The notes under the pieces: model-generated
Seen by the model: the letters and a program-made list of their open reading frames with translations, nothing else
Databases searched by the model: none
What the model was told of the DNA's origin: nothing
Position numbers and translations under genes: made by a program
Assembly (NCBI GenBank): GCA_905479295.1
Contig: CAJQLY010000022.1
Coordinates: forward strand, 1-59,047
Direction of reading: 5' to 3'
From: an uncultured Gammaproteobacteria bacterium
Lineage (GTDB): Bacteria; Pseudomonadota; Gammaproteobacteria; UBA4575
DNA length: 59,047 bases
Shown: positions 1 to 59,047 of the stretch, one piece after another
Layout: the number at the start of each line of letters is the position of its first letter
Numbering within the stretch: position 1 is the stretch's first letter

Positions 1-103
1 GATTCAATCTTAAATTCTTTAGCCATATTCTTATCGATTTCGTAAAAATGCAGTATGATTCCTGCTGCATTGCGGTTTACACAACTTTAGGACACCTACG
101 TCA

Positions 104-1288
104 TTGAACATCAAACTAGCCTCTCGTGTTGGCAGAATCAAACCCTCTCCGACCCTCGCCGTCACCGCTAAAGCGGTTCAGCTACGACAGCAGGGTGTCG
201 ACGTTATCAACCTCGCCGTTGGTGAGCCTGATTTTGATACGCCAGAGAACATTAAGGCCGCTGCACACCGTGCAATGCAGGCCGGTAAGACCAAATATAC
301 ACCGGTTGCAGGCACTGCCAGCCTGAAACAAGCCATCATCAACAAGTTTGAGCAAGACAACAAGCTTAGCTACAGCAATAAAGAGATCTTAGTCTCTAAT
401 GGTGGTAAACAAAGTTTCTACAATCTGTGCCAAGCACTGATTGATAAAGATGATGAAGTCATCATCCCTGCACCTTACTGGGTATCCTATCCCGACATGG
501 TGTTATTAGCCGATGGCACACCAATCTTCATACAAGCAGGGCAAGAACAGCAGTTCAAGATCACTGCCGACCAACTCGCAGCGGCGATTACCCCACGCAC
601 TAAGCTCTTTGTTATTAATAGCCCATCTAACCCGACTGGTGTTTGTTATAACAAGACTGAATTAATAGCGTTAGCAGAAGTGCTAAAACAGCATCCTCAA
701 GTTTGGATTGCAACCGACGATATGTATGAGCATATCCTTTTCGGTCAGCGTGCGTTCGTTAATATCTTAAACACCTGCCCAGAACTGAAAGATCGTACTA
801 TCGTTATGAACGGTGTTTCCAAGGCCTACTCTATGACCGGTTGGCGTATTGGCTATGCTGCAGGACCAGTAGAAATCATCGGCCCTATGAGTAATATCCA
901 GTCACAGAGCACCTCAAACCCAAGCTCGATCTCACAAGAGGCTGCTGAGGAAGCGCTAACTGGACCACAAGACTTTGTGCAGATGATGTCGAACGATTTT
1001 GAGCAACGACATAACTTTGTTGTCGATGGTCTAAATGCCATTAAGGGCATCTATTGCACCCCTTCACAGGGTACTTTCTATTGCTTTGCTAATATCCAAC
1101 AGGCTATCAGTGATCTTGATGGCATCAACAATGATGTCGAATTTGCGACCTTCCTACTGGAAGAGTGTGGTGTTGCAGTAGTGCCCGGCAGTGCCTTTGG
1201 CCTAGAGGGTTATATGCGCATCTCATTTGCTAACTCACGTGACAATCTAACCGCAGCATTAGCCAAATTAAAAGCGGTATTGGGCTAG
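104..1288 (+). CDS. aspC: Pyridoxal-phosphate aspartate aminotransferase (class I/II)
   Basis: 394 aa ORF; motifs NLAVGEPDFDTPENI, NSPSNPTG, NGVSKAYSMTGWRIGY (PLP lysine) typical of bacterial aspartate aminotransferase Ib. Confidence 0.93.
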   Translation: MNIKLASRVGRIKPSPTLAVTAKAVQLRQQGVDVINLAVGEPDFDTPENIKAAAHRAMQAGKTKYTPVAGTASLKQAIINKFEQDNKLSYSNKEILVSNGGKQSFYNLCQALIDKDDEVIIPAPYWVSYPDMVLLADGTPIFIQAGQEQQFKITADQLAAAITPRTKLFVINSPSNPTGVCYNKTELIALAEVLKQHPQVWIATDDMYEHILFGQRAFVNILNTCPELKDRTIVMNGVSKAYSMTGWRIGYAAGPVEIIGPMSNIQSQSTSNPSSISQEAAEEALTGPQDFVQMMSNDFEQRHNFVVDGLNAIKGIYCTPSQGTFYCFANIQQAISDLDGINNDVEFATFLLEECGVAVVPGSAFGLEGYMRISFANSRDNLTAALAKLKAVLG

Positions 1289-1368
1289 CAAGATTTAAGT
1301 CAGTAAAGACCCACAGATACGAGGGGCTAGTTGGTTCAACTAGCGATAGGAGCTAACAGGGAAGAAAT

Positions 1369-1444
1369 TGGCTCCTCGGGACGGGCTCGAACCGCCGACC
1401 TAGTGATTAACAGTCACCCGCTCTACCAACTGAGCTACCGAGGA
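1369..1444 (-). tRNA. tRNA-Asn(GTT)
   Basis: Reverse complement TCCTCGGTAGCTCAGTTGGTAGAGCGGGTGACTGTTAATCACTAGGTCGGCGGTTCGAGCCCGTCCCGAGGAGCCA folds as a 76-nt cloverleaf; anticodon GTT, encoded CCA. Confidence 0.96.
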
Positions 1445-1784
1445 ACAAAGGAGCGGTGAATGGTACTGATCTAGATCAGCTGGGTCAATAATCAAAACTA
1501 CCGTAAAGCCAATTAATAATGTGAATTTAGCAAAAAAAGCTACTATATACCTCAATTAGTTAATATAATTAAAACTAAGCGCTGGGAAGTAGTAATACTC
1601 CCCCAAACATTATCTAAAAAATATCTGGGTGAATGATCTCTAAATTCTTCAGATCAAATAATACTAATCAAAAAATGTTAGATAAACCTAAATTCGAACA
1701 TGCACTACAACACTGGAAACAATCTGAAAAGCTACATCATCAGAAAAGTGTGCAGACACACCATAAGAAAAAAAAAACAAATCT

Positions 1785-2678
1785 TTGCTTGCAAGATTTG
1801 CTCGTAGAATAAAAAAACTAAAGAAGGCAAGCGTACACTTTTTTTATCTATCTTTTTCATCGTGTAAGAAAATCGGTAAAAAAAAGGCACTTCTATCCCA
1901 GCCTTGCACATACAGAATGCATGTAAAAACCAGCACTAAAGAAAACTCACAGGTCTTGGCGGTTGTTATACATGCATTTTATTTCGATATATTCATACGC
2001 ATACTAGAAAAAACAGCATCTATCAGTACGCCTTATACACTGTATATCACTACTCATCAGGGAATAGCACAAGAAGTATCATCGCATATGAAGTCACTAG
2101 GTCTAGACGCTCATATCGAGGTGTATAACAACAGAGGAAGAGACGTTCTGCCTTTCCTAAAGGTCATTGATTTAATTAAAACCAATGGGCATCAAGTTAT
2201 TTTAAAGTTACACACCAAAAAATCACCGCATATAGCTTTTAATGGGGGACGCATTTGGTGTGACAGCATGGTTGACCAATTACTAGAAAAAAGAATAACT
2301 GGTGAAGCAATTAAGAACTTCATTACTTACCCTACATTAGGTCTCATCGGCCCATCTAACCATCTATACCCCCTATGGCGTAAGGGAGGCATTAATATGC
2401 CGAAAGTCAAAGAGCTAGCGAAAAAAATAGACAACCAAGGTGATATCAGTCAACTGTTTTTTGTTGGTGGCACTATGTTTTATGCCAGAGTCAATATATT
2501 TGATCCATTACTAAAGCTAGATATCAAAAATACTGACTTTGAAGAAGAGCCTATTCCCCTAGATGGCACTTTAGCCCATGTCATTGAGCGAGCTTTTGCA
2601 CTTGCAGTAGATAAAGAGGGGTTAGAAACAGTTGACACTCGATTTATTAAGTCGTTGAATAATCAAGACGCCGCTTAA
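1785..2678 (+). CDS. RgpF-like (rhamnan synthesis protein F family) glycan biosynthesis protein; N-terminus probably split by a frameshift
   Basis: AVVIHAFYFDIFIRIL...YNNRGRDVLPFLKVIDLI...VILKLHTKKSPH resembles RgpF-family proteins; TTG start in an A-rich context; an upstream ORF from 1633 runs into an A10 tract. Confidence 0.7.
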   Translation: MLARFARRIKKLKKASVHFFYLSFSSCKKIGKKKALLSQPCTYRMHVKTSTKENSQVLAVVIHAFYFDIFIRILEKTASISTPYTLYITTHQGIAQEVSSHMKSLGLDAHIEVYNNRGRDVLPFLKVIDLIKTNGHQVILKLHTKKSPHIAFNGGRIWCDSMVDQLLEKRITGEAIKNFITYPTLGLIGPSNHLYPLWRKGGINMPKVKELAKKIDNQGDISQLFFVGGTMFYARVNIFDPLLKLDIKNTDFEEEPIPLDGTLAHVIERAFALAVDKEGLETVDTRFIKSLNNQDAA

Positions 2679-2893
2679 CTACTTTCTCTATATTCAAAGT
2701 AAAAACTTCTATTGGCTCCCAAGCAAGCCGGCCTTGAATATCACTTCAATCAACTGCATCGCAATGATCATGTCTCATTAGTTAATTTCTCCAGTAGCGT
2801 TTCGCTTCTATTTTTGCTCAAAATAGTCTGTTAAAGTACAACTTAAAATTTATAATTCATGTAAAACTTCGCTTATTTAAAGCATTTCGCCAG

Positions 2894-3754
2894 ATGAAAA
2901 ACCTTCTTATTTTCTCCAGCTATTCGGCAGACGGTTCGCTACCGCCTTATGTCTTACATTTACTCAAAAACATACAAAATAGCTGTGCGATCACTAAGAC
3001 CATATTTGTTTGGACCGGACCAAAACTATCCCAGCTAACACACGAAGCCTTGAGAGCGAGCAACACTGAGATTGTTATGCGTGAAAATATTGGCTTTGAC
3101 TTTGCTTCATACAAGCATGCCTTAGCTCGTGAGAACCCTCAAGAATCCGACTATGATGGGATATTTTTTGCCAATGATAGTGTCTACGGTCCCTTTAATA
3201 GCTTAAAGATAGCCGTAGCAGGCCATGAACTATTCGACATTTGGGGTATGACTGATAGCTGGCAACATACTTATCATTTGCAAACCTATTTCTTCTATAT
3301 CAGAAATACTGCATTCCAAGAAATTCAATCATTCTTTCATCAATATGAAATTTACACTGAGCACTCAGATATCGTCAAATATGGAGAAATGAAGCTAGCT
3401 CAGTGGTTTTTAAATCGTGGAAAAAAATTAGGATGCAAATTCACCATAGAAAAGATTGTTGCGCATCATTTAAGTGATAAACCAATTTTAAAATTGATCA
3501 CTAGCCTAAAGTCTATTTTTTCATCCTTCAAAAAATCTAAGCAAGTATTTTTAGACTTTAGCCCAACGAAGAAACTATGGAAAAGCTGTCTGCACGAAGG
3601 ATCGCCCTTTATTAAACGCAAACTATTGGTTGAGAAGAAAAACTATAAGTACCATAAAGAAGAGTGGATCCAAGCGATAAACCCTGGGTATGAAGTCGCA
3701 ACACAACTTGCATATGAATCTGTGACTATCGAGCGTGCAAGAAAAGCCAAATAA
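2894..3754 (+). CDS. RgpF-like (rhamnan synthesis protein F family) protein, second copy
   Basis: MRENIGFDFASYKHAL...YDGIFFANDSVYGPF...IWGMTDSW...LQTYFFYIRNTAF is the RgpF-family signature. Confidence 0.8.
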   Translation: MKNLLIFSSYSADGSLPPYVLHLLKNIQNSCAITKTIFVWTGPKLSQLTHEALRASNTEIVMRENIGFDFASYKHALARENPQESDYDGIFFANDSVYGPFNSLKIAVAGHELFDIWGMTDSWQHTYHLQTYFFYIRNTAFQEIQSFFHQYEIYTEHSDIVKYGEMKLAQWFLNRGKKLGCKFTIEKIVAHHLSDKPILKLITSLKSIFSSFKKSKQVFLDFSPTKKLWKSCLHEGSPFIKRKLLVEKKNYKYHKEEWIQAINPGYEVATQLAYESVTIERARKAK

Positions 3755-3951
3755 ACCTTAACCTCAATTAGTGATCAATTTGGCATTTTTAAAATCCACT
3801 CCCAAGCAGTCCTCGTGTGACAAGATGGTTTTTTTGAATGGCCCATTCAATACCTAGCTCAGCCTCAACACAGTAATACCGTGTCGCCCGATAAACTAGC
3901 TCAGTAAGCACCGCTAAAAAAGATGGCTTACATAAAGTGATCGAACTCAGC

Positions 3952-4830
3952 TTATTTGAAACAATCCATTTTTTTTAGATAAGCTTTAAATGCAGCTCCC
4001 ACTTCGGGGTGCTTTAAACCGTATTCTAAAGTGGCCTGTAGATATCCTAATTTACTACCACAGTCATAACGCCGTCCTTCAAATTCATAGGCATAAACCG
4101 ATTCCTGTTGTAGTTGTTTCACAATCGCATCAGTTAGTTGAATCTCACCACCTGAACCTGGCTGGGTTTCTTCCAACATCTCAAAAATCGAGCTTTCTAA
4201 AATATAACGCCCCACCACAGCTACATTAGAGGGGGCATCTTCTGGTTTTGGTTTTTCCACCAACCCAGATAGTTTCCATAAGCGGTCTTTTGTATTTTGA
4301 CCTGCAACAACGCCATAATTTTTTACATTCTCTAAAGGCACTTTTTGCACCCCAATAACACCACTCTGCTCTTTTTCATACACATCAACCATCTGCTGCA
4401 AACAACTCTTATCACCACCATCGATAAGGTCATCCGCAAGAATAATAGCAAAAGGCTCATCACCAACTACTGACTTACTACACAAAACAGCATGCCCCAG
4501 ACCCAAGGCTTCAGATTGGCGAATATAAATACATGAAATTTCTGGCGGCAGAATATGCTGTACTTCAGCTAGCCGGTCTAACTTACCACTGGCTTCTAAT
4601 TCAGACTCAAGCTCATACGCTTTATCGAAGTGATCAGGAATTGCACGTTTGTTACGGCCAATGATAAAAATTAAGGTATCAATACCAGCATTCACTGCCT
4701 CTTCCGCCGCATATTGAATTAAGGGCTTATCAACAATGGGGAGCATTTCTTTCGGGTTGGCTTTAGTCGCAGGTAAAAAACGCGTACCCAACCCTGCTAC
4801 TGGAAAGACTGCTTTACGAACTTTTTTCAT
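3952..4830 (-). CDS. galU: UTP--glucose-1-phosphate uridylyltransferase
   Basis: [48 protein letters not shown] track extends to 4851, but Met at 4830 is the conserved start. Confidence 0.96.
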
Positions 4831-4951
4831 GGCTATTAGACTCAGAGGCATAGTAATAAGAATCAGCTTATTAACTATATATGAATCCCTTAAAAATAGC
4901 AGGATTTAGAGTTAAACCCTGCTACTTAATCGCCTGAATTATCTAGCTTAA

Positions 4952-5230
4952 TTACTCGGTAATCGTCTCTACCACGATCAAATCTTTATTCAGCTCTAAT
5001 GTCGAAATACCAATACCGCGCACCTGCAACAACTGATCTATATCATGATATTCACCATGCTCATCACAGTAGTCAACAATAGCCCTCGCCTTCACCATAC
5101 CGACCTGCTGAAGATTTTCAGCAATCTCTTCAACGTTAGCTTGATTAATATTAATCGGCTGAGCTTGAATGCTGACAGCTCCCAGACAGAGGGCTAAACA
5201 TAACAGTAAGGTTTTACCTATTCTCATCAT
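4952..5230 (-). CDS. comEA: ComEA-type helix-hairpin-helix protein with signal peptide
   Basis: Signal sequence then ININQANVEEIAENLQQVGMVKARAIVDYCDEHG...LLQVRGIG. Confidence 0.88.
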   Translation of the reverse strand: MMRIGKTLLLCLALCLGAVSIQAQPININQANVEEIAENLQQVGMVKARAIVDYCDEHGEYHDIDQLLQVRGIGISTLELNKDLIVVETITE

Positions 5231-5333
5231 TATTCTCCGAAGTTATCGATCGAAAGATACAATATGAGCCTTACGGCTCAACACAAGAACAGTTTAGGTA
5301 GAGTGGAACTAGTCGGTAAGACGCGACAGTGCG

Positions 5334-6068
5334 TTACGCACTAGTGAACGCGGTATAGAATTTCATTAGTGCAGCTTGTGGGTCTTGCGAGCATGTAATT
5401 GGCCTGCCGACAACGATATGCGACACACCAACTGTTTGCGCTTGTTCAGGTGTAAAGATACGATGTTGATCATCCTTAGCATCCTCTGGCAAGCGTATAC
5501 CCGGCGTCACGGTTAAAAACTCAGCCCTATTTTGAGCACGAATAGCAGCCACCTCTTGTGCCGAACAGACCACACCATCACAGCCATGATCAGCAGCCAT
5601 AGTTGCCCAATGATCAACCACTTCTGGAATCTTTCTAGCAACACCAATCTGATGCAACGTATCTTGATCCATCGAAGTCAATACAGTCACCGCAATCAGC
5701 AATGGCGCTGGTCCAGTAGCTTGGCAATCTAAGGCCTCACGTGCAGCTGTAATCATCTTTGGCCCTCCTGAAGCATGGATGTTAACCATCCAGACACCCA
5801 GCTTGCTGGCAGCCGCACAGGCGCTGGCCACTGTATTCGGAATATCATGAAATTTAAGATCAAGAAAAACACGGAACCCCTGTGAAACCAAAGTTTCAAC
5901 CAAGGCTGGACCTGCTGCAACAAAGAGCTCAAAACCAACTTTTAATGCACAGTACTTGGGCTTAAGTTGACGCACAAAGGTAAGCGCTGATTCTGCATCG
6001 GCAAAATCTAAAGCGATAATGACGTAATGATCTTTGGGGAGAGAACTATCTGACATCTGAACTGGCAT
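5334..6068 (-). CDS. pyrF: Orotidine 5'-phosphate decarboxylase
   Basis: IIALDFADAESAL, FLDLKFHDIPNTV, TPGIRLP, HIVVGRPIT motifs. Confidence 0.96.
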   Translation of the reverse strand: MPVQMSDSSLPKDHYVIIALDFADAESALTFVRQLKPKYCALKVGFELFVAAGPALVETLVSQGFRVFLDLKFHDIPNTVASACAAASKLGVWMVNIHASGGPKMITAAREALDCQATGPAPLLIAVTVLTSMDQDTLHQIGVARKIPEVVDHWATMAADHGCDGVVCSAQEVAAIRAQNRAEFLTVTPGIRLPEDAKDDQHRIFTPEQAQTVGVSHIVVGRPITCSQDPQAALMKFYTAFTSA

Positions 6069-6101
6069 TTCCTAGAATTAAAACTGTCCAGTTAGCATGA
6101 A

Positions 6102-6413
6102 TTAGCTTGGATCTTTCTTCAAGCCGTTATTGACGCGTTCGCGCAATTCTTTACCTGGCTTAAAATGTGGCACATATTTTTCGGTAAGCGTGACATTCTC
6201 GCCACTCTTTGGATTGCGCCCAATACGGGGTGGACGAAAGTGCAGTGAAAAACTACCGAATCCACGGATTTCGATACGCTCTCCCGATGAAAGCGCATGA
6301 CTCATTTGCTCAATCATGCTTTTCACCGAAAGTTCGATATCTTTATGCTGCAGGTGCCCCTGCTTCTGAGCGATTTTCTCGATTAATTCTGATTTAGTAA
6401 TCACGTTGCTCAT
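6102..6413 (-). CDS. ihfB: Integration host factor subunit beta
   Basis: HU/IHF family; [27 protein letters not shown]; adjacent to rpsA. Confidence 0.95.
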
Positions 6414-6453
6414 TAAGCACATTCCTTAAACGATAGTTCGCTATGCATGGGCT

Positions 6454-8124
6454 TTAAGAATCATCGCTCATCTGTTCTTTCAAGATGTCGCCGAGAGAAG
6501 TGGAAGCACCATCGGAATTAGAATAATCCGACAATACCGCTTGTTCTTCCTGCATTTCCTTGGCTTTAATCGATAGACCGATAGTACGCGTCTTGCGATC
6601 AACACCAATGAACTTAGCCTCAACAGCATCACCGACTTTAAGCACAGTGCTTAGATCTTCGATCTTCTCACGTGCATATTCAGTCGCTTTTAAGACACCT
6701 TCAATACCTTCACCAAGATCGATGATGGCTGCACGTGCATCAACTTCTTTAACGGTACCGTCAAGGATGTTGCCTTTCGAATTACCAGCCATGAACTCAG
6801 ATAGAGGATCTTGATCTAACTGCTTAATACCAAGTGAAATACGCTCACGCTCAGCATCAACTGCCAATACGACTGCTTCAACTTCATCACCCTTCTTGAA
6901 GTTGCGAATAGCATCTTCGCCAGTGTCACTCCAAGAGATATCAGACAAGTGAACCAAGCCATCAATACCACCATCTAGGCCGATAAATACACCGAAGTCG
7001 GTGATTGACTTGATCTGACCACTAACTTTAGCGCCCTTATCATACATCGCAGCAAACTCGTCCCAAGGGTTCGACTTACACTGCTTGATGCCAAGAGAAA
7101 TACGACGACGTTCTTCATCAATATCTAGCACCATGACTTCGACTTCATCACCGAGAGCCACAATCTTCGCTGGGTTGATGTTCTTACTAGTCCAATCCAT
7201 TTCTGAAACGTGAACCAAACCTTCAACACCATCTTCGATCTCAACAAAACAACCGTAGTCAGCAATGTTAGTAACCTTACCAAAGACGCGTGCGCCTTCA
7301 GGGAAACGACGAACTAAATCAGCCCATGGGTCTGATCCCAACTGTTTCAAGCCAAGAGATACGCGGGTCTTCTCTTTATCAAACTTAAGTACTTTAACTT
7401 CGATCTCATCACCGATAGATACAATCTCAGAAGGATGCTTAACACGCTTCCAAGCCATGTCGGTAATATGTAGCAGACCGTCGACACCACCTAAATCTAA
7501 GAACGCACCGTAATCGGTTAGGTTCTTCACGATACCCTTAACGACACTGCCGTCTTGTAGCGTTTCAAGTAATGTCTCACGCTCAGCGCTGTATTCAGTC
7601 TCAACTACGGCACGACGTGATACCACAACGTTGTTACGACGTTGATCTAACTTAATAACCTTAAATTCGAGTTCTTTACCTTCTAGGTAAGTCGTGTCAC
7701 GCACTGGGCGTACATCGACTAATGAGCCAGGAAGGAATGCGCGAATATCTGGTAGTTCAACGGTGAAGCCACCCTTGACCTTGCCAGTGATAATACCAGT
7801 AACCGAATCACCTGATTCGTGGATGCGTTCTAATTCACCCCATGCCTTAGCACGTCTAGCCTTCTCGCGAGATAATTTGGTTTCTCCATAACCATCTTCA
7901 ACAGACTCAAGCGCAACTTCTACGATGTCACCAACATTTACAGTGGTCTCACCACGCTCATTCTTGAATTGGTCAATGGGAATAACGCCTTCAGATTTTA
8001 AGCCGGCGTTAACGACAACAACGTCGTTTCGGATTTCAACAACAACACCATCGATAATGGTGCCGGATTCCATATTTAGACTGGAAAAACTTTCTTCCAG
8101 TAGTTCAGCGAAAGATTCACTCAT
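6454..8124 (-). CDS. rpsA: 30S ribosomal protein S1
   Basis: 556 aa with six S1 repeats (e.g. [31 protein letters not shown]). Confidence 0.97.
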
Positions 8125-8205
8125 AATTTAAGTTAGTTTAAAGATAAAATGTTACGTTAATCGAAGATTGATTCTCTACGGAAAGACAGCCCTTTCAGTA
8201 TCGTT

Positions 8206-8901
8206 TTAATCACGTTCATTTATATGTTTCTGAACGCTTGCAACGACCATTTGAAAGACCTCTTTTTCCGATAATTCTGAGGAATCAATCACCCAAGCAT
8301 CATCAGCTTCTCGCAGCGGTGCCGTAGCACGCGTTCGATCACGTAAATCACGTTCACGAATGCTGGCGAAAAGGGCGTCAAAACTAGCACTAAGCCCTTG
8401 ATTAATCAACTGCTTATATCTCCTCTGCGCGCGTTCTTCACAACTCGCATCCAAAAAGATCTTAAAACTGGCCTGAGTGAAAACCACGGTCCCCATATCT
8501 CGGCCATCAGCAACCAATCCAGGGGGCTGCTGAAAGCTGTGCTGCAATGCCAAGAGCTGCGCTCTAACTGGCGCTAGACTGGCAATTTTAGAGGCCATTG
8601 CGGAACAGGCCTCGGTCCGTAAAAGGGCCTCAACGTTATTCCCGCCGACAAAAGTGGCATAGCCCTCACTTGCTGGAAATTCCAGATCTAAGCTAGCGGC
8701 GAGTTCGGTTAACTGCACCTCATCCTCGGCAGAAACGTCTTTTGCTAAGGCATCCACCGCTAATGCGCGATAAACCGCGCCACTATCAAGGTAGTGCAGG
8801 CCAAAATGCTCTGCTAAATTTTTCGATAGGCTGCCTTTTCCGACACCAGCAGGTCCATCGATAGTAATCGTTAGCGGCTTAGATTCACTCACAGACATCA
8901 A
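8206..8901 (-). CDS. cmk: Cytidylate kinase
   Basis: ITIDGPAGVGKGSLSKNLAEHFGLHYLDSGAVYR. Confidence 0.96.
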   Translation of the reverse strand: MMSVSESKPLTITIDGPAGVGKGSLSKNLAEHFGLHYLDSGAVYRALAVDALAKDVSAEDEVQLTELAASLDLEFPASEGYATFVGGNNVEALLRTEACSAMASKIASLAPVRAQLLALQHSFQQPPGLVADGRDMGTVVFTQASFKIFLDASCEERAQRRYKQLINQGLSASFDALFASIRERDLRDRTRATAPLREADDAWVIDSSELSEKEVFQMVVASVQKHINERD

Positions 8902-10186
8902 TACTCAAGCCAGCATCGCTGGCTAAACGGACAAAATTAGGGAATGAGGTTGCAACATTGGCACAGTCTAGAATTTCAACTGGCTCTTGTGCTGCCAGCG
9001 AAGCCACCGTAAAGGCCATAGCAATCCGATGATCACTACCACTATCGATACAGCCACCACCAATACGACCACCGACGATAGATAAGCCATCAGCAAATTC
9101 CTCATGCGCAACACCTAAGGTCTTCAGACCTTTTGCAACTTGCGCGATACGATCACTCTCCTTCACGCGTAATTCAGCTGCCTCCGTAATCCGTGTAGTC
9201 CCGCTGGCACAAGCAGCAGCAATACAAATAATAGGAAACTCATCAATCGCTGAAGGCACTAACTCGGTCGGCACATCTATCCCCTGCAACTGACTAGCAC
9301 GCGCCACAATCGTTGCCACTGGCTCACCATCGACCAATTGTTGATCACGAATCTCAATATCTGCATTCATCGCCAGCAAGATATCTAACACACCAGTACG
9401 CGTTGGATTCAAACCCACATTAGGCAACACCACTTCGCCACTCTCAGCGATACAGGCTGCGACAATAAAAAAGGCTGCAGAGGAAATATCTGCTGGCACT
9501 TGTAGTGTTCGTCCTTGCCAACTGTGTCCACCACTCACACTAATACGATTACCTTGCTTTTGAATCGGGTGACCAAAGGCCTGCAACATCCGCTCAGTAT
9601 GATCTCGCGTCGCCTTAGGCTCGATCACCGTGGTCTCACCTTGAGCATACAAACCAGCCAAAAGAATCGACGATTTAACCTGTGCACTGGCCACCGGCAA
9701 TTCATATTCTATTGCTTGTAATTGTGTCACTGGTCGCACCTCAACCGGTGGCGTACCACTCTCAGCAGTCACCACATCTGCCCCCATTAGGCCCAGTGGA
9801 TCACAGACACGGCGCATCGGGCGCGTCATCAAAGAATGATCCCCACGCAGGCAACTAGCAAATGCCTGCCCGGCCAATAGGCCAGTCAGCAAGCGAATAG
9901 AAGTGCCTGAATTACCGATATCAAGATCGTCAGCAGGTGCTTTCAATCCATGCTTGCCTACGCCCTGCACCAGCACATCACCATTATCTAACCGTTGGCT
10001 TTGCACACCCATAGCAGCAAACGCATTTAATGTTGCGAGGCAATCCTCACCCTCAAGAAACCCTTGAATACGTGACTCTCCTTCGGCAATAGCGGCAAAC
10101 ATCACGGCACGATGCGAAATTGATTTATCACCAGGCACTTTAAAAGTCCCGGCAAATTCACGTCTAGGTGTGACTAAAAACTTCAA
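8885..10186 (-). CDS. aroA: 3-phosphoshikimate 1-carboxyvinyltransferase (EPSP synthase)
   Basis: PGDKSISHRAVMFAAIAEG, LDIGNSGTSIRLLTGLLAGQ, DHRIAMAF. Confidence 0.97.
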   Translation of the reverse strand: MKFLVTPRREFAGTFKVPGDKSISHRAVMFAAIAEGESRIQGFLEGEDCLATLNAFAAMGVQSQRLDNGDVLVQGVGKHGLKAPADDLDIGNSGTSIRLLTGLLAGQAFASCLRGDHSLMTRPMRRVCDPLGLMGADVVTAESGTPPVEVRPVTQLQAIEYELPVASAQVKSSILLAGLYAQGETTVIEPKATRDHTERMLQAFGHPIQKQGNRISVSGGHSWQGRTLQVPADISSAAFFIVAACIAESGEVVLPNVGLNPTRTGVLDILLAMNADIEIRDQQLVDGEPVATIVARASQLQGIDVPTELVPSAIDEFPIICIAAACASGTTRITEAAELRVKESDRIAQVAKGLKTLGVAHEEFADGLSIVGGRIGGGCIDSGSDHRIAMAFTVASLAAQEPVEILDCANVATSFPNFVRLASDAGLSIDVCE

Positions 10187-10329
10187 GCTCTTACTTCCCT
10201 TAAAAATTAACTAGGTGGATAGCCAACTAATATCTATGGTCAACCCATGAAGACCTACACTCTAATAGGTTTCATCTAATACAGAAGATACATGTCGGCA
10301 GAGGGTTGCAACAGGACAACCGTGATTAC

Positions 10330-11199
10330 TTATTTCTTATACTGATCACGCGCCGTCTTCGCCATACGAAACATAGTCTCTAGGGCATCACCATCGGCTG
10401 TGTCTAAATTTGATTTTAATTCGCTCAACTGCTCTTCAAAAAGATTAATTGCGCGCAGCAAGGCGTCTTTATTAGCCAAACAAATACCACGCCAAAGCGC
10501 TGGATCACTGGATGCAATACGTGAAAAATCAGCAAAGCCACCGGCCGCATAACGAAATATTTCTTGCCCATCATGCTTTTGCGTTAAACAACGTACCAGA
10601 GAAAAGGCTAAGGCATGAGGTAAGTGACTGGTTGCCGCCAAAATCTCATCATGTTCATCGGGAGATAGTTCTTCTACTTCAGCGCCAACTTGTTGCCAAA
10701 GCTGAGTCACAATAGCGGTGCTCTTGGTGCGCGTTTTTTCAGTCGGCGTAAGGATCACTCGGCGCCCTTGAAATAAGTCACTCAGTGCTGCTGTCAGACC
10801 ACTTTGTTCACGACCTGCAATTGGATGGCCTGGAACAAAACAACCACTTTGCTCTGGACTTAACACAGTCGCTAAATCATCCAACACACTTTGTTTGGTA
10901 CTACCGACATCAGTGATTGCAAGACAACGCTGGAACCATGGCTTGATCTCTGCAAATACGCTGCACATAGCTGCAACCGGTACTGCCACTACGGCAACCT
11001 GTGGAATATCACTTAGCTCATCAACAGAGCGATAGCCCTCATCGATCAGTCCTGAACTTTTTGCTGACTGCAGCGTATCTGCATCATGATCAATCGCGAT
11101 TAGTTTTAGGCTGGGGTTTGCACCGCGTAGAGCAGCGGCTAAAGACCCACCAATCAGGCCCAAACCGATGACACATAGGGAATCAATTTTTACTGACAT
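10330..11199 (-). CDS. tyrA: Prephenate dehydrogenase
   Basis: Rossmann motif VIGLGLIGGSLAAALR; ITDVGSTK; FVPGHPIAGREQSG; operon context. Confidence 0.93.
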   Translation of the reverse strand: MSVKIDSLCVIGLGLIGGSLAAALRGANPSLKLIAIDHDADTLQSAKSSGLIDEGYRSVDELSDIPQVAVVAVPVAAMCSVFAEIKPWFQRCLAITDVGSTKQSVLDDLATVLSPEQSGCFVPGHPIAGREQSGLTAALSDLFQGRRVILTPTEKTRTKSTAIVTQLWQQVGAEVEELSPDEHDEILAATSHLPHALAFSLVRCLTQKHDGQEIFRYAAGGFADFSRIASSDPALWRGICLANKDALLRAINLFEEQLSELKSNLDTADGDALETMFRMAKTARDQYKK

Positions 11200-11211
11200 A
11201 ACTATCGAGTC

Positions 11212-12294
11212 CTAACGCAAAGCCTGCGGATATGAGCCTAATACTTTGACCAAATCAGCATTTCCAGACAATGCCGCTAAGGCATTCGATAATTGCTGAT
11301 CACTGATGTGGCCTTGTAGGTCTAAAAAGAAAACATACTCCCAATTTGTACCACGCGATGGGCGTGATTCAATACGAGACAAGCTCACACCATTATCTGC
11401 CAATGTAGCTAGCATCTGCGCTAAAGAACCTGGCTTATTAGGTGCACTCACCATCAAACTGGTTTTATCTATACCCGAAGCCTCGACACCTTTGCGCCCT
11501 AAAACTAAGAAACGGGTAGTATTTTCCGTCAGATCTTCAATATTCTGCGCCTGACTATGTAACTCATATTGTTCACCTGCAGCTGCACTGGCAATAGCTG
11601 CAGAATACTTTTCTTTAACCACACGTAGTGCACCCTGTGCATTGCTAGCCACTACCTGCTGTGAGGCTTGTGGCAGATTCGCTTGTAACCATTTACGACA
11701 CTGCGCCAGAGCCTGCTGATGCCCGTAAACAACCTTGATCGACTCCAGCTCATGGTGTTCTTGAGTCAATAAGCAATGATGAATCTTCAGCTCTACTTCA
11801 CCAATAATCTGTAGTGGTGAAGTAATGAAGTTATCTAAGGTGCGACTAACACTACCCTCGCTAGAGTTTTCAACCGGCACCACACCATAATCGACCAAAC
11901 TAGTTTCTACCGCATGGAATACCTCATCGATAGAGTCTTGCGCTAAGGTCGCAACCGCATGCCCAAAATGCTTACTGGCAGCCTCTTCTGTGAACGTACC
12001 CTTAGGCCCAAGAAAGGCCACATTCAAAGGTTTTTCCAATGCTAGGCAGGCAGATACCAATTCGCGAAATAGGCGCACAGCGATCTCATCACTGAATGGC
12101 CCTGAATTCATTTTGGCAATACGTCGCAATACCTGTGCTTCACGGTCTGGACGATAGAACTCAACGTGCTCATTCTCTGCCCGTTTAATTTCGCCTACTT
12201 CATGCGCACACTGTGCACGTGCTGAGATCAGATTTAAGATCTGCTCATCTAAGGCGTCTATACGATCACGCAATTTTTTTAAATCTTCGCTCAT
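11212..12294 (-). CDS. pheA: Bifunctional chorismate mutase / prephenate dehydratase
   Basis: N-terminal chorismate mutase helix plus AFLGPKGTFTEEAA and C-terminal ACT-domain motif. Confidence 0.96.
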   Translation of the reverse strand: MSEDLKKLRDRIDALDEQILNLISARAQCAHEVGEIKRAENEHVEFYRPDREAQVLRRIAKMNSGPFSDEIAVRLFRELVSACLALEKPLNVAFLGPKGTFTEEAASKHFGHAVATLAQDSIDEVFHAVETSLVDYGVVPVENSSEGSVSRTLDNFITSPLQIIGEVELKIHHCLLTQEHHELESIKVVYGHQQALAQCRKWLQANLPQASQQVVASNAQGALRVVKEKYSAAIASAAAGEQYELHSQAQNIEDLTENTTRFLVLGRKGVEASGIDKTSLMVSAPNKPGSLAQMLATLADNGVSLSRIESRPSRGTNWEYVFFLDLQGHISDQQLSNALAALSGNADLVKVLGSYPQALR

Positions 12295-12528
12295 CTGAAA
12301 TTAACTTAAAGAGATGCCATCATTGACCTGATTTAACGCGGTCAATAACCCATCAAATAGCAATAATTTTGCTCGAAAAATGAATGGTTTTTAATCTGCT
12401 CAGAAGTATATCAGCAAATCTTTCTGACTGTTCTGTATGTGCCGCAACTATCTCTATATTAAGCGCTTTCTTGCAAGCTATTCGCGGCCATTACTGCACA
12501 GAAAAATGCGTTCATGTTAAATTAGCCT

Positions 12529-14130
12529 ATGCAAAACACGATAAGCAATCAAATCCTTCACCGCAGCGATCTGCAAAGCGATCACATTGCTTTACGACAT
12601 CAGGGGCAATGCCTCAGCTATGCTGAGCTTGGCCAGCGCGTACACTATTACGCTGCTGCTCTACGCCAACTCAATCTAAACCCGGGTGAACACATCGCTC
12701 TGCATGCTGATAAGGGTATTGATAGCGTATGCGCCCTACTCGCTAGCATCCTTTGCAAGCTCACGGTGGTGCCATTAAACCCACTATTAAAGCCTGCCCA
12801 AATGCAACATATTTTAATCGATGCTGGGATCACAGTTCTGATCAGTAATCAGGCTGGCCTACAGCATATTCAAGCCTGCTTAGCGCATTGCACTAGCTTA
12901 AAACAGGTCATCCTAAGCGATGATATGGTGCAAACTAGGCCGCTATTAGCCAACCAAGAATTACTCACATGGGATGACTTATCATCATCCATTGCAGCTC
13001 AGACGCAGTCGATAGAGACAATAGAAGCCAGCAGCTCTCAGATGATCGCAATGATTTTATATACCTCTGGTAGCACTGGTGCACCAAAAGGTGTGATGCT
13101 TAGTCATAGCAACCTATCTATCGGTGCAACAGTGGTAAAAGACTATCTACAGCTAACAAATACAGATCGTATTCTTGCCTTATTACCACTGAGTTTTGAT
13201 TATGGTCTAAACCAAGTGCTTAGCGGCCTACTTGCAGGTGCTGAGGTCGTACTGATGGACTATTTGCTACCTCGTGATGTCTTAACCACCCTAAAAAAAC
13301 AAGCCATCACCGTATTAGCAGGGGTACCTTCGTTATGGAACCCACTAGCTAAATTAGACTGGCCAAAATCAGTTCAGCAACAACTTCGGATCATTACTAA
13401 CTCAGGTGGTGCATTATCTGACAGCACCCTAGCCAGGCTTGAGGAACAACTGGGCAGTGACAAGATTGTGCTGATGTATGGCCTGACCGAAGCCTTTCGC
13501 GCAAGTTACCTACCGCCGACAGAATTCAGTAATCACCGAGGATCAATTGGCCGTGCCATTCCGCAAACCGAGCTATTTGTGGTCAAGCCTAATGGTGAAG
13601 CCTGTAAACCAGGTGAGGTTGGCGAGTTAGTACAGGCGGGAGCACTTGTCTCTTTAGGCTATTGGAATCAAGCCGAAGCCACTGCCGCCGTCTTTAAACC
13701 CTTACCTCTCTGGGCTCAAAACGAGCAAAATCGTACTCAACTTGCGGTCTGGTCGGGTGACCAAGTAGAACAAGATGAAGAGGGCTACCTCTACTTTATA
13801 GGCCGCAAAGACGCCATGATTAAAAGCTCAGGCTATCGTATTAGCCCAGATGAAATCGAATCATTGGCCTGCGCTCATCACTTAGTAGAACTGGCCTGTG
13901 CACTCGGTATCGAAGATGCAGTGCTCGGCCAAAGCATCGTACTTTATATACAGACAACCGCAGATAATGAGTTAAATAAAGATCTCGAAAAGGAGTTCAA
14001 ACGCTGTTTGCCGAATTACATGCAGCCCAAGCAGATCATACGATTACAGCAATTCCCAATGACCAGCAATGCTAAGATAGATCGTAATCAACTACACAGC
14101 ATGTTTTGCAACAGCACTAAAAAACACTAA
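12529..14130 (+). CDS. AMP-dependent acyl-CoA ligase, exosortase A system-associated type
   Basis: ILYTSGSTGAPKGVMLSHSN (AMP-binding motif), GRKDAMIKSSGYRISPDEIE; adjacent exosortase-type PLP decarboxylase and ACP. Confidence 0.82.
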   Translation: MQNTISNQILHRSDLQSDHIALRHQGQCLSYAELGQRVHYYAAALRQLNLNPGEHIALHADKGIDSVCALLASILCKLTVVPLNPLLKPAQMQHILIDAGITVLISNQAGLQHIQACLAHCTSLKQVILSDDMVQTRPLLANQELLTWDDLSSSIAAQTQSIETIEASSSQMIAMILYTSGSTGAPKGVMLSHSNLSIGATVVKDYLQLTNTDRILALLPLSFDYGLNQVLSGLLAGAEVVLMDYLLPRDVLTTLKKQAITVLAGVPSLWNPLAKLDWPKSVQQQLRIITNSGGALSDSTLARLEEQLGSDKIVLMYGLTEAFRASYLPPTEFSNHRGSIGRAIPQTELFVVKPNGEACKPGEVGELVQAGALVSLGYWNQAEATAAVFKPLPLWAQNEQNRTQLAVWSGDQVEQDEEGYLYFIGRKDAMIKSSGYRISPDEIESLACAHHLVELACALGIEDAVLGQSIVLYIQTTADNELNKDLEKEFKRCLPNYMQPKQIIRLQQFPMTSNAKIDRNQLHSMFCNSTKKH

Positions 14131-14144
14131 GTTAAAATCGCTGC

Positions 14145-15380
14145 ATGAATAAACCAAAACACATCGATCCATTGCCGTACTTTTCAGTCCGCGACCACTG
14201 CCTAGCCATCGCTGGACGTACGCCGACCGAGCTGGACCAGTTCGATCGGCCTTTTTATATCTATTCAAAACAGCGTATAGAGCAAAAACTATCGGCTTTA
14301 CGCTCAGTCATACCATCTAATATTCACCTACATTACGCAGTCAAAGCCAACCCAATGGCTGATTTAATCGCTTGGCTAGGCTCTCGCTGTGAGGGCTTGG
14401 ATGTTGCATCTGGCGGCGAATTACAAAAAGCATTAAGCCTCGGCATAGCAGGACAAGACATTAGTTTTGCTGGTCCAGGCAAATCACTGGGCGAATTAAC
14501 ATTGGCCATTGAATCAGATTGCACCCTGAATATTGAATCTGAAACTGAGTTAACCCGTGTCATTGAACTCAGTCAGCAACTCAAAAAAACCGCACGTGTT
14601 GCCCTAAGGCTGAATCCAAATTTCGAGCTTAAAAGCTCGGGCATGCAGATGGCTGGCGGCGCTAAACCCTTCGGTGTTGATGCCGAGACAGCCCTACCTA
14701 TTCTACAAAGAATGCTTGCGGCAGGGCTCAATTTCCGTGGCATCCAGATCTATGCTGGCTCACAAAACCTATCTGCTAGTGCCATTAATGAGGCGATGAC
14801 ACAGACCTTTGCATTAGGCGCACAGTTAAGCCAAGAGCTAGGCCAGCCACTACCAAGCTTTAATGTTGGTGGCGGTTTTGGGGTGCCCTACTTTGCAGGT
14901 CAACAAGAATTAGACTTAGACGCGGTCGGAAAACATCTGCATAGTCTGATGCAAGATTATCAATCAGTATTTGCAGAGACCGATATTATCCTAGAGCTGG
15001 GACGTTATTTAGTCGCCGATGCAGGAGTCTATCTATGCAAAGTTACAGATAAAAAAGTCTCGCGCGGCGAGACCTTCCTAATCACTAATGGTGGCTTGCA
15101 TCATAGTCTCGCTGCCAGCGGAAACTTCGGCCAGGTCATCCGAAAAAATTACCCGGTGCTGATTGCAAATAAACTTGAACCTACTAATAAAAACCATACA
15201 GAAGAGGTCACCATTGTTGGCCCTTTATGCACGCCATTAGATATATTGGCCAAACATGTCCAATTACCGAAGGCTGATATTGGTGATTATGTCGCAGTGT
15301 TTCAGACTGGTGCCTATGGTTACTCGGCTAGTCCTAAAGACTTTTTAGGTCATCCAGCAGCACATGAGATTTTACTCTAA
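14145..15380 (+). CDS. Pyridoxal-dependent decarboxylase, exosortase A system-associated type
   Basis: Orn/DAP decarboxylase fold: HYAVKANPM, NVGGGFGVPYF, ITNGGLHHSLAASGNFGQVIRKNYPV, FQTGAYGYSASP. Confidence 0.85.
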   Translation: MNKPKHIDPLPYFSVRDHCLAIAGRTPTELDQFDRPFYIYSKQRIEQKLSALRSVIPSNIHLHYAVKANPMADLIAWLGSRCEGLDVASGGELQKALSLGIAGQDISFAGPGKSLGELTLAIESDCTLNIESETELTRVIELSQQLKKTARVALRLNPNFELKSSGMQMAGGAKPFGVDAETALPILQRMLAAGLNFRGIQIYAGSQNLSASAINEAMTQTFALGAQLSQELGQPLPSFNVGGGFGVPYFAGQQELDLDAVGKHLHSLMQDYQSVFAETDIILELGRYLVADAGVYLCKVTDKKVSRGETFLITNGGLHHSLAASGNFGQVIRKNYPVLIANKLEPTNKNHTEEVTIVGPLCTPLDILAKHVQLPKADIGDYVAVFQTGAYGYSASPKDFLGHPAAHEILL

Positions 15381-15406
15381 TGAGGCTGATAAAGTATTAG
15401 GGGGAT

Positions 15407-15661
15407 TTACGATTGCTCTAATCGCGTATTGATATGAGCCAACAATGAAGCCACTGTTGCAAATACTTCTGCATCCAGATCATCATCTTCAAAGTGAACA
15501 TCAAAGCGATTTTCTAGGGCTGTAATCAGCGCCACGATACCGATTGAATCCAGTTCTGGTAGCGCACCCAAGAGGGCATCTTCTGCCTGCATTGCACGCA
15601 CATCGATAGTGCAGCTTAAACTCTCTGCTACTACGTCCAAAACCTGTGCCACTGTTACCAT
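15407..15661 (-). CDS. Acyl carrier protein (exosortase-cluster type)
   Basis: 84 aa; LPELDSIGIVALITALENRFDVHFEDDDLD gives a DS phosphopantetheine site in an ACP helix. Confidence 0.85.
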   Translation of the reverse strand: MVTVAQVLDVVAESLSCTIDVRAMQAEDALLGALPELDSIGIVALITALENRFDVHFEDDDLDAEVFATVASLLAHINTRLEQS

Positions 15662-15810
15662 TACTGTTCATCCAATGAAGTCTTTCGAATTGCCAACTGC
15701 GCCTAACCTGAAACTGGGGTCAATAGAATCAATCCCCACAACATTGCTCAGTAACAAAATAGCGCGCCATTCTACCCTGAAAGACCCTGTAGCGGCTAGA
15801 CACATAGAAC

Positions 15811-15828
15811 GGCCCCTTATCAGGGGCC
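15811..15828. promoter_or_regulatory. Perfect 7-bp stem / 4-nt loop GC hairpin
   Basis: GGCCCCT-TATC-AGGGGCC in the region between the ACP gene (-) and the epimerase (+). Confidence 0.6.
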
Positions 15829-15873
15829 AAATACAGTGTTTGACATCACTATGGCACAACGCGAATATGACGT

Positions 15874-16881
15874 ATGAAAATACTCGTCACCGGCTCTGCT
15901 GGCTTTATTGGTAACGCACTCAGTCTACGTCTGTTGCAACGTGGTGATGAAGTAATTGGTGTCGACAATCTCAATGACTATTACTCACCAAGCTTAAAGC
16001 AGGCCCGCCTAGCGCGCACCGAAAAATACCCCGCGTTTCAACAACATCAGATCGCATTGGAAGACCGTGATGCAATCAATCAGCTATTCCAACAACAGCG
16101 ACCAGATCGTGTGGTTAATTTAGCCGCACAAGCGGGTGTGCGTTATTCGATCGAAAACCCACATGCCTATATCGACTCTAATATCGTTGGCTTTATGAAT
16201 ATCCTAGAGGCCTGCCGCAATTATCCAGTGCAACATCTAGTCTTTGCCTCCAGCAGCTCGGTCTACGGTGGCAACAGCAAACTACCATTCAGTGTTAACG
16301 ATACTGTGGACCACCCTCTCAGCTTGTATGCAGCGAGTAAGAAAAGCAATGAATTAATGGCCCACACCTATGCCCACTTATTCCAAGTAGCCTGCACTGG
16401 CCTGCGCTTTTTCACCGTTTATGGCCCCTGGGGTCGACCCGATATGGCCTTATTTAAATTCACCCAAAAAATCTTGGCCGGTGAAGCCATCGACGTCTAT
16501 AACTACGGTAAACACCAACGTGATTTCACTTACATAGATGATATTGTTGAAGGCGTTATGCGTGTACTCGATCAAGCAGCTGAAGCCAACCCCAACTATA
16601 ACGCTGCGTTGGCTGAGCCTAGCCGCAGTCATGCCCCCTACCGCATTTACAACATTGGCAACCAACAGCCAACGGAATTGATTCGTTACATTGAAGTATT
16701 AGAGGATTGTCTTGGGCAAAAGTCAGAACGTAACTTATTACCTATGCAACCAGGTGACGTCCTTGATACGCATGCCGATGTAGAAGATTTAGTGACTGAT
16801 TTTGCTTACAAGCCAGACACTCCTATTGAGCTTGGCATAGAAAATTTTGTGCGTTGGTACCGTGAGTACTATCAGACCTAA
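15874..16881 (+). CDS. NAD-dependent nucleotide-sugar epimerase (UDP-glucuronate 4-epimerase-like)
   Basis: MKILVTGSAGFIGNALSLRLL...VDNLNDYYSPSLKQARL, AAQAGVRYSIENPHAY, FASSSSVYG, YAASKKSNE, RFFTVYGPWGRPDMA. Confidence 0.9.
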   Translation: MKILVTGSAGFIGNALSLRLLQRGDEVIGVDNLNDYYSPSLKQARLARTEKYPAFQQHQIALEDRDAINQLFQQQRPDRVVNLAAQAGVRYSIENPHAYIDSNIVGFMNILEACRNYPVQHLVFASSSSVYGGNSKLPFSVNDTVDHPLSLYAASKKSNELMAHTYAHLFQVACTGLRFFTVYGPWGRPDMALFKFTQKILAGEAIDVYNYGKHQRDFTYIDDIVEGVMRVLDQAAEANPNYNAALAEPSRSHAPYRIYNIGNQQPTELIRYIEVLEDCLGQKSERNLLPMQPGDVLDTHADVEDLVTDFAYKPDTPIELGIENFVRWYREYYQT

Positions 16882-17960
16882 AGTGCTGTAATCATGTCGG
16901 CTAGTGATTCGACTGCTGACAATGCAGTACCGTTATACATACTGGCACGCACACCACCCTGTTTGCGATGACCCGCTAAGCCCAACAGACCCTGCGCCTC
17001 AGCCTGCAGCAAAAACGCCTGTAGCCGTTGTTCATTATCGATATCAAAGCTCACATTAATTTGTGAGCGTAGCTCGGCTGCAATCTTATTACAGGTCAGT
17101 GGTTGTGCGTCAATTGCCTGATATAACAGGGCTGAACGCTCATTAGCGGCAGCCAGCATAGGTGCCAAACCACCCTGTGCCTGTAGCCATTGCAACATCC
17201 GCAAAACACAATAGACCGCAAAAACAGGTGTTGTATTTACAATTGATTGCTCTTGCGCATGGACGTCATAACGCAGCATGTAAGGGGTTTGCTCTGCTGC
17301 TTGCTGCAGCAAATCTTCGCGCACAATGACAACAGTAACACCGGCAATACCCAGTGTTTTCTGTGCACCTGCATAAATCAAATCATAGTGCTCAAAATTA
17401 ATCGGCCGCATTAATAAACAGGACGTCATGTCTGCCACTACGGGCACGGTTGCATCAGTGATATCAGCGAGCTGAATACCTTCAATCGTTTCATTTGGGG
17501 TGACATGGAGATAGGCACTATCAGCTGCAATGTCCCAATCACTGCGATCTCTAGCAGTGATCACAACACCGTCAGCCGTCTTATTTTCTGTCACTGCCGA
17601 CAACATCTGCACACGCCCATACTTTTGCGCAAACTCGGCTGCTCGACGTGACCAATGACCGCTATCAACATAGGTCATCACTGGTTTATTAGAGAGTAGA
17701 TTTAATGGTAGGGCATCGAACTGGCCGGTCGCACCCGCTTGCATGAAGAGGATCTGAAATCCGTCGGGAATAGCATAAAGAGAACGTAGTAATTGACGCG
17801 CTTGTTCAATAATAATGGCGAATTCAGCTGAACGATGCCCCAGCTCAAGAATAGACAAACCACTGTTGCCATACTCACGAATATCAAGCTGAATCTGTTG
17901 CTTAACGCTGTCAGGCAACGCGGCTGGGCCCGCTGCAAAATAATGTTGGCGCTGACTCAT
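16878..17960 (-). CDS. serC: Phosphoserine aminotransferase
   Basis: HYFAAGPAALPDSVKQQ; YAGAQKTLGIAGVTVVIVR (PLP lysine); next to gyrA. Confidence 0.96.
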   Translation of the reverse strand: MSQRQHYFAAGPAALPDSVKQQIQLDIREYGNSGLSILELGHRSAEFAIIIEQARQLLRSLYAIPDGFQILFMQAGATGQFDALPLNLLSNKPVMTYVDSGHWSRRAAEFAQKYGRVQMLSAVTENKTADGVVITARDRSDWDIAADSAYLHVTPNETIEGIQLADITDATVPVVADMTSCLLMRPINFEHYDLIYAGAQKTLGIAGVTVVIVREDLLQQAAEQTPYMLRYDVHAQEQSIVNTTPVFAVYCVLRMLQWLQAQGGLAPMLAAANERSALLYQAIDAQPLTCNKIAAELRSQINVSFDIDNEQRLQAFLLQAEAQGLLGLAGHRKQGGVRASMYNGTALSAVESLADMITAL

Positions 17961-18006
17961 AATCTATTCTGCAAGACGACCTCAGTCTGCAAATTTATAC
18001 AGAATG

Positions 18007-20613
18007 CTAGTGAATCATTGGCTCGCTGTCATCCGAGGAATCATCATCAGCACTATCGATCGCATCATCGGCACCTTCTAGAGTTTGCACCGCTTCGATC
18101 TCTGTCATGTGCTCATCTTCACCTAGGCGAATCAAAGTTACACCTTGCGTATTACGTCCCATAGAAGAAATCTCATGCACTGCCGTACGCACCAAGGTAC
18201 CCTGATCGGTAATCAACATCGCTTGATCATCTTCGGCCACCATCACCGCACCAATAACATCACCATTTCGATCTGTCGTCTGCACTGCAATCACGCCCTG
18301 ACCACCCCGTTTTTGTTGCGGGAAGTCCTGCATTGGTGTGCGCTTACCAAAACCGTTAGCTGTACCAATCAAGACCTGATGGGTCTCATCATTAGGCTCA
18401 ACCACCATGACTGAAATCACTTCATGTGCTTCATCAATACGCATACCACGGACACCGGTTGCTGTACGACCCATAGGACGCACATCTTGTTCGGCAAAAC
18501 GAATCGACTTACCAGTGCTCGCGACTAAGATCACATCATATTCACCCGTGGTTATTTCAACACCGATGAGGTGATCACCCTCGCGCAGATCTAAGGCGAT
18601 AATACCGCTGGAGCGTGGACGCGAGAAATCCTTTAAAGGAGTCTTCTTAACCACACCCTGACTAGTCGCCATAAAGACATAGGCTTCCTGCGTAAAGTCC
18701 TTCACAGGTAAGATCGCATTAATCCGCTCATCTTCCTGTAGTGGTAATAGGTTCACAATAGGCTTACCGCGCGAAGTACGACCCGCCTGCGGTAGCTCAT
18801 AGACCTTCATCCAATATACTTTACCCAAGCTTGAGAAGCATAAGATGGTGTCGTGTGTATTGGCGACAAATAGATTATCGACAAAGTCTTCATCCTTAAC
18901 TGAGGTTGCTGCTTTACCACGGCCACCACGATGTTGTGCTTGATACACATCTAATGGCTGTGACTTCGCATAGCCAGCGTGAGACAGGGTAACAACTACC
19001 TCTTCTTCTTGAATTAAGTCTTCTAAACTTAGATCAACACGGGCTGAACTAATTTCAGTACGACGTTCATCACCAAAGTTTTCTTTAATCTCAGACAATT
19101 CTTCCTGAATCACCTGCATTAACTTCTCAGGACTAGACAGAATCAGTAATAAGCCTTCGATCAAGCTCAACAACTCAGCATAGTCACTAACAATCTTGTC
19201 TTGCTCTAGGCCAGTCAGTCGATGTAGACGTAAATCTAAAATTGCCTGCGCTTGCACTTCAGACAAAAAGTATTGGCCATCATGTAAACCGGTTTCTGCT
19301 GCAATGTTTTCTGGACGAGACGCATCAGCACCTGCACGTTGCAACATATCGGTAACCGCACCAGGCTGCCATGCAGTCTGCAATAAAGCAGCGCGAGCTT
19401 CAGCTGGATTAGATGACGCCTTAATCATTGCAATCACTTCATCGATATTTGCCAAAGCTACTGCTTGCCCTTCTAATACATGGGCTTTTTCACGTGCTTT
19501 ACGTAACTCAAAGATAGTACGGCGCGTCACCACATCACGACGGTGTCGTAAGAAGGCTTGTAGCACCTGACGCAGCGTGAGTAGGCGTGGCTGACCATCA
19601 ACCAAGGCCACCATATTGATGCCAAACACATTTTGCATTTGTGTTTGTTTGTAGAGATTATTCAGAATAACCTCACTGACTTCACCACGACGTAGCTCAA
19701 TCACAACGCGGATACCGTCTTTATCAGACTCATCGCGCAGCTCAGTAATACCTTCGATCTTCTTGTCTTTAACTAACTCGGCAATCTTCTCGAGCAAGCG
19801 GGCCTTATTAACCTGATAAGGCAGTTCAGTCACAACAATCTTTTCTTTAGAGCTCTTTTCATCCACTTCAATATGGCTGCGCGAGCGGATATGGACACGC
19901 CCACGACCCGTTTCATACGCTTCATGGATGCCTTGACGGCCATTAATAATAGCGGCCGTTGGAAAATCGGGCCCCGGCATAATTTCAATCAACTCAGCAA
20001 CCGTGATATCAGGCTGCTCAATCATTGCCAGACAGGCATTAACCACTTCGGTGAGATTATGTGGCGGAATATTCGTCGCCATACCAACAGCAATACCAGA
20101 AGAGCCGTTAACCAATAGATTTGGTACACGAGAGGGCATGACTGAAGGCTCATGCTCTGATTCATCGTAGTTAGCGGTGAAATCAACGGTTTCTTTTTCT
20201 AGATCTGCTAATACTTGATGCGCGATCTTGGCCATACGCACTTCGGTATAACGCATCGCAGCTGGTGCATCACCATCGACAGAACCAAAGTTACCTTGAC
20301 CATCGACCAAGGGATATCGCATAGAGAAATCCTGCGCCATACGAACAATCGTGTCGTATACCGCGGTATCACCATGGGGGTGATATTTACCGATCACGTC
20401 ACCGACCACACGGGCCGATTTCTTGTAGGCCTTATTCCAGTCGTTACCCAACACATGCATGGCAAATAAAGCACGTCGATGAACCGGCTTTAAACCATCA
20501 CGAACGTCTGGTAAAGCACGTCCAACAATGACGCTCATGGCATAGTCCAAATAGGACTGACGCATCTCGTCTTCTAGATTTACACTAATAATCTCTTTAG
20601 CTACTGAAGCCAT
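18007..20613 (-). CDS. gyrA: DNA gyrase subunit A
   Basis: 868 aa; [73 protein letters not shown]. Confidence 0.98.
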
Positions 20614-20758
20614 TGATTTTGCTCAAGTTTTTTTATACCAATATAGTCTATAAAGTATATCACAATTTTGCTCTTTTCGGCGTTTTTTGAAGCAAAAGAT
20701 CAGCCAATATCTGGCTACTTTCTCGGCACCCTATCGGCTACTCAAACAAGGCAGCAGA

Positions 20759-21844
20759 CTAAGCCATCAAAGCCTCAATCTTGGCTTGATTAGGCGCCTC
20801 AATAACCCCACGATTAGTCACTAAGACATCGACTAAATCAGCCGGCGTAATATCAAACACTGGGTTCCAGGCCGCCACCTTAGGAGCCGCAAAAGCAGTC
20901 CCATTTAATTCGGTCAACTCACTAGCCGCACGCTCTTCAATCTCAATATCAGCACCACTAGAGGTCGCCATATCTATCGTGCTATCTGGTGCCACCACCA
21001 TAAACTTCTTGCCATGGTATCTCGCCAAAACAGCTAGCGCATAGGTGCCAATCTTATTAGCCACATCACCATTCGCAGCGACACGATCAGCACCGACAAT
21101 GATCCATTCAATTGCCTTCTGTTGTATCGCACTGGCGGCGGCTGAGTCAGCCAACAACTGGGTTGTTATACCCTCCTGTTGTAATTCCCAGGCAGTGAGA
21201 CGCGCACCCTGAAACCACGGCCGCGTCTCATTGGCAAAGACACAAGAAAGCTTGCCCTGTGCATGTGCTGCTCGAATCACCCCTAAAGCGGTGCCATAGC
21301 CGGCAGTAGCCAAGGCCCCTGCATTACAATGTGTCATCACCGCTGAGCCCTTCTTTATATAGGCAGCACCTAACTCACCCATACGTCGGTTAGCAATCAC
21401 ATCGGCTTGCTGCATCTGCACTGCAGCCTGCTCTAAAGCGAGGCATAGACCAGTCGCATCAACTGCGCTGCATCCATCCACGATCTGTTGCATATGCGCT
21501 AAGGCCCATGCCAGATTGACCGCTGTAGGGCGCGCCAAGGCTAGGTAATCAATATCTGCTGTGATTAGGGTTTTAAGCGACTGCAGTTCTGAGTCAGTCA
21601 TATTCGACACGCTATGCTGCTGCGCAGACAAGACCACCGCATAGGCCGCTGTAATCCCTATCGCTGGGGCACCGCGCACAACCATCTGTTTAATCGCAGC
21701 AAAGGCCTCCTGTGGTGTCTTAAGCCGCAAAAAATCCACCGTTAATGGTAGGCGTCGCTGATCCAATAAGAACAAACACTGCTCTCGCCATTCAATGGCA
21801 CGGTTAGGTAATGATGGCTGCATCTTCAATGTCCTTGGTTTCAT
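20759..21844 (-). CDS. mtnA: S-methyl-5-thioribose-1-phosphate isomerase
   Basis: VRGAPAIGITAAYAV, THCNAGALATAGYGTALGVIRAAH, VGADRVAANGDVANKIGTY. Confidence 0.95.
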   Translation of the reverse strand: MKPRTLKMQPSLPNRAIEWREQCLFLLDQRRLPLTVDFLRLKTPQEAFAAIKQMVVRGAPAIGITAAYAVVLSAQQHSVSNMTDSELQSLKTLITADIDYLALARPTAVNLAWALAHMQQIVDGCSAVDATGLCLALEQAAVQMQQADVIANRRMGELGAAYIKKGSAVMTHCNAGALATAGYGTALGVIRAAHAQGKLSCVFANETRPWFQGARLTAWELQQEGITTQLLADSAAASAIQQKAIEWIIVGADRVAANGDVANKIGTYALAVLARYHGKKFMVVAPDSTIDMATSSGADIEIEERAASELTELNGTAFAAPKVAAWNPVFDITPADLVDVLVTNRGVIEAPNQAKIEALMA

Positions 21845-21982
21845 CTCTATGGTTTATCTGCACCAACTCAGCTTTAGCAAAGCCGACCCTCAGGCTATTC
21901 TTGGGGCCACTATTAAGGCTGACGGCCTAAACTATCGGCTCTCTTGCTTGCTGGCAGGCCTCATGCAGGGTAAGTTGCGCCT

Positions 21983-23296
21983 ATGCGATCTATCCAAACC
22001 TTACTCTCTGCCGGCACGGTACTTCCCGTTGACCCGCAAGACTCTATTTTAGTTGATCATTCCATTGCGATTGATCAAGGCCGTATTATTGATCTACTGC
22101 CAACGGCAGAGGCCTTACAGCAGTATCAAGCTAATCAGCATATTGAATACCATGAGCATATCCTAATGCCTGGGCTGATCAACGCCCATAGCCATGCCGC
22201 CATGTCCTTATTAAAGGGCCTTGGCAGCGACCTACCGTTACAGCGTTGGCTCAACGAGAGCATCTGGCCAACCGAAAGTCGGTGGGTCGATGCACAGTTT
22301 GTAAATGATGGTAGTGAACTTGCCATCGCCGAAATGCTACGTGGTGGCATCACCTGCTTTAACGACATGTATTTCTTCCCAGAAGTAACTGCAAGAGCAG
22401 CATCGGCCATTGGTATGCGTAGCGTGGTTGGCATGATTATTATTGAATTTCCCAGCGCCTATGCCAGTACTACCGATGAATACTTCGCCAAGGGACTCAG
22501 CCTGTTTGATCAGTACAAAGCCGACCCACTAGTCAATGTCGTGTTTGCCCCGCATGCCCCATATACCGTTGCCGACGATACCTTAAAAAAACTCAACAGC
22601 TATGCCAATGAACTTGATCTAGCTATACACATGCATGTGCATGAGACCGCTGCTGAAATCGAAGACAGCCTTAAACAGCATGGCAAGCGGCCTATCGCTA
22701 GATTGCATGAACTCGGCCTGATTAATCCAAATTTACTCGCAGTACATATGACGCAGTTAACTGAGCAAGAAATCAGTCTAGTCGCTGAAGCTGGAGTGAC
22801 TGTAGTGCACTGCCCTGAATCTAACCTAAAACTGGCCAGTGGCTTTTGCCCTGTAAACGAACTTTTGAAAAGCGGCAGCAAGGTTATACTAGGCACTGAT
22901 GGTAGTGCTAGCAACGATGATCTAGACCTATTCTCAGAGATGCGTACTGCGGCCTTATTAGCCAAAGGCGTCAGTGGTGATGCAGCCGCCTTCAATGCGC
23001 GCCTTGCGGTGCGTGCGGCGACCTTAGATGCAGCCACTGCACTGGGATTAGGTGATGAAATTGGTTCATTAGAAAAAGGCAAAGCGGCCGATATCATTGC
23101 AATTGATTGCAGTAGTATCGAGGCTCAACCGATTTATGATGCCTACAGCCATCTACTTTATGGTGTAGACCGTGCACAGGTAGAAGATGTTTTTGTTGCC
23201 GGTCGACAACTATTACGCAAACGCAGCCTAACAACGATTAGTGAAGATGAAATCATCACTAAGGCCCATAGTTGGCGCGAGCGCATTCAACCCTAG
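21983..23296 (+). CDS. mtaD: 5-methylthioadenosine/S-adenosylhomocysteine deaminase (TRZ/ATZ amidohydrolase family)
   Basis: LMPGLINAHSHAAMSLLKGLGSDLPLQRWL, HMHVHETAAEI, LGTDGSASNDDLDL; divergent from mtnA. Confidence 0.92.
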   Translation: MRSIQTLLSAGTVLPVDPQDSILVDHSIAIDQGRIIDLLPTAEALQQYQANQHIEYHEHILMPGLINAHSHAAMSLLKGLGSDLPLQRWLNESIWPTESRWVDAQFVNDGSELAIAEMLRGGITCFNDMYFFPEVTARAASAIGMRSVVGMIIIEFPSAYASTTDEYFAKGLSLFDQYKADPLVNVVFAPHAPYTVADDTLKKLNSYANELDLAIHMHVHETAAEIEDSLKQHGKRPIARLHELGLINPNLLAVHMTQLTEQEISLVAEAGVTVVHCPESNLKLASGFCPVNELLKSGSKVILGTDGSASNDDLDLFSEMRTAALLAKGVSGDAAAFNARLAVRAATLDAATALGLGDEIGSLEKGKAADIIAIDCSSIEAQPIYDAYSHLLYGVDRAQVEDVFVAGRQLLRKRSLTTISEDEIITKAHSWRERIQP

Positions 23297-23340
23297 ATAC
23301 CTACGCTGTCGTTACGGCAGACGCTAGGCAGGAGGACCTG

Positions 23341-24039
23341 ATGGAAAACTTTGATAAAGAAGAACTAGCCAAGTTTGATGACCTTGCCGCACGCTGGTGG
23401 GATAAAGACAGTGAATTCAAACCACTGCATGATATCAATCCCCTACGCCTGAACTACATCGATGAAAAGGCCGGACTCGATACTAAAAAAGTTGTCGATA
23501 TTGGCTGTGGTGGTGGCATCCTAAGTGAGAGTATGGCGCTACGTGGGGCCACGGTAAAAGGCATCGATCTGGCAACTGCAGGCTTATCAGTCGCTAAGCT
23601 ACACGCACAACAATCAGCTGCAAATGTTGAATATGAGGAGATTTCAGCCGAGGCATTGGCTGAACGCGAGCCTGCTAGCTATGACATAGTCACCTGCCTA
23701 GAAATGCTAGAACACGTCCCGCAACCAGACAAGGTCATCGAGGCCTGCGCAAAATTGGTTAAACCCGGTGGTGATCTATTCTTCTCCACCATTAACCGTA
23801 ATCCGAAGTCTTATCTATTCGCCATTATTGGCGCTGAGTATGTCCTCACCCTGCTACCCAAAGGTACACACGAATACGCTAATTTTATTAAACCAGCTGA
23901 ACTCGATGGTTGGATTCGTACCGCAGGGCTAGATAACCAAGACCTAATCGGCATGAGTTATAACCCATTCAATGGTAATTATTGGCTAGGCAAAGATGTT
24001 ACTGTGAACTACATGATGCACGTACACCGCCCGGCTTAA
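23341..24039 (+). CDS. ubiG: Ubiquinone biosynthesis O-methyltransferase
   Basis: ENFDKEELAKFDDLAARWWDKDSEFKPLHDINPLRLNYI; VVDIGCGGGILSESMA; ATG at 23341 with GGAGG upstream. Confidence 0.95.
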   Translation: MENFDKEELAKFDDLAARWWDKDSEFKPLHDINPLRLNYIDEKAGLDTKKVVDIGCGGGILSESMALRGATVKGIDLATAGLSVAKLHAQQSAANVEYEEISAEALAEREPASYDIVTCLEMLEHVPQPDKVIEACAKLVKPGGDLFFSTINRNPKSYLFAIIGAEYVLTLLPKGTHEYANFIKPAELDGWIRTAGLDNQDLIGMSYNPFNGNYWLGKDVTVNYMMHVHRPA

Positions 24040-24049
24040 ATCACAGAAT

Positions 24050-24760
24050 ATGAGTAGCACAGAGAGCAATTTACTGACCCCCGTGCATGCCGTTTTATTT
24101 GACTTAGATGGTACTCTACTGGATACCGCTGACGACCTAGTCAACGCCTTAGATTCTTTACTAGCCAGTGTTGGTCGGCCACCAGCCGATCGACAGATTG
24201 CGCGCAGCCAAGTCTCACAGGGTAGTGTTGCACTCACCCGCCTAGGCTTTCCCGAGGTACTTGATAGCGATGAATTTGAACGCCTAAGACTACAATTTCT
24301 TGATCACTACAACGCTGCAGTCTGCATTGATACCGCCGCCTACGATGGCATAGAAACCATCTTAAAGTGGATTGAAGCAGCGGGCATTCCTTGGGGGGTA
24401 GTGACCAATAAACCGGGCTTTCTAACCGATCAGGTACTTGCCCACTTAGGCCTAGACCAACGTGCCGCCTGTGTCGTTAGCGGTGACACACTGCCCCTAC
24501 GCAAACCCCACCCCGACCCCTTACTACTGGCCTGCCAACAGATTCAACGTGAACCTCAGCATTGCCTTTATATCGGTGATGACCCACGCGACATCCATGC
24601 GGGTAACGCAGCAGGCATGTATACTGCGGTGGCAGCCTATGGCTATGTTGACCCACAAATGGACGTCAACACCTGGGGCGCCGACTTCATCGTCGACCAG
24701 CCACTAGCCATACAGCAGATTATTAGCCTGAGCACTCGCATACCTAAGGTCGAAGACTAA
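24050..24760 (+). CDS. gph: Phosphoglycolate phosphatase (HAD superfamily)
   Basis: VLFDLDGTLLDTADDLVNALD; GVVTNKPGFL; CLYIGDDPRDIHAGNAAGM. Confidence 0.9.
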   Translation: MSSTESNLLTPVHAVLFDLDGTLLDTADDLVNALDSLLASVGRPPADRQIARSQVSQGSVALTRLGFPEVLDSDEFERLRLQFLDHYNAAVCIDTAAYDGIETILKWIEAAGIPWGVVTNKPGFLTDQVLAHLGLDQRAACVVSGDTLPLRKPHPDPLLLACQQIQREPQHCLYIGDDPRDIHAGNAAGMYTAVAAYGYVDPQMDVNTWGADFIVDQPLAIQQIISLSTRIPKVED

Positions 24761-24761
24761 A

Positions 24762-26042
24762 TTGAATGCCCTACTACTATTAAGTGTTGTACTCGCTCTA
24801 CTACTCGGCGCCCTAGCGGCCCATCTCTACACACGCACCCGCTATGAGAGCAAGCTACAACGTCTTAATGCTGAAAAACAAAAACTCGATACCGAGCTGC
24901 AACTCGAACGCGCCCAGCTTGAACAAAAACTTGCCTCTATAGAAGAGAGTCGCGAACAGATCCTCGAGAGCTTTAATAGCCTGTCTAAAAAGGCCTTTGA
25001 AGCCAATAGTGAATCCTTCCTGCAATTGGCACAGCAAAAACTAGGCATCTTTCAAAAACAGGCCGAAGCAGATCTGACAGCCAAAGAGAAATCGATTGAG
25101 ACTTTGCTCAAGCCAATCAATGAGGCCTTACAGAAAACTGAACATCAGATCTCCAGTATCGAAAAAGATCGCAAAGAATCCTATGGCGCTTTATCCGCAC
25201 AGTTACGGTTGGTTAATGAGGCACAGCAAGGACTGCGCTCGGAGACCGAGCAACTGGTGCAAGCACTGCGCCGCCCTGAGGTGCGTGGCCAATGGGGTGA
25301 GATGACACTGCGTCGTCTAGCCGAACTTTCTGGCATGGTTAATCACTGTGACTTTGAAGAGCAAGCCCACACCGAAGTTGAAGGCAGTAACAACATGCGC
25401 CCTGATATGGTTGTCCGCATGCCAGAACAACGCGACCTCATTGTCGATGCCAAAACCCCCTTGGATGCCTACTTAAGTGCTTCCCAATGTAGTGATGCAA
25501 AACAACGAGAAGCCCACTTACAACATCATGCACGCAAGGTTCGCGAACGCATGAAAGAGCTTGCCAGTAAGGCCTATTGGGCACAGTTCAAACAATCCCC
25601 TGACTTTGTCATCCTCTTTATTCCAGGCGAGCAGTTTCTCACTTCAGCCTTAGACTATGACAGTAAATTATTAGAGGATGCCTTCGCTAATCGCGTGATC
25701 CTCGCAACACCAACAACACTGGTCGCCCTACTGCGCTCAGTAGCCTATGGCTGGCAGCAAGCCGCTATGTCTAAAAATGCAGAAGAAATACGCGACCTAG
25801 CCAAAGATCTTTACAAGCGACTGCACACCTTTGGCGAACACCTACAAAAAATAGGTAAAAGCTTGGACACCAGCGTCGGCCATTACAACAAGGCAGTCGG
25901 CTCATTAGAAAGAAACGTATTACCAGGCGCACGTAAATTTACCGAGCTTGGGGTACAAGCAAAAGAAGAAATTGCTAACATCCCAACCATCGATGAGCGC
26001 ACACGCGACCTCAACCTACCGAAACTAGAAGAAGACAAATAA
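24762..26042 (+). CDS. rmuC: DNA recombination protein RmuC
   Basis: TM plus coiled coil, then RRPEVRGQWGEMTLRRLAELSGMVNHCDFEEQ, DLIVDAKTPLDAYL; TTG start. Confidence 0.93.
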   Translation: MNALLLLSVVLALLLGALAAHLYTRTRYESKLQRLNAEKQKLDTELQLERAQLEQKLASIEESREQILESFNSLSKKAFEANSESFLQLAQQKLGIFQKQAEADLTAKEKSIETLLKPINEALQKTEHQISSIEKDRKESYGALSAQLRLVNEAQQGLRSETEQLVQALRRPEVRGQWGEMTLRRLAELSGMVNHCDFEEQAHTEVEGSNNMRPDMVVRMPEQRDLIVDAKTPLDAYLSASQCSDAKQREAHLQHHARKVRERMKELASKAYWAQFKQSPDFVILFIPGEQFLTSALDYDSKLLEDAFANRVILATPTTLVALLRSVAYGWQQAAMSKNAEEIRDLAKDLYKRLHTFGEHLQKIGKSLDTSVGHYNKAVGSLERNVLPGARKFTELGVQAKEEIANIPTIDERTRDLNLPKLEEDK

Positions 26043-26045
26043 AGC

Positions 26046-26780
26046 ATGGATATCGCGAACTACCAGCCAGCAGCAGATTGCCTACAAGACCGCATCATTA
26101 TGATCACCGGCGCTACTCGCGGCATAGGTAAAGCTCTCGCCATCGATGCCGCCAAACTAGGTGCAACAGTCTTATTGATCGCAAAAGACCTCAAACGCTT
26201 AGAACACACTTACGATGAGATAGAAGCACTAGGCAAGGCTCAACCTGCCATGCTCAACATCGACCTTGAAAGCGCTGGCGCCGACGACTACCAAACCGTC
26301 GCCAACTCGGTACACGAAGAATATGGCCGTATCGATGGCCTAGTGCATAATGCTGCAAGGGTTGGTGGGCTAACCCCACTACAGCAAACCGATGTCGCAC
26401 TCTGGTCTAAACTAATCACACTACACCTGCATGCCCCGTTTCTACTCACCCGCGCCTGCCTACCACTATTACAAAAGAGTGAAGACCCAAGCATCGTCTT
26501 CAGTATCGATGAAATCAGCAAGGCCTATTGGGGAGCTTATGGTGTGAGCAAGGCCGGACAAATAAGCCTAATGAACATCCTCGCCGAAGAACTCGATGGT
26601 GACCAACAAATCAGGGTCAATGGCATTCACCCTGGAAAAGTACGCACCCACCTGCGCACCCACAACTACCCAGGCCTCAACCCTAACGAATTTCCAGCAG
26701 CAGAAGACGTCACCAACCCCTACCTATATTTCTTAAGCCAACAAAGCAAAACGATAACTGGACAGTTATTTCGCATTTAG
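26046..26780 (+). CDS. yciK: YciK-type SDR family oxidoreductase
   Basis: IMITGATRGIGKALAIDAAKLGATV; VHNAARVGGLTPLQQTD; YGVSKAG. Confidence 0.88.
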   Translation: MDIANYQPAADCLQDRIIMITGATRGIGKALAIDAAKLGATVLLIAKDLKRLEHTYDEIEALGKAQPAMLNIDLESAGADDYQTVANSVHEEYGRIDGLVHNAARVGGLTPLQQTDVALWSKLITLHLHAPFLLTRACLPLLQKSEDPSIVFSIDEISKAYWGAYGVSKAGQISLMNILAEELDGDQQIRVNGIHPGKVRTHLRTHNYPGLNPNEFPAAEDVTNPYLYFLSQQSKTITGQLFRI

Positions 26781-26853
26781 CAAAATCAAAGTATATGGCT
26801 TACTACAGCGCTTAATAGCAAAGGCTATAAAGTTTATTAAGTCTGTGCATGTA

Positions 26854-26879
26854 ATTGATTAAGTCAATCAATTTGACTT
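26854..26879. promoter_or_regulatory. Two interlocked 7-bp inverted repeats upstream of cas1
   Basis: ATTGATT-AAGTC-AATCAAT (26854-26872) overlapping AAGTCAA-TCAAT-TTGACTT (26861-26879). Confidence 0.6.
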
Positions 26880-26960
26880 CTAATTTTATTAAGGGCAGTA
26901 TTTTTATCTCGACAGCATGGAAGCTGTGTATTCCTTAAACTTCCAGCACTGTCTGAAGAT

Positions 26961-27896
26961 ATGCAAGCACTGACCGACCTCAAAGCGATACTCCATTCCA
27001 AGCGCGCTAATATCTATTACTTGGAAAAGTGCCGTGTTATGCAAAAAGATGGCCGCATGCTTTACCTCACAGAAGCAAAAGACGAAAACCACTATTGGAA
27101 CATCCCAATAGCTAACACCACCTGTCTCTTACTTGGCGCAGGCACCTCCATCACCCAAGCCACCATGCGCATGCTGGCATCTGCAGGTGTACTCGTAGGT
27201 TTTTCAGGTGGTGGTGGCACACCACTATTAATGGCCACTGAAATCGAATGGATGACACCACAGAGTGAATATCGACCAACCGAATATGTTCAGGCTTGGA
27301 TGTCCTTTTGGTTTGATCAAGACAAACGCCTACAGGTCGCTAAGCGCTTTCAACAACAGCGCATTGAATACATTCAAAAAGTATGGGGCAAAGATAAAGA
27401 CCTACATGCTGAAGGCTTTCAGGCTGAGGAAGCCTTACTCACACAATTCATCCATAAAATCGAGCATGCCACCACTGTTAATAAACTCCTCACCGATGAG
27501 ATGGCGCTCACCAAAACCTTATATAGAATCGCTGCAACTACCACCAAAACCAACAAATTCAGCCGTAACCGTGAAGCCAATGACGATGCCAACGCCTTTT
27601 TAAATCATGGTAACTACCTTGCCTATGGCTTGGCTGCTACCACACTTTGGGTTCTAGGCATCCCCCATGGTTTCGCAGCCATGCATGGCAAAACACGGCG
27701 CGGCGCCTTAGTGTTTGATATTGCAGACTTAATAAAGGATACCCTCATCCTGCCATGGGCATTTATCTGCGCTAAAGAAGGTGCAACAGAACAAGAGTTT
27801 CGCCAACAATGCCTACAGAACTTCACCAAACACAAAGCCTTAGATTTTATGTTTGATAGTGTTAAACAAATCTGCCTTGAGGCCAAGCAGCCATGA
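26961..27896 (+). CDS. cas1f: Type I-F CRISPR-associated endonuclease Cas1
   Basis: LKAILHSKRANIYYLEKCRVMQKDGRMLYLTEAKDENHYWNIPIANTTCLLLGAGTSITQATMRMLASAGVLVGFSGGGGTPL...EIEWMTPQSEYRPTEYVQ...HGKTRRGALVFDIADLIKD is characteristic of Cas1f. Confidence 0.96.
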   Translation: MQALTDLKAILHSKRANIYYLEKCRVMQKDGRMLYLTEAKDENHYWNIPIANTTCLLLGAGTSITQATMRMLASAGVLVGFSGGGGTPLLMATEIEWMTPQSEYRPTEYVQAWMSFWFDQDKRLQVAKRFQQQRIEYIQKVWGKDKDLHAEGFQAEEALLTQFIHKIEHATTVNKLLTDEMALTKTLYRIAATTTKTNKFSRNREANDDANAFLNHGNYLAYGLAATTLWVLGIPHGFAAMHGKTRRGALVFDIADLIKDTLILPWAFICAKEGATEQEFRQQCLQNFTKHKALDFMFDSVKQICLEAKQP

Positions 27897-28270
27897 TGGT
27901 CACCTTTGTTTCACAATGCGAGCACAAGGCCCTAAATAGAACCCGCCGCATATTAGATGCTTTTGCTAATCGCATTGGTACAAACACATGGCAAACCGTT
28001 ATTACTGAAGAGGGCTTGCAGTCCGTTAAAAAGTTATTAAGAAAGACCGCCACTAAAAATACAGCAGTTTCTTGTCATTGGCTTAGAAGCCGCAGTCGCA
28101 GCGAATTTATTTGGGTAGTGGGTAGTAAAAGCAAATTCAATGAACAAGGCATAGTGCCAGTAAATTATACCGATCAAATTAATGCATTAAAAATGGATGA
28201 ATTAAACGTGAATATAGAAAAATATTATGCGAATACAAAACGCCAACCATCCACAACACGTCATCCTTAG
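27893..28270 (+). pseudogene. cas2-3: Truncated type I-F Cas2-3 (Cas2 domain only; HD nuclease and helicase missing)
   Basis: VTFVSQCEHKALNRTRRILDAFANRIGTNTWQTVITEEGLQSVKKLLRKTATKNTAVSCHWLRSRSRSEFIWVVGSKSKFNEQGIVPVNYT matches the N-terminus of Cas2-3 fusions, then diverges and stops at 125 aa; overlaps the cas1 end by 4 nt. Confidence 0.88.
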
Positions 28271-28874
28271 GATCATAAATACTTAAATCAGCTGCTGTAT
28301 GGGCAACATCATGAGCCATCAGTAATAATTTACGATCACCCAAATCAAGTTGAAGTGTGTCGCTCACCAGTACATCAGGAAATATAATTTCAGTCGCAGC
28401 TTGCACTGAATGCTTAGAAGCTTGCAGACGGTCGAGGAAAATATCCCCTACTAATCCCAATGCTTGAGGTAGATTCTGGGGCCCAACAAAATGCGTACTC
28501 TCTTGTTGAAAGGCCTTATTGCCTAACATATGGTCGGGGTGCACATGGGTATTAATGACATAGCAGATTGGTGTCGCTGTTAGTGAGCGAATAGCCTGTA
28601 ATAAGCGCATACCTTCAGTATAGCTGCCGCCCGTATCAACCACTGCAACGCATTCAGTACCAATAATAAAGCCGATATTAGCAATATCTTCAGACTCGAA
28701 AATCATACCGTGATGACCCGGCCGCACATAACTGCTAGCAGCGACTTGACTAAGTCCATGGCTATTTTTTGTATTTTGCTCACTACTCTGTAAGGCTGTC
28801 TCAGCATGCGCTTGAATAAGCAAAATACCCGCTGTTAGGAGCAACGGAAAAGATAATGAAAATGGATTAGACAT
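28179..28874 (-). pseudogene. MBL-fold metallo-hydrolase with signal peptide, 3'-truncated
   Basis: INTHVHPDHMLGNKAF (HxHxDH), MAHDVAHTAADLSIYDPKDDVLW; the expected C-terminal half after 'DVLW' is replaced by low-similarity tail sequence overlapping the cas2-3 fragment. Confidence 0.8.
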
Positions 28875-29067
28875 AAGTCTGCTCGAAAGAACACACGGAG
28901 CTACTGATTAAACTAGCAGAAAACTCCTCTGTTCTAAAAGAGTCTTCAGCTAGGGCATAGCCCTGGATAGTTCCGAATTTTTGCCTTGTATTACCAAACA
29001 TTAACCCCGTTCCACAAAAGCCAATAAATAGACTAATATAATAGTTATTATTGTATAACAGGTTGAA

Positions 29068-29682
29068 TTAATATTGTCTAACATCAGAATTGATACCGAT
29101 GTAACAATTGCTTCTTAAACAGCAACTCTCACAACGCGGCTTAGTCTTACACCACTGCTTACCAAGCTCGATAATCAGGGCATGATAATGCGCATAGGTT
29201 TTCACATCTGCTGGGATGGCGTTTTCAAACTGAGCCTGTAGCTCATCATATGAATCCTTCTCATTTATCAATCCTAAACGAGAAAAAATACGGCGTGTAT
29301 AGGCATCTATAATAAAAACTGGATGATAAAAAGCATATAAAACAATATCGTCTGCTGTTTCAGGGCCCACACCATTCACTGCTAATAAGCCGGCACGCAG
29401 ATCGGCCATCGACCATGTTGCTAAGACCTCCGCTCCACCCTGCTGAAGATACCAAGCACAGAGAGACCGTAATCTTTTTGCTTTTATATTGTAGTAACCA
29501 GAGGGACGGATGACTTGCGCCAGCAGATCAATATCGCTAGCCATAATGGCTTGCGCATCTAATAGATGATGTTGTTTTAGCTGGAGGATAGCCTTTTCAA
29601 CATTGGTCCAAGCTGTATTTTGGGTTAATACTGCCCCAACCATAATCTCAAACGGATCATCAGCTGGCCACCAAGCATCCAA
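29068..29682 (-). CDS. HhH-GPD / endonuclease III-related DNA glycosylase with Fe-S cysteine cluster; true start probably further upstream
   Basis: VGAVLTQNTAWTNVEKAI, LLAVNGVGPETADDIVLYAF, FIIDAYTRRIFSRLG, CKTKPRCESCCLRSNC; in-frame extension ANKFQTVFSILDQQLAL precedes the annotated Met. Confidence 0.82.
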   Translation of the reverse strand: MDAWWPADDPFEIMVGAVLTQNTAWTNVEKAILQLKQHHLLDAQAIMASDIDLLAQVIRPSGYYNIKAKRLRSLCAWYLQQGGAEVLATWSMADLRAGLLAVNGVGPETADDIVLYAFYHPVFIIDAYTRRIFSRLGLINEKDSYDELQAQFENAIPADVKTYAHYHALIIELGKQWCKTKPRCESCCLRSNCYIGINSDVRQY

Positions 29683-29722
29683 CGCCAGCTGCTGATCGAG
29701 TATGGAAAAGACTGTTTGGAAT

Positions 29723-30478
29723 TTATTTGCTGCCAGAGATATCTCGCTTAGACTGTTCTATTAGCGATCTCAGCAGTTGAACTTCTTTTGCTAACAGTAA
29801 GCGATGGCGGCCTTTTCGAAAATCATCTTCTAAAAGAATAGGTCCAAATCGGATACGGATCAGGCGTGTTACCTGTAGGCCTTGTGATTCAAACATCCGT
29901 TTCACTTCATGATTGCGACCTTCTTGCAAGACTACCTGTACCCATTGATTAGTGCCTTTGCTGCTGCGCGGCTGCACATCAGTAAAGCGTGCAATACCAT
30001 CTTCTAATTGCACGCCATCTCTGAGATTCTGCAAGATATCAGGATATAAACCACCATGTACGCGGACCAAATATTCACGATCCACACTTGCACGAGGGTG
30101 CATTAAGGCATTAGCCAAGTCGCCATCATTAGTGAATAGCAAAATACCAGTCGTGGTTAAATCGAGCCGACCAACACTAATCCAACTACCACTATCGGGT
30201 TCGGGTAAGCTTTCAAAAACCGTCTTACGTCCTTCAGGATCCTTGCGTGAACAGATTTCATCGTGTGGCTTATGGTACAGCAGGACTTGTGTTTCTAGCT
30301 TGCTATTGAGCTTGATAACACTACCATCAATCTCAACTTCAGAGAGCTCTTCATCTGTTTGCCCAAGTTCCACCGGCTTGCCTTCTATTTTAACGCGCCC
30401 GGCTTTGATCCAGCCCTCAATTTCTCGTCGCGAACCAACCCCCATTCGGGCTAGCACCTTATGTAATCGCTCGGCCAT
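29723..30478 (-). CDS. rluB: 23S rRNA pseudouridine(2605) synthase
   Basis: S4-like N-terminus LARMGVGSRREIEGWI; VGRLDLTTTGILLFTNDGDLANALMHP; EGRNHEVKRMFE; upstream of scpB. Confidence 0.93.
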   Translation of the reverse strand: MAERLHKVLARMGVGSRREIEGWIKAGRVKIEGKPVELGQTDEELSEVEIDGSVIKLNSKLETQVLLYHKPHDEICSRKDPEGRKTVFESLPEPDSGSWISVGRLDLTTTGILLFTNDGDLANALMHPRASVDREYLVRVHGGLYPDILQNLRDGVQLEDGIARFTDVQPRSSKGTNQWVQVVLQEGRNHEVKRMFESQGLQVTRLIRIRFGPILLEDDFRKGRHRLLLAKEVQLLRSLIEQSKRDISGSK

Positions 30479-30548
30479 AGTATTTTCTATTTTTTACTGC
30501 TGATTAAATTAAGAATTGGATTAACCGATCTTTCGGTTAATCACAGAT

Positions 30549-31193
30549 TTAATGGTGTGTCTCGCCAGGAGGGGGATCCATTGATTCTATTTGTTTTTGC
30601 TCAGGAATTTCTTCATTCGCAATCAAGGCGAGCTCAGGCGCTATATCATCAATGTCTTTAATTTCAGCTAGATCAGGTAATTCATTCAATGATGATAGAT
30701 TGAAGTAATCTAGCAGCTTACGTGTAGTGCCATACATAGCAGGACGGCCTGGAACTTCCTTGTGCCCAATGATCTTAACCCACTCGCGTTCTAGTAAGAC
30801 CTTAAAGATACTGCTACTTACTGCAACACCACGCACATCTTCAATTTCAGCACGTGTTATTGGCTGCTTATAGACAACTAATGCCAACGTTTCCATGAAA
30901 GCACGCGAATAGCGTGGTGCCCGTTCTGGACGCAATTTATCAACCCAAGGCTGCATTTCTTCTCGTGTTTGATAGCGAAAACCACTAGCGACCTTTTTAA
31001 GTTCATAGCCTCGCCCCTGACAATCTTCTTGCAACGATTGCACGATCACTTTGATCTCATCACGGGTTACTTCATCTGTATCGTCCGCAAACAGTTTTAA
31101 TAACTGATCAACATTCAAGGTCTGCGAAGCAGACATCAGTGTTGCTTCAATAATCTTCTTACGTTGTTCATTGTCCATGCTCAGCTCCTTCAT
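30549..31193 (-). CDS. scpB: Segregation and condensation protein B
   Basis: RAFMETLALVVYKQPITRAEIEDVRGVAVSSSIFKVLLEREWVKIIGHKEVPGRPAMYGTT. Confidence 0.95.
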   Translation of the reverse strand: MKELSMDNEQRKKIIEATLMSASQTLNVDQLLKLFADDTDEVTRDEIKVIVQSLQEDCQGRGYELKKVASGFRYQTREEMQPWVDKLRPERAPRYSRAFMETLALVVYKQPITRAEIEDVRGVAVSSSIFKVLLEREWVKIIGHKEVPGRPAMYGTTRKLLDYFNLSSLNELPDLAEIKDIDDIAPELALIANEEIPEQKQIESMDPPPGETHH

Positions 31194-32022
31194 CTGACTG
31201 ACGAATTGCAGGTTTCACGTAGATAGGTGCATAAATATCAGATTGTACAATCTCAATGACCTGATTCTTAAGTAATTCGAGGATTGCAATAAAACTAACA
31301 ATGACGCCGGCTCGTCCTTCTTCGACTGAAAACAAACTAACGAACTCAACAAACTCATCTACTGATAAGCGGCTCAACACTTCAGTCATACGCTCACGGA
31401 TAGATAAGGTTTCACGTTTAACTGAATGTGCAATCTGCATATCTGCACGGCGCAAAACTTCCTGTAGCGCAAAGGCTAAATCCTTAACATCAACTACTGG
31501 TAACTTCTCTTCACTGACAATCTCCACCTGATGGATATTAATCTCTTCAAAGTCTCGCTCTGAACGAGGCAAGCTATCAACATCTTCAGCTGCTTTTTTA
31601 TAGCGCTCATATTCTTGCAAACGTCGAATCAGTTGTGCTCGTGGATCTTCTTCATCAGTATCTTCTACTGGCCGTGGCAGCAACATACGTGATTTAATTT
31701 CAGCCAACATAGATGCCATAACCAAGTACTCAGCAGCTAATTCCAAGCGCATGTCTTCCATCAAACTAATGTAGTCCATGTACTGCTGAGTGATTTTTAG
31801 TACAGGCAGAGTCAGGATATCTAAATTCTGTCGCTTAATAAGATAAAGCAATAAATCTAACGGTCCTTCAAAGGCATCAAGAAAGACCTCTAATGCATCA
31901 GGTGGAATATAGAGATCCTGCGGGGGCACACTAACGCGTTCACCATGCACAATTGCAAATGGCATTTCATCTTGTGTGGCTTGAGTCTCCTCAGCCCCTG
32001 GATTGACTACATCTTCTGTCAT
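31168..32022 (-). CDS. scpA: Segregation and condensation protein A
   Basis: FEGPLDLLLYLIKRQNLDILTLPVLKITQQYMDYI; overlaps scpB. Confidence 0.95.
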   Translation of the reverse strand: MTEDVVNPGAEETQATQDEMPFAIVHGERVSVPPQDLYIPPDALEVFLDAFEGPLDLLLYLIKRQNLDILTLPVLKITQQYMDYISLMEDMRLELAAEYLVMASMLAEIKSRMLLPRPVEDTDEEDPRAQLIRRLQEYERYKKAAEDVDSLPRSERDFEEINIHQVEIVSEEKLPVVDVKDLAFALQEVLRRADMQIAHSVKRETLSIRERMTEVLSRLSVDEFVEFVSLFSVEEGRAGVIVSFIAILELLKNQVIEIVQSDIYAPIYVKPAIRQSDEGAEHGQ

Positions 32023-32024
32023 AG

Positions 32025-33242
32025 TTACCGGTAAACTAGGCCCATTGCCTTGCGAACATCTTCCATCGTATCACGAGCGATATCACGCGCTTGCTCGCAA
32101 CCATCATGAATAATACTTTGCACCGTCTTCATATCACGCTCGTATTCACGAGCACGCTCTTGAATCGGTTGTAGTTCTTTTTGTACTGCCTCAATCACTG
32201 GCTGCTTACATTCAACACAACCTATGCCTGCACTAACACAACCTGCTTGCACCCAGTCTTTTACATCACTAGGAGAATAGATTTCATGTAACTGCCAGAC
32301 TGGACATTTTTCTGGCGTACCTGGATCAGTTCGCCGAACACGCGCCGGATCTGTTGGCATCGTTCTAAGCTTCTTTTCAACGTCTTTAGGGTCATCGCGC
32401 AACGCAATCGTGTTGCCATACGACTTAGACATTTTCTGTCCATCCAGACCAGGCATTTTTGATGCTTTTGTTAATAAGGCTTTAGGTTCTGGCAAGATAA
32501 TCTTGCCACCACCTTCAAGATAACCATATAACCGCTCACGATCACCGATCGAAATATTTTGCTGCGAATCCAACAAGGCTTGCGCCACACTGAGTGATTC
32601 TTCATCACCTTGCTCAAGGTATTCCTTACGCAGTTTTTTATACATCTTCGCGCTTTTCTTACCCATCAAGGAAATCGCATTTTCTGCTTTTTCTTCAAAG
32701 CCTGATTCTTTACCGTAGAGGTGATTGAAGCGTCTAGCCACCTCACGCGTCAACTCGACATGTGCTACCTGATCTTCACCTACAGGAACATTGGCTGCGC
32801 GATAAACCAGAATATCAGCCGCCTGCAATAAGGGATAACCTAAGAATCCATAGGTTGCGAGATCCCTTTCCTTTAGTTTTTCTTGCTGATCTTTGTAGCT
32901 TGGAACACGCTCCAACCAACCCAGTGGTGTACTCATGGAGAGCAGAAGATGTAGTTCAGCATGCTCAGGTACCCGTGACTGAATAAACAAAGTAGCAGTA
33001 CCAGGACTAACCCCAGCCGCTAGCCAATCAATCACCATATCAGTGACATGCGGCGCAATTCCCTCACTACGATCATATTCAGTCGTCAATGCATGCCAAT
33101 CAGCAACAAAGAAATAACACTCGTGCGTGTGTTGCAGGTCGATCCAGTTTTTTAAGACGCCATGGTAATGGCCGAGGTGTAATTTCCCAGTAGGTCGCAT
33201 ACCTGATAGCACGCGCTGGTTTTGATCTGATGTACTTGCCAC
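32025..33242 (-). CDS. trpS: Tryptophan--tRNA ligase
   Basis: SGMRPTGKLHLGHYHGVLKNW; KMSKSYGN. Confidence 0.95.
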   Translation of the reverse strand: MASTSDQNQRVLSGMRPTGKLHLGHYHGVLKNWIDLQHTHECYFFVADWHALTTEYDRSEGIAPHVTDMVIDWLAAGVSPGTATLFIQSRVPEHAELHLLLSMSTPLGWLERVPSYKDQQEKLKERDLATYGFLGYPLLQAADILVYRAANVPVGEDQVAHVELTREVARRFNHLYGKESGFEEKAENAISLMGKKSAKMYKKLRKEYLEQGDEESLSVAQALLDSQQNISIGDRERLYGYLEGGGKIILPEPKALLTKASKMPGLDGQKMSKSYGNTIALRDDPKDVEKKLRTMPTDPARVRRTDPGTPEKCPVWQLHEIYSPSDVKDWVQAGCVSAGIGCVECKQPVIEAVQKELQPIQERAREYERDMKTVQSIIHDGCEQARDIARDTMEDVRKAMGLVYR

Positions 33243-33395
33243 GTTAGTAGAGAGCTTATCCTGTTGGTTTTATGATTACGGTATTGCAAAAATTCAATCT
33301 AGATCATACCACTGACACTAGCAAACTGGCATGCTTACTTAGCCTATCCGCAATATGGTCTTAATCGCTTTTTCATCACCATATGGCACGAAATT

Positions 33396-34010
33396 TCACT
33401 GTGGAAAAGACTTTTTACCCTTGCGTAAGATCTGAAACCCTTCATCGGCCAAATCAACCATGGTAGTAGCCTCAGTGCCGCAATAACCACCATCGATAAT
33501 CAAGTCAACCAAATGTCCTAAACGCTCGCCTATTTCATCGATATCTGAGAGTGGCATTTCATCATTCGGCAGTAATAACGTGCTGGAGATCAATGGTTGA
33601 TCCAATTCTTCCAATAGGGCTTGAGCAACTGCATGCTCAGGAATACGCAAGCCTATTGTACGGCGCTTAGGTTGCTGCATACGCTTTGGCACTTCACGTG
33701 TTGCCTTTAAGACGAAGGTATAGGGACCTGGAGTATGGCTCTTGAGCAGACGAAAACTGGCGTTATCAACGACCGAGTACTGTCCTAGCTCAGATAGATC
33801 ACGACAAACCAAGGTGAAGTTATGCTTATCATCCACTTGCCGTATCTGCCGAATGCGTTCCACAGCCTTTACGTTGCCAAGGCTACAACCTAGTGCATAG
33901 CAGGAATCAGTCGGATAGACGACCAAACCACCAGACGTAATAATATTCACTGCTTTAGTTATCAACCGTGGTTGCGGATTGTCGGGGTGGATCTGCAAGA
34001 ATTCGCTCAT
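33396..34010 (-). CDS. yciO: YciO/YrdC/Sua5 family protein (threonylcarbamoyladenylate synthase-type)
   Basis: GGLVVYPTDSCYALGCSLGNVKAVERI; PGPYTFVLKATREVPKRMQQPKRRTIGLRIP. Confidence 0.9.
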   Translation of the reverse strand: MSEFLQIHPDNPQPRLITKAVNIITSGGLVVYPTDSCYALGCSLGNVKAVERIRQIRQVDDKHNFTLVCRDLSELGQYSVVDNASFRLLKSHTPGPYTFVLKATREVPKRMQQPKRRTIGLRIPEHAVAQALLEELDQPLISSTLLLPNDEMPLSDIDEIGERLGHLVDLIIDGGYCGTEATTMVDLADEGFQILRKGKKSFPQ

Positions 34011-34147
34011 TACACTAGTTTACGCACTTATCTCAGAGAAAACAGGGCGCTCTGCTAGAGCTTATGCGACGGCTGTTGTAAGCTAAAAGATCGCCACACT
34101 GATTAATTACAAAGTGTCTTTCCAGGCCCATCTATCAAGGTTTCAGG

Positions 34148-34765
34148 ATGAAATTTTTAGTTGAATTCTTTCCTGTAGTGCTGTTTTTTATAGCCTACTT
34201 TTTCTACCAACATATTCCAGCCATGTGGATCGAGTTGATCAGTGCCGCTGGCTTGCCAAGCTTTAATCCTGCAGAACCATCTGATGCCATTTATTTTGCT
34301 ACATTCATCGCCATTATTGCCTCTGGCCTAGTTGCAGCATTACACCTAGTTCAGCAGCGTGAGTTGAGTAAAGGAAAAACAATCACCTTCATCATGTTTC
34401 TAATTTTTGGTGGTGCAACTCTATTTTTTCGTGACCCCACTTTTATTAAATGGAAACCAACCATTATTAATTTGGTCTTTGCAGCAGTCTTTACTGCCAG
34501 CTTTTTTATTGGCAAAAAAACCATTATTGAACGTATGATGGGCGCCTCAGTAGAAGCACCTAGGCATATTTGGAATAGGTTAAATCTAGCTTGGATTATA
34601 TTTTTTATTAGCCTTGCTGCACTCAACTTATATGTGGCTAGTGCATACAGCGAATCAGCATGGGTCAACTTTAAAACCTTTGGCGTACTCGGCCTCACAT
34701 TAGGCTTCTTGATTTTACAGATGGTCTTAATTAGCCGATTCGTTGTTATCAAATCAGGAGATTAA
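34148..34765 (+). CDS. yciB: Inner membrane-spanning protein YciB (septation protein IspZ)
   Basis: [19 protein letters not shown]...[23 protein letters not shown]. Confidence 0.94.
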
Positions 34766-34766
34766 A

Positions 34767-35066
34767 ATGTTTTATGCAATCATCAGTGAAGATGTAGAAA
34801 ATAGCTTAGACCAACGCATGGCAGCACGCCCACGTCATGTCGACCGCCTGCTTGCCTTGAAAGATAGCGGTAAGTTATTAATCGCTGGCCCACACCCAGC
34901 CATTGACAGTGAAGACGCTGGTAATGCCGGCTTTACAGGTAGTTTGGTAGTGGCAGAATTTGCATCACTTGAAGAGGCGCAAGCTTGGGCGGATGATGAC
35001 CCTTATATTGAAGCTGGCGTCTACGCAAAAGTTATTGTTAAACCGTTCAAAAAAGTCCTGCCGTAA
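34767..35066 (+). CDS. yciI: YciI-like protein
   Basis: [31 protein letters not shown]...[33 protein letters not shown] upstream of ATG 34767. Confidence 0.92.
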
Positions 35067-35094
35067 GGCCACAATCCACATTGGAATCAACACC

Positions 35095-35886
35095 ATGATG
35101 AAATATGCCCTCACACTCTTTTTAGCTATCAGCCTTAGTGCATGTAACCCCAAAGAAGCGGATACCAGCGTCGCCGACGATCAGATAGCAGCCAGCGTTA
35201 ATACCGCTATCATTAGTCATGACGATGTTAAAAACTATAAAGCCGCTAAAAACATGCCACAAGCTACTGATGCGCAGGTCCTTGAGGAGCTTATTGCGAC
35301 CGAGTTATTACGTCAGGCTGCAAATGATTCTAAATTATTAGAACGTGACGATATTCGCTATCAACTACGCCTTCAAGAATCTGAGTTTATGGCTAGGGCC
35401 TTTATGCGAAATAAATTCAGTCAAATGACTTTCACTGAAGAACAACTGCGTGAAGAATATGAGCTCGGTGGCCAAGACAAGAGCAAAATTGAATACAAAG
35501 CACGCCATATCCTAGTCAAAACCCCAGACGAAGCACGCGCTATTATTGATGCCTTACGAGCAGGCGGTGATTTTGTAAGCCTAGCAAAAGAGCGTTCAAC
35601 TGGGCCTTCTTCTGTTAATGGTGGTGACTTAGGTTGGTTCCAGGCAGCCAATATGGTGCCGGAATTCTCCAGCGCACTGCAAACCATGTCTGCGGGCGAT
35701 ATCTCGGTAAACCCAGTACAGACCCAATTCGGCTGGCATATCATCAAATTAGAAGACATCCGTGAACCAGCAAAACCTGAGTTTGAAAATGTCCGCAGTC
35801 AAATCCAACAGTCCCTTTTAAGCAAGGCAATCAATGACTATATGGAAGGCTTACGTCAAAATGCGGATATAGAAATCCGCAATTAG
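35095..35886 (+). CDS. PpiC-type (parvulin) peptidyl-prolyl isomerase lipoprotein
   Basis: Lipobox LSLSAC; KARHILVKTPDEARAIIDALRAGGDFVSLAKERSTGPSSVNGGDLGWF. Confidence 0.92.
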   Translation: MMKYALTLFLAISLSACNPKEADTSVADDQIAASVNTAIISHDDVKNYKAAKNMPQATDAQVLEELIATELLRQAANDSKLLERDDIRYQLRLQESEFMARAFMRNKFSQMTFTEEQLREEYELGGQDKSKIEYKARHILVKTPDEARAIIDALRAGGDFVSLAKERSTGPSSVNGGDLGWFQAANMVPEFSSALQTMSAGDISVNPVQTQFGWHIIKLEDIREPAKPEFENVRSQIQQSLLSKAINDYMEGLRQNADIEIRN

Positions 35887-35995
35887 TTGCATAGATAGGA
35901 TAATTGCACAAGAATGAGCATATCGCTCTGCTGGTAGTACAGACAGCTGCAGCACCTAAACAACAACTATAATTATAAAATCGGAGAGTAGTTAC

Positions 35996-36154
35996 ATGAG
36001 TGGATCAAATGGAACAATGCCTGAATGCTCGGTTTTACGCCGACATTGGCAATCAACACAAGACATGAAGAACGCTACACCTTCTTCTGCCAGCTCAGCT
36101 AGCAACACATCTAGCGGCGGAATTTTTGGCTGGTTAAAATCACTATTTAGTTAA
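35996..36154 (+). CDS. Small uncharacterised protein (52 aa)
   Basis: ATG after GGAG SD; MSGSNGTMPECSVLRRHWQSTQDMKNATPSSASSASNTSSGGIFGWLKSLFS; ends in a perfect palindrome followed by a terminator. Confidence 0.65.
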   Translation: MSGSNGTMPECSVLRRHWQSTQDMKNATPSSASSASNTSSGGIFGWLKSLFS

Positions 36155-36170
36155 ACATTAACTAAATAGT
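36142..36170. repeat. Perfect 13-bp inverted repeat, 3-nt loop
   Basis: ACTATTTAGTTAA-ACA-TTAACTAAATAGT; left arm overlaps the last codons and stop of the 52-aa ORF. Confidence 0.9.
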
Positions 36171-36172
36171 AA

Positions 36173-36210
36173 ACCCGCGCTGGATATCTGATTCAACGCG
36201 GGTCTTTATT
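36173..36210 (+). terminator. Rho-independent-type terminator
   Basis: ACCCGCGCTG...CAACGCGGGTCTTTATT stem-loop with T-rich tail. Confidence 0.75.
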
Positions 36211-36253
36211 ACAGCTCATCACATTAGTGATCGACATCTATCCCGCTTAATCT

Positions 36254-37051
36254 CTAACCCTGTACGACCTGCTTTAGAAAACCATAGAGTAATCGGCCGT
36301 TCACATCCTGTAATATCACCGGCTTAGCATCTGCTAACCGAGACTGAATCATCACACCATTCGATTGTGGCGTAAGTGAAAAGATATGCTCAAATTTAAT
36401 ATCTATGCTGTGCTGCTTCTCACCTCGTAGGTAGAGGCATTGATTGCTCACCCACAGTTCTATTGTTGCCTGCTGTTTTGCCTGCACCGCAGAATGCGTC
36501 CTATTTCCTAGCAAACCACGAAACAACTGTCGCGCGAGCGACCATTGTGCACTTTGCTCCTGTGTATGTAGCAACGAAGTCTGTGGGAAGTAATATAAGA
36601 GCTCTTCACCTTCAGCCAACTCTTCAGTAAACCGATCAGCGGGGATATTTAGTGCAGGTATCTGGTCTTGACTGAGGCTCTTCAAGCCTAGCAAAGCAGT
36701 CTGCTGAGAGACAAAATTGGGTGTCAGAAATAATTTATCTGGCAAGGCCAATACCAGTAGCAAATCAGACCAAGCCTGCAAAAGAGAGCTTGGGCTATCA
36801 CTACTGAGCTGTTGCTCAGCATATTTTTCCAATGCTCGCACCAAGGCTCTTTTTGCAGGCTCAACAAGGAAGTTATGTCGCAGCAAGGACTGCTGTAAGA
36901 CAGAGGCTAAATCATCTGATGACTGGCGCTCAATCTGATCACTAAGGGTTTTATAGAGTTGCTCGCTCAGCGCCTGATGTTCAGCATAACAAGCTTTATG
37001 TAACCTATAAAAAAGGCCGGCGGAACGACCACAAAGGACACAACGTGCCAC
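36254..37051 (-). CDS. Uncharacterised protein with N-terminal Cys cluster (CVLCG...HKACYAEH) and beta-rich C-terminus
   Basis: 265 aa ORF on the coding strand before mlaA; CxxC-type N-terminus; no family confidently recognised. Confidence 0.7.
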   Translation of the reverse strand: MARCVLCGRSAGLFYRLHKACYAEHQALSEQLYKTLSDQIERQSSDDLASVLQQSLLRHNFLVEPAKRALVRALEKYAEQQLSSDSPSSLLQAWSDLLLVLALPDKLFLTPNFVSQQTALLGLKSLSQDQIPALNIPADRFTEELAEGEELLYYFPQTSLLHTQEQSAQWSLARQLFRGLLGNRTHSAVQAKQQATIELWVSNQCLYLRGEKQHSIDIKFEHIFSLTPQSNGVMIQSRLADAKPVILQDVNGRLLYGFLKQVVQG

Positions 37052-37092
37052 TCTAGATCACCCCTTCCGGCCTCGTTGTATCCTTTATAGGA

Positions 37093-37845
37093 TCAATCCA
37101 GCTGCTGGTATAAATCGTCATCAACCGGTGGTGTTCCATCATGTATCAAAAAATTACGGCGATCGAGATAAGCCTCACGAATGAATGCATACTTGTCAGT
37201 AGAGATCTCTTCTACAGTTTCTTCTATCGCCAATAGCTCAGCACGCAAACTAACCTTGTCGACTGCAATCACAGCTAGACGCTGATTAGTTGAAAGCTCA
37301 ATATGAGTCATAGGATCTAATAGCCACTGATCGACCGGAATAGATGGCGTATCACGCATAGTAGATGGACCAAAGAATGGTAGTACAACATACGGCCCTT
37401 CATTTACACCCCAAACTGCCAGGGTTTGACCAAAGTCTTCGTTATGCTTACGCATACCCCATGAGCTAGCCACATCAAAGAAACCAAGAATACCAGCCGT
37501 ACTATTCACAAGAACGCGACCAAAATCAGAGAATGCATCAGCAATCTTACCTTGCAATAGATTGTTCACACCGATGCTGACATCGTCTAAGTTAGCAAAG
37601 AAATTACTAATTCCACTCTGCATCGGGCTCGGTGTAATCGCCTGATAACCCTTAGCCACTGGCTTTAAAATAGCCTGGTCTAGGGTGTCGTTAAAGCTAT
37701 ACATAGACCGATTAAAACCCTGCCATGGATCTCGCTCATTTTCGGCATACTGAGTACTCGCACAGCCGCCTAACACTAGCAATACGCCAGTCAGCGATAC
37801 GATTTTCATTTTTTGTTGCAGCCAAATCAGCATTTTATTCTCCAT
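37093..37845 (-). CDS. mlaA: MlaA/VacJ family outer-membrane lipoprotein
   Basis: Lipobox LVLGGC; DPWQGFNRSMYSFNDTLDQAILKPVAKGYQ; FGQTLAVWGVNEGPYVVLPFFGPSTMRD. Confidence 0.94.
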   Translation of the reverse strand: MENKMLIWLQQKMKIVSLTGVLLVLGGCASTQYAENERDPWQGFNRSMYSFNDTLDQAILKPVAKGYQAITPSPMQSGISNFFANLDDVSIGVNNLLQGKIADAFSDFGRVLVNSTAGILGFFDVASSWGMRKHNEDFGQTLAVWGVNEGPYVVLPFFGPSTMRDTPSIPVDQWLLDPMTHIELSTNQRLAVIAVDKVSLRAELLAIEETVEEISTDKYAFIREAYLDRRNFLIHDGTPPVDDDLYQQLD

Positions 37846-37897
37846 TTCAACTCAGTTGATAACATCCCTTTCAATAAATTAGGGTATCTATCGCTGT

Positions 37898-39115
37898 TTA
37901 CTTTTTAGTTCCAGCCTGAGCGCCAATTCTTAATCGTAGGGCATTTAACTTAATAAAGCCTTCGGCATCCTTTTGGTCATAAGCGCCACCATCATCCTCA
38001 AAAGTAGCAATCGCTTCATTGAAGAGGCTATGCTCGGATGAGCGGCGTCCAGCCACGTGTATATTACCCTTGAATAGGCACAAGCGCACCTCTCCAGTGA
38101 CATTTTTCTGCGTCTCATCGATCAATTTTTGGAGCGCCAAACGCTCTGGACTCCACCAATAGCCGTTATAGATCAGACTGGCATATTTTGGCATTAGCTC
38201 GTCTTTTAGATGGGCTAATTCACGGTCCAAGGTCAATGATTCCACCGCGCGATGGGCCTTCAATAAGATACTGCCACCCGGTGTCTCGTAACAGCCACGA
38301 GATTTCATACCGACATAACGGTTTTCAACGATATCTAATCGGCCAATACCATGGCGAGAACCGCGTTTGTTCAGCTCGGCAAGCATTTCCGCAGGCGATA
38401 GAGGTTCTCCATCAAGCGTTGCCGCATCACCCTGCTCAAAGCCAAGTACGATATATTCCGGCTCATCCGGGCCATCTGCTGGCGCTACGGTCCAACGCCA
38501 CATATCCGTCTCTGCTTCTGTCCACGGATCTTCTAATGGACCGCCTTCATAAGAGATATGTAATAGATTCGCATCCATAGAATAAGGTGATCCACCCTTA
38601 CGCTTTTGTTCTACTGGAACGCCCTGCTCAGCGGCATAGGCGAGCAAGGTTTCGCGCGAGTTAAGATCCCATTCACGCCATGGCGCAATAATTTTAATGT
38701 CCGGATTAAGGGCATAAGCCCCCAGTTCGAAACGCACCTGATCGTTACCTTTACCCGTTGCACCATGCGATACCGCATCTGCACCAGTCTCAGCTGCAAT
38801 CTCGATGAGACGCTTGGCAATCAATGGCCTAGCGATCGACGTACCGAGTAAGTACTCACCTTCATAGATGGTGTTTGCGCGAAACATTGGGTAAACATAG
38901 TCGCGTACAAATTCTTCGCGTAGGTCTTCAATGTAAATTTCTTTTACGCCTAAGGTCTGAGCTTTTGCTCTTGCCGGCTCAACTTCTTCACCCTGTCCAA
39001 TGTCGGCGGTAAACGTGACCACCTCACATTGATATTGATCTTCTAACCAGCGCAAGATCACGGAGGTATCTAAGCCTCCAGAATAGGCTAAGACTACTTT
39101 TCGAATGTCTGTCAT
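37898..39115 (-). CDS. argG: Argininosuccinate synthase
   Basis: [38 protein letters not shown]. Confidence 0.97.
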
Positions 39116-39210
39116 AATAGTTACTACGGTTGTGTCTGCGGAAGGTGGTTGATTATATCCAACCCGCCAACGATTAGCCTAATTCTATTCACGTTAGCTC
39201 GGAAAAAAAC

Positions 39211-39891
39211 ATGTCGACAGTACGCACCAGACTCAACGATGAAGTTGATTTTGTCCCAATGGGCGCCCGCTTTCGCGGCTTTTGCCCGATCGTTGTCGAC
39301 GTTGAGACGGGAGGGTTTAATGTAGAAACCGACGCATTACTCGAGGTGGCAGCGATCATCTTAGGCTATGACGAACGCGGTGAACTCTACTGTAAAGACT
39401 CATACACCGTCCATATCGAGCCATTTGAAGGTTCAAACTTGGAACCAGCCTCATTAGAGGTAAATGGTATCGACCCCTTCCACCCTCTACGTATTGCGTC
39501 ACCTGAAAAAGAAGCCTTAGCAACTATTTTCAAGGCTTCAAATGCAGCGGTCAAAGAGAACCAATGCAAGCGAGCAATCTTAGTCGGCCATAACGCCCCG
39601 TTCGACTTAAACTTTATTAACGCCGCTGCTAGCCGTGCCAAAGTGAAAAACAATCCGTTTCACCCATTCAGCACATTCGACACCGTAACCCTAGGTGCGA
39701 TGGCTTATAGCCAAACCGTATTGTCTAAAATTGCAAAAGCAGCCAGCCTAAACTGGGATAACGAAAAAGCCCATACTGCGTTATATGATGCGCACATGAC
39801 GGCTGAAATATTCTGCAAAATCATGAATATGTGGAACCGCCGTGCTGATCTGATCATGCCATTTAATGACCCATCCGAGGTCACGACATAA
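39211..39891 (+). CDS. rnt: Ribonuclease T
   Basis: FCPIVVDVETGGFNVETDALLEVAA; AILVGHNAPFDLNFINAA; HTALYDAHMTAEIF (DEDD exonuclease). Confidence 0.95.
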   Translation: MSTVRTRLNDEVDFVPMGARFRGFCPIVVDVETGGFNVETDALLEVAAIILGYDERGELYCKDSYTVHIEPFEGSNLEPASLEVNGIDPFHPLRIASPEKEALATIFKASNAAVKENQCKRAILVGHNAPFDLNFINAAASRAKVKNNPFHPFSTFDTVTLGAMAYSQTVLSKIAKAASLNWDNEKAHTALYDAHMTAEIFCKIMNMWNRRADLIMPFNDPSEVTT

Positions 39892-39905
39892 GGCAGTTCA
39901 ATCAG

Positions 39906-39937
39906 CCCATCCGTGAATATCAATCCACTTGGATGGG
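39906..39937. terminator. Possible terminator between convergent rnt and grxD
   Basis: CCCATCC...GGATGGG stem with long loop; no strong U tract. Confidence 0.4.
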
Positions 39938-39954
39938 TCTACAAAACCAGTTAT

Positions 39955-40269
39955 TTAAGCACTAGCCTCGTCGATCATCTTCTGCAATTCACCACGCTCA
40001 GCCATCTCAAGCGTAATGTCACAACCACCGACTAACTCGCCCTTAATGTATACCTGAGGGAATGTTGGCCAATCAGCATAACGTGGCAGATTCTGGAAGA
40101 TCTCTGGATCAAGCAGGACATTAACGTAAGCAAACTCTTTACCACAGGCTTTCAAGGCCTCGGCAGTACGCATAGAAAAGCCACACTGTGGCATCTGCGG
40201 GGTACCCTTCATATAAACAACAACGGCATTTGACTCAACTTGCTCCCGAATACGGTCTAATACATCCAT
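39955..40269 (-). CDS. grxD: Monothiol glutaredoxin (Grx4 family)
   Basis: VVVYMKGTPQMPQCGFSMRTAEAL; DWPTFPQVYIKGELVGGCDI; Met at 40269 is the likely start. Confidence 0.94.
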   Translation of the reverse strand: MDVLDRIREQVESNAVVVYMKGTPQMPQCGFSMRTAEALKACGKEFAYVNVLLDPEIFQNLPRYADWPTFPQVYIKGELVGGCDITLEMAERGELQKMIDEASA

Positions 40270-40409
40270 TTCTAAATCTCCTGAGAATAACGCACTTTTA
40301 ATTAATTTCTGCAGTGTAGCCAGCACAGACCCAGTGAGAAACTAGCCAGCTTAGGTAGCCAGCCGCCTATTTCACTTAAATCTTGATGGCGCACATCATA
40401 CCTAGTGCA

Positions 40410-42182
40410 TCAAATGCAATCTACGTGCTCTTGCAACCAAAGTTCCAATAGCGCCATGTGCCATAACTTACTGCCTTGTAATCGCGTGTGATACTGATCA
40501 GGCGCAGCCAGTAAACGATCAATATAGTCTCTATTAAAGAGCCCGCGCTGACGACAAGCTGTTGAATTAAGCGCATCATTAACCATCGCTAAAAACTCAC
40601 CACGTACATATTTCAATGCTGGCATAGGGAAATAACCCTTGGGTCGGTCAATCACACTATCAGGGATCAAACCACGCGCGATCGCTTTTAATGGATATTT
40701 ACCTCCTTCACGCAACTTAAGCTCTGCTGGCATCTGCATCGCAAGCTCTACTAACTGATGATCTAAAAAAGGCACACGTGCCTCTAAGCCCCACGCCATA
40801 GTCATACTGTCGACACGTTTAACTGGGTCATCAACAATTAGCGTGCCTACATCAAAGCGTAATACCGCATCCATAAATGTATCGGCATGTTTTGTCTCCA
40901 ACGCCTTTCTGACTAAAGCACTGGTGTAATCTTGATCGACATAATTAGCGTGCACCGTTTCACTATATTCAGTGAAGTCACGATCAAAATAATGATCTGC
41001 AAATCGACGCAAGGGATTCCCTTTTGCAGCATTCATCTGCGGATACCAGAAATAACCAGCAAATAGTTCATCTGCTCCTTGGCCTGACTGTACGACTTTA
41101 ATATCCTGTGAGACCTGTTCAGCCAACAAATAAAAAGCAACTGCGTCTTGTGCCACCATAGGCTCTGGCATATGTGCAATCGCTTCCGGTAATCGCTGTA
41201 AAACCTGACCATTGGGTATGTAGTGACGCTGATGATCGGTAGCAAAAGCCTCGACTACAGCATCGGAATACTCAAATTCATTACCACGCTCTTCCGGCTG
41301 ATCCTCAAAACCAACTGAATAGGTCTTTACCGCAGCATGGCTCTGCGCTAACAAACCCACTAGCAGGCTTGAATCCAGCCCACCTGAGAGCAACACACCA
41401 ACCGGTACATCGGCAACCTCATTACGTCGATCAACCGCTAGCTGCAAAGCTGCTCGGGTCTGCTCAATCCAGTCCTGCTCACTTCTTTCTTCACCTCGGG
41501 TTGCAGATAGTTCCCAGTAGGATTGCACTGCACTAACGCCATCCTGGTCAACCCAAATAAAACTGCCCGGCTCTAATTTACGCAGCCCTTTTAGCATGGT
41601 GCGTGGCGCTGGCACCACCGCATGTAAAGTGAATTGATGCTGTAAAGCTTCGGCATCAATACTGGTATCAATATCACCTGTTGCAAGCAAGGCCTGTGTA
41701 TTAGAGGCAAAATTAAAGCGCTTCTGATCAACACTGTAATACAGTGGTTTAATGCCTAAACGATCCCTGGCAAGAAACAGCCGTTTTTTTCTTAAATCAT
41801 AAATTGCAAAGGCAAACATACCAATCAAGCGACTAAGGCAGGCCTCACCCCAAAGCTCAAATGCCTTAAGAATTACCTCAGTATCCCCTTGGCTTTGAAA
41901 ATGCACACCCATCGTCTGCATTTCACGACGCAACTCAGGATAGTTATAGATCGTGCCATTGAAGACAATCGCCAATGTTGAATCAGCATTAAATAATGGC
42001 TGCGCACTACTACTTGATAGATCGATTACGGCCAAGCGTCGATGTATTAACCCAACATTCTCCTTTACATAGGTACCGGCCGAATCTGGACCACGCCGCT
42101 CTAGACGTGACAACATCTTATTCATTTTATCTTTATCGACTGCCTTTGAATCAAACCGCAGCTCGCCACCAATTCCACACAT
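40410..42182 (-). CDS. asnB: Asparagine synthase (glutamine-hydrolysing)
   Basis: MCGIGGELRF N-terminal nucleophile; LLSGGLDSSLL PP-loop; QGADELFAGY. Confidence 0.93.
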   Translation of the reverse strand: MCGIGGELRFDSKAVDKDKMNKMLSRLERRGPDSAGTYVKENVGLIHRRLAVIDLSSSSAQPLFNADSTLAIVFNGTIYNYPELRREMQTMGVHFQSQGDTEVILKAFELWGEACLSRLIGMFAFAIYDLRKKRLFLARDRLGIKPLYYSVDQKRFNFASNTQALLATGDIDTSIDAEALQHQFTLHAVVPAPRTMLKGLRKLEPGSFIWVDQDGVSAVQSYWELSATRGEERSEQDWIEQTRAALQLAVDRRNEVADVPVGVLLSGGLDSSLLVGLLAQSHAAVKTYSVGFEDQPEERGNEFEYSDAVVEAFATDHQRHYIPNGQVLQRLPEAIAHMPEPMVAQDAVAFYLLAEQVSQDIKVVQSGQGADELFAGYFWYPQMNAAKGNPLRRFADHYFDRDFTEYSETVHANYVDQDYTSALVRKALETKHADTFMDAVLRFDVGTLIVDDPVKRVDSMTMAWGLEARVPFLDHQLVELAMQMPAELKLREGGKYPLKAIARGLIPDSVIDRPKGYFPMPALKYVRGEFLAMVNDALNSTACRQRGLFNRDYIDRLLAAPDQYHTRLQGSKLWHMALLELWLQEHVDCI

Positions 42183-42381
42183 AGGCTCTGAATATTATCC
42201 TTACTTTAAAGAACTAAACTGAAATCAGCATATACGCTGAAATAGACTTGATATCGATTCTATCGACTCGGGTCTGTTGTTGTTTTTCGAACCAAAACCT
42301 TCTATGGTCTTGAGCTAGTCGGATGTGCTTTAAGCATGCCCGAAACAACAACAAAATAAACTGTACTACTCGAGGTAAAAC

Positions 42382-42459
42382 ATGAACCCATTGAACTCCG
42401 TATTAGGAACAATCATTACCGGCATCGTCCTATCCATCATTATTATGATTCTGGTCTAG
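42382..42459 (+). CDS. 25-aa single-TM small protein
   Basis: GAGGT SD before ATG; MNPLNSVLGTIITGIVLSIIIMILV; immediately upstream of the membrane protein gene. Confidence 0.6.
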   Translation: MNPLNSVLGTIITGIVLSIIIMILV

Positions 42460-42518
42460 GCACCTCGCTAGCGTATATCGCATAACATTAATAATCAAAA
42501 TTACAGGAGTTAGATTTA

Positions 42519-43013
42519 ATGAATACTTTTGCACTAGCCGTATGGCTACATGTCTTTGTGGGCATCATCTGGATTGGACTGCTTTACTACTTTAACTTTG
42601 TGCAAGTGAGTGCAGTTGCCGCTGCGACTGCAGATACCGACGGCCCTGGCCCAGCTGCCATCGGCAAATATATAGCGCCACGTGCACTTGCTTGGTTCCG
42701 TTGGAGTGCACTAGCTACTTGGATCTCTGGCGCAGCCGCTTTGGAATATGTTGGTGGCTTAGGCACTAATATGCTCTTTACCGATGGTGTTACTGTTATC
42801 GGTATCGGCGCATGGCTTGGCACTATCATGTTACTTAACGTTTGGGGCCCAATCTGGCAAAACCAGAAGAAAATACTCGGCATTAAGCCAGCTTCTGACG
42901 CTGAGAAAGCAACTGCTAAAAAAGTGGCCTTCCTTGCATCTCGCACCAACACGGTACTATCCATCCCTATGCTAATGTGCATGGTCGGTCATGGTCATGG
43001 CTTAGTCTTCTAA
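42519..43013 (+). CDS. Membrane protein related to the urate hydroxylase PuuD / Urate_ox_N family
   Basis: ALAVWLHVFVGIIWIGLLYYFNFVQ; IAPRALAWFRWSALATWISG; multiple TM segments. Confidence 0.75.
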   Translation: MNTFALAVWLHVFVGIIWIGLLYYFNFVQVSAVAAATADTDGPGPAAIGKYIAPRALAWFRWSALATWISGAAALEYVGGLGTNMLFTDGVTVIGIGAWLGTIMLLNVWGPIWQNQKKILGIKPASDAEKATAKKVAFLASRTNTVLSIPMLMCMVGHGHGLVF

Positions 43014-43028
43014 GAATAGGCCTTTATC

Positions 43029-43051
43029 GGGGCGGTTAACGTAACCGCCCC
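43029..43051. promoter_or_regulatory. 10-bp GC-rich hairpin
   Basis: GGGGCGGTTA-ACG-TAACCGCCCC. Confidence 0.7.
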
Positions 43052-43093
43052 AAATGCTAGAATATTAAGTAATTTAATAGCATAATCATTAAA

Positions 43094-43120
43094 CGGCAGC
43101 GGCTCTCCGCTGCCGTTTTT
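43094..43120 (+). terminator. Rho-independent terminator
   Basis: CGGCAGCGG-CTCT-CCGCTGCCG-TTTTT. Confidence 0.9.
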
Positions 43121-43151
43121 GGTTATAACAAAACAATTATCAGGAAAATAC

Positions 43152-44333
43152 GTGGACGCCTTACTTCCTACCTATGCACGCAAAGCAATTAGTTTCACCC
43201 ACGGTGAAGGGGCTTGGCTATGGGATGAACAGGGTGAGCGTTATCTAGACGCACTCTCTGGCATTGCTGTCTGTGGCTTGGGCCATGCCCACCCTGCGGT
43301 GGCCACAGCACTTAGCGAGCAAGCGCAAAAACTGGTGCACACATCAAATATTTACCATATTCAAAAGCAAGAACAGCTTGGCGCACGCCTCTGTGAAATC
43401 AGTGGCATGGAGAAAGTTTTTTTCTGTAATTCTGGCGCCGAGGCAAATGAAGCTGCTATTAAGCTTGCACGCATGTATGGCCATAAAAAAGGCATCCAGC
43501 AACCACATACCCTGGTATTCGAAAACAGTTTTCACGGCCGTACCATGGCCACCCTAACAGCTACTGGCAACCGAGCAGCACATGCTGGCTTTGAACCCTT
43601 AGTACCAGGCTTCATACGAGCACACTACGATAATATTGGTGCAATACGTCAACTCTGCGCACAACATAAACAACTGAGTGCCATTTTGGTCGAGCCGATT
43701 CAAGGTGAAGGTGGCATACACATCCCATCACCGGACTTCCTGCCACAGCTACGCGCCATCTGTGATGACCATGATTTGTTACTAATGATTGATGAAGTGC
43801 AAGCCGGTAATGGCCGTACAGGCACTTGGTATGGCTATCAACAAACTGACATCCTGCCAGACGTTATGACCACAGCCAAAGGTTTAGGCAATGGCGTGCC
43901 TATTGGTGCCTGCCTCACTAGGACTAAGGCTAATGACTTATTTAAACCCGGCAATCATGGCAGCACCTTTGGTGGTAACCCTTTAGCCTGTGCTGCTGGT
44001 TTAGCCGTGCTCGACACGATCGAACAGCAACAGCTTCTAGGCCATGTTACAAAAACCTCTGAGCTGTTACTAAATACCTTGAAACAGCGTTTAAGCCAGC
44101 ATCCACTGTGTCATGATATTCGAGGACAAGGCATGATGCTTGGCATAGAGTTAACTCAGCCCTGCGCTGAAATTGTAGATATTGCTTTAGAACAAAAACT
44201 CCTACTCAACGTTACGGCAGGCAAAGTAATTCGTCTACTACCACCGTTGATTATCAATAACGAACAAGTGGAACTGATTGCCGAAGGTGTGGCTCGCTGT
44301 GTCGAGATCTTTGCCGAACGCCAATCTAATTAA
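43152..44333 (+). CDS. argD: Acetylornithine aminotransferase
   Basis: [38 protein letters not shown] start at 43152 ([15 protein letters not shown]). Confidence 0.94.
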
Positions 44334-44335
44334 CT

Positions 44336-45241
44336 ATGGCTAGACATTTTCTTACCCTACTCGATTTAAGCCCAACTGAATTACAGGCTGTGATTGAACG
44401 CGCCTGTGAACTCAAAGCACTACAGTTAAAGGATGAGCTCTATGCCCCTTTTACAAATAAAACGTTGGCCATGTTATTTGATAAATCATCCACTCGCACT
44501 CGGGTTTCTTTTGAGACTGGTATGGCGCAGTTTGGTGGCCATGCCTTATTCCTTTCATCCAAAGATACCCAGTTGGGGCGCGGTGAACCAGTAGAAGATA
44601 CAGCTCGTGTTCTCTCGCGCATGGTCGATATCGTTATGATTCGTACCTTTGAGCACGCCACGGTAGAGCGCTATGCAGCAAACTCAGATATCCCAGTAAT
44701 CAATGGTTTAACCGACCTCTATCACCCCTGCCAGTTATTAGCAGATATGCAGACCTGGTATCAGTATCGCGGCTCTATTGCCGGCGCCACTGTCACGTGG
44801 ATAGGTGATGGTAATAATATGTGCCATTCTTATATCAATGCCGCCAAACAGCTCGGTTTTAAGCTTAATATCGGCTGTCCAGAAGGCTATTCGCCAGACA
44901 GTGCCATAGTCGCCTCAGCTGGTACACAGGTCGAGATCTTCCACAATGCAGAAGACGCTGCGCGTAATGCAGACCTTATCGTTACCGACGTATGGGCGAG
45001 CATGGGGCAGGAAGAAGAACAAAAATTACGTGAAAAAGCCTTCAGTAAGTTCCAAGTCAATAGCCGCCTAATGCAGCAAGCAAATAGTGATGCTTTGTTT
45101 ATGCATTGCCTGCCGGCGCATCGCGATGAAGAAGTTAGCACTGAGGTATTGGAAGGTCCTCAAAGTGTCGTTTGGGATGAAGCTGGTAATCGCTTACATG
45201 CCCAAAAAGCCTTAATTGAGTTTCTCTTATTGGCGCAATAA
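44336..45241 (+). CDS. argF: Ornithine carbamoyltransferase
   Basis: [50 protein letters not shown]. Confidence 0.96.
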
Positions 45242-45243
45242 AC

Positions 45244-45372
45244 AGCCATAGTGACGCCTATCACAACAGCCTAGGTGCCGGTTGGGGTTGGCTAATGTTC
45301 TTATTTGCCTTGTTTGGCACGATTACAGCTTTTGGTATTGGCAACATGGTGCAGTCCAATTCTTATGTCTAA
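45244..45372 (+). pseudogene. Relic of an AGCS-family Na+:alanine/glycine symporter
   Basis: Frame from 45244 reads SHSDAYHNSLGAGWGWLMFLFALFGTITAFGIGNMVQSNSYV*; the 'FGIGNMVQSNS' motif is diagnostic of AGCS transporters. Confidence 0.75.
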
Positions 45373-46204
45373 GATTATTGAGAAAAAAGATATCACGCTT
45401 GCGGTAGCGCAAGCCTTAGCAGAAGACATGGGCAGTGGTGATATCACGGCTGCCCTTTGTTCAAACAAGCCAACTCAAGCCAAGATCATTAGCCGTGAAA
45501 CAGCCATACTTTGTGGTCAAGCTTGGTTTATTGAAAGCTTCCAGCAATTAGATAGCAGCATTATCATCGACTGGCAGCATCAGGATGGTGACCTACTGAC
45601 TGCCAATGATGTTGTCTGCCACTTACACGGCCCGGCACGTGCCTTACTTAGCGCAGAACGTACCGCCCTGAATTTCCTACAGACACTATCGGCTACAGCG
45701 ACAGTCACACATGAATTTCTACAACAGATCGCTGCAAATAGTCGCACTAAACTCTTAGACACACGCAAAACTATCCCAGGATTACGTCAGGCACAAAAAT
45801 ATGCCGTACGCTGTGGTGGTGGTATGAATCACCGCATTGGCCTATTTGACGCCTATCTGATCAAAGAGAATCATATCGCAGCCTGTGGCTCGATTATCCA
45901 GGCAGTATCTCAAGCACGCACTTTACACAGTGATCGCAGTATTGAAGTAGAAGTCGAGAATATTGATGAGTTACGTCAAGCAATCAGCGCGGGAGCCGAT
46001 CGCGCCCTACTGGATAACTTTAGCTATGAACAGGTCGAACAGGCAGTCGTTCTGGCTAATGGTGAAATTGAATTAGAGGTTTCAGGCAATATCGAAGGTG
46101 ATCAAATTGCTCGCCTATCTGCGTTACAGGTTGACTATATTTCGTCTGGCGCACTGACCAAACATATTCGCGCCATCGATTACTCGATGCGCTTTCAAAA
46201 GTAG
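45365..46204 (+). CDS. nadC: Carboxylating nicotinate-nucleotide diphosphorylase
   Basis: ALAEDMGSGDITAALC; LLDTRKTIPGLRQAQKYAVRCGGGMNHRIGLFDAYLIKENHI; Met at 45365. Confidence 0.96.
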   Translation: MSKIIEKKDITLAVAQALAEDMGSGDITAALCSNKPTQAKIISRETAILCGQAWFIESFQQLDSSIIIDWQHQDGDLLTANDVVCHLHGPARALLSAERTALNFLQTLSATATVTHEFLQQIAANSRTKLLDTRKTIPGLRQAQKYAVRCGGGMNHRIGLFDAYLIKENHIAACGSIIQAVSQARTLHSDRSIEVEVENIDELRQAISAGADRALLDNFSYEQVEQAVVLANGEIELEVSGNIEGDQIARLSALQVDYISSGALTKHIRAIDYSMRFQK

Positions 46205-46227
46205 TAAACCTATACTCGCTCTAACGT

Positions 46228-47091
46228 TTAGGTTTGCGTCTCTCGCTTGACCTGTTGCCAACGTTGCTCTAGCTCGTCAACCGACAGTGCAGACACCTGC
46301 AGTCCTTCCGCCTTAATCTGCTGCTCCATACAGCGAAAGCGAGTTTCAAATTTTTGATTCGCTTGTTGTAGAGCATTACCGCTATCTAATTTCAAATGTC
46401 GTGAAAGGTTGACCACACTAAAAAGCACATCGCCTAGCTCATCTTCAACTGCCGCTTCTGAGACGACACCAGGTGTCTGTTCAAGCTGTGACATGGCCTC
46501 TTCAATCTCAGCCAACTCCTCATGTACTTTTAGTAATACAGCTTTGGCATCTGCCCAATCAAAGTTAACCTTTGACGCCTTTTTCTGCAGCTTATATGCA
46601 ACCACCCAGGGTCCTTGTCCAACACTAACACCCGCTAGAGCAGACTCATCTAACTCACTATTAGATGCATCACTTTGTAGCTTACGCTCTGCTAGTTTCA
46701 TCTGCTCCCAGTCAGGCTTACCAGTGGCCAACTCTGACTCCAAACCAAATACATGTGGATGCCGTCGCTGCATCTTGTGACTGATCGCTGCAACTACATC
46801 CTCAAAACAGAATGCCTTAATCTCTTCAGCCATTTGCGCGTGATAGACCACTTGCAGTAAAAGATCACCAAGTTCATCGCACAGCCCAGGCATATCATCA
46901 CGCAAGATCGCATCTACTACTTCATGTGCCTCTTCTACCGTATAAGGTGCAATCGTCTTAAAACTTTGCTGCTGATCCCATGGACAGCCGCTTTCAGGAT
47001 CACGCAGACGACGCATAATCGTTAACAACTCTTGCATCTTCTCAGTCATATTATTGTTATCCACTGTCGCCACCTTATTTAGCTGGGCCAT
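46228..47091 (-). CDS. mazG: Nucleoside triphosphate pyrophosphohydrolase
   Basis: MRRLRDPESGCPWDQQQSFKTIAPYTVEEAHEVVDAI; DELGDLLLQVVYHAQMAEE. Confidence 0.95.
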   Translation of the reverse strand: MAQLNKVATVDNNNMTEKMQELLTIMRRLRDPESGCPWDQQQSFKTIAPYTVEEAHEVVDAILRDDMPGLCDELGDLLLQVVYHAQMAEEIKAFCFEDVVAAISHKMQRRHPHVFGLESELATGKPDWEQMKLAERKLQSDASNSELDESALAGVSVGQGPWVVAYKLQKKASKVNFDWADAKAVLLKVHEELAEIEEAMSQLEQTPGVVSEAAVEDELGDVLFSVVNLSRHLKLDSGNALQQANQKFETRFRCMEQQIKAEGLQVSALSVDELEQRWQQVKRETQT

Positions 47092-47241
47092 GACAATGGC
47101 TCAATAACCCCATCATACAATATTGATCAAATAATGATGGTTATTCACTACGGCTTGTCCGCCAGCAGAATGAAACAAACAAGGCTATACTTAATGGACT
47201 CTTAAATGATCGACATAGCCACCCTTAGCCGCAATTAGAAA

Positions 47242-47967
47242 ATGCCAAAAGACGAAATTTACCGACACCCTGTAGAAACTATCGAAGACTTTTGCTTCGA
47301 TCAAACTGTCAGTGCTGCCTTCGATGACATGGTCGAACGTTCGGTACCTGGCTATCGCACCTTGATCGCTAATATCGGTCCTATTGCGGCCCACTTCCTA
47401 ACAGCAGGTGGTCGAGCTTATGACTTAGGCTGTTCTCATGGGGCAGCTTCCCTTGCTATCTTTCAGGCATTAAAAGAGAACAAAAGAAAAATCATTGCAG
47501 TAGATAGTGCCACAGCCATGATTGACGCCTGTCGTAGCCGTATTGCTGCCGCCGGGGCTGAGCAATGGATAGAGACTGAAACAGCCAAACTACAAGATGT
47601 CCCGATCGAAGATGCCGCAGTAATCGTCTTAAACCTCACCTTGCAGTTCATCCCAATTGCAGAACGAGATGACATTATCAAACAGCTTTACCAAGGTCTA
47701 AATATGGGTGGCGCCTGTATCCTGACAGAAAAAATTGAATTGGCAGCACCCGCTGATGATCAATTATTCCGTGAGCTACATGAGAACTTTAAACGTGCAA
47801 ACTTATACAGCGACCTTGAGATTAGTCAAAAACGTAAGGCCTTAGAAAATGTCTTATTACGTGAATCTTTAGCCATGCATGAACAGCGTCTACATCAGGC
47901 CGGTTTCCGTCAGGTGCAAGTTTGGTTTCAATGCTTAAGCTTTGTTTCAATACTGGCGATCAAATGA
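47242..47967 (+). CDS. cmoA: Carboxy-S-adenosyl-L-methionine synthase
   Basis: DEIYRHPVETIEDFCFDQTVSAAFDDMVERSVPGYRTLIANIGPIAA. Confidence 0.95.
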   Translation: MPKDEIYRHPVETIEDFCFDQTVSAAFDDMVERSVPGYRTLIANIGPIAAHFLTAGGRAYDLGCSHGAASLAIFQALKENKRKIIAVDSATAMIDACRSRIAAAGAEQWIETETAKLQDVPIEDAAVIVLNLTLQFIPIAERDDIIKQLYQGLNMGGACILTEKIELAAPADDQLFRELHENFKRANLYSDLEISQKRKALENVLLRESLAMHEQRLHQAGFRQVQVWFQCLSFVSILAIK

Positions 47968-48944
47968 AGTTAGAGCATTACAGTGACTTACTCCATGCCG
48001 ATCTAACTACAGCAGAATGGCAAAGGGAATTAACAGAACAGCTAGAGACCATCTTCGCTCATCCCTCTCATGGCCATTTCGATAAGTGGCTAGCGGCTGT
48101 TGATAGCCTACCTAAAGCTATCAGTACAAACTTTGACTTTACTAAAGGCGTTGCCCAAGTCGGCCACCCAGATGATTTAGACTCAGAGCATCTAACTGAC
48201 ACCATTAATGCTTTAAAGACCTTATCACCATGGCGTAAAGGCCCATTCAATTATTGTGGTATTGCTATCGATAGTGAATGGCAATGCCAACAAAAATGGG
48301 GGCGTTTTGAAAAACATCTGGGCAAGATGCATGGCAAACGTGTCCTAGATGTTGGCTGTGGCAATGGATACTACATGTTACGCATGCTGGGTGCTGGTGC
48401 CGAACAGGTTATTGGTGTGGACCCTGGCTTACTTTTTTTAGCCCAATTTCAAGCCATCATTCAGACACTTAAATGTAGGCCCAATGCTCACCTCTTACCT
48501 CTGCCTTTTGAACAGCTACCAGCTGGCTTGGACAACTTTGATCATGTGCTTTCTTTTGGTGTGCTCTATCACCGACGTCAACCAGAAGAACATCTAAGCC
48601 AACTGCATGATCGTCTGCAAGCTGGCGGTACACTCTATTTAGAGACGTTAATATTAGAAACTGAAGAGCATTGTGAGCTCGTACCAGAAGATCGCTATGC
48701 CGGCATGCGCAATGTATGGAGTATTGCTAGCCCTAGTTTTATCAAACATCAGCTCCAGAGTGTTGGCTTTGAAGATGTAGAATGCTTAGACCAAACCACA
48801 ACCAACTTAAATGAACAGCGTGCTAGTGCATGGATGACAAATTATTCATTAGAGAATTTTCTAAACCCTACCGATCACAGTAAAACCATCGAAGGCCACC
48901 CCGCACCTGTCCGTGGATTATTTCGCGCTATCAAACCAAATTAA
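47964..48944 (+). CDS. cmoB: tRNA U34 carboxymethyltransferase
   Basis: WRKGPFNYCGIAIDSEWQCQQKWGRFEKHL; VLDVGCGNGYYMLRMLGAGA; ATGA overlap with cmoA. Confidence 0.95.
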   Translation: MKLEHYSDLLHADLTTAEWQRELTEQLETIFAHPSHGHFDKWLAAVDSLPKAISTNFDFTKGVAQVGHPDDLDSEHLTDTINALKTLSPWRKGPFNYCGIAIDSEWQCQQKWGRFEKHLGKMHGKRVLDVGCGNGYYMLRMLGAGAEQVIGVDPGLLFLAQFQAIIQTLKCRPNAHLLPLPFEQLPAGLDNFDHVLSFGVLYHRRQPEEHLSQLHDRLQAGGTLYLETLILETEEHCELVPEDRYAGMRNVWSIASPSFIKHQLQSVGFEDVECLDQTTTNLNEQRASAWMTNYSLENFLNPTDHSKTIEGHPAPVRGLFRAIKPN

Positions 48945-48991
48945 AAGTTTAATCGCACAATCCAAACACTTATAACACCGCACCATCCTGA

Positions 48992-49414
<423 letters not shown>

Positions 49415-49433
49415 AAATTTATAAGGACTATAT

Positions 49434-50726
49434 GTGAAAAAGATTACTGCTTTCTTATCTCTAGCTTTGACCAGCATCATGCTCCCTGGGCTAGCGATGG
49501 CTGATGAACTTAATGGCGCTGATACCTCCTGGATACTCACCTCAACCGCCTTAGTCTTATTTATGACTATCCCAGGTTTAGCTCTATTTTATGCTGGCCT
49601 AGTACGTAGTAAAAACGTGCTTTCTGTCCTAATGCAGTGTTTTGCTATCACCTGTGTAGCCTCTGTTTTATGGCTCATACTAGGTTATAGCCTGAGCTTT
49701 AGCGACGGTGGCAGCATGAATGCCTGGCTCGGTGGCAACGGTAACGCTATGTTAGCCAATGTCACTCGTGACAGCTTATCTGGCAACATACCTGAAACTG
49801 TTTTTGTCATGTTTCAGATGACCTTTGCGATCATTACACCAGCACTAATCGTTGGTGCATTTGCTGAACGCATGCGTTTTTCAGCGATGCTTTGGTTCAC
49901 TATTTTCTGGATGTTCTTAGTCTACTTCCCAGTCTGTCATTGGGTCTGGGGTGGTGGTTGGTTGAGCGATATGGGTGCAATGGATTTCGCTGGTGGCCTA
50001 GTCGTACATATCACTGCAGGTGTAGGTGCACTAGTTGCTGCCATCATGGTTGGTAATCGCCATGGTTTCCCAACCACACCTTTACCTCCACATAATCTAA
50101 CCATGACGGTTACCGGTGCGGGTATGCTCTGGGTCGGTTGGTTTGGCTTCAATGGCGGTAGTGCACTCGCTGCTAATGGTGATGCCGGCATGGCCATTCT
50201 AGTGACACACATCAGTGCTGCTCTAGCCTCACTCACTTGGATGTTCTTAGAGTGGATCAAATACGGCAAACCTAGCGTACTAGGTATCGTCACTGGCATG
50301 GTCGCAGGATTAGGTAGTATCACGCCTGCTTCAGGTTTTGTTGGCCCTATGGGCGCGATCATTATTGGTATCAGTGCCGGTATTATCTGCTTTAGCGCGA
50401 CTAACTTTATCAAGCGCACATTGAAGATTGATGATTCCTTAGATGTATTCCCAGTCCACGGGGTCGGCGGCATCATTGGTACTATCCTGACCGGTGTTTT
50501 TGTAGCCAGTCAATTTGGAGGAGTCGGTCTAGCCGAGGGAGTCAGTATTTCTGATCAAGTCATGATCCAAATCACTGCAGTAGGTGCAGTCATTGCATGG
50601 ACCGCTGTTGCCAGTTTCATTTGTCTCAAGGCAGCAGATTTAATTTGTGGTTTACGCATTGATCAAGAGTCTGAAACTAACGGTCTCGATATCAGTGAAC
50701 ATGAGGAGAAGGGCTACAATCTATAG
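49434..50726 (+). CDS. amtB: Ammonium transporter
   Basis: DTSWILTSTALVLFMTIPGLALFYAGLVRSKNVLSVLMQ; FNGGSALAANGDAGMAI; FPVHGVGGIIGTILTG. Confidence 0.97.
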   Translation: MKKITAFLSLALTSIMLPGLAMADELNGADTSWILTSTALVLFMTIPGLALFYAGLVRSKNVLSVLMQCFAITCVASVLWLILGYSLSFSDGGSMNAWLGGNGNAMLANVTRDSLSGNIPETVFVMFQMTFAIITPALIVGAFAERMRFSAMLWFTIFWMFLVYFPVCHWVWGGGWLSDMGAMDFAGGLVVHITAGVGALVAAIMVGNRHGFPTTPLPPHNLTMTVTGAGMLWVGWFGFNGGSALAANGDAGMAILVTHISAALASLTWMFLEWIKYGKPSVLGIVTGMVAGLGSITPASGFVGPMGAIIIGISAGIICFSATNFIKRTLKIDDSLDVFPVHGVGGIIGTILTGVFVASQFGGVGLAEGVSISDQVMIQITAVGAVIAWTAVASFICLKAADLICGLRIDQESETNGLDISEHEEKGYNL

Positions 50727-50746
50727 CCTGAGTTACTTCATTCACT

Positions 50747-50787
50747 AAAAAAGCGACCCCGAGGAAACTCTGGGGCCGCTTTTTTTC
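50747..50787 (+). terminator. Rho-independent terminator of glnK-amtB
   Basis: AAAAAAGCGACCCCGAGGAAACTCTGGGGCCGCTTTTTT. Confidence 0.9.
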
Positions 50788-50904
50788 CCTTCTTTTGGGC
50801 TCTAATCCTATATATGCAGTAGTAGACCCCTTTCCTACTGATATTTTCATCAACTCTGAACAGCTTTAGTGCTATTCACTGCCACACTCACCTATAATGC
50901 CTAG

Positions 50905-52227
50905 GTGAATACCAACATACAGCAATCAACCTTGCCCAAAAAAACCCTCGCGCAAGAGCATAATATCGACGAGCAGAAGATCTGTAAGCATGCAAAGCGT
51001 GTCGTCAACACCCTGACCAATAAAGGATACCAAGCCTATCTGGTCGGTGGGTGTGTGCGTGACCTCTTACTCAATATCACACCAAAAGATTTTGATATTG
51101 CGACCAATGCAACGCCGGAAGAAGTACGTAGCTTATTTGATCGCAGCCGTATCATTGGTCGACGCTTCCAAATTGTTCATGTTTATTATGGACGTGAGTT
51201 TCTTGAGGTCTCAACCTTTCGTGCGCAGGTATCAAATAGTGCGAGCAGCCCAAACACTCAATTCAATAATGGTCAAATCACACGTGATAATACTTTTGGC
51301 ACTATCGATGAAGATGCTTTAAGGCGTGATTTCTCAATCAATGCACTCTACTACGACTTGGCTGAATCTGCGGTTTTAGATTTCTGCTCAGGTATGGATG
51401 CAGTAAAGAATCGTTACTTACGTATGATTGGAGATCCAGTCACACGTTACCGAGAAGACCCCGTACGTATGTTACGTGCCATGCGTTTCCGTGCAAAACT
51501 GGGGTTAGAAATTGAAGAGGACACCGCAGCACCTATCGCCGAGTGTACACATCTATTGAATGATATTTCTTCTGCTCGACTATTCGATGAGACCATCAAA
51601 CTATTTCACAGTGGCCATGCTGTAAATTGTTTTCATGAGTTAAAACACTACGGCTTATTTCAACAACTGTTCCCAATGACAGACAAAGAGTTAGGCCATG
51701 ACCCACAGTTACAAGATTTCATTGTTGGCGCCTTGAGTAGTACAGATACACGCATCAATATCGGCAAAAGTGTCAACCCGGCTTTCATCTTTGCCGTATT
51801 ACTTTGGCGTTCATTCCAACACGCTGTGACCAAACGCACTCACAATGGCAAGATTAGTCCAGAAAGTCTCTGGGATGCAGGGCGAAATACAATCTTTCGT
51901 CAAGCCAGTCACACGACTATCCCAAAACGATTTGCCATTACTATTTGTGAAATATGGAAATTTCAAAGTCGCTTTGAGCGCATCCGTGGCCGTCAGATCC
52001 CTGACTTTATCGCTCACCCTCGCTTTCGTGCCGCTTATGATTTCATGTGCCTACGCTCACTGCTCGGCGAAGTCACTCAAGCTGAGGCTGACTGGTGGAC
52101 TGATATCCAGAAATGTGACGCTGAGGAAAAGCAATTAATGATTGAGCAGCGCCCAGAACCTAAACGAGAGCCTAAGTCAAAATCTAGAGCATCTAAGAAC
52201 AATCAAAAAAATATTAAATCTGAGTAG
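50905..52227 (+). CDS. pcnB: Poly(A) polymerase I
   Basis: GYQAYLVGGCVRDLLLNITPKDFDIATNATPEEVRSLF; basic C-terminus; GTG start. Confidence 0.94.
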   Translation: MNTNIQQSTLPKKTLAQEHNIDEQKICKHAKRVVNTLTNKGYQAYLVGGCVRDLLLNITPKDFDIATNATPEEVRSLFDRSRIIGRRFQIVHVYYGREFLEVSTFRAQVSNSASSPNTQFNNGQITRDNTFGTIDEDALRRDFSINALYYDLAESAVLDFCSGMDAVKNRYLRMIGDPVTRYREDPVRMLRAMRFRAKLGLEIEEDTAAPIAECTHLLNDISSARLFDETIKLFHSGHAVNCFHELKHYGLFQQLFPMTDKELGHDPQLQDFIVGALSSTDTRINIGKSVNPAFIFAVLLWRSFQHAVTKRTHNGKISPESLWDAGRNTIFRQASHTTIPKRFAITICEIWKFQSRFERIRGRQIPDFIAHPRFRAAYDFMCLRSLLGEVTQAEADWWTDIQKCDAEEKQLMIEQRPEPKREPKSKSRASKNNQKNIKSE

Positions 52228-52247
52228 ATCGACCCATTAAAATCGAT

Positions 52248-52748
52248 ATGAAAAAGAATTACCGAACACTCGCTTACATCGGATTAGGCAGTAATTTACA
52301 AGATCCTAGCACTCAGATCGCCATTGCATTGCGTGAGTTAGCCTTGCTCCCTAAAAGTGATTTACAGCAACATTCTGGACTTTATCTGAGTCGGCCAATG
52401 GGCCCGCCTGACCAGCCGGTTTACGTCAATGCAGTCGCCAGCATCAAGACACATTTAGAAGCTGAAGAACTACTTAACCATCTGCAGTCAATTGAAAACA
52501 AGCACGGTCGTGAACGTTTAGGTGAACATTGGGGCCCACGCACATTAGATTTAGATATCCTCAGCTACGGCAACAAAAAAATTAATAGCCCACGCTTAAA
52601 CATCCCCCATCCAGGTGTACGTCTGCGTGAATTCGTACTCTACCCATTGCAAGAAATAGATAAAAACCTCATCATCGCTGGTGTAGGTAGAGTCGATCGC
52701 CTATCTCAAAAATGCTATGCCAATGGATTGGCGTTACTAGAAGAATAG
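52248..52748 (+). CDS. folK: 2-amino-4-hydroxy-6-hydroxymethyldihydropteridine diphosphokinase
   Basis: YIGLGSNLQDP; GPPDQPVYVNAVASI; WGPRTLDLDILSYG; NIPHPGVRLREFVLYPL. Confidence 0.95.
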   Translation: MKKNYRTLAYIGLGSNLQDPSTQIAIALRELALLPKSDLQQHSGLYLSRPMGPPDQPVYVNAVASIKTHLEAEELLNHLQSIENKHGRERLGEHWGPRTLDLDILSYGNKKINSPRLNIPHPGVRLREFVLYPLQEIDKNLIIAGVGRVDRLSQKCYANGLALLEE

Positions 52749-52765
52749 ACGAAAAGAAAAATATT

Positions 52766-53416
52766 ATGGGTTCAACATTACCAGATTTCGTTGTTATAGA
52801 AGGACCGATAGGTGTCGGGAAATCAAGTCTGGCCTCCCGTATAGCACTCGACTTTGAAGCAGATTTGGTGCGTGAAGAAATAGAAGAAAACCCATTCCTC
52901 GATCACTTCTATCAACGCCCCAGTGAAGCGGCACTATCAGCACAACTATTCTTCTTGATGCAGCGCACAAAGCAAATGCAGGGCTTACGACAAAGCAGTA
53001 TCTTCAACCATAGCAAGGTAGCTGATTATCTATTAGAAAAAGATCAGCTATTTGCTCAAGTTACACTCTCACCAATTGAGTATGATCTTTACCAACAGGT
53101 GTTTGAACACCTAGTTATTGATGCACCAACCCCCGATTTAGTCGTTTATCTACAAGCACCAGTAAATACCTTAATGGAGCGCATTAAAAAACGGGGACGT
53201 CACATAGAGCGCCATATCGAACCTACCTATCTAGAGCGCCTAAATGAAGCTTATGCCAACTTTTTTCACCACTATTCGGCAGCCCCTCTTTTAGTTGTCA
53301 ATGCTGCTGACATTGATTTTATTAACAATGAAGGTGACTATGAGCAACTCAAGACACAAATCCTAAACACTACTAGCGGCCGGCATTACTTTAATCCGCT
53401 ACCCTTCGCGAGCTAA
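52766..53416 (+). CDS. Deoxynucleoside kinase
   Basis: VVIEGPIGVGKSSLASRIALDFEADLVREEIEENPFLDHFY; PDLVVYLQAPVNTLMERIKKRGR. Confidence 0.9.
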   Translation: MGSTLPDFVVIEGPIGVGKSSLASRIALDFEADLVREEIEENPFLDHFYQRPSEAALSAQLFFLMQRTKQMQGLRQSSIFNHSKVADYLLEKDQLFAQVTLSPIEYDLYQQVFEHLVIDAPTPDLVVYLQAPVNTLMERIKKRGRHIERHIEPTYLERLNEAYANFFHHYSAAPLLVVNAADIDFINNEGDYEQLKTQILNTTSGRHYFNPLPFAS

Positions 53417-53421
53417 TAAGC

Positions 53422-54213
53422 ATGAGTCTGCAAGCAGAATATGGTCTCGGTGTAAGTGAATTATGCGCAATGAGTAAACGTGGTGAAAAAATCGCCTGTT
53501 TGACCGCCTATGACGCCAGCTTTGCGCAGGTACTTGATCAGGCGGGTGTCGATATCATCCTTGTTGGTGACTCCCTAGGCATGGTCATCCAAGGCCATGA
53601 TTCAACGGTCTCAGTTAGCATGGAAGATATGATTTATCACAGCGCTTGCGTGAGCTCGATAAGCAAACGTGCGCTGATACTGGTTGATATGCCTTTTATG
53701 AGTTACAGCAATATCGAGCAAGCCCTATTTAACGCAACCCGCCTAATGCAAGAAGGTGGTGCGCAAATGGTGAAATTGGAAGCCACTGAACGTCAAAGTG
53801 AAGTCGTGGCAGAGATGAGCGCCTGCGGCATCCCAGTCTGCGCCCACCTTGGCTTGCGTCCGCAATACATCCATAAGTTGGGCGGCTATCAACGTCAGGG
53901 GCAAGATAGCGAGTCTGCTGAACAAATCTTACAAGACGCCATTAGCTTAGAAAAAGCAGGTGCCGACTTACTCCTTGTTGAATGTATTACGCATACATTA
54001 GCCGCCAAGATTCAACAAACAGTCTCGATTCCAGTGATCGGTATCGGTGCAGGTAAAAATTGTGACGGCCAAATCCTAGTACTGCAGGATATCCTTGGCA
54101 TTACGCCTGGGAAAACACCCAGCTTTGCAAAAAACTATCTAAATGAAGGTGGCATTCAAGCCGCAGTGCAAGCCTATATTGCCGAAGTGAAATCTGGCGA
54201 CTTCCCCAGCTAA
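53422..54213 (+). CDS. panB: 3-methyl-2-oxobutanoate hydroxymethyltransferase
   Basis: KIACLTAYDASFAQVLDQAGVDIILVGDSLGMVIQGHDSTVSVSMEDMIYH. Confidence 0.97.
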   Translation: MSLQAEYGLGVSELCAMSKRGEKIACLTAYDASFAQVLDQAGVDIILVGDSLGMVIQGHDSTVSVSMEDMIYHSACVSSISKRALILVDMPFMSYSNIEQALFNATRLMQEGGAQMVKLEATERQSEVVAEMSACGIPVCAHLGLRPQYIHKLGGYQRQGQDSESAEQILQDAISLEKAGADLLLVECITHTLAAKIQQTVSIPVIGIGAGKNCDGQILVLQDILGITPGKTPSFAKNYLNEGGIQAAVQAYIAEVKSGDFPS

Positions 54214-54228
54214 AGCATAGAACATAGT

Positions 54229-55095
54229 ATGAATATTATTGAACACCCGCGTCCCTTACGCGCCCAAACTCGACAATGGCGTCGCAACCAGAAAAGTATC
54301 GCATTAGTCCCAACAATGGGACATCTACACGACGGACATCTAGCCCTAGTCGAGCATGCGAAGACACAGGCTGACCACGTCATAGTGAGTATCTTCGTCA
54401 ATCCATTGCAGTTTGATAATGCCACTGATTTGAAGTCCTACCCCAGTAGTATTGCCTCGGACTTACAGCAACTCTCATCACTCGGCGTTGATGCTATTTT
54501 TAAGCCCACAGTGGATTTGCTATACCCACTAGGTTTAGAGCTTGCACCGAAGATTCATATTCCCCTATTAGGTGACGAGTTTTGTGGTGCACATAGACCT
54601 AGACACTTTGATGGCGTTGCCACCATTGTGAGCAAACTGTTTAATTTAATAGAGCCCGACATCGCCGTGTTTGGCCGCAAAGACTATCAGCAACTTCTGA
54701 TTATTCAGCGCTTAGTCTCCGAGTTGAACTTCAATATTCAGATAAAAGCATTAGATACCGTGCGGACAGGAGATGGCTTAGCCCTAAGCTCGCGTAATGC
54801 GCATTTATCTACCGAAGAACGTGAGCTTGCTTGCATGCTCTACGCTACGCTGAAGGATGTTGCTGAGCAGACTGAGCAACATCAACTAACCGATAATCTG
54901 CCAGCCCTACTTGATCAGGCTATAACACGATTAAGCCAAGCATCATTTAAGGTTGAATACCTTGATCTCAGAGACGCAAATGACTTACAAGCCATTCAAG
55001 CTGGAACCACTCAAGCTATCGTTCTAGCTGCCGTGCAACTAGGCAAGGTGCGATTAATCGATAACATCCTATTTAAACTAGCAGATCGGACTTAA
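54229..55095 (+). CDS. panC: Pantothenate synthetase
   Basis: IALVPTMGHLHDGHLALVEHAK; VSIFVNPLQFD; FGRKDYQQLLIIQRLV. Confidence 0.96.
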   Translation: MNIIEHPRPLRAQTRQWRRNQKSIALVPTMGHLHDGHLALVEHAKTQADHVIVSIFVNPLQFDNATDLKSYPSSIASDLQQLSSLGVDAIFKPTVDLLYPLGLELAPKIHIPLLGDEFCGAHRPRHFDGVATIVSKLFNLIEPDIAVFGRKDYQQLLIIQRLVSELNFNIQIKALDTVRTGDGLALSSRNAHLSTEERELACMLYATLKDVAEQTEQHQLTDNLPALLDQAITRLSQASFKVEYLDLRDANDLQAIQAGTTQAIVLAAVQLGKVRLIDNILFKLADRT

Positions 55096-55188
55096 TATTT
55101 AGTCAAACTGACCGTCTGAAAGAGTTGTATAAGCATTTTCTGGTGTATACTAGTGGCTGTTATCGAGAATATATTATGGAGTATAGAT

Positions 55189-55293
55189 ATGGCATGGCTT
55201 GTAATCGGATGTGTTGTTCTAGCCGTAGTGATTAACTTGGCGGCCCAGTTGAACATATTCAAACACCTTAAGAACGGCACTATCTACCGATAG
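55189..55293 (+). CDS. 34-aa small protein with N-terminal TM segment
   Basis: GGAG SD 8 nt upstream; MAWLVIGCVVLAVVINLAAQLNIFKHLKNGTIYR; possible promoter (TTGTAT...TATACT) upstream and terminator downstream. Confidence 0.75.
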   Translation: MAWLVIGCVVLAVVINLAAQLNIFKHLKNGTIYR

Positions 55294-55305
55294 GGTCTAG
55301 TTCAA

Positions 55306-55334
55306 GAAAAAACGGGCTTAAAGCCCGTTTTTTT
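55306..55334 (+). terminator. Rho-independent terminator
   Basis: AAAAAACGGGCT-TAA-AGCCCGTTTTTTT. Confidence 0.92.
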
Positions 55335-55359
55335 GTTTCTAACTTTACCTTCAAACCCT

Positions 55360-56961
55360 ATGACCACAGTCGCGTGGAAAGCCCTTAATAAACACTTAGG
55401 GGATATTCAGAATCATCAGCTACGCGATCTTTTCGCTAGCCAAACAGACCGTTTCCAACAGCTCCATCTGGAGTTTGAGGGTGGTCTATTAGACTATTCC
55501 AAAAATCGTCTCAATCAAGTCACTCTTGATAAATTATTCGACCTAGCCTCCGAAGCAAAATTAGAGCACTGGCGAGAACTGCTTTTCAGTGGTGGTCAAA
55601 TCAACCACACTGAACAACGCGCAGTCTTACACACAGCATTACGTGACAATAAGCCAAACCCTAAGCAAACACTGGTTTCACGTGAACTGGACCGCATGCA
55701 GCAAATGGTTGAACAGTTCAGTCAGAAAAAATGGTTAGGCAGCAGTAATAAACCACTCAGAGAAGTTGTCGTTATTGGTATTGGCGGCTCCTATCTTGGC
55801 CCTAAGCTTGCCTCTGAAGCGCTACAGACCTACGCCCAAAAAGATGTTCTCGTGCACTACATTAGTAATGTTGATGCACATGATATGCATGAAGTCTTAG
55901 GCTTGATTGATCCAACAGAAACACTCTTTATTGTTATCTCAAAAAGTTTTACGACACAAGAGACTAGTACTAATATGCGTAGCTGTATGCGCTGGTTAGT
56001 AGAAAAAACTGGTGATCAGTCAGTCATACAGAAGCAATTTATAGGCATTACGGCAAATACTGAGCTTGCACTTAAGGCAGGTCTAGCTGCTAACAATATC
56101 CTGAGCATGTGGGATTGGGTAGGAGGCCGTTATTCACTCTGGAGTACTGTTGGCTTACCCTTAGCATTACTTCTAGGTATGGATCAGTTCCGTCAATTAT
56201 TGGCCGGCGCCCATAGCATGGATGAACATTTCCGAAATCAAGATTTCAATAAAAATGCACCCGTATTAATGGCGCTGATCGGTATTTGGAACCGGAACTT
56301 CTTAAATCTCCCAGCCTATGCTGTCTTACCCTATGACTCTCGTTTACGTAGTCTACCGCGCTATCTGCAACAACTTGATATGGAAAGTAATGGTAAAGAC
56401 GTAGATCGGCATGGTAAGGCTTGCACATATCAAACTGCCCCTATTTTATTTGGTGAGGCCGGCACAAATGGTCAACATGCTTTCCACCAGTTACTACACC
56501 AAGGCACTACAACTGTTCCTTGTGACTTTATTGGCTTTCGCCAAACTAACTATAGCCAAGAGCATCATCATATTCTGCTCTCTAATATGTTAGCTCAGTC
56601 ACAGGCCATGATGACCGGGCGCACCTTAGAAGAAAGCACTGCTATGCTACAAGCAAAAAATGCAGAACGTATTGATACCCTTGCACCAGCTATGAGTTTC
56701 AGTGGTAACCGCCCAAGTAACACCCTGCTCTTCGATCGACTCACCCCCTTCAGACTTGGTAGTTTATTAGCCCTATATGAACACAAAGTCTTTGTTCAAG
56801 GCATTATCTGGAATATCAATTCGTTTGATCAAATGGGCGTAGAACTTGGCAAAACACTAGGTGATAAGATATTACAAAGTCTACAAAGCAAATCGATCAG
56901 TAATGAGTTTGATAGCTCTACCGCAGCTCTACTGACCTACCTAATGCAGCAAAGCGATTAA
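55360..56961 (+). CDS. pgi: Glucose-6-phosphate isomerase
   Basis: VVIGIGGSYLGPKLASEAL; SKSFTTQETSTNM; WDWVGGRYSLWSTVGLP; FDQMGVELGK. Confidence 0.97.
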   Translation: MTTVAWKALNKHLGDIQNHQLRDLFASQTDRFQQLHLEFEGGLLDYSKNRLNQVTLDKLFDLASEAKLEHWRELLFSGGQINHTEQRAVLHTALRDNKPNPKQTLVSRELDRMQQMVEQFSQKKWLGSSNKPLREVVVIGIGGSYLGPKLASEALQTYAQKDVLVHYISNVDAHDMHEVLGLIDPTETLFIVISKSFTTQETSTNMRSCMRWLVEKTGDQSVIQKQFIGITANTELALKAGLAANNILSMWDWVGGRYSLWSTVGLPLALLLGMDQFRQLLAGAHSMDEHFRNQDFNKNAPVLMALIGIWNRNFLNLPAYAVLPYDSRLRSLPRYLQQLDMESNGKDVDRHGKACTYQTAPILFGEAGTNGQHAFHQLLHQGTTTVPCDFIGFRQTNYSQEHHHILLSNMLAQSQAMMTGRTLEESTAMLQAKNAERIDTLAPAMSFSGNRPSNTLLFDRLTPFRLGSLLALYEHKVFVQGIIWNINSFDQMGVELGKTLGDKILQSLQSKSISNEFDSSTAALLTYLMQQSD

Positions 56962-56993
56962 ATCTTGGCACTCAGAAGCCTCATCTAGTTATC

Positions 56994-57584
56994 ATGAAAA
57001 AACCATTTGCCGCTGCCGCTGATGAAAACAAAGAGGCCATCGCTGCGGTCTTACTGACTGAATTAGCCAACGCTAATCATATTATTGAGATCGGTAGTGG
57101 CACTGGCCAACATGCCGTACATTTCAGCAAGCTACTACCTCATCTAACCTGGCACTGCAGCGACCAAAGTAGCCATATAGCAGGTATTCAGCTCTGGCTA
57201 GAATCAGCTGGTCTCAATAATACGCCGCCTGCCTTTGTTTTAGATATCAGCCAAGATTGGCCCAAGCAGATTTATGACGCCGCCTATGCCGCTAATATTG
57301 CGCATATTATGCATTGGCCAGAGATTGAAGACCTATTTGCAGGCTTAAGCACAATACTCGGCCATGGTGCTTATTTTTATCTCTATGGCCCATTTAGTTT
57401 TGATACCAAATTCAGTAGCCAAAGCAACCAAGCCTTTGATCAGTTTCTACGCCAGCAAGACCCACACTCAGGTCTACGTGACAAAAACGAACTCGATCAG
57501 CTCGCCCTCAAGCATGGATTGATCGCAGCAGCCTCTTGGGCAATGCCAACGAACAATCATATTTTAAGCTGGCAAAAGACCTAG
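56994..57584 (+). CDS. DUF938-type SAM-dependent methyltransferase
   Basis: IIEIGSGTGQHAVHFSKLLPHLTWHCSDQSSHIAGIQLWL; ANIAHIMHWPEIEDLFAG. Confidence 0.85.
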   Translation: MKKPFAAAADENKEAIAAVLLTELANANHIIEIGSGTGQHAVHFSKLLPHLTWHCSDQSSHIAGIQLWLESAGLNNTPPAFVLDISQDWPKQIYDAAYAANIAHIMHWPEIEDLFAGLSTILGHGAYFYLYGPFSFDTKFSSQSNQAFDQFLRQQDPHSGLRDKNELDQLALKHGLIAAASWAMPTNNHILSWQKT

Positions 57585-58663
57585 CATTGCAAGCTGCTCG
57601 TTTGGTGTTGAGCAATTGCCCAACTGATATGTTCTTGCACCATTGCACTCGGGTAGTCTAAGCGTGCTTGCAAGGCCTGTATGACCTCATCACTACTGAC
57701 CGCGTTACCTAGTGCTACTGCGATATTCCTCAGCCATTGCTCATGCCCAATGCGACGCATAGCAGACCCTTCTGTGTTTTTTAAAAACTCCTCTTCACTC
57801 CAGGCAAAGAGATCGACTAAACGGGATGAATCTAACTGTTGGCGTGCAGCAAAGTCGGCTAATTCCGAGGTTTGCGCAAAGCTATTCCAGGGACAGGCTA
57901 ATTGACAATCATCACAGCCATAAATGCGATTACCAATTGCTTGCCTAAATTCTTCTGCAATGCTGCCTTTATTCTCAATCGTTAGATAGGAAATGCAACG
58001 CCGCGCATCTAGCTCATAGGGCGCAATAATAGCCTGCGTAGGACAGATATCGATACAGGCCTGACAGCTACCACAGGCATTTTCTACTTTTGAGCTCAAT
58101 GGTAAAGGTAGATCAGTAAATAACTCACCGAGAAAAAACCAGGACCCTGCATCATGTGAAATTAAGTTTGTATGTTTCCCGATCCAACCTAGGCCTGCCT
58201 TTTCAGCCAACGGCTTTTCTAATACCGGTGCGCTATCAACAAAAGCACGGTAACCAAACTCACCTACCTCATCTTGAATCTTATCAGCCAACTTTTGCAG
58301 CCGTTTGCGTAACACCTTATGATAGTCACGACCTAAGGTATAACGTGAGATATAGGCCAAATCGCTATCCTCTAAAACGGCAATAGGGTCTCGCGTACGC
58401 GGCGGATAATAGTCCATGCGCACACTAATGATACGCAAAGTCCCCGGTAGCAACTGATTTGGCTTTGAACGCATCTGACCATGTTTAGCCATATACCCCA
58501 TATCACCATGATGTCCCTTATCCAGCCAACGCAACAAATAGGCCTCATGCTCATCAAGATTGGTATCGGCGATGCCAACATGATTAAATCCAAGTTGTTG
58601 CGCCCACTCTTGGATATGCTGCACAAGTTCCTGTGGCGACGACGAATTAGGCTTAGAAGACAT
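57581..58663 (-). CDS. queG: Epoxyqueuosine reductase
   Basis: Ferredoxin-like CGSCQACIDICPTQAI and CDDCQLACPWN; likely start Met at 58663 (ORF track extends to 58744). Confidence 0.95.
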   Translation of the reverse strand: MSSKPNSSSPQELVQHIQEWAQQLGFNHVGIADTNLDEHEAYLLRWLDKGHHGDMGYMAKHGQMRSKPNQLLPGTLRIISVRMDYYPPRTRDPIAVLEDSDLAYISRYTLGRDYHKVLRKRLQKLADKIQDEVGEFGYRAFVDSAPVLEKPLAEKAGLGWIGKHTNLISHDAGSWFFLGELFTDLPLPLSSKVENACGSCQACIDICPTQAIIAPYELDARRCISYLTIENKGSIAEEFRQAIGNRIYGCDDCQLACPWNSFAQTSELADFAARQQLDSSRLVDLFAWSEEEFLKNTEGSAMRRIGHEQWLRNIAVALGNAVSSDEVIQALQARLDYPSAMVQEHISWAIAQHQTSSLQC

Positions 58664-58743
58664 GCTGCTATAGTACCTACTGTCGCCTTTAGAGTGAACC
58701 GACTGGATTGAAGTAAACGCACCATCAGCAACCATAAAAAACA

Positions 58744-59047
58744 ATGACCTTAGCGAATATGCCCAGCTCTCCGAGCTTACCCGGCCTACCTGATACGCCT
58801 GTTCTAATCGAATCTAGTACTGCGATGGAGGTGTTTTCAGCCTGCTTAGCAGGTGTTCTACAAGCGCCTGCATTGGTATTTTTGGAAGGTGATCTAGGTG
58901 TTGGTAAAACCACCTTTGTACGTGGTTATCTGCGTGCCCTAGGCTATCAAGGCCATGTCAAAAGCCCAACATTCACACTAGTTGAAAGCTATACATTGGC
59001 ATCTTATAAGATCCATCACTTTGATCTCTACCGCTTAAGCGACCCTG
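58744..59047 (+). CDS. tsaE: tRNA threonylcarbamoyladenosine biosynthesis protein TsaE, partial (runs off window end)
   Basis: MTLANMPSSPSLPGL...LVFLEGDLGVGKTTFVRGYLRALGYQGHVKSPTFTLVESYTLASYKIHHFDLYRLSDP. Confidence 0.9.
   Translation, partial: MTLANMPSSPSLPGLPDTPVLIESSTAMEVFSACLAGVLQAPALVFLEGDLGVGKTTFVRGYLRALGYQGHVKSPTFTLVESYTLASYKIHHFDLYRLSDP

Follow-up and report, generated by a model that had tools for sequence, protein, structure and literature searches.

Type I-F2 (I-Fv) CRISPR-Cas loci, such as those of Methyloprofundus sp. Kmv24 (L120) and a Bathymodiolus methanotrophic symbiont (L105), carry cas1-cas3fv-cas7fv-cas5fv, and stand-alone adaptation modules have been reported in many genomes (PMC6452270). 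Here we analysed a stretch of 59,047 nucleotides (the window) that makes up all of contig C22 in G000, a metagenome-assembled genome from a small-genome lineage (60 contigs totalling 1.15 Mb; completeness 77%, contamination 5%), and compared it with 80 Cas1f loci retrieved from public genomes; G denotes the genomes compared and L the fetched loci, G001 being a sister species in the same genus and G009 (OX638335) a member of the same family. The window shares with the L120 and L105 loci Cas1f, a 4-nt gene overlap and the Cas2 domain with its linker (87%, residues 1-120), but it is without the HD nuclease, the helicase, cas7fv, cas5fv, cas6f and the array. Like the stand-alone modules (PMC6452270), it has cas1 plus a Cas2 part and no effector; unlike them, it has as its Cas2 part a truncated Cas2-3 that ends at an apparent deletion scar, which makes it a remnant and not a module that is being maintained. 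We conclude that the locus is very probably what remained of a type I-F2 locus after one illegitimate deletion had taken away its effector half.

Cas1f, the cas2-3 stub and their parent

An intact-looking cas1f of 311 aa, overlapped by 4 nt by an ORF of 125 aa, had been described in the original prediction, and coordinates and frames proved correct (Table 1); profile searches of the translations confirmed its Cas1f (TIGR03637) and its Cas2 domain of Cas3f (PF21384). Cas1 scored 479 bits against TIGR03637 (cas1_YPEST, model positions 1-306 of 307) and 578 bits against the PADLOC model Cas1fv, showing the membership in the I-F Cas1 group expected of type I-F2 (I-Fv). It retains the catalytic-type residues E, H, D and D and deviates from 81 homologues at 2 of 161 near-invariant columns (M33 and T68), while the Cas2 domain of the stub deviates at 1 of 44, both inside the range of other homologues. 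Neither shows an excess of damage, which points to a recent loss or to a constraint that persists; since the conserved residues of both are kept, the loss may be recent. Between G000 and G001, cas1 shows 95% amino acid identity over 59 residues, with 15 synonymous and 4 nonsynonymous changes and a dN/dS of 0.05, near the 0.02-0.04 of the SDR gene (computed piecewise around a run of N), a value that spans all the time since the species split and says little about the period after the deletion. A casposon was rejected, as this Cas1 falls within the CRISPR Cas1f group (82% identical to a Cas1 from a CRISPR locus) and not on the casposase branch, and no polymerase gene was found between the slot borders among the ORFs of the window.

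Residues 1-119 of the stub, about the first tenth of cas2-3, span the Cas2 domain in full and, after the linker, reach ~15 residues into the Cas3 part; only the last six residues (STTRHP) are foreign. The stub scored 133 bits against PF21384 (Cas3_I-F_Cas2, positions 1-78 of 79), and AlphaFold2 with 30 relatives gave a pLDDT of 51 and a pTM of 0.42. As the linker of P. aeruginosa Cas2/3 occupies residues 95-104 (PMC12259127), the cut spared Cas2 and linker; of the fusion to a Cas3fv nuclease-helicase that characterises type I-F2, residues 1-119 are all that is left.

PADLOC scored the stub higher as Cas3fv (210 bits, residues 1-120) than as Cas2-3f (146 bits). Among the 80 Cas1f loci, the Cas2-3 proteins fall into two classes, of ~1,100 aa and ~970-990 aa; the stub match typically ends at residue 93-104 in the longer class and often extends to residue 118-119 in the shorter, whose genes adjoin cas7fv and cas5fv, and usually cas6f too, as in subtype I-F2/I-Fv. 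Stub residues 95-119, which contain the Cas3fv-specific linker motif YANTKxQP, are identical to the Cas3fv of L101, L105, L118 and L120 at 19-21 of 25 positions, so that Cas3fv-specific sequence continues past the Cas2 domain as expected of an I-F2 remnant, and the L120 Cas3fv matched nothing in G000 except the stub (87% amino acid identity over residues 1-120). These alignments suggest that the parent was most likely of subtype I-F2 (I-Fv), not canonical I-F1. As no class other than the ~970-990-aa Cas3fv proteins matches residues 95-119, cas7fv-cas5fv-cas6f, and not csy1-4, would be the effectors that were lost. The homology to the Cas2-3 N-terminus that had been predicted therefore stands, but it continues to residue 119 against Cas3fv instead of ending at 'NEQGIVPVNYT' (residue 93); likewise, the rest of Cas3, the effectors and the array are not seen at the locus, as predicted, but what is missing is most likely an I-F2 set with a Cas3fv of ~970-990 aa, not the expected csy1-4 with a Cas2-3 of 1,000+ aa.

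Table 1. Features of the truncated locus and its borders in the window.
Feature	Position	Strand	Basis
SDR-family oxidoreductase gene (YciK-like), left border of variable slot	26046..26780	+	conserved neighbour
cas1 (Cas1f), full length, 311 aa	26961..27896	+	best-scoring PADLOC model Cas1fv
Stub ORF, 125 aa	27893..28270	+	4-nt overlap with cas1
5' remnant of cas2-3 (cas3fv), residues 1-119	27893..28250	+	PF21384, Cas3fv identity
Putative deletion junction CCAT	28247..28250	.	cas3fv residue 119 joined to metallohydrolase residue 209
Foreign stub tail S-T-T-R-H-P-stop	28251..28270	+	antisense metallohydrolase DNA
3'-truncated metallo-beta-lactamase-fold hydrolase gene	28248..28874	-	TIGR04559 (NCBIfam)
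Endonuclease III-like DNA glycosylase (nth family), right border of slot	29068..29682	-	homology

The junction and the clipped metallohydrolase gene

Up to position 28250, the stub DNA is 75-81% identical to four cas3fv genes of relatives, with 75-83% over the last 60 nt, and the identity falls to 17-23% in the 30 nt that follow. The convergent metallohydrolase gene matches TIGR04559 (quinoprotein relay system zinc metallohydrolase 2) at model positions 4-181 of 283 and retains ~209 native residues of ~310-340, with ~100 C-terminal residues gone; its best relatives, which have open frames of ~307-345 aa, match up to residue 208-209, corresponding to position 28248, and its ORF stops at 28179, inside antisense cas3 DNA. 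Each of the two convergent truncated ORFs therefore terminates in the antisense strand of the other, and the truncated genes meet within ~4 bases (28247-28250), so that homology breaks off abruptly to either side of a single junction, as expected of an I-F2 remnant. Since the cas3fv side ends at 28250 and the metallohydrolase side at 28248, one deletion explains both broken genes. The cas3fv of L105 reads CAACCAT and then diverges from the stub DNA, and a short microhomology, with up to 4 nt shared by both parents, is possible at the junction.

Decay of cas3 by frameshift or stop codon was rejected, as no Cas3-like remainder lies downstream in any frame. We also set aside a mobile-element insertion in cas3: what follows the junction is a fragment of a gene that runs on without a break into the conserved right flank, and element ends were not seen.

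The chromosomal slot, the missing genes and related loci

The SDR gene forms the left border also in G001, G002, contig C41 of G000, G004, G009 and G012, and to the right the window continues with nth, rluB, scpB and scpA, with homology to G001:C50 beginning at 29113. The distance from SDR to rluB is 0.9-2.2 kb in G004, G009 and G012, where the contents differ (small ORFs or an IS3-like transposase, the latter identified by eye). The SDR gene of G001 is followed by cas1, 179 nt into which the contig ends, an arrangement that suggests a locus older than the divergence of the two species. Contig C41 (L065), a contaminant in G000 that is 98.8% identical to G001, has an alpha/beta hydrolase after SDR and no cas gene, a presence/absence difference within the sister species. 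The slot of G002 carries a PQQ-dependent alcohol dehydrogenase ABC-transporter cluster after SDR, and the metallohydrolase of the window, which by name belongs to the quinoprotein field, may be the last survivor of such a cluster. Left of nth in G001, the ORFs of G001:C50:1-1890 (L064) look phage Mu-like by eye, and the G001 slot may hold a prophage piece; two of these ORFs, when tested, had no Pfam match.

No ORFs for the I-F2 effectors cas7fv, cas5fv and cas6f were found between cas1 and nth. Neither a further cas3 or cas2-3 continuation nor cas7f was found in the 77%-complete G000, and cas7fv gave no match there in a search of four genomes with no positive control among them. The I-F repeat patterns each returned one chance match with 2 mismatches and no array in G000, an assembly 77% complete, and the second pattern returned 239 matches in the positive control G009. 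No cas3 or cas7 match was obtained in G001 or G002, and an intact parental locus was not found in the genus, as the G001 contig ends in cas1 and the slot of G002 differs. Because the assembly is incomplete and holds at least one contaminant contig, absences elsewhere in G000 are not proof. Neither of the two things that the original prediction had named as fatal to it, an in-frame continuation of cas2-3 and an adjoining csy operon, came to light.

A Methylococcales symbiont of the sponge Iophon (L078, QPIL01000114.1) resembles the window in having a full Cas1f (82% identity) and a Cas2-containing Cas2-3 stub (148 aa); unlike that of the window, its stub continues into I-F1-like Cas3 sequence, and downstream of it lies a full-length Cas12a gene (1321 aa, 2058 bits). 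Between stub and Cas12a lie a duplicated ParE-type toxin-antitoxin pair and a second cas2-3 fragment of 49 aa (L078:6001-12558). This may possibly be an I-F adaptation module beside a type V-A effector, and we found no description of an I-F cas1 next to Cas12a in the open-access literature. The I-F1 locus of G009 likewise has a Cas1 77% identical to that of the window and a cas1 adjoining cas2-3, but it is complete, of the csy1-4 type, with ~239 repeats and at a different chromosomal site; it occupies G009:C1:1464227-1486451 (L058) in a 2.16-Mb genome, and between its cas1 and cas3 one repeat-like match stands alone at 1486429. L157:6001-11289 (JAFLJQ010000194.1) holds an I-F cas1 without cas2-3, then a PDC-S05 protein and a type I-E-like Cas3 (645 bits), which suggests another effector exchange. 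The I-F2 locus L133 (DAOUSN010000065.1) is reordered to a cas3fv fragment, cas5fv, cas6f and then cas1, and its contig has CRISPR-like repeats close to both ends. I-F1 and I-F2 labels are strongly intermixed on the Cas1 tree, with 19 changes for I-F2, at least nine of them forced by well-supported branches. As the labels mix despite a conserved Cas2 domain, the I-F1 and I-F2 effector bodies appear, from these comparisons, to have been swapped near the Cas2-Cas3 linker behind that domain.

Proposed history and competing readings

The analysis shows directly what Cas1 and the Cas2 domain are, that the junction is sharp, that two genes are truncated there, where the slot lies, and that the G000 assembly gave no other cas3, cas7 or repeat matches; that the deletion was a single event, that the remnant has no function, and how the parental genes were ordered past cas3fv are inferred. 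The parental locus would have read SDR - cas1 - cas3fv (~985 aa) - cas7fv - cas5fv - cas6f - CRISPR array, followed by the convergent metallohydrolase and nth, possibly with further quinoprotein-relay genes between array and metallohydrolase. The deletion would have begun after cas3fv codon 119, just beyond the Cas2 domain and linker, and ended inside the convergent metallohydrolase gene, in its 3' portion, with everything between removed, leaving as products at most Cas1 and a free Cas2 domain. With the array, HD nuclease, helicase and Cascade all absent, the locus cannot give immunity. On the best reading the remnant is recent and dead, and it most likely decays neutrally; a residual integrase activity of Cas1 with the Cas2 domain is possible but unsupported. 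Between the alternatives of the original prediction, an adaptation remnant 'mid-decay or repurposed', decay is favoured, in the form of one sharp junction that truncated cas2-3 and an unrelated gene together.

An assembly or binning chimera, in which a contig end carrying cas1-cas3fv was joined to an unrelated metallohydrolase contig, would suit a genome with 5% contamination and at least one sister-species contig, the more so as the G001 contig likewise breaks within cas1. Nevertheless, the two parents share at most ~4 nt at the junction, insufficient for a join by a k-mer assembler, and the genes on either side (SDR on the left, rluB-scpB-scpA on the right) lie close together in G004, G009 and G012, with which the contig is collinear; for both reasons we consider such a join exceedingly unlikely. 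An I-F1 (csy1-4) parent, or an intermediate between I-F1 and I-F2, would agree with the nearest complete locus in the family, the I-F1 locus of G009, and with Cas1 trees on which the two classes are unseparated, but the stub aligns with Cas3fv at 19-21 of 25 positions in residues 95-119, beyond the ~93-104 at which I-F1 Cas3 typically stops matching. We judge this reading very doubtful, the linker sequence of the stub being the ground on which an I-F1 parent was rejected.

The pair might instead be a minimal working adaptation module, in which Cas1 and a lone Cas2 form an integrase that inserts spacers in trans into an array located elsewhere or serves as a docking point for new effectors. Such a module would account for the entire Cas2 domain and linker being intact (linker 95-104 in P. 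aeruginosa, PMC12259127), for the E, H, D and D and near-invariant columns retained in Cas1 and for the retained 4-nt overlap; effectors are known to be replaced in place while the adaptation module stays the same (PMC6452270), and the mixed I-F1 and I-F2 labels on the Cas1 tree are as expected with effector exchange. However, neither an I-F repeat nor an effector was found in the 77%-complete G000 assembly, the cut site is accounted for by a random deletion that broke an unrelated gene too, and a recent deletion accounts for conservation without function, which leaves the working module a slim chance, one owed to the quarter of the genome that the assembly lacks. It is very unlikely that Cas1 and a naturally freed Cas2 domain form a working I-F integrase that would serve as a landing module for repeated attachment of effectors (I-F1, I-F2 and, as in L078, Cas12a), with new effectors attaching just downstream of the Cas2 domain.

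With what looks like one deletion in a probable I-F2 parent, the locus is a case of ordinary gene loss with an unusually clean scar. Remnants of this type are already known, and the value of the present one lies mainly in its clean junction, which offers a base-resolved case of the death of a CRISPR-Cas locus, by one deletion that clips a neighbour as well, at a slot whose occupancy by the locus varies among close relatives, from present through altered to absent. The remnant itself is probably of no consequence for immunity, and the comparison suggests that, in its Cas1f relatives, the bodies of I-F1 and I-F2 Cas2-3 have been exchanged behind a conserved Cas2 domain.
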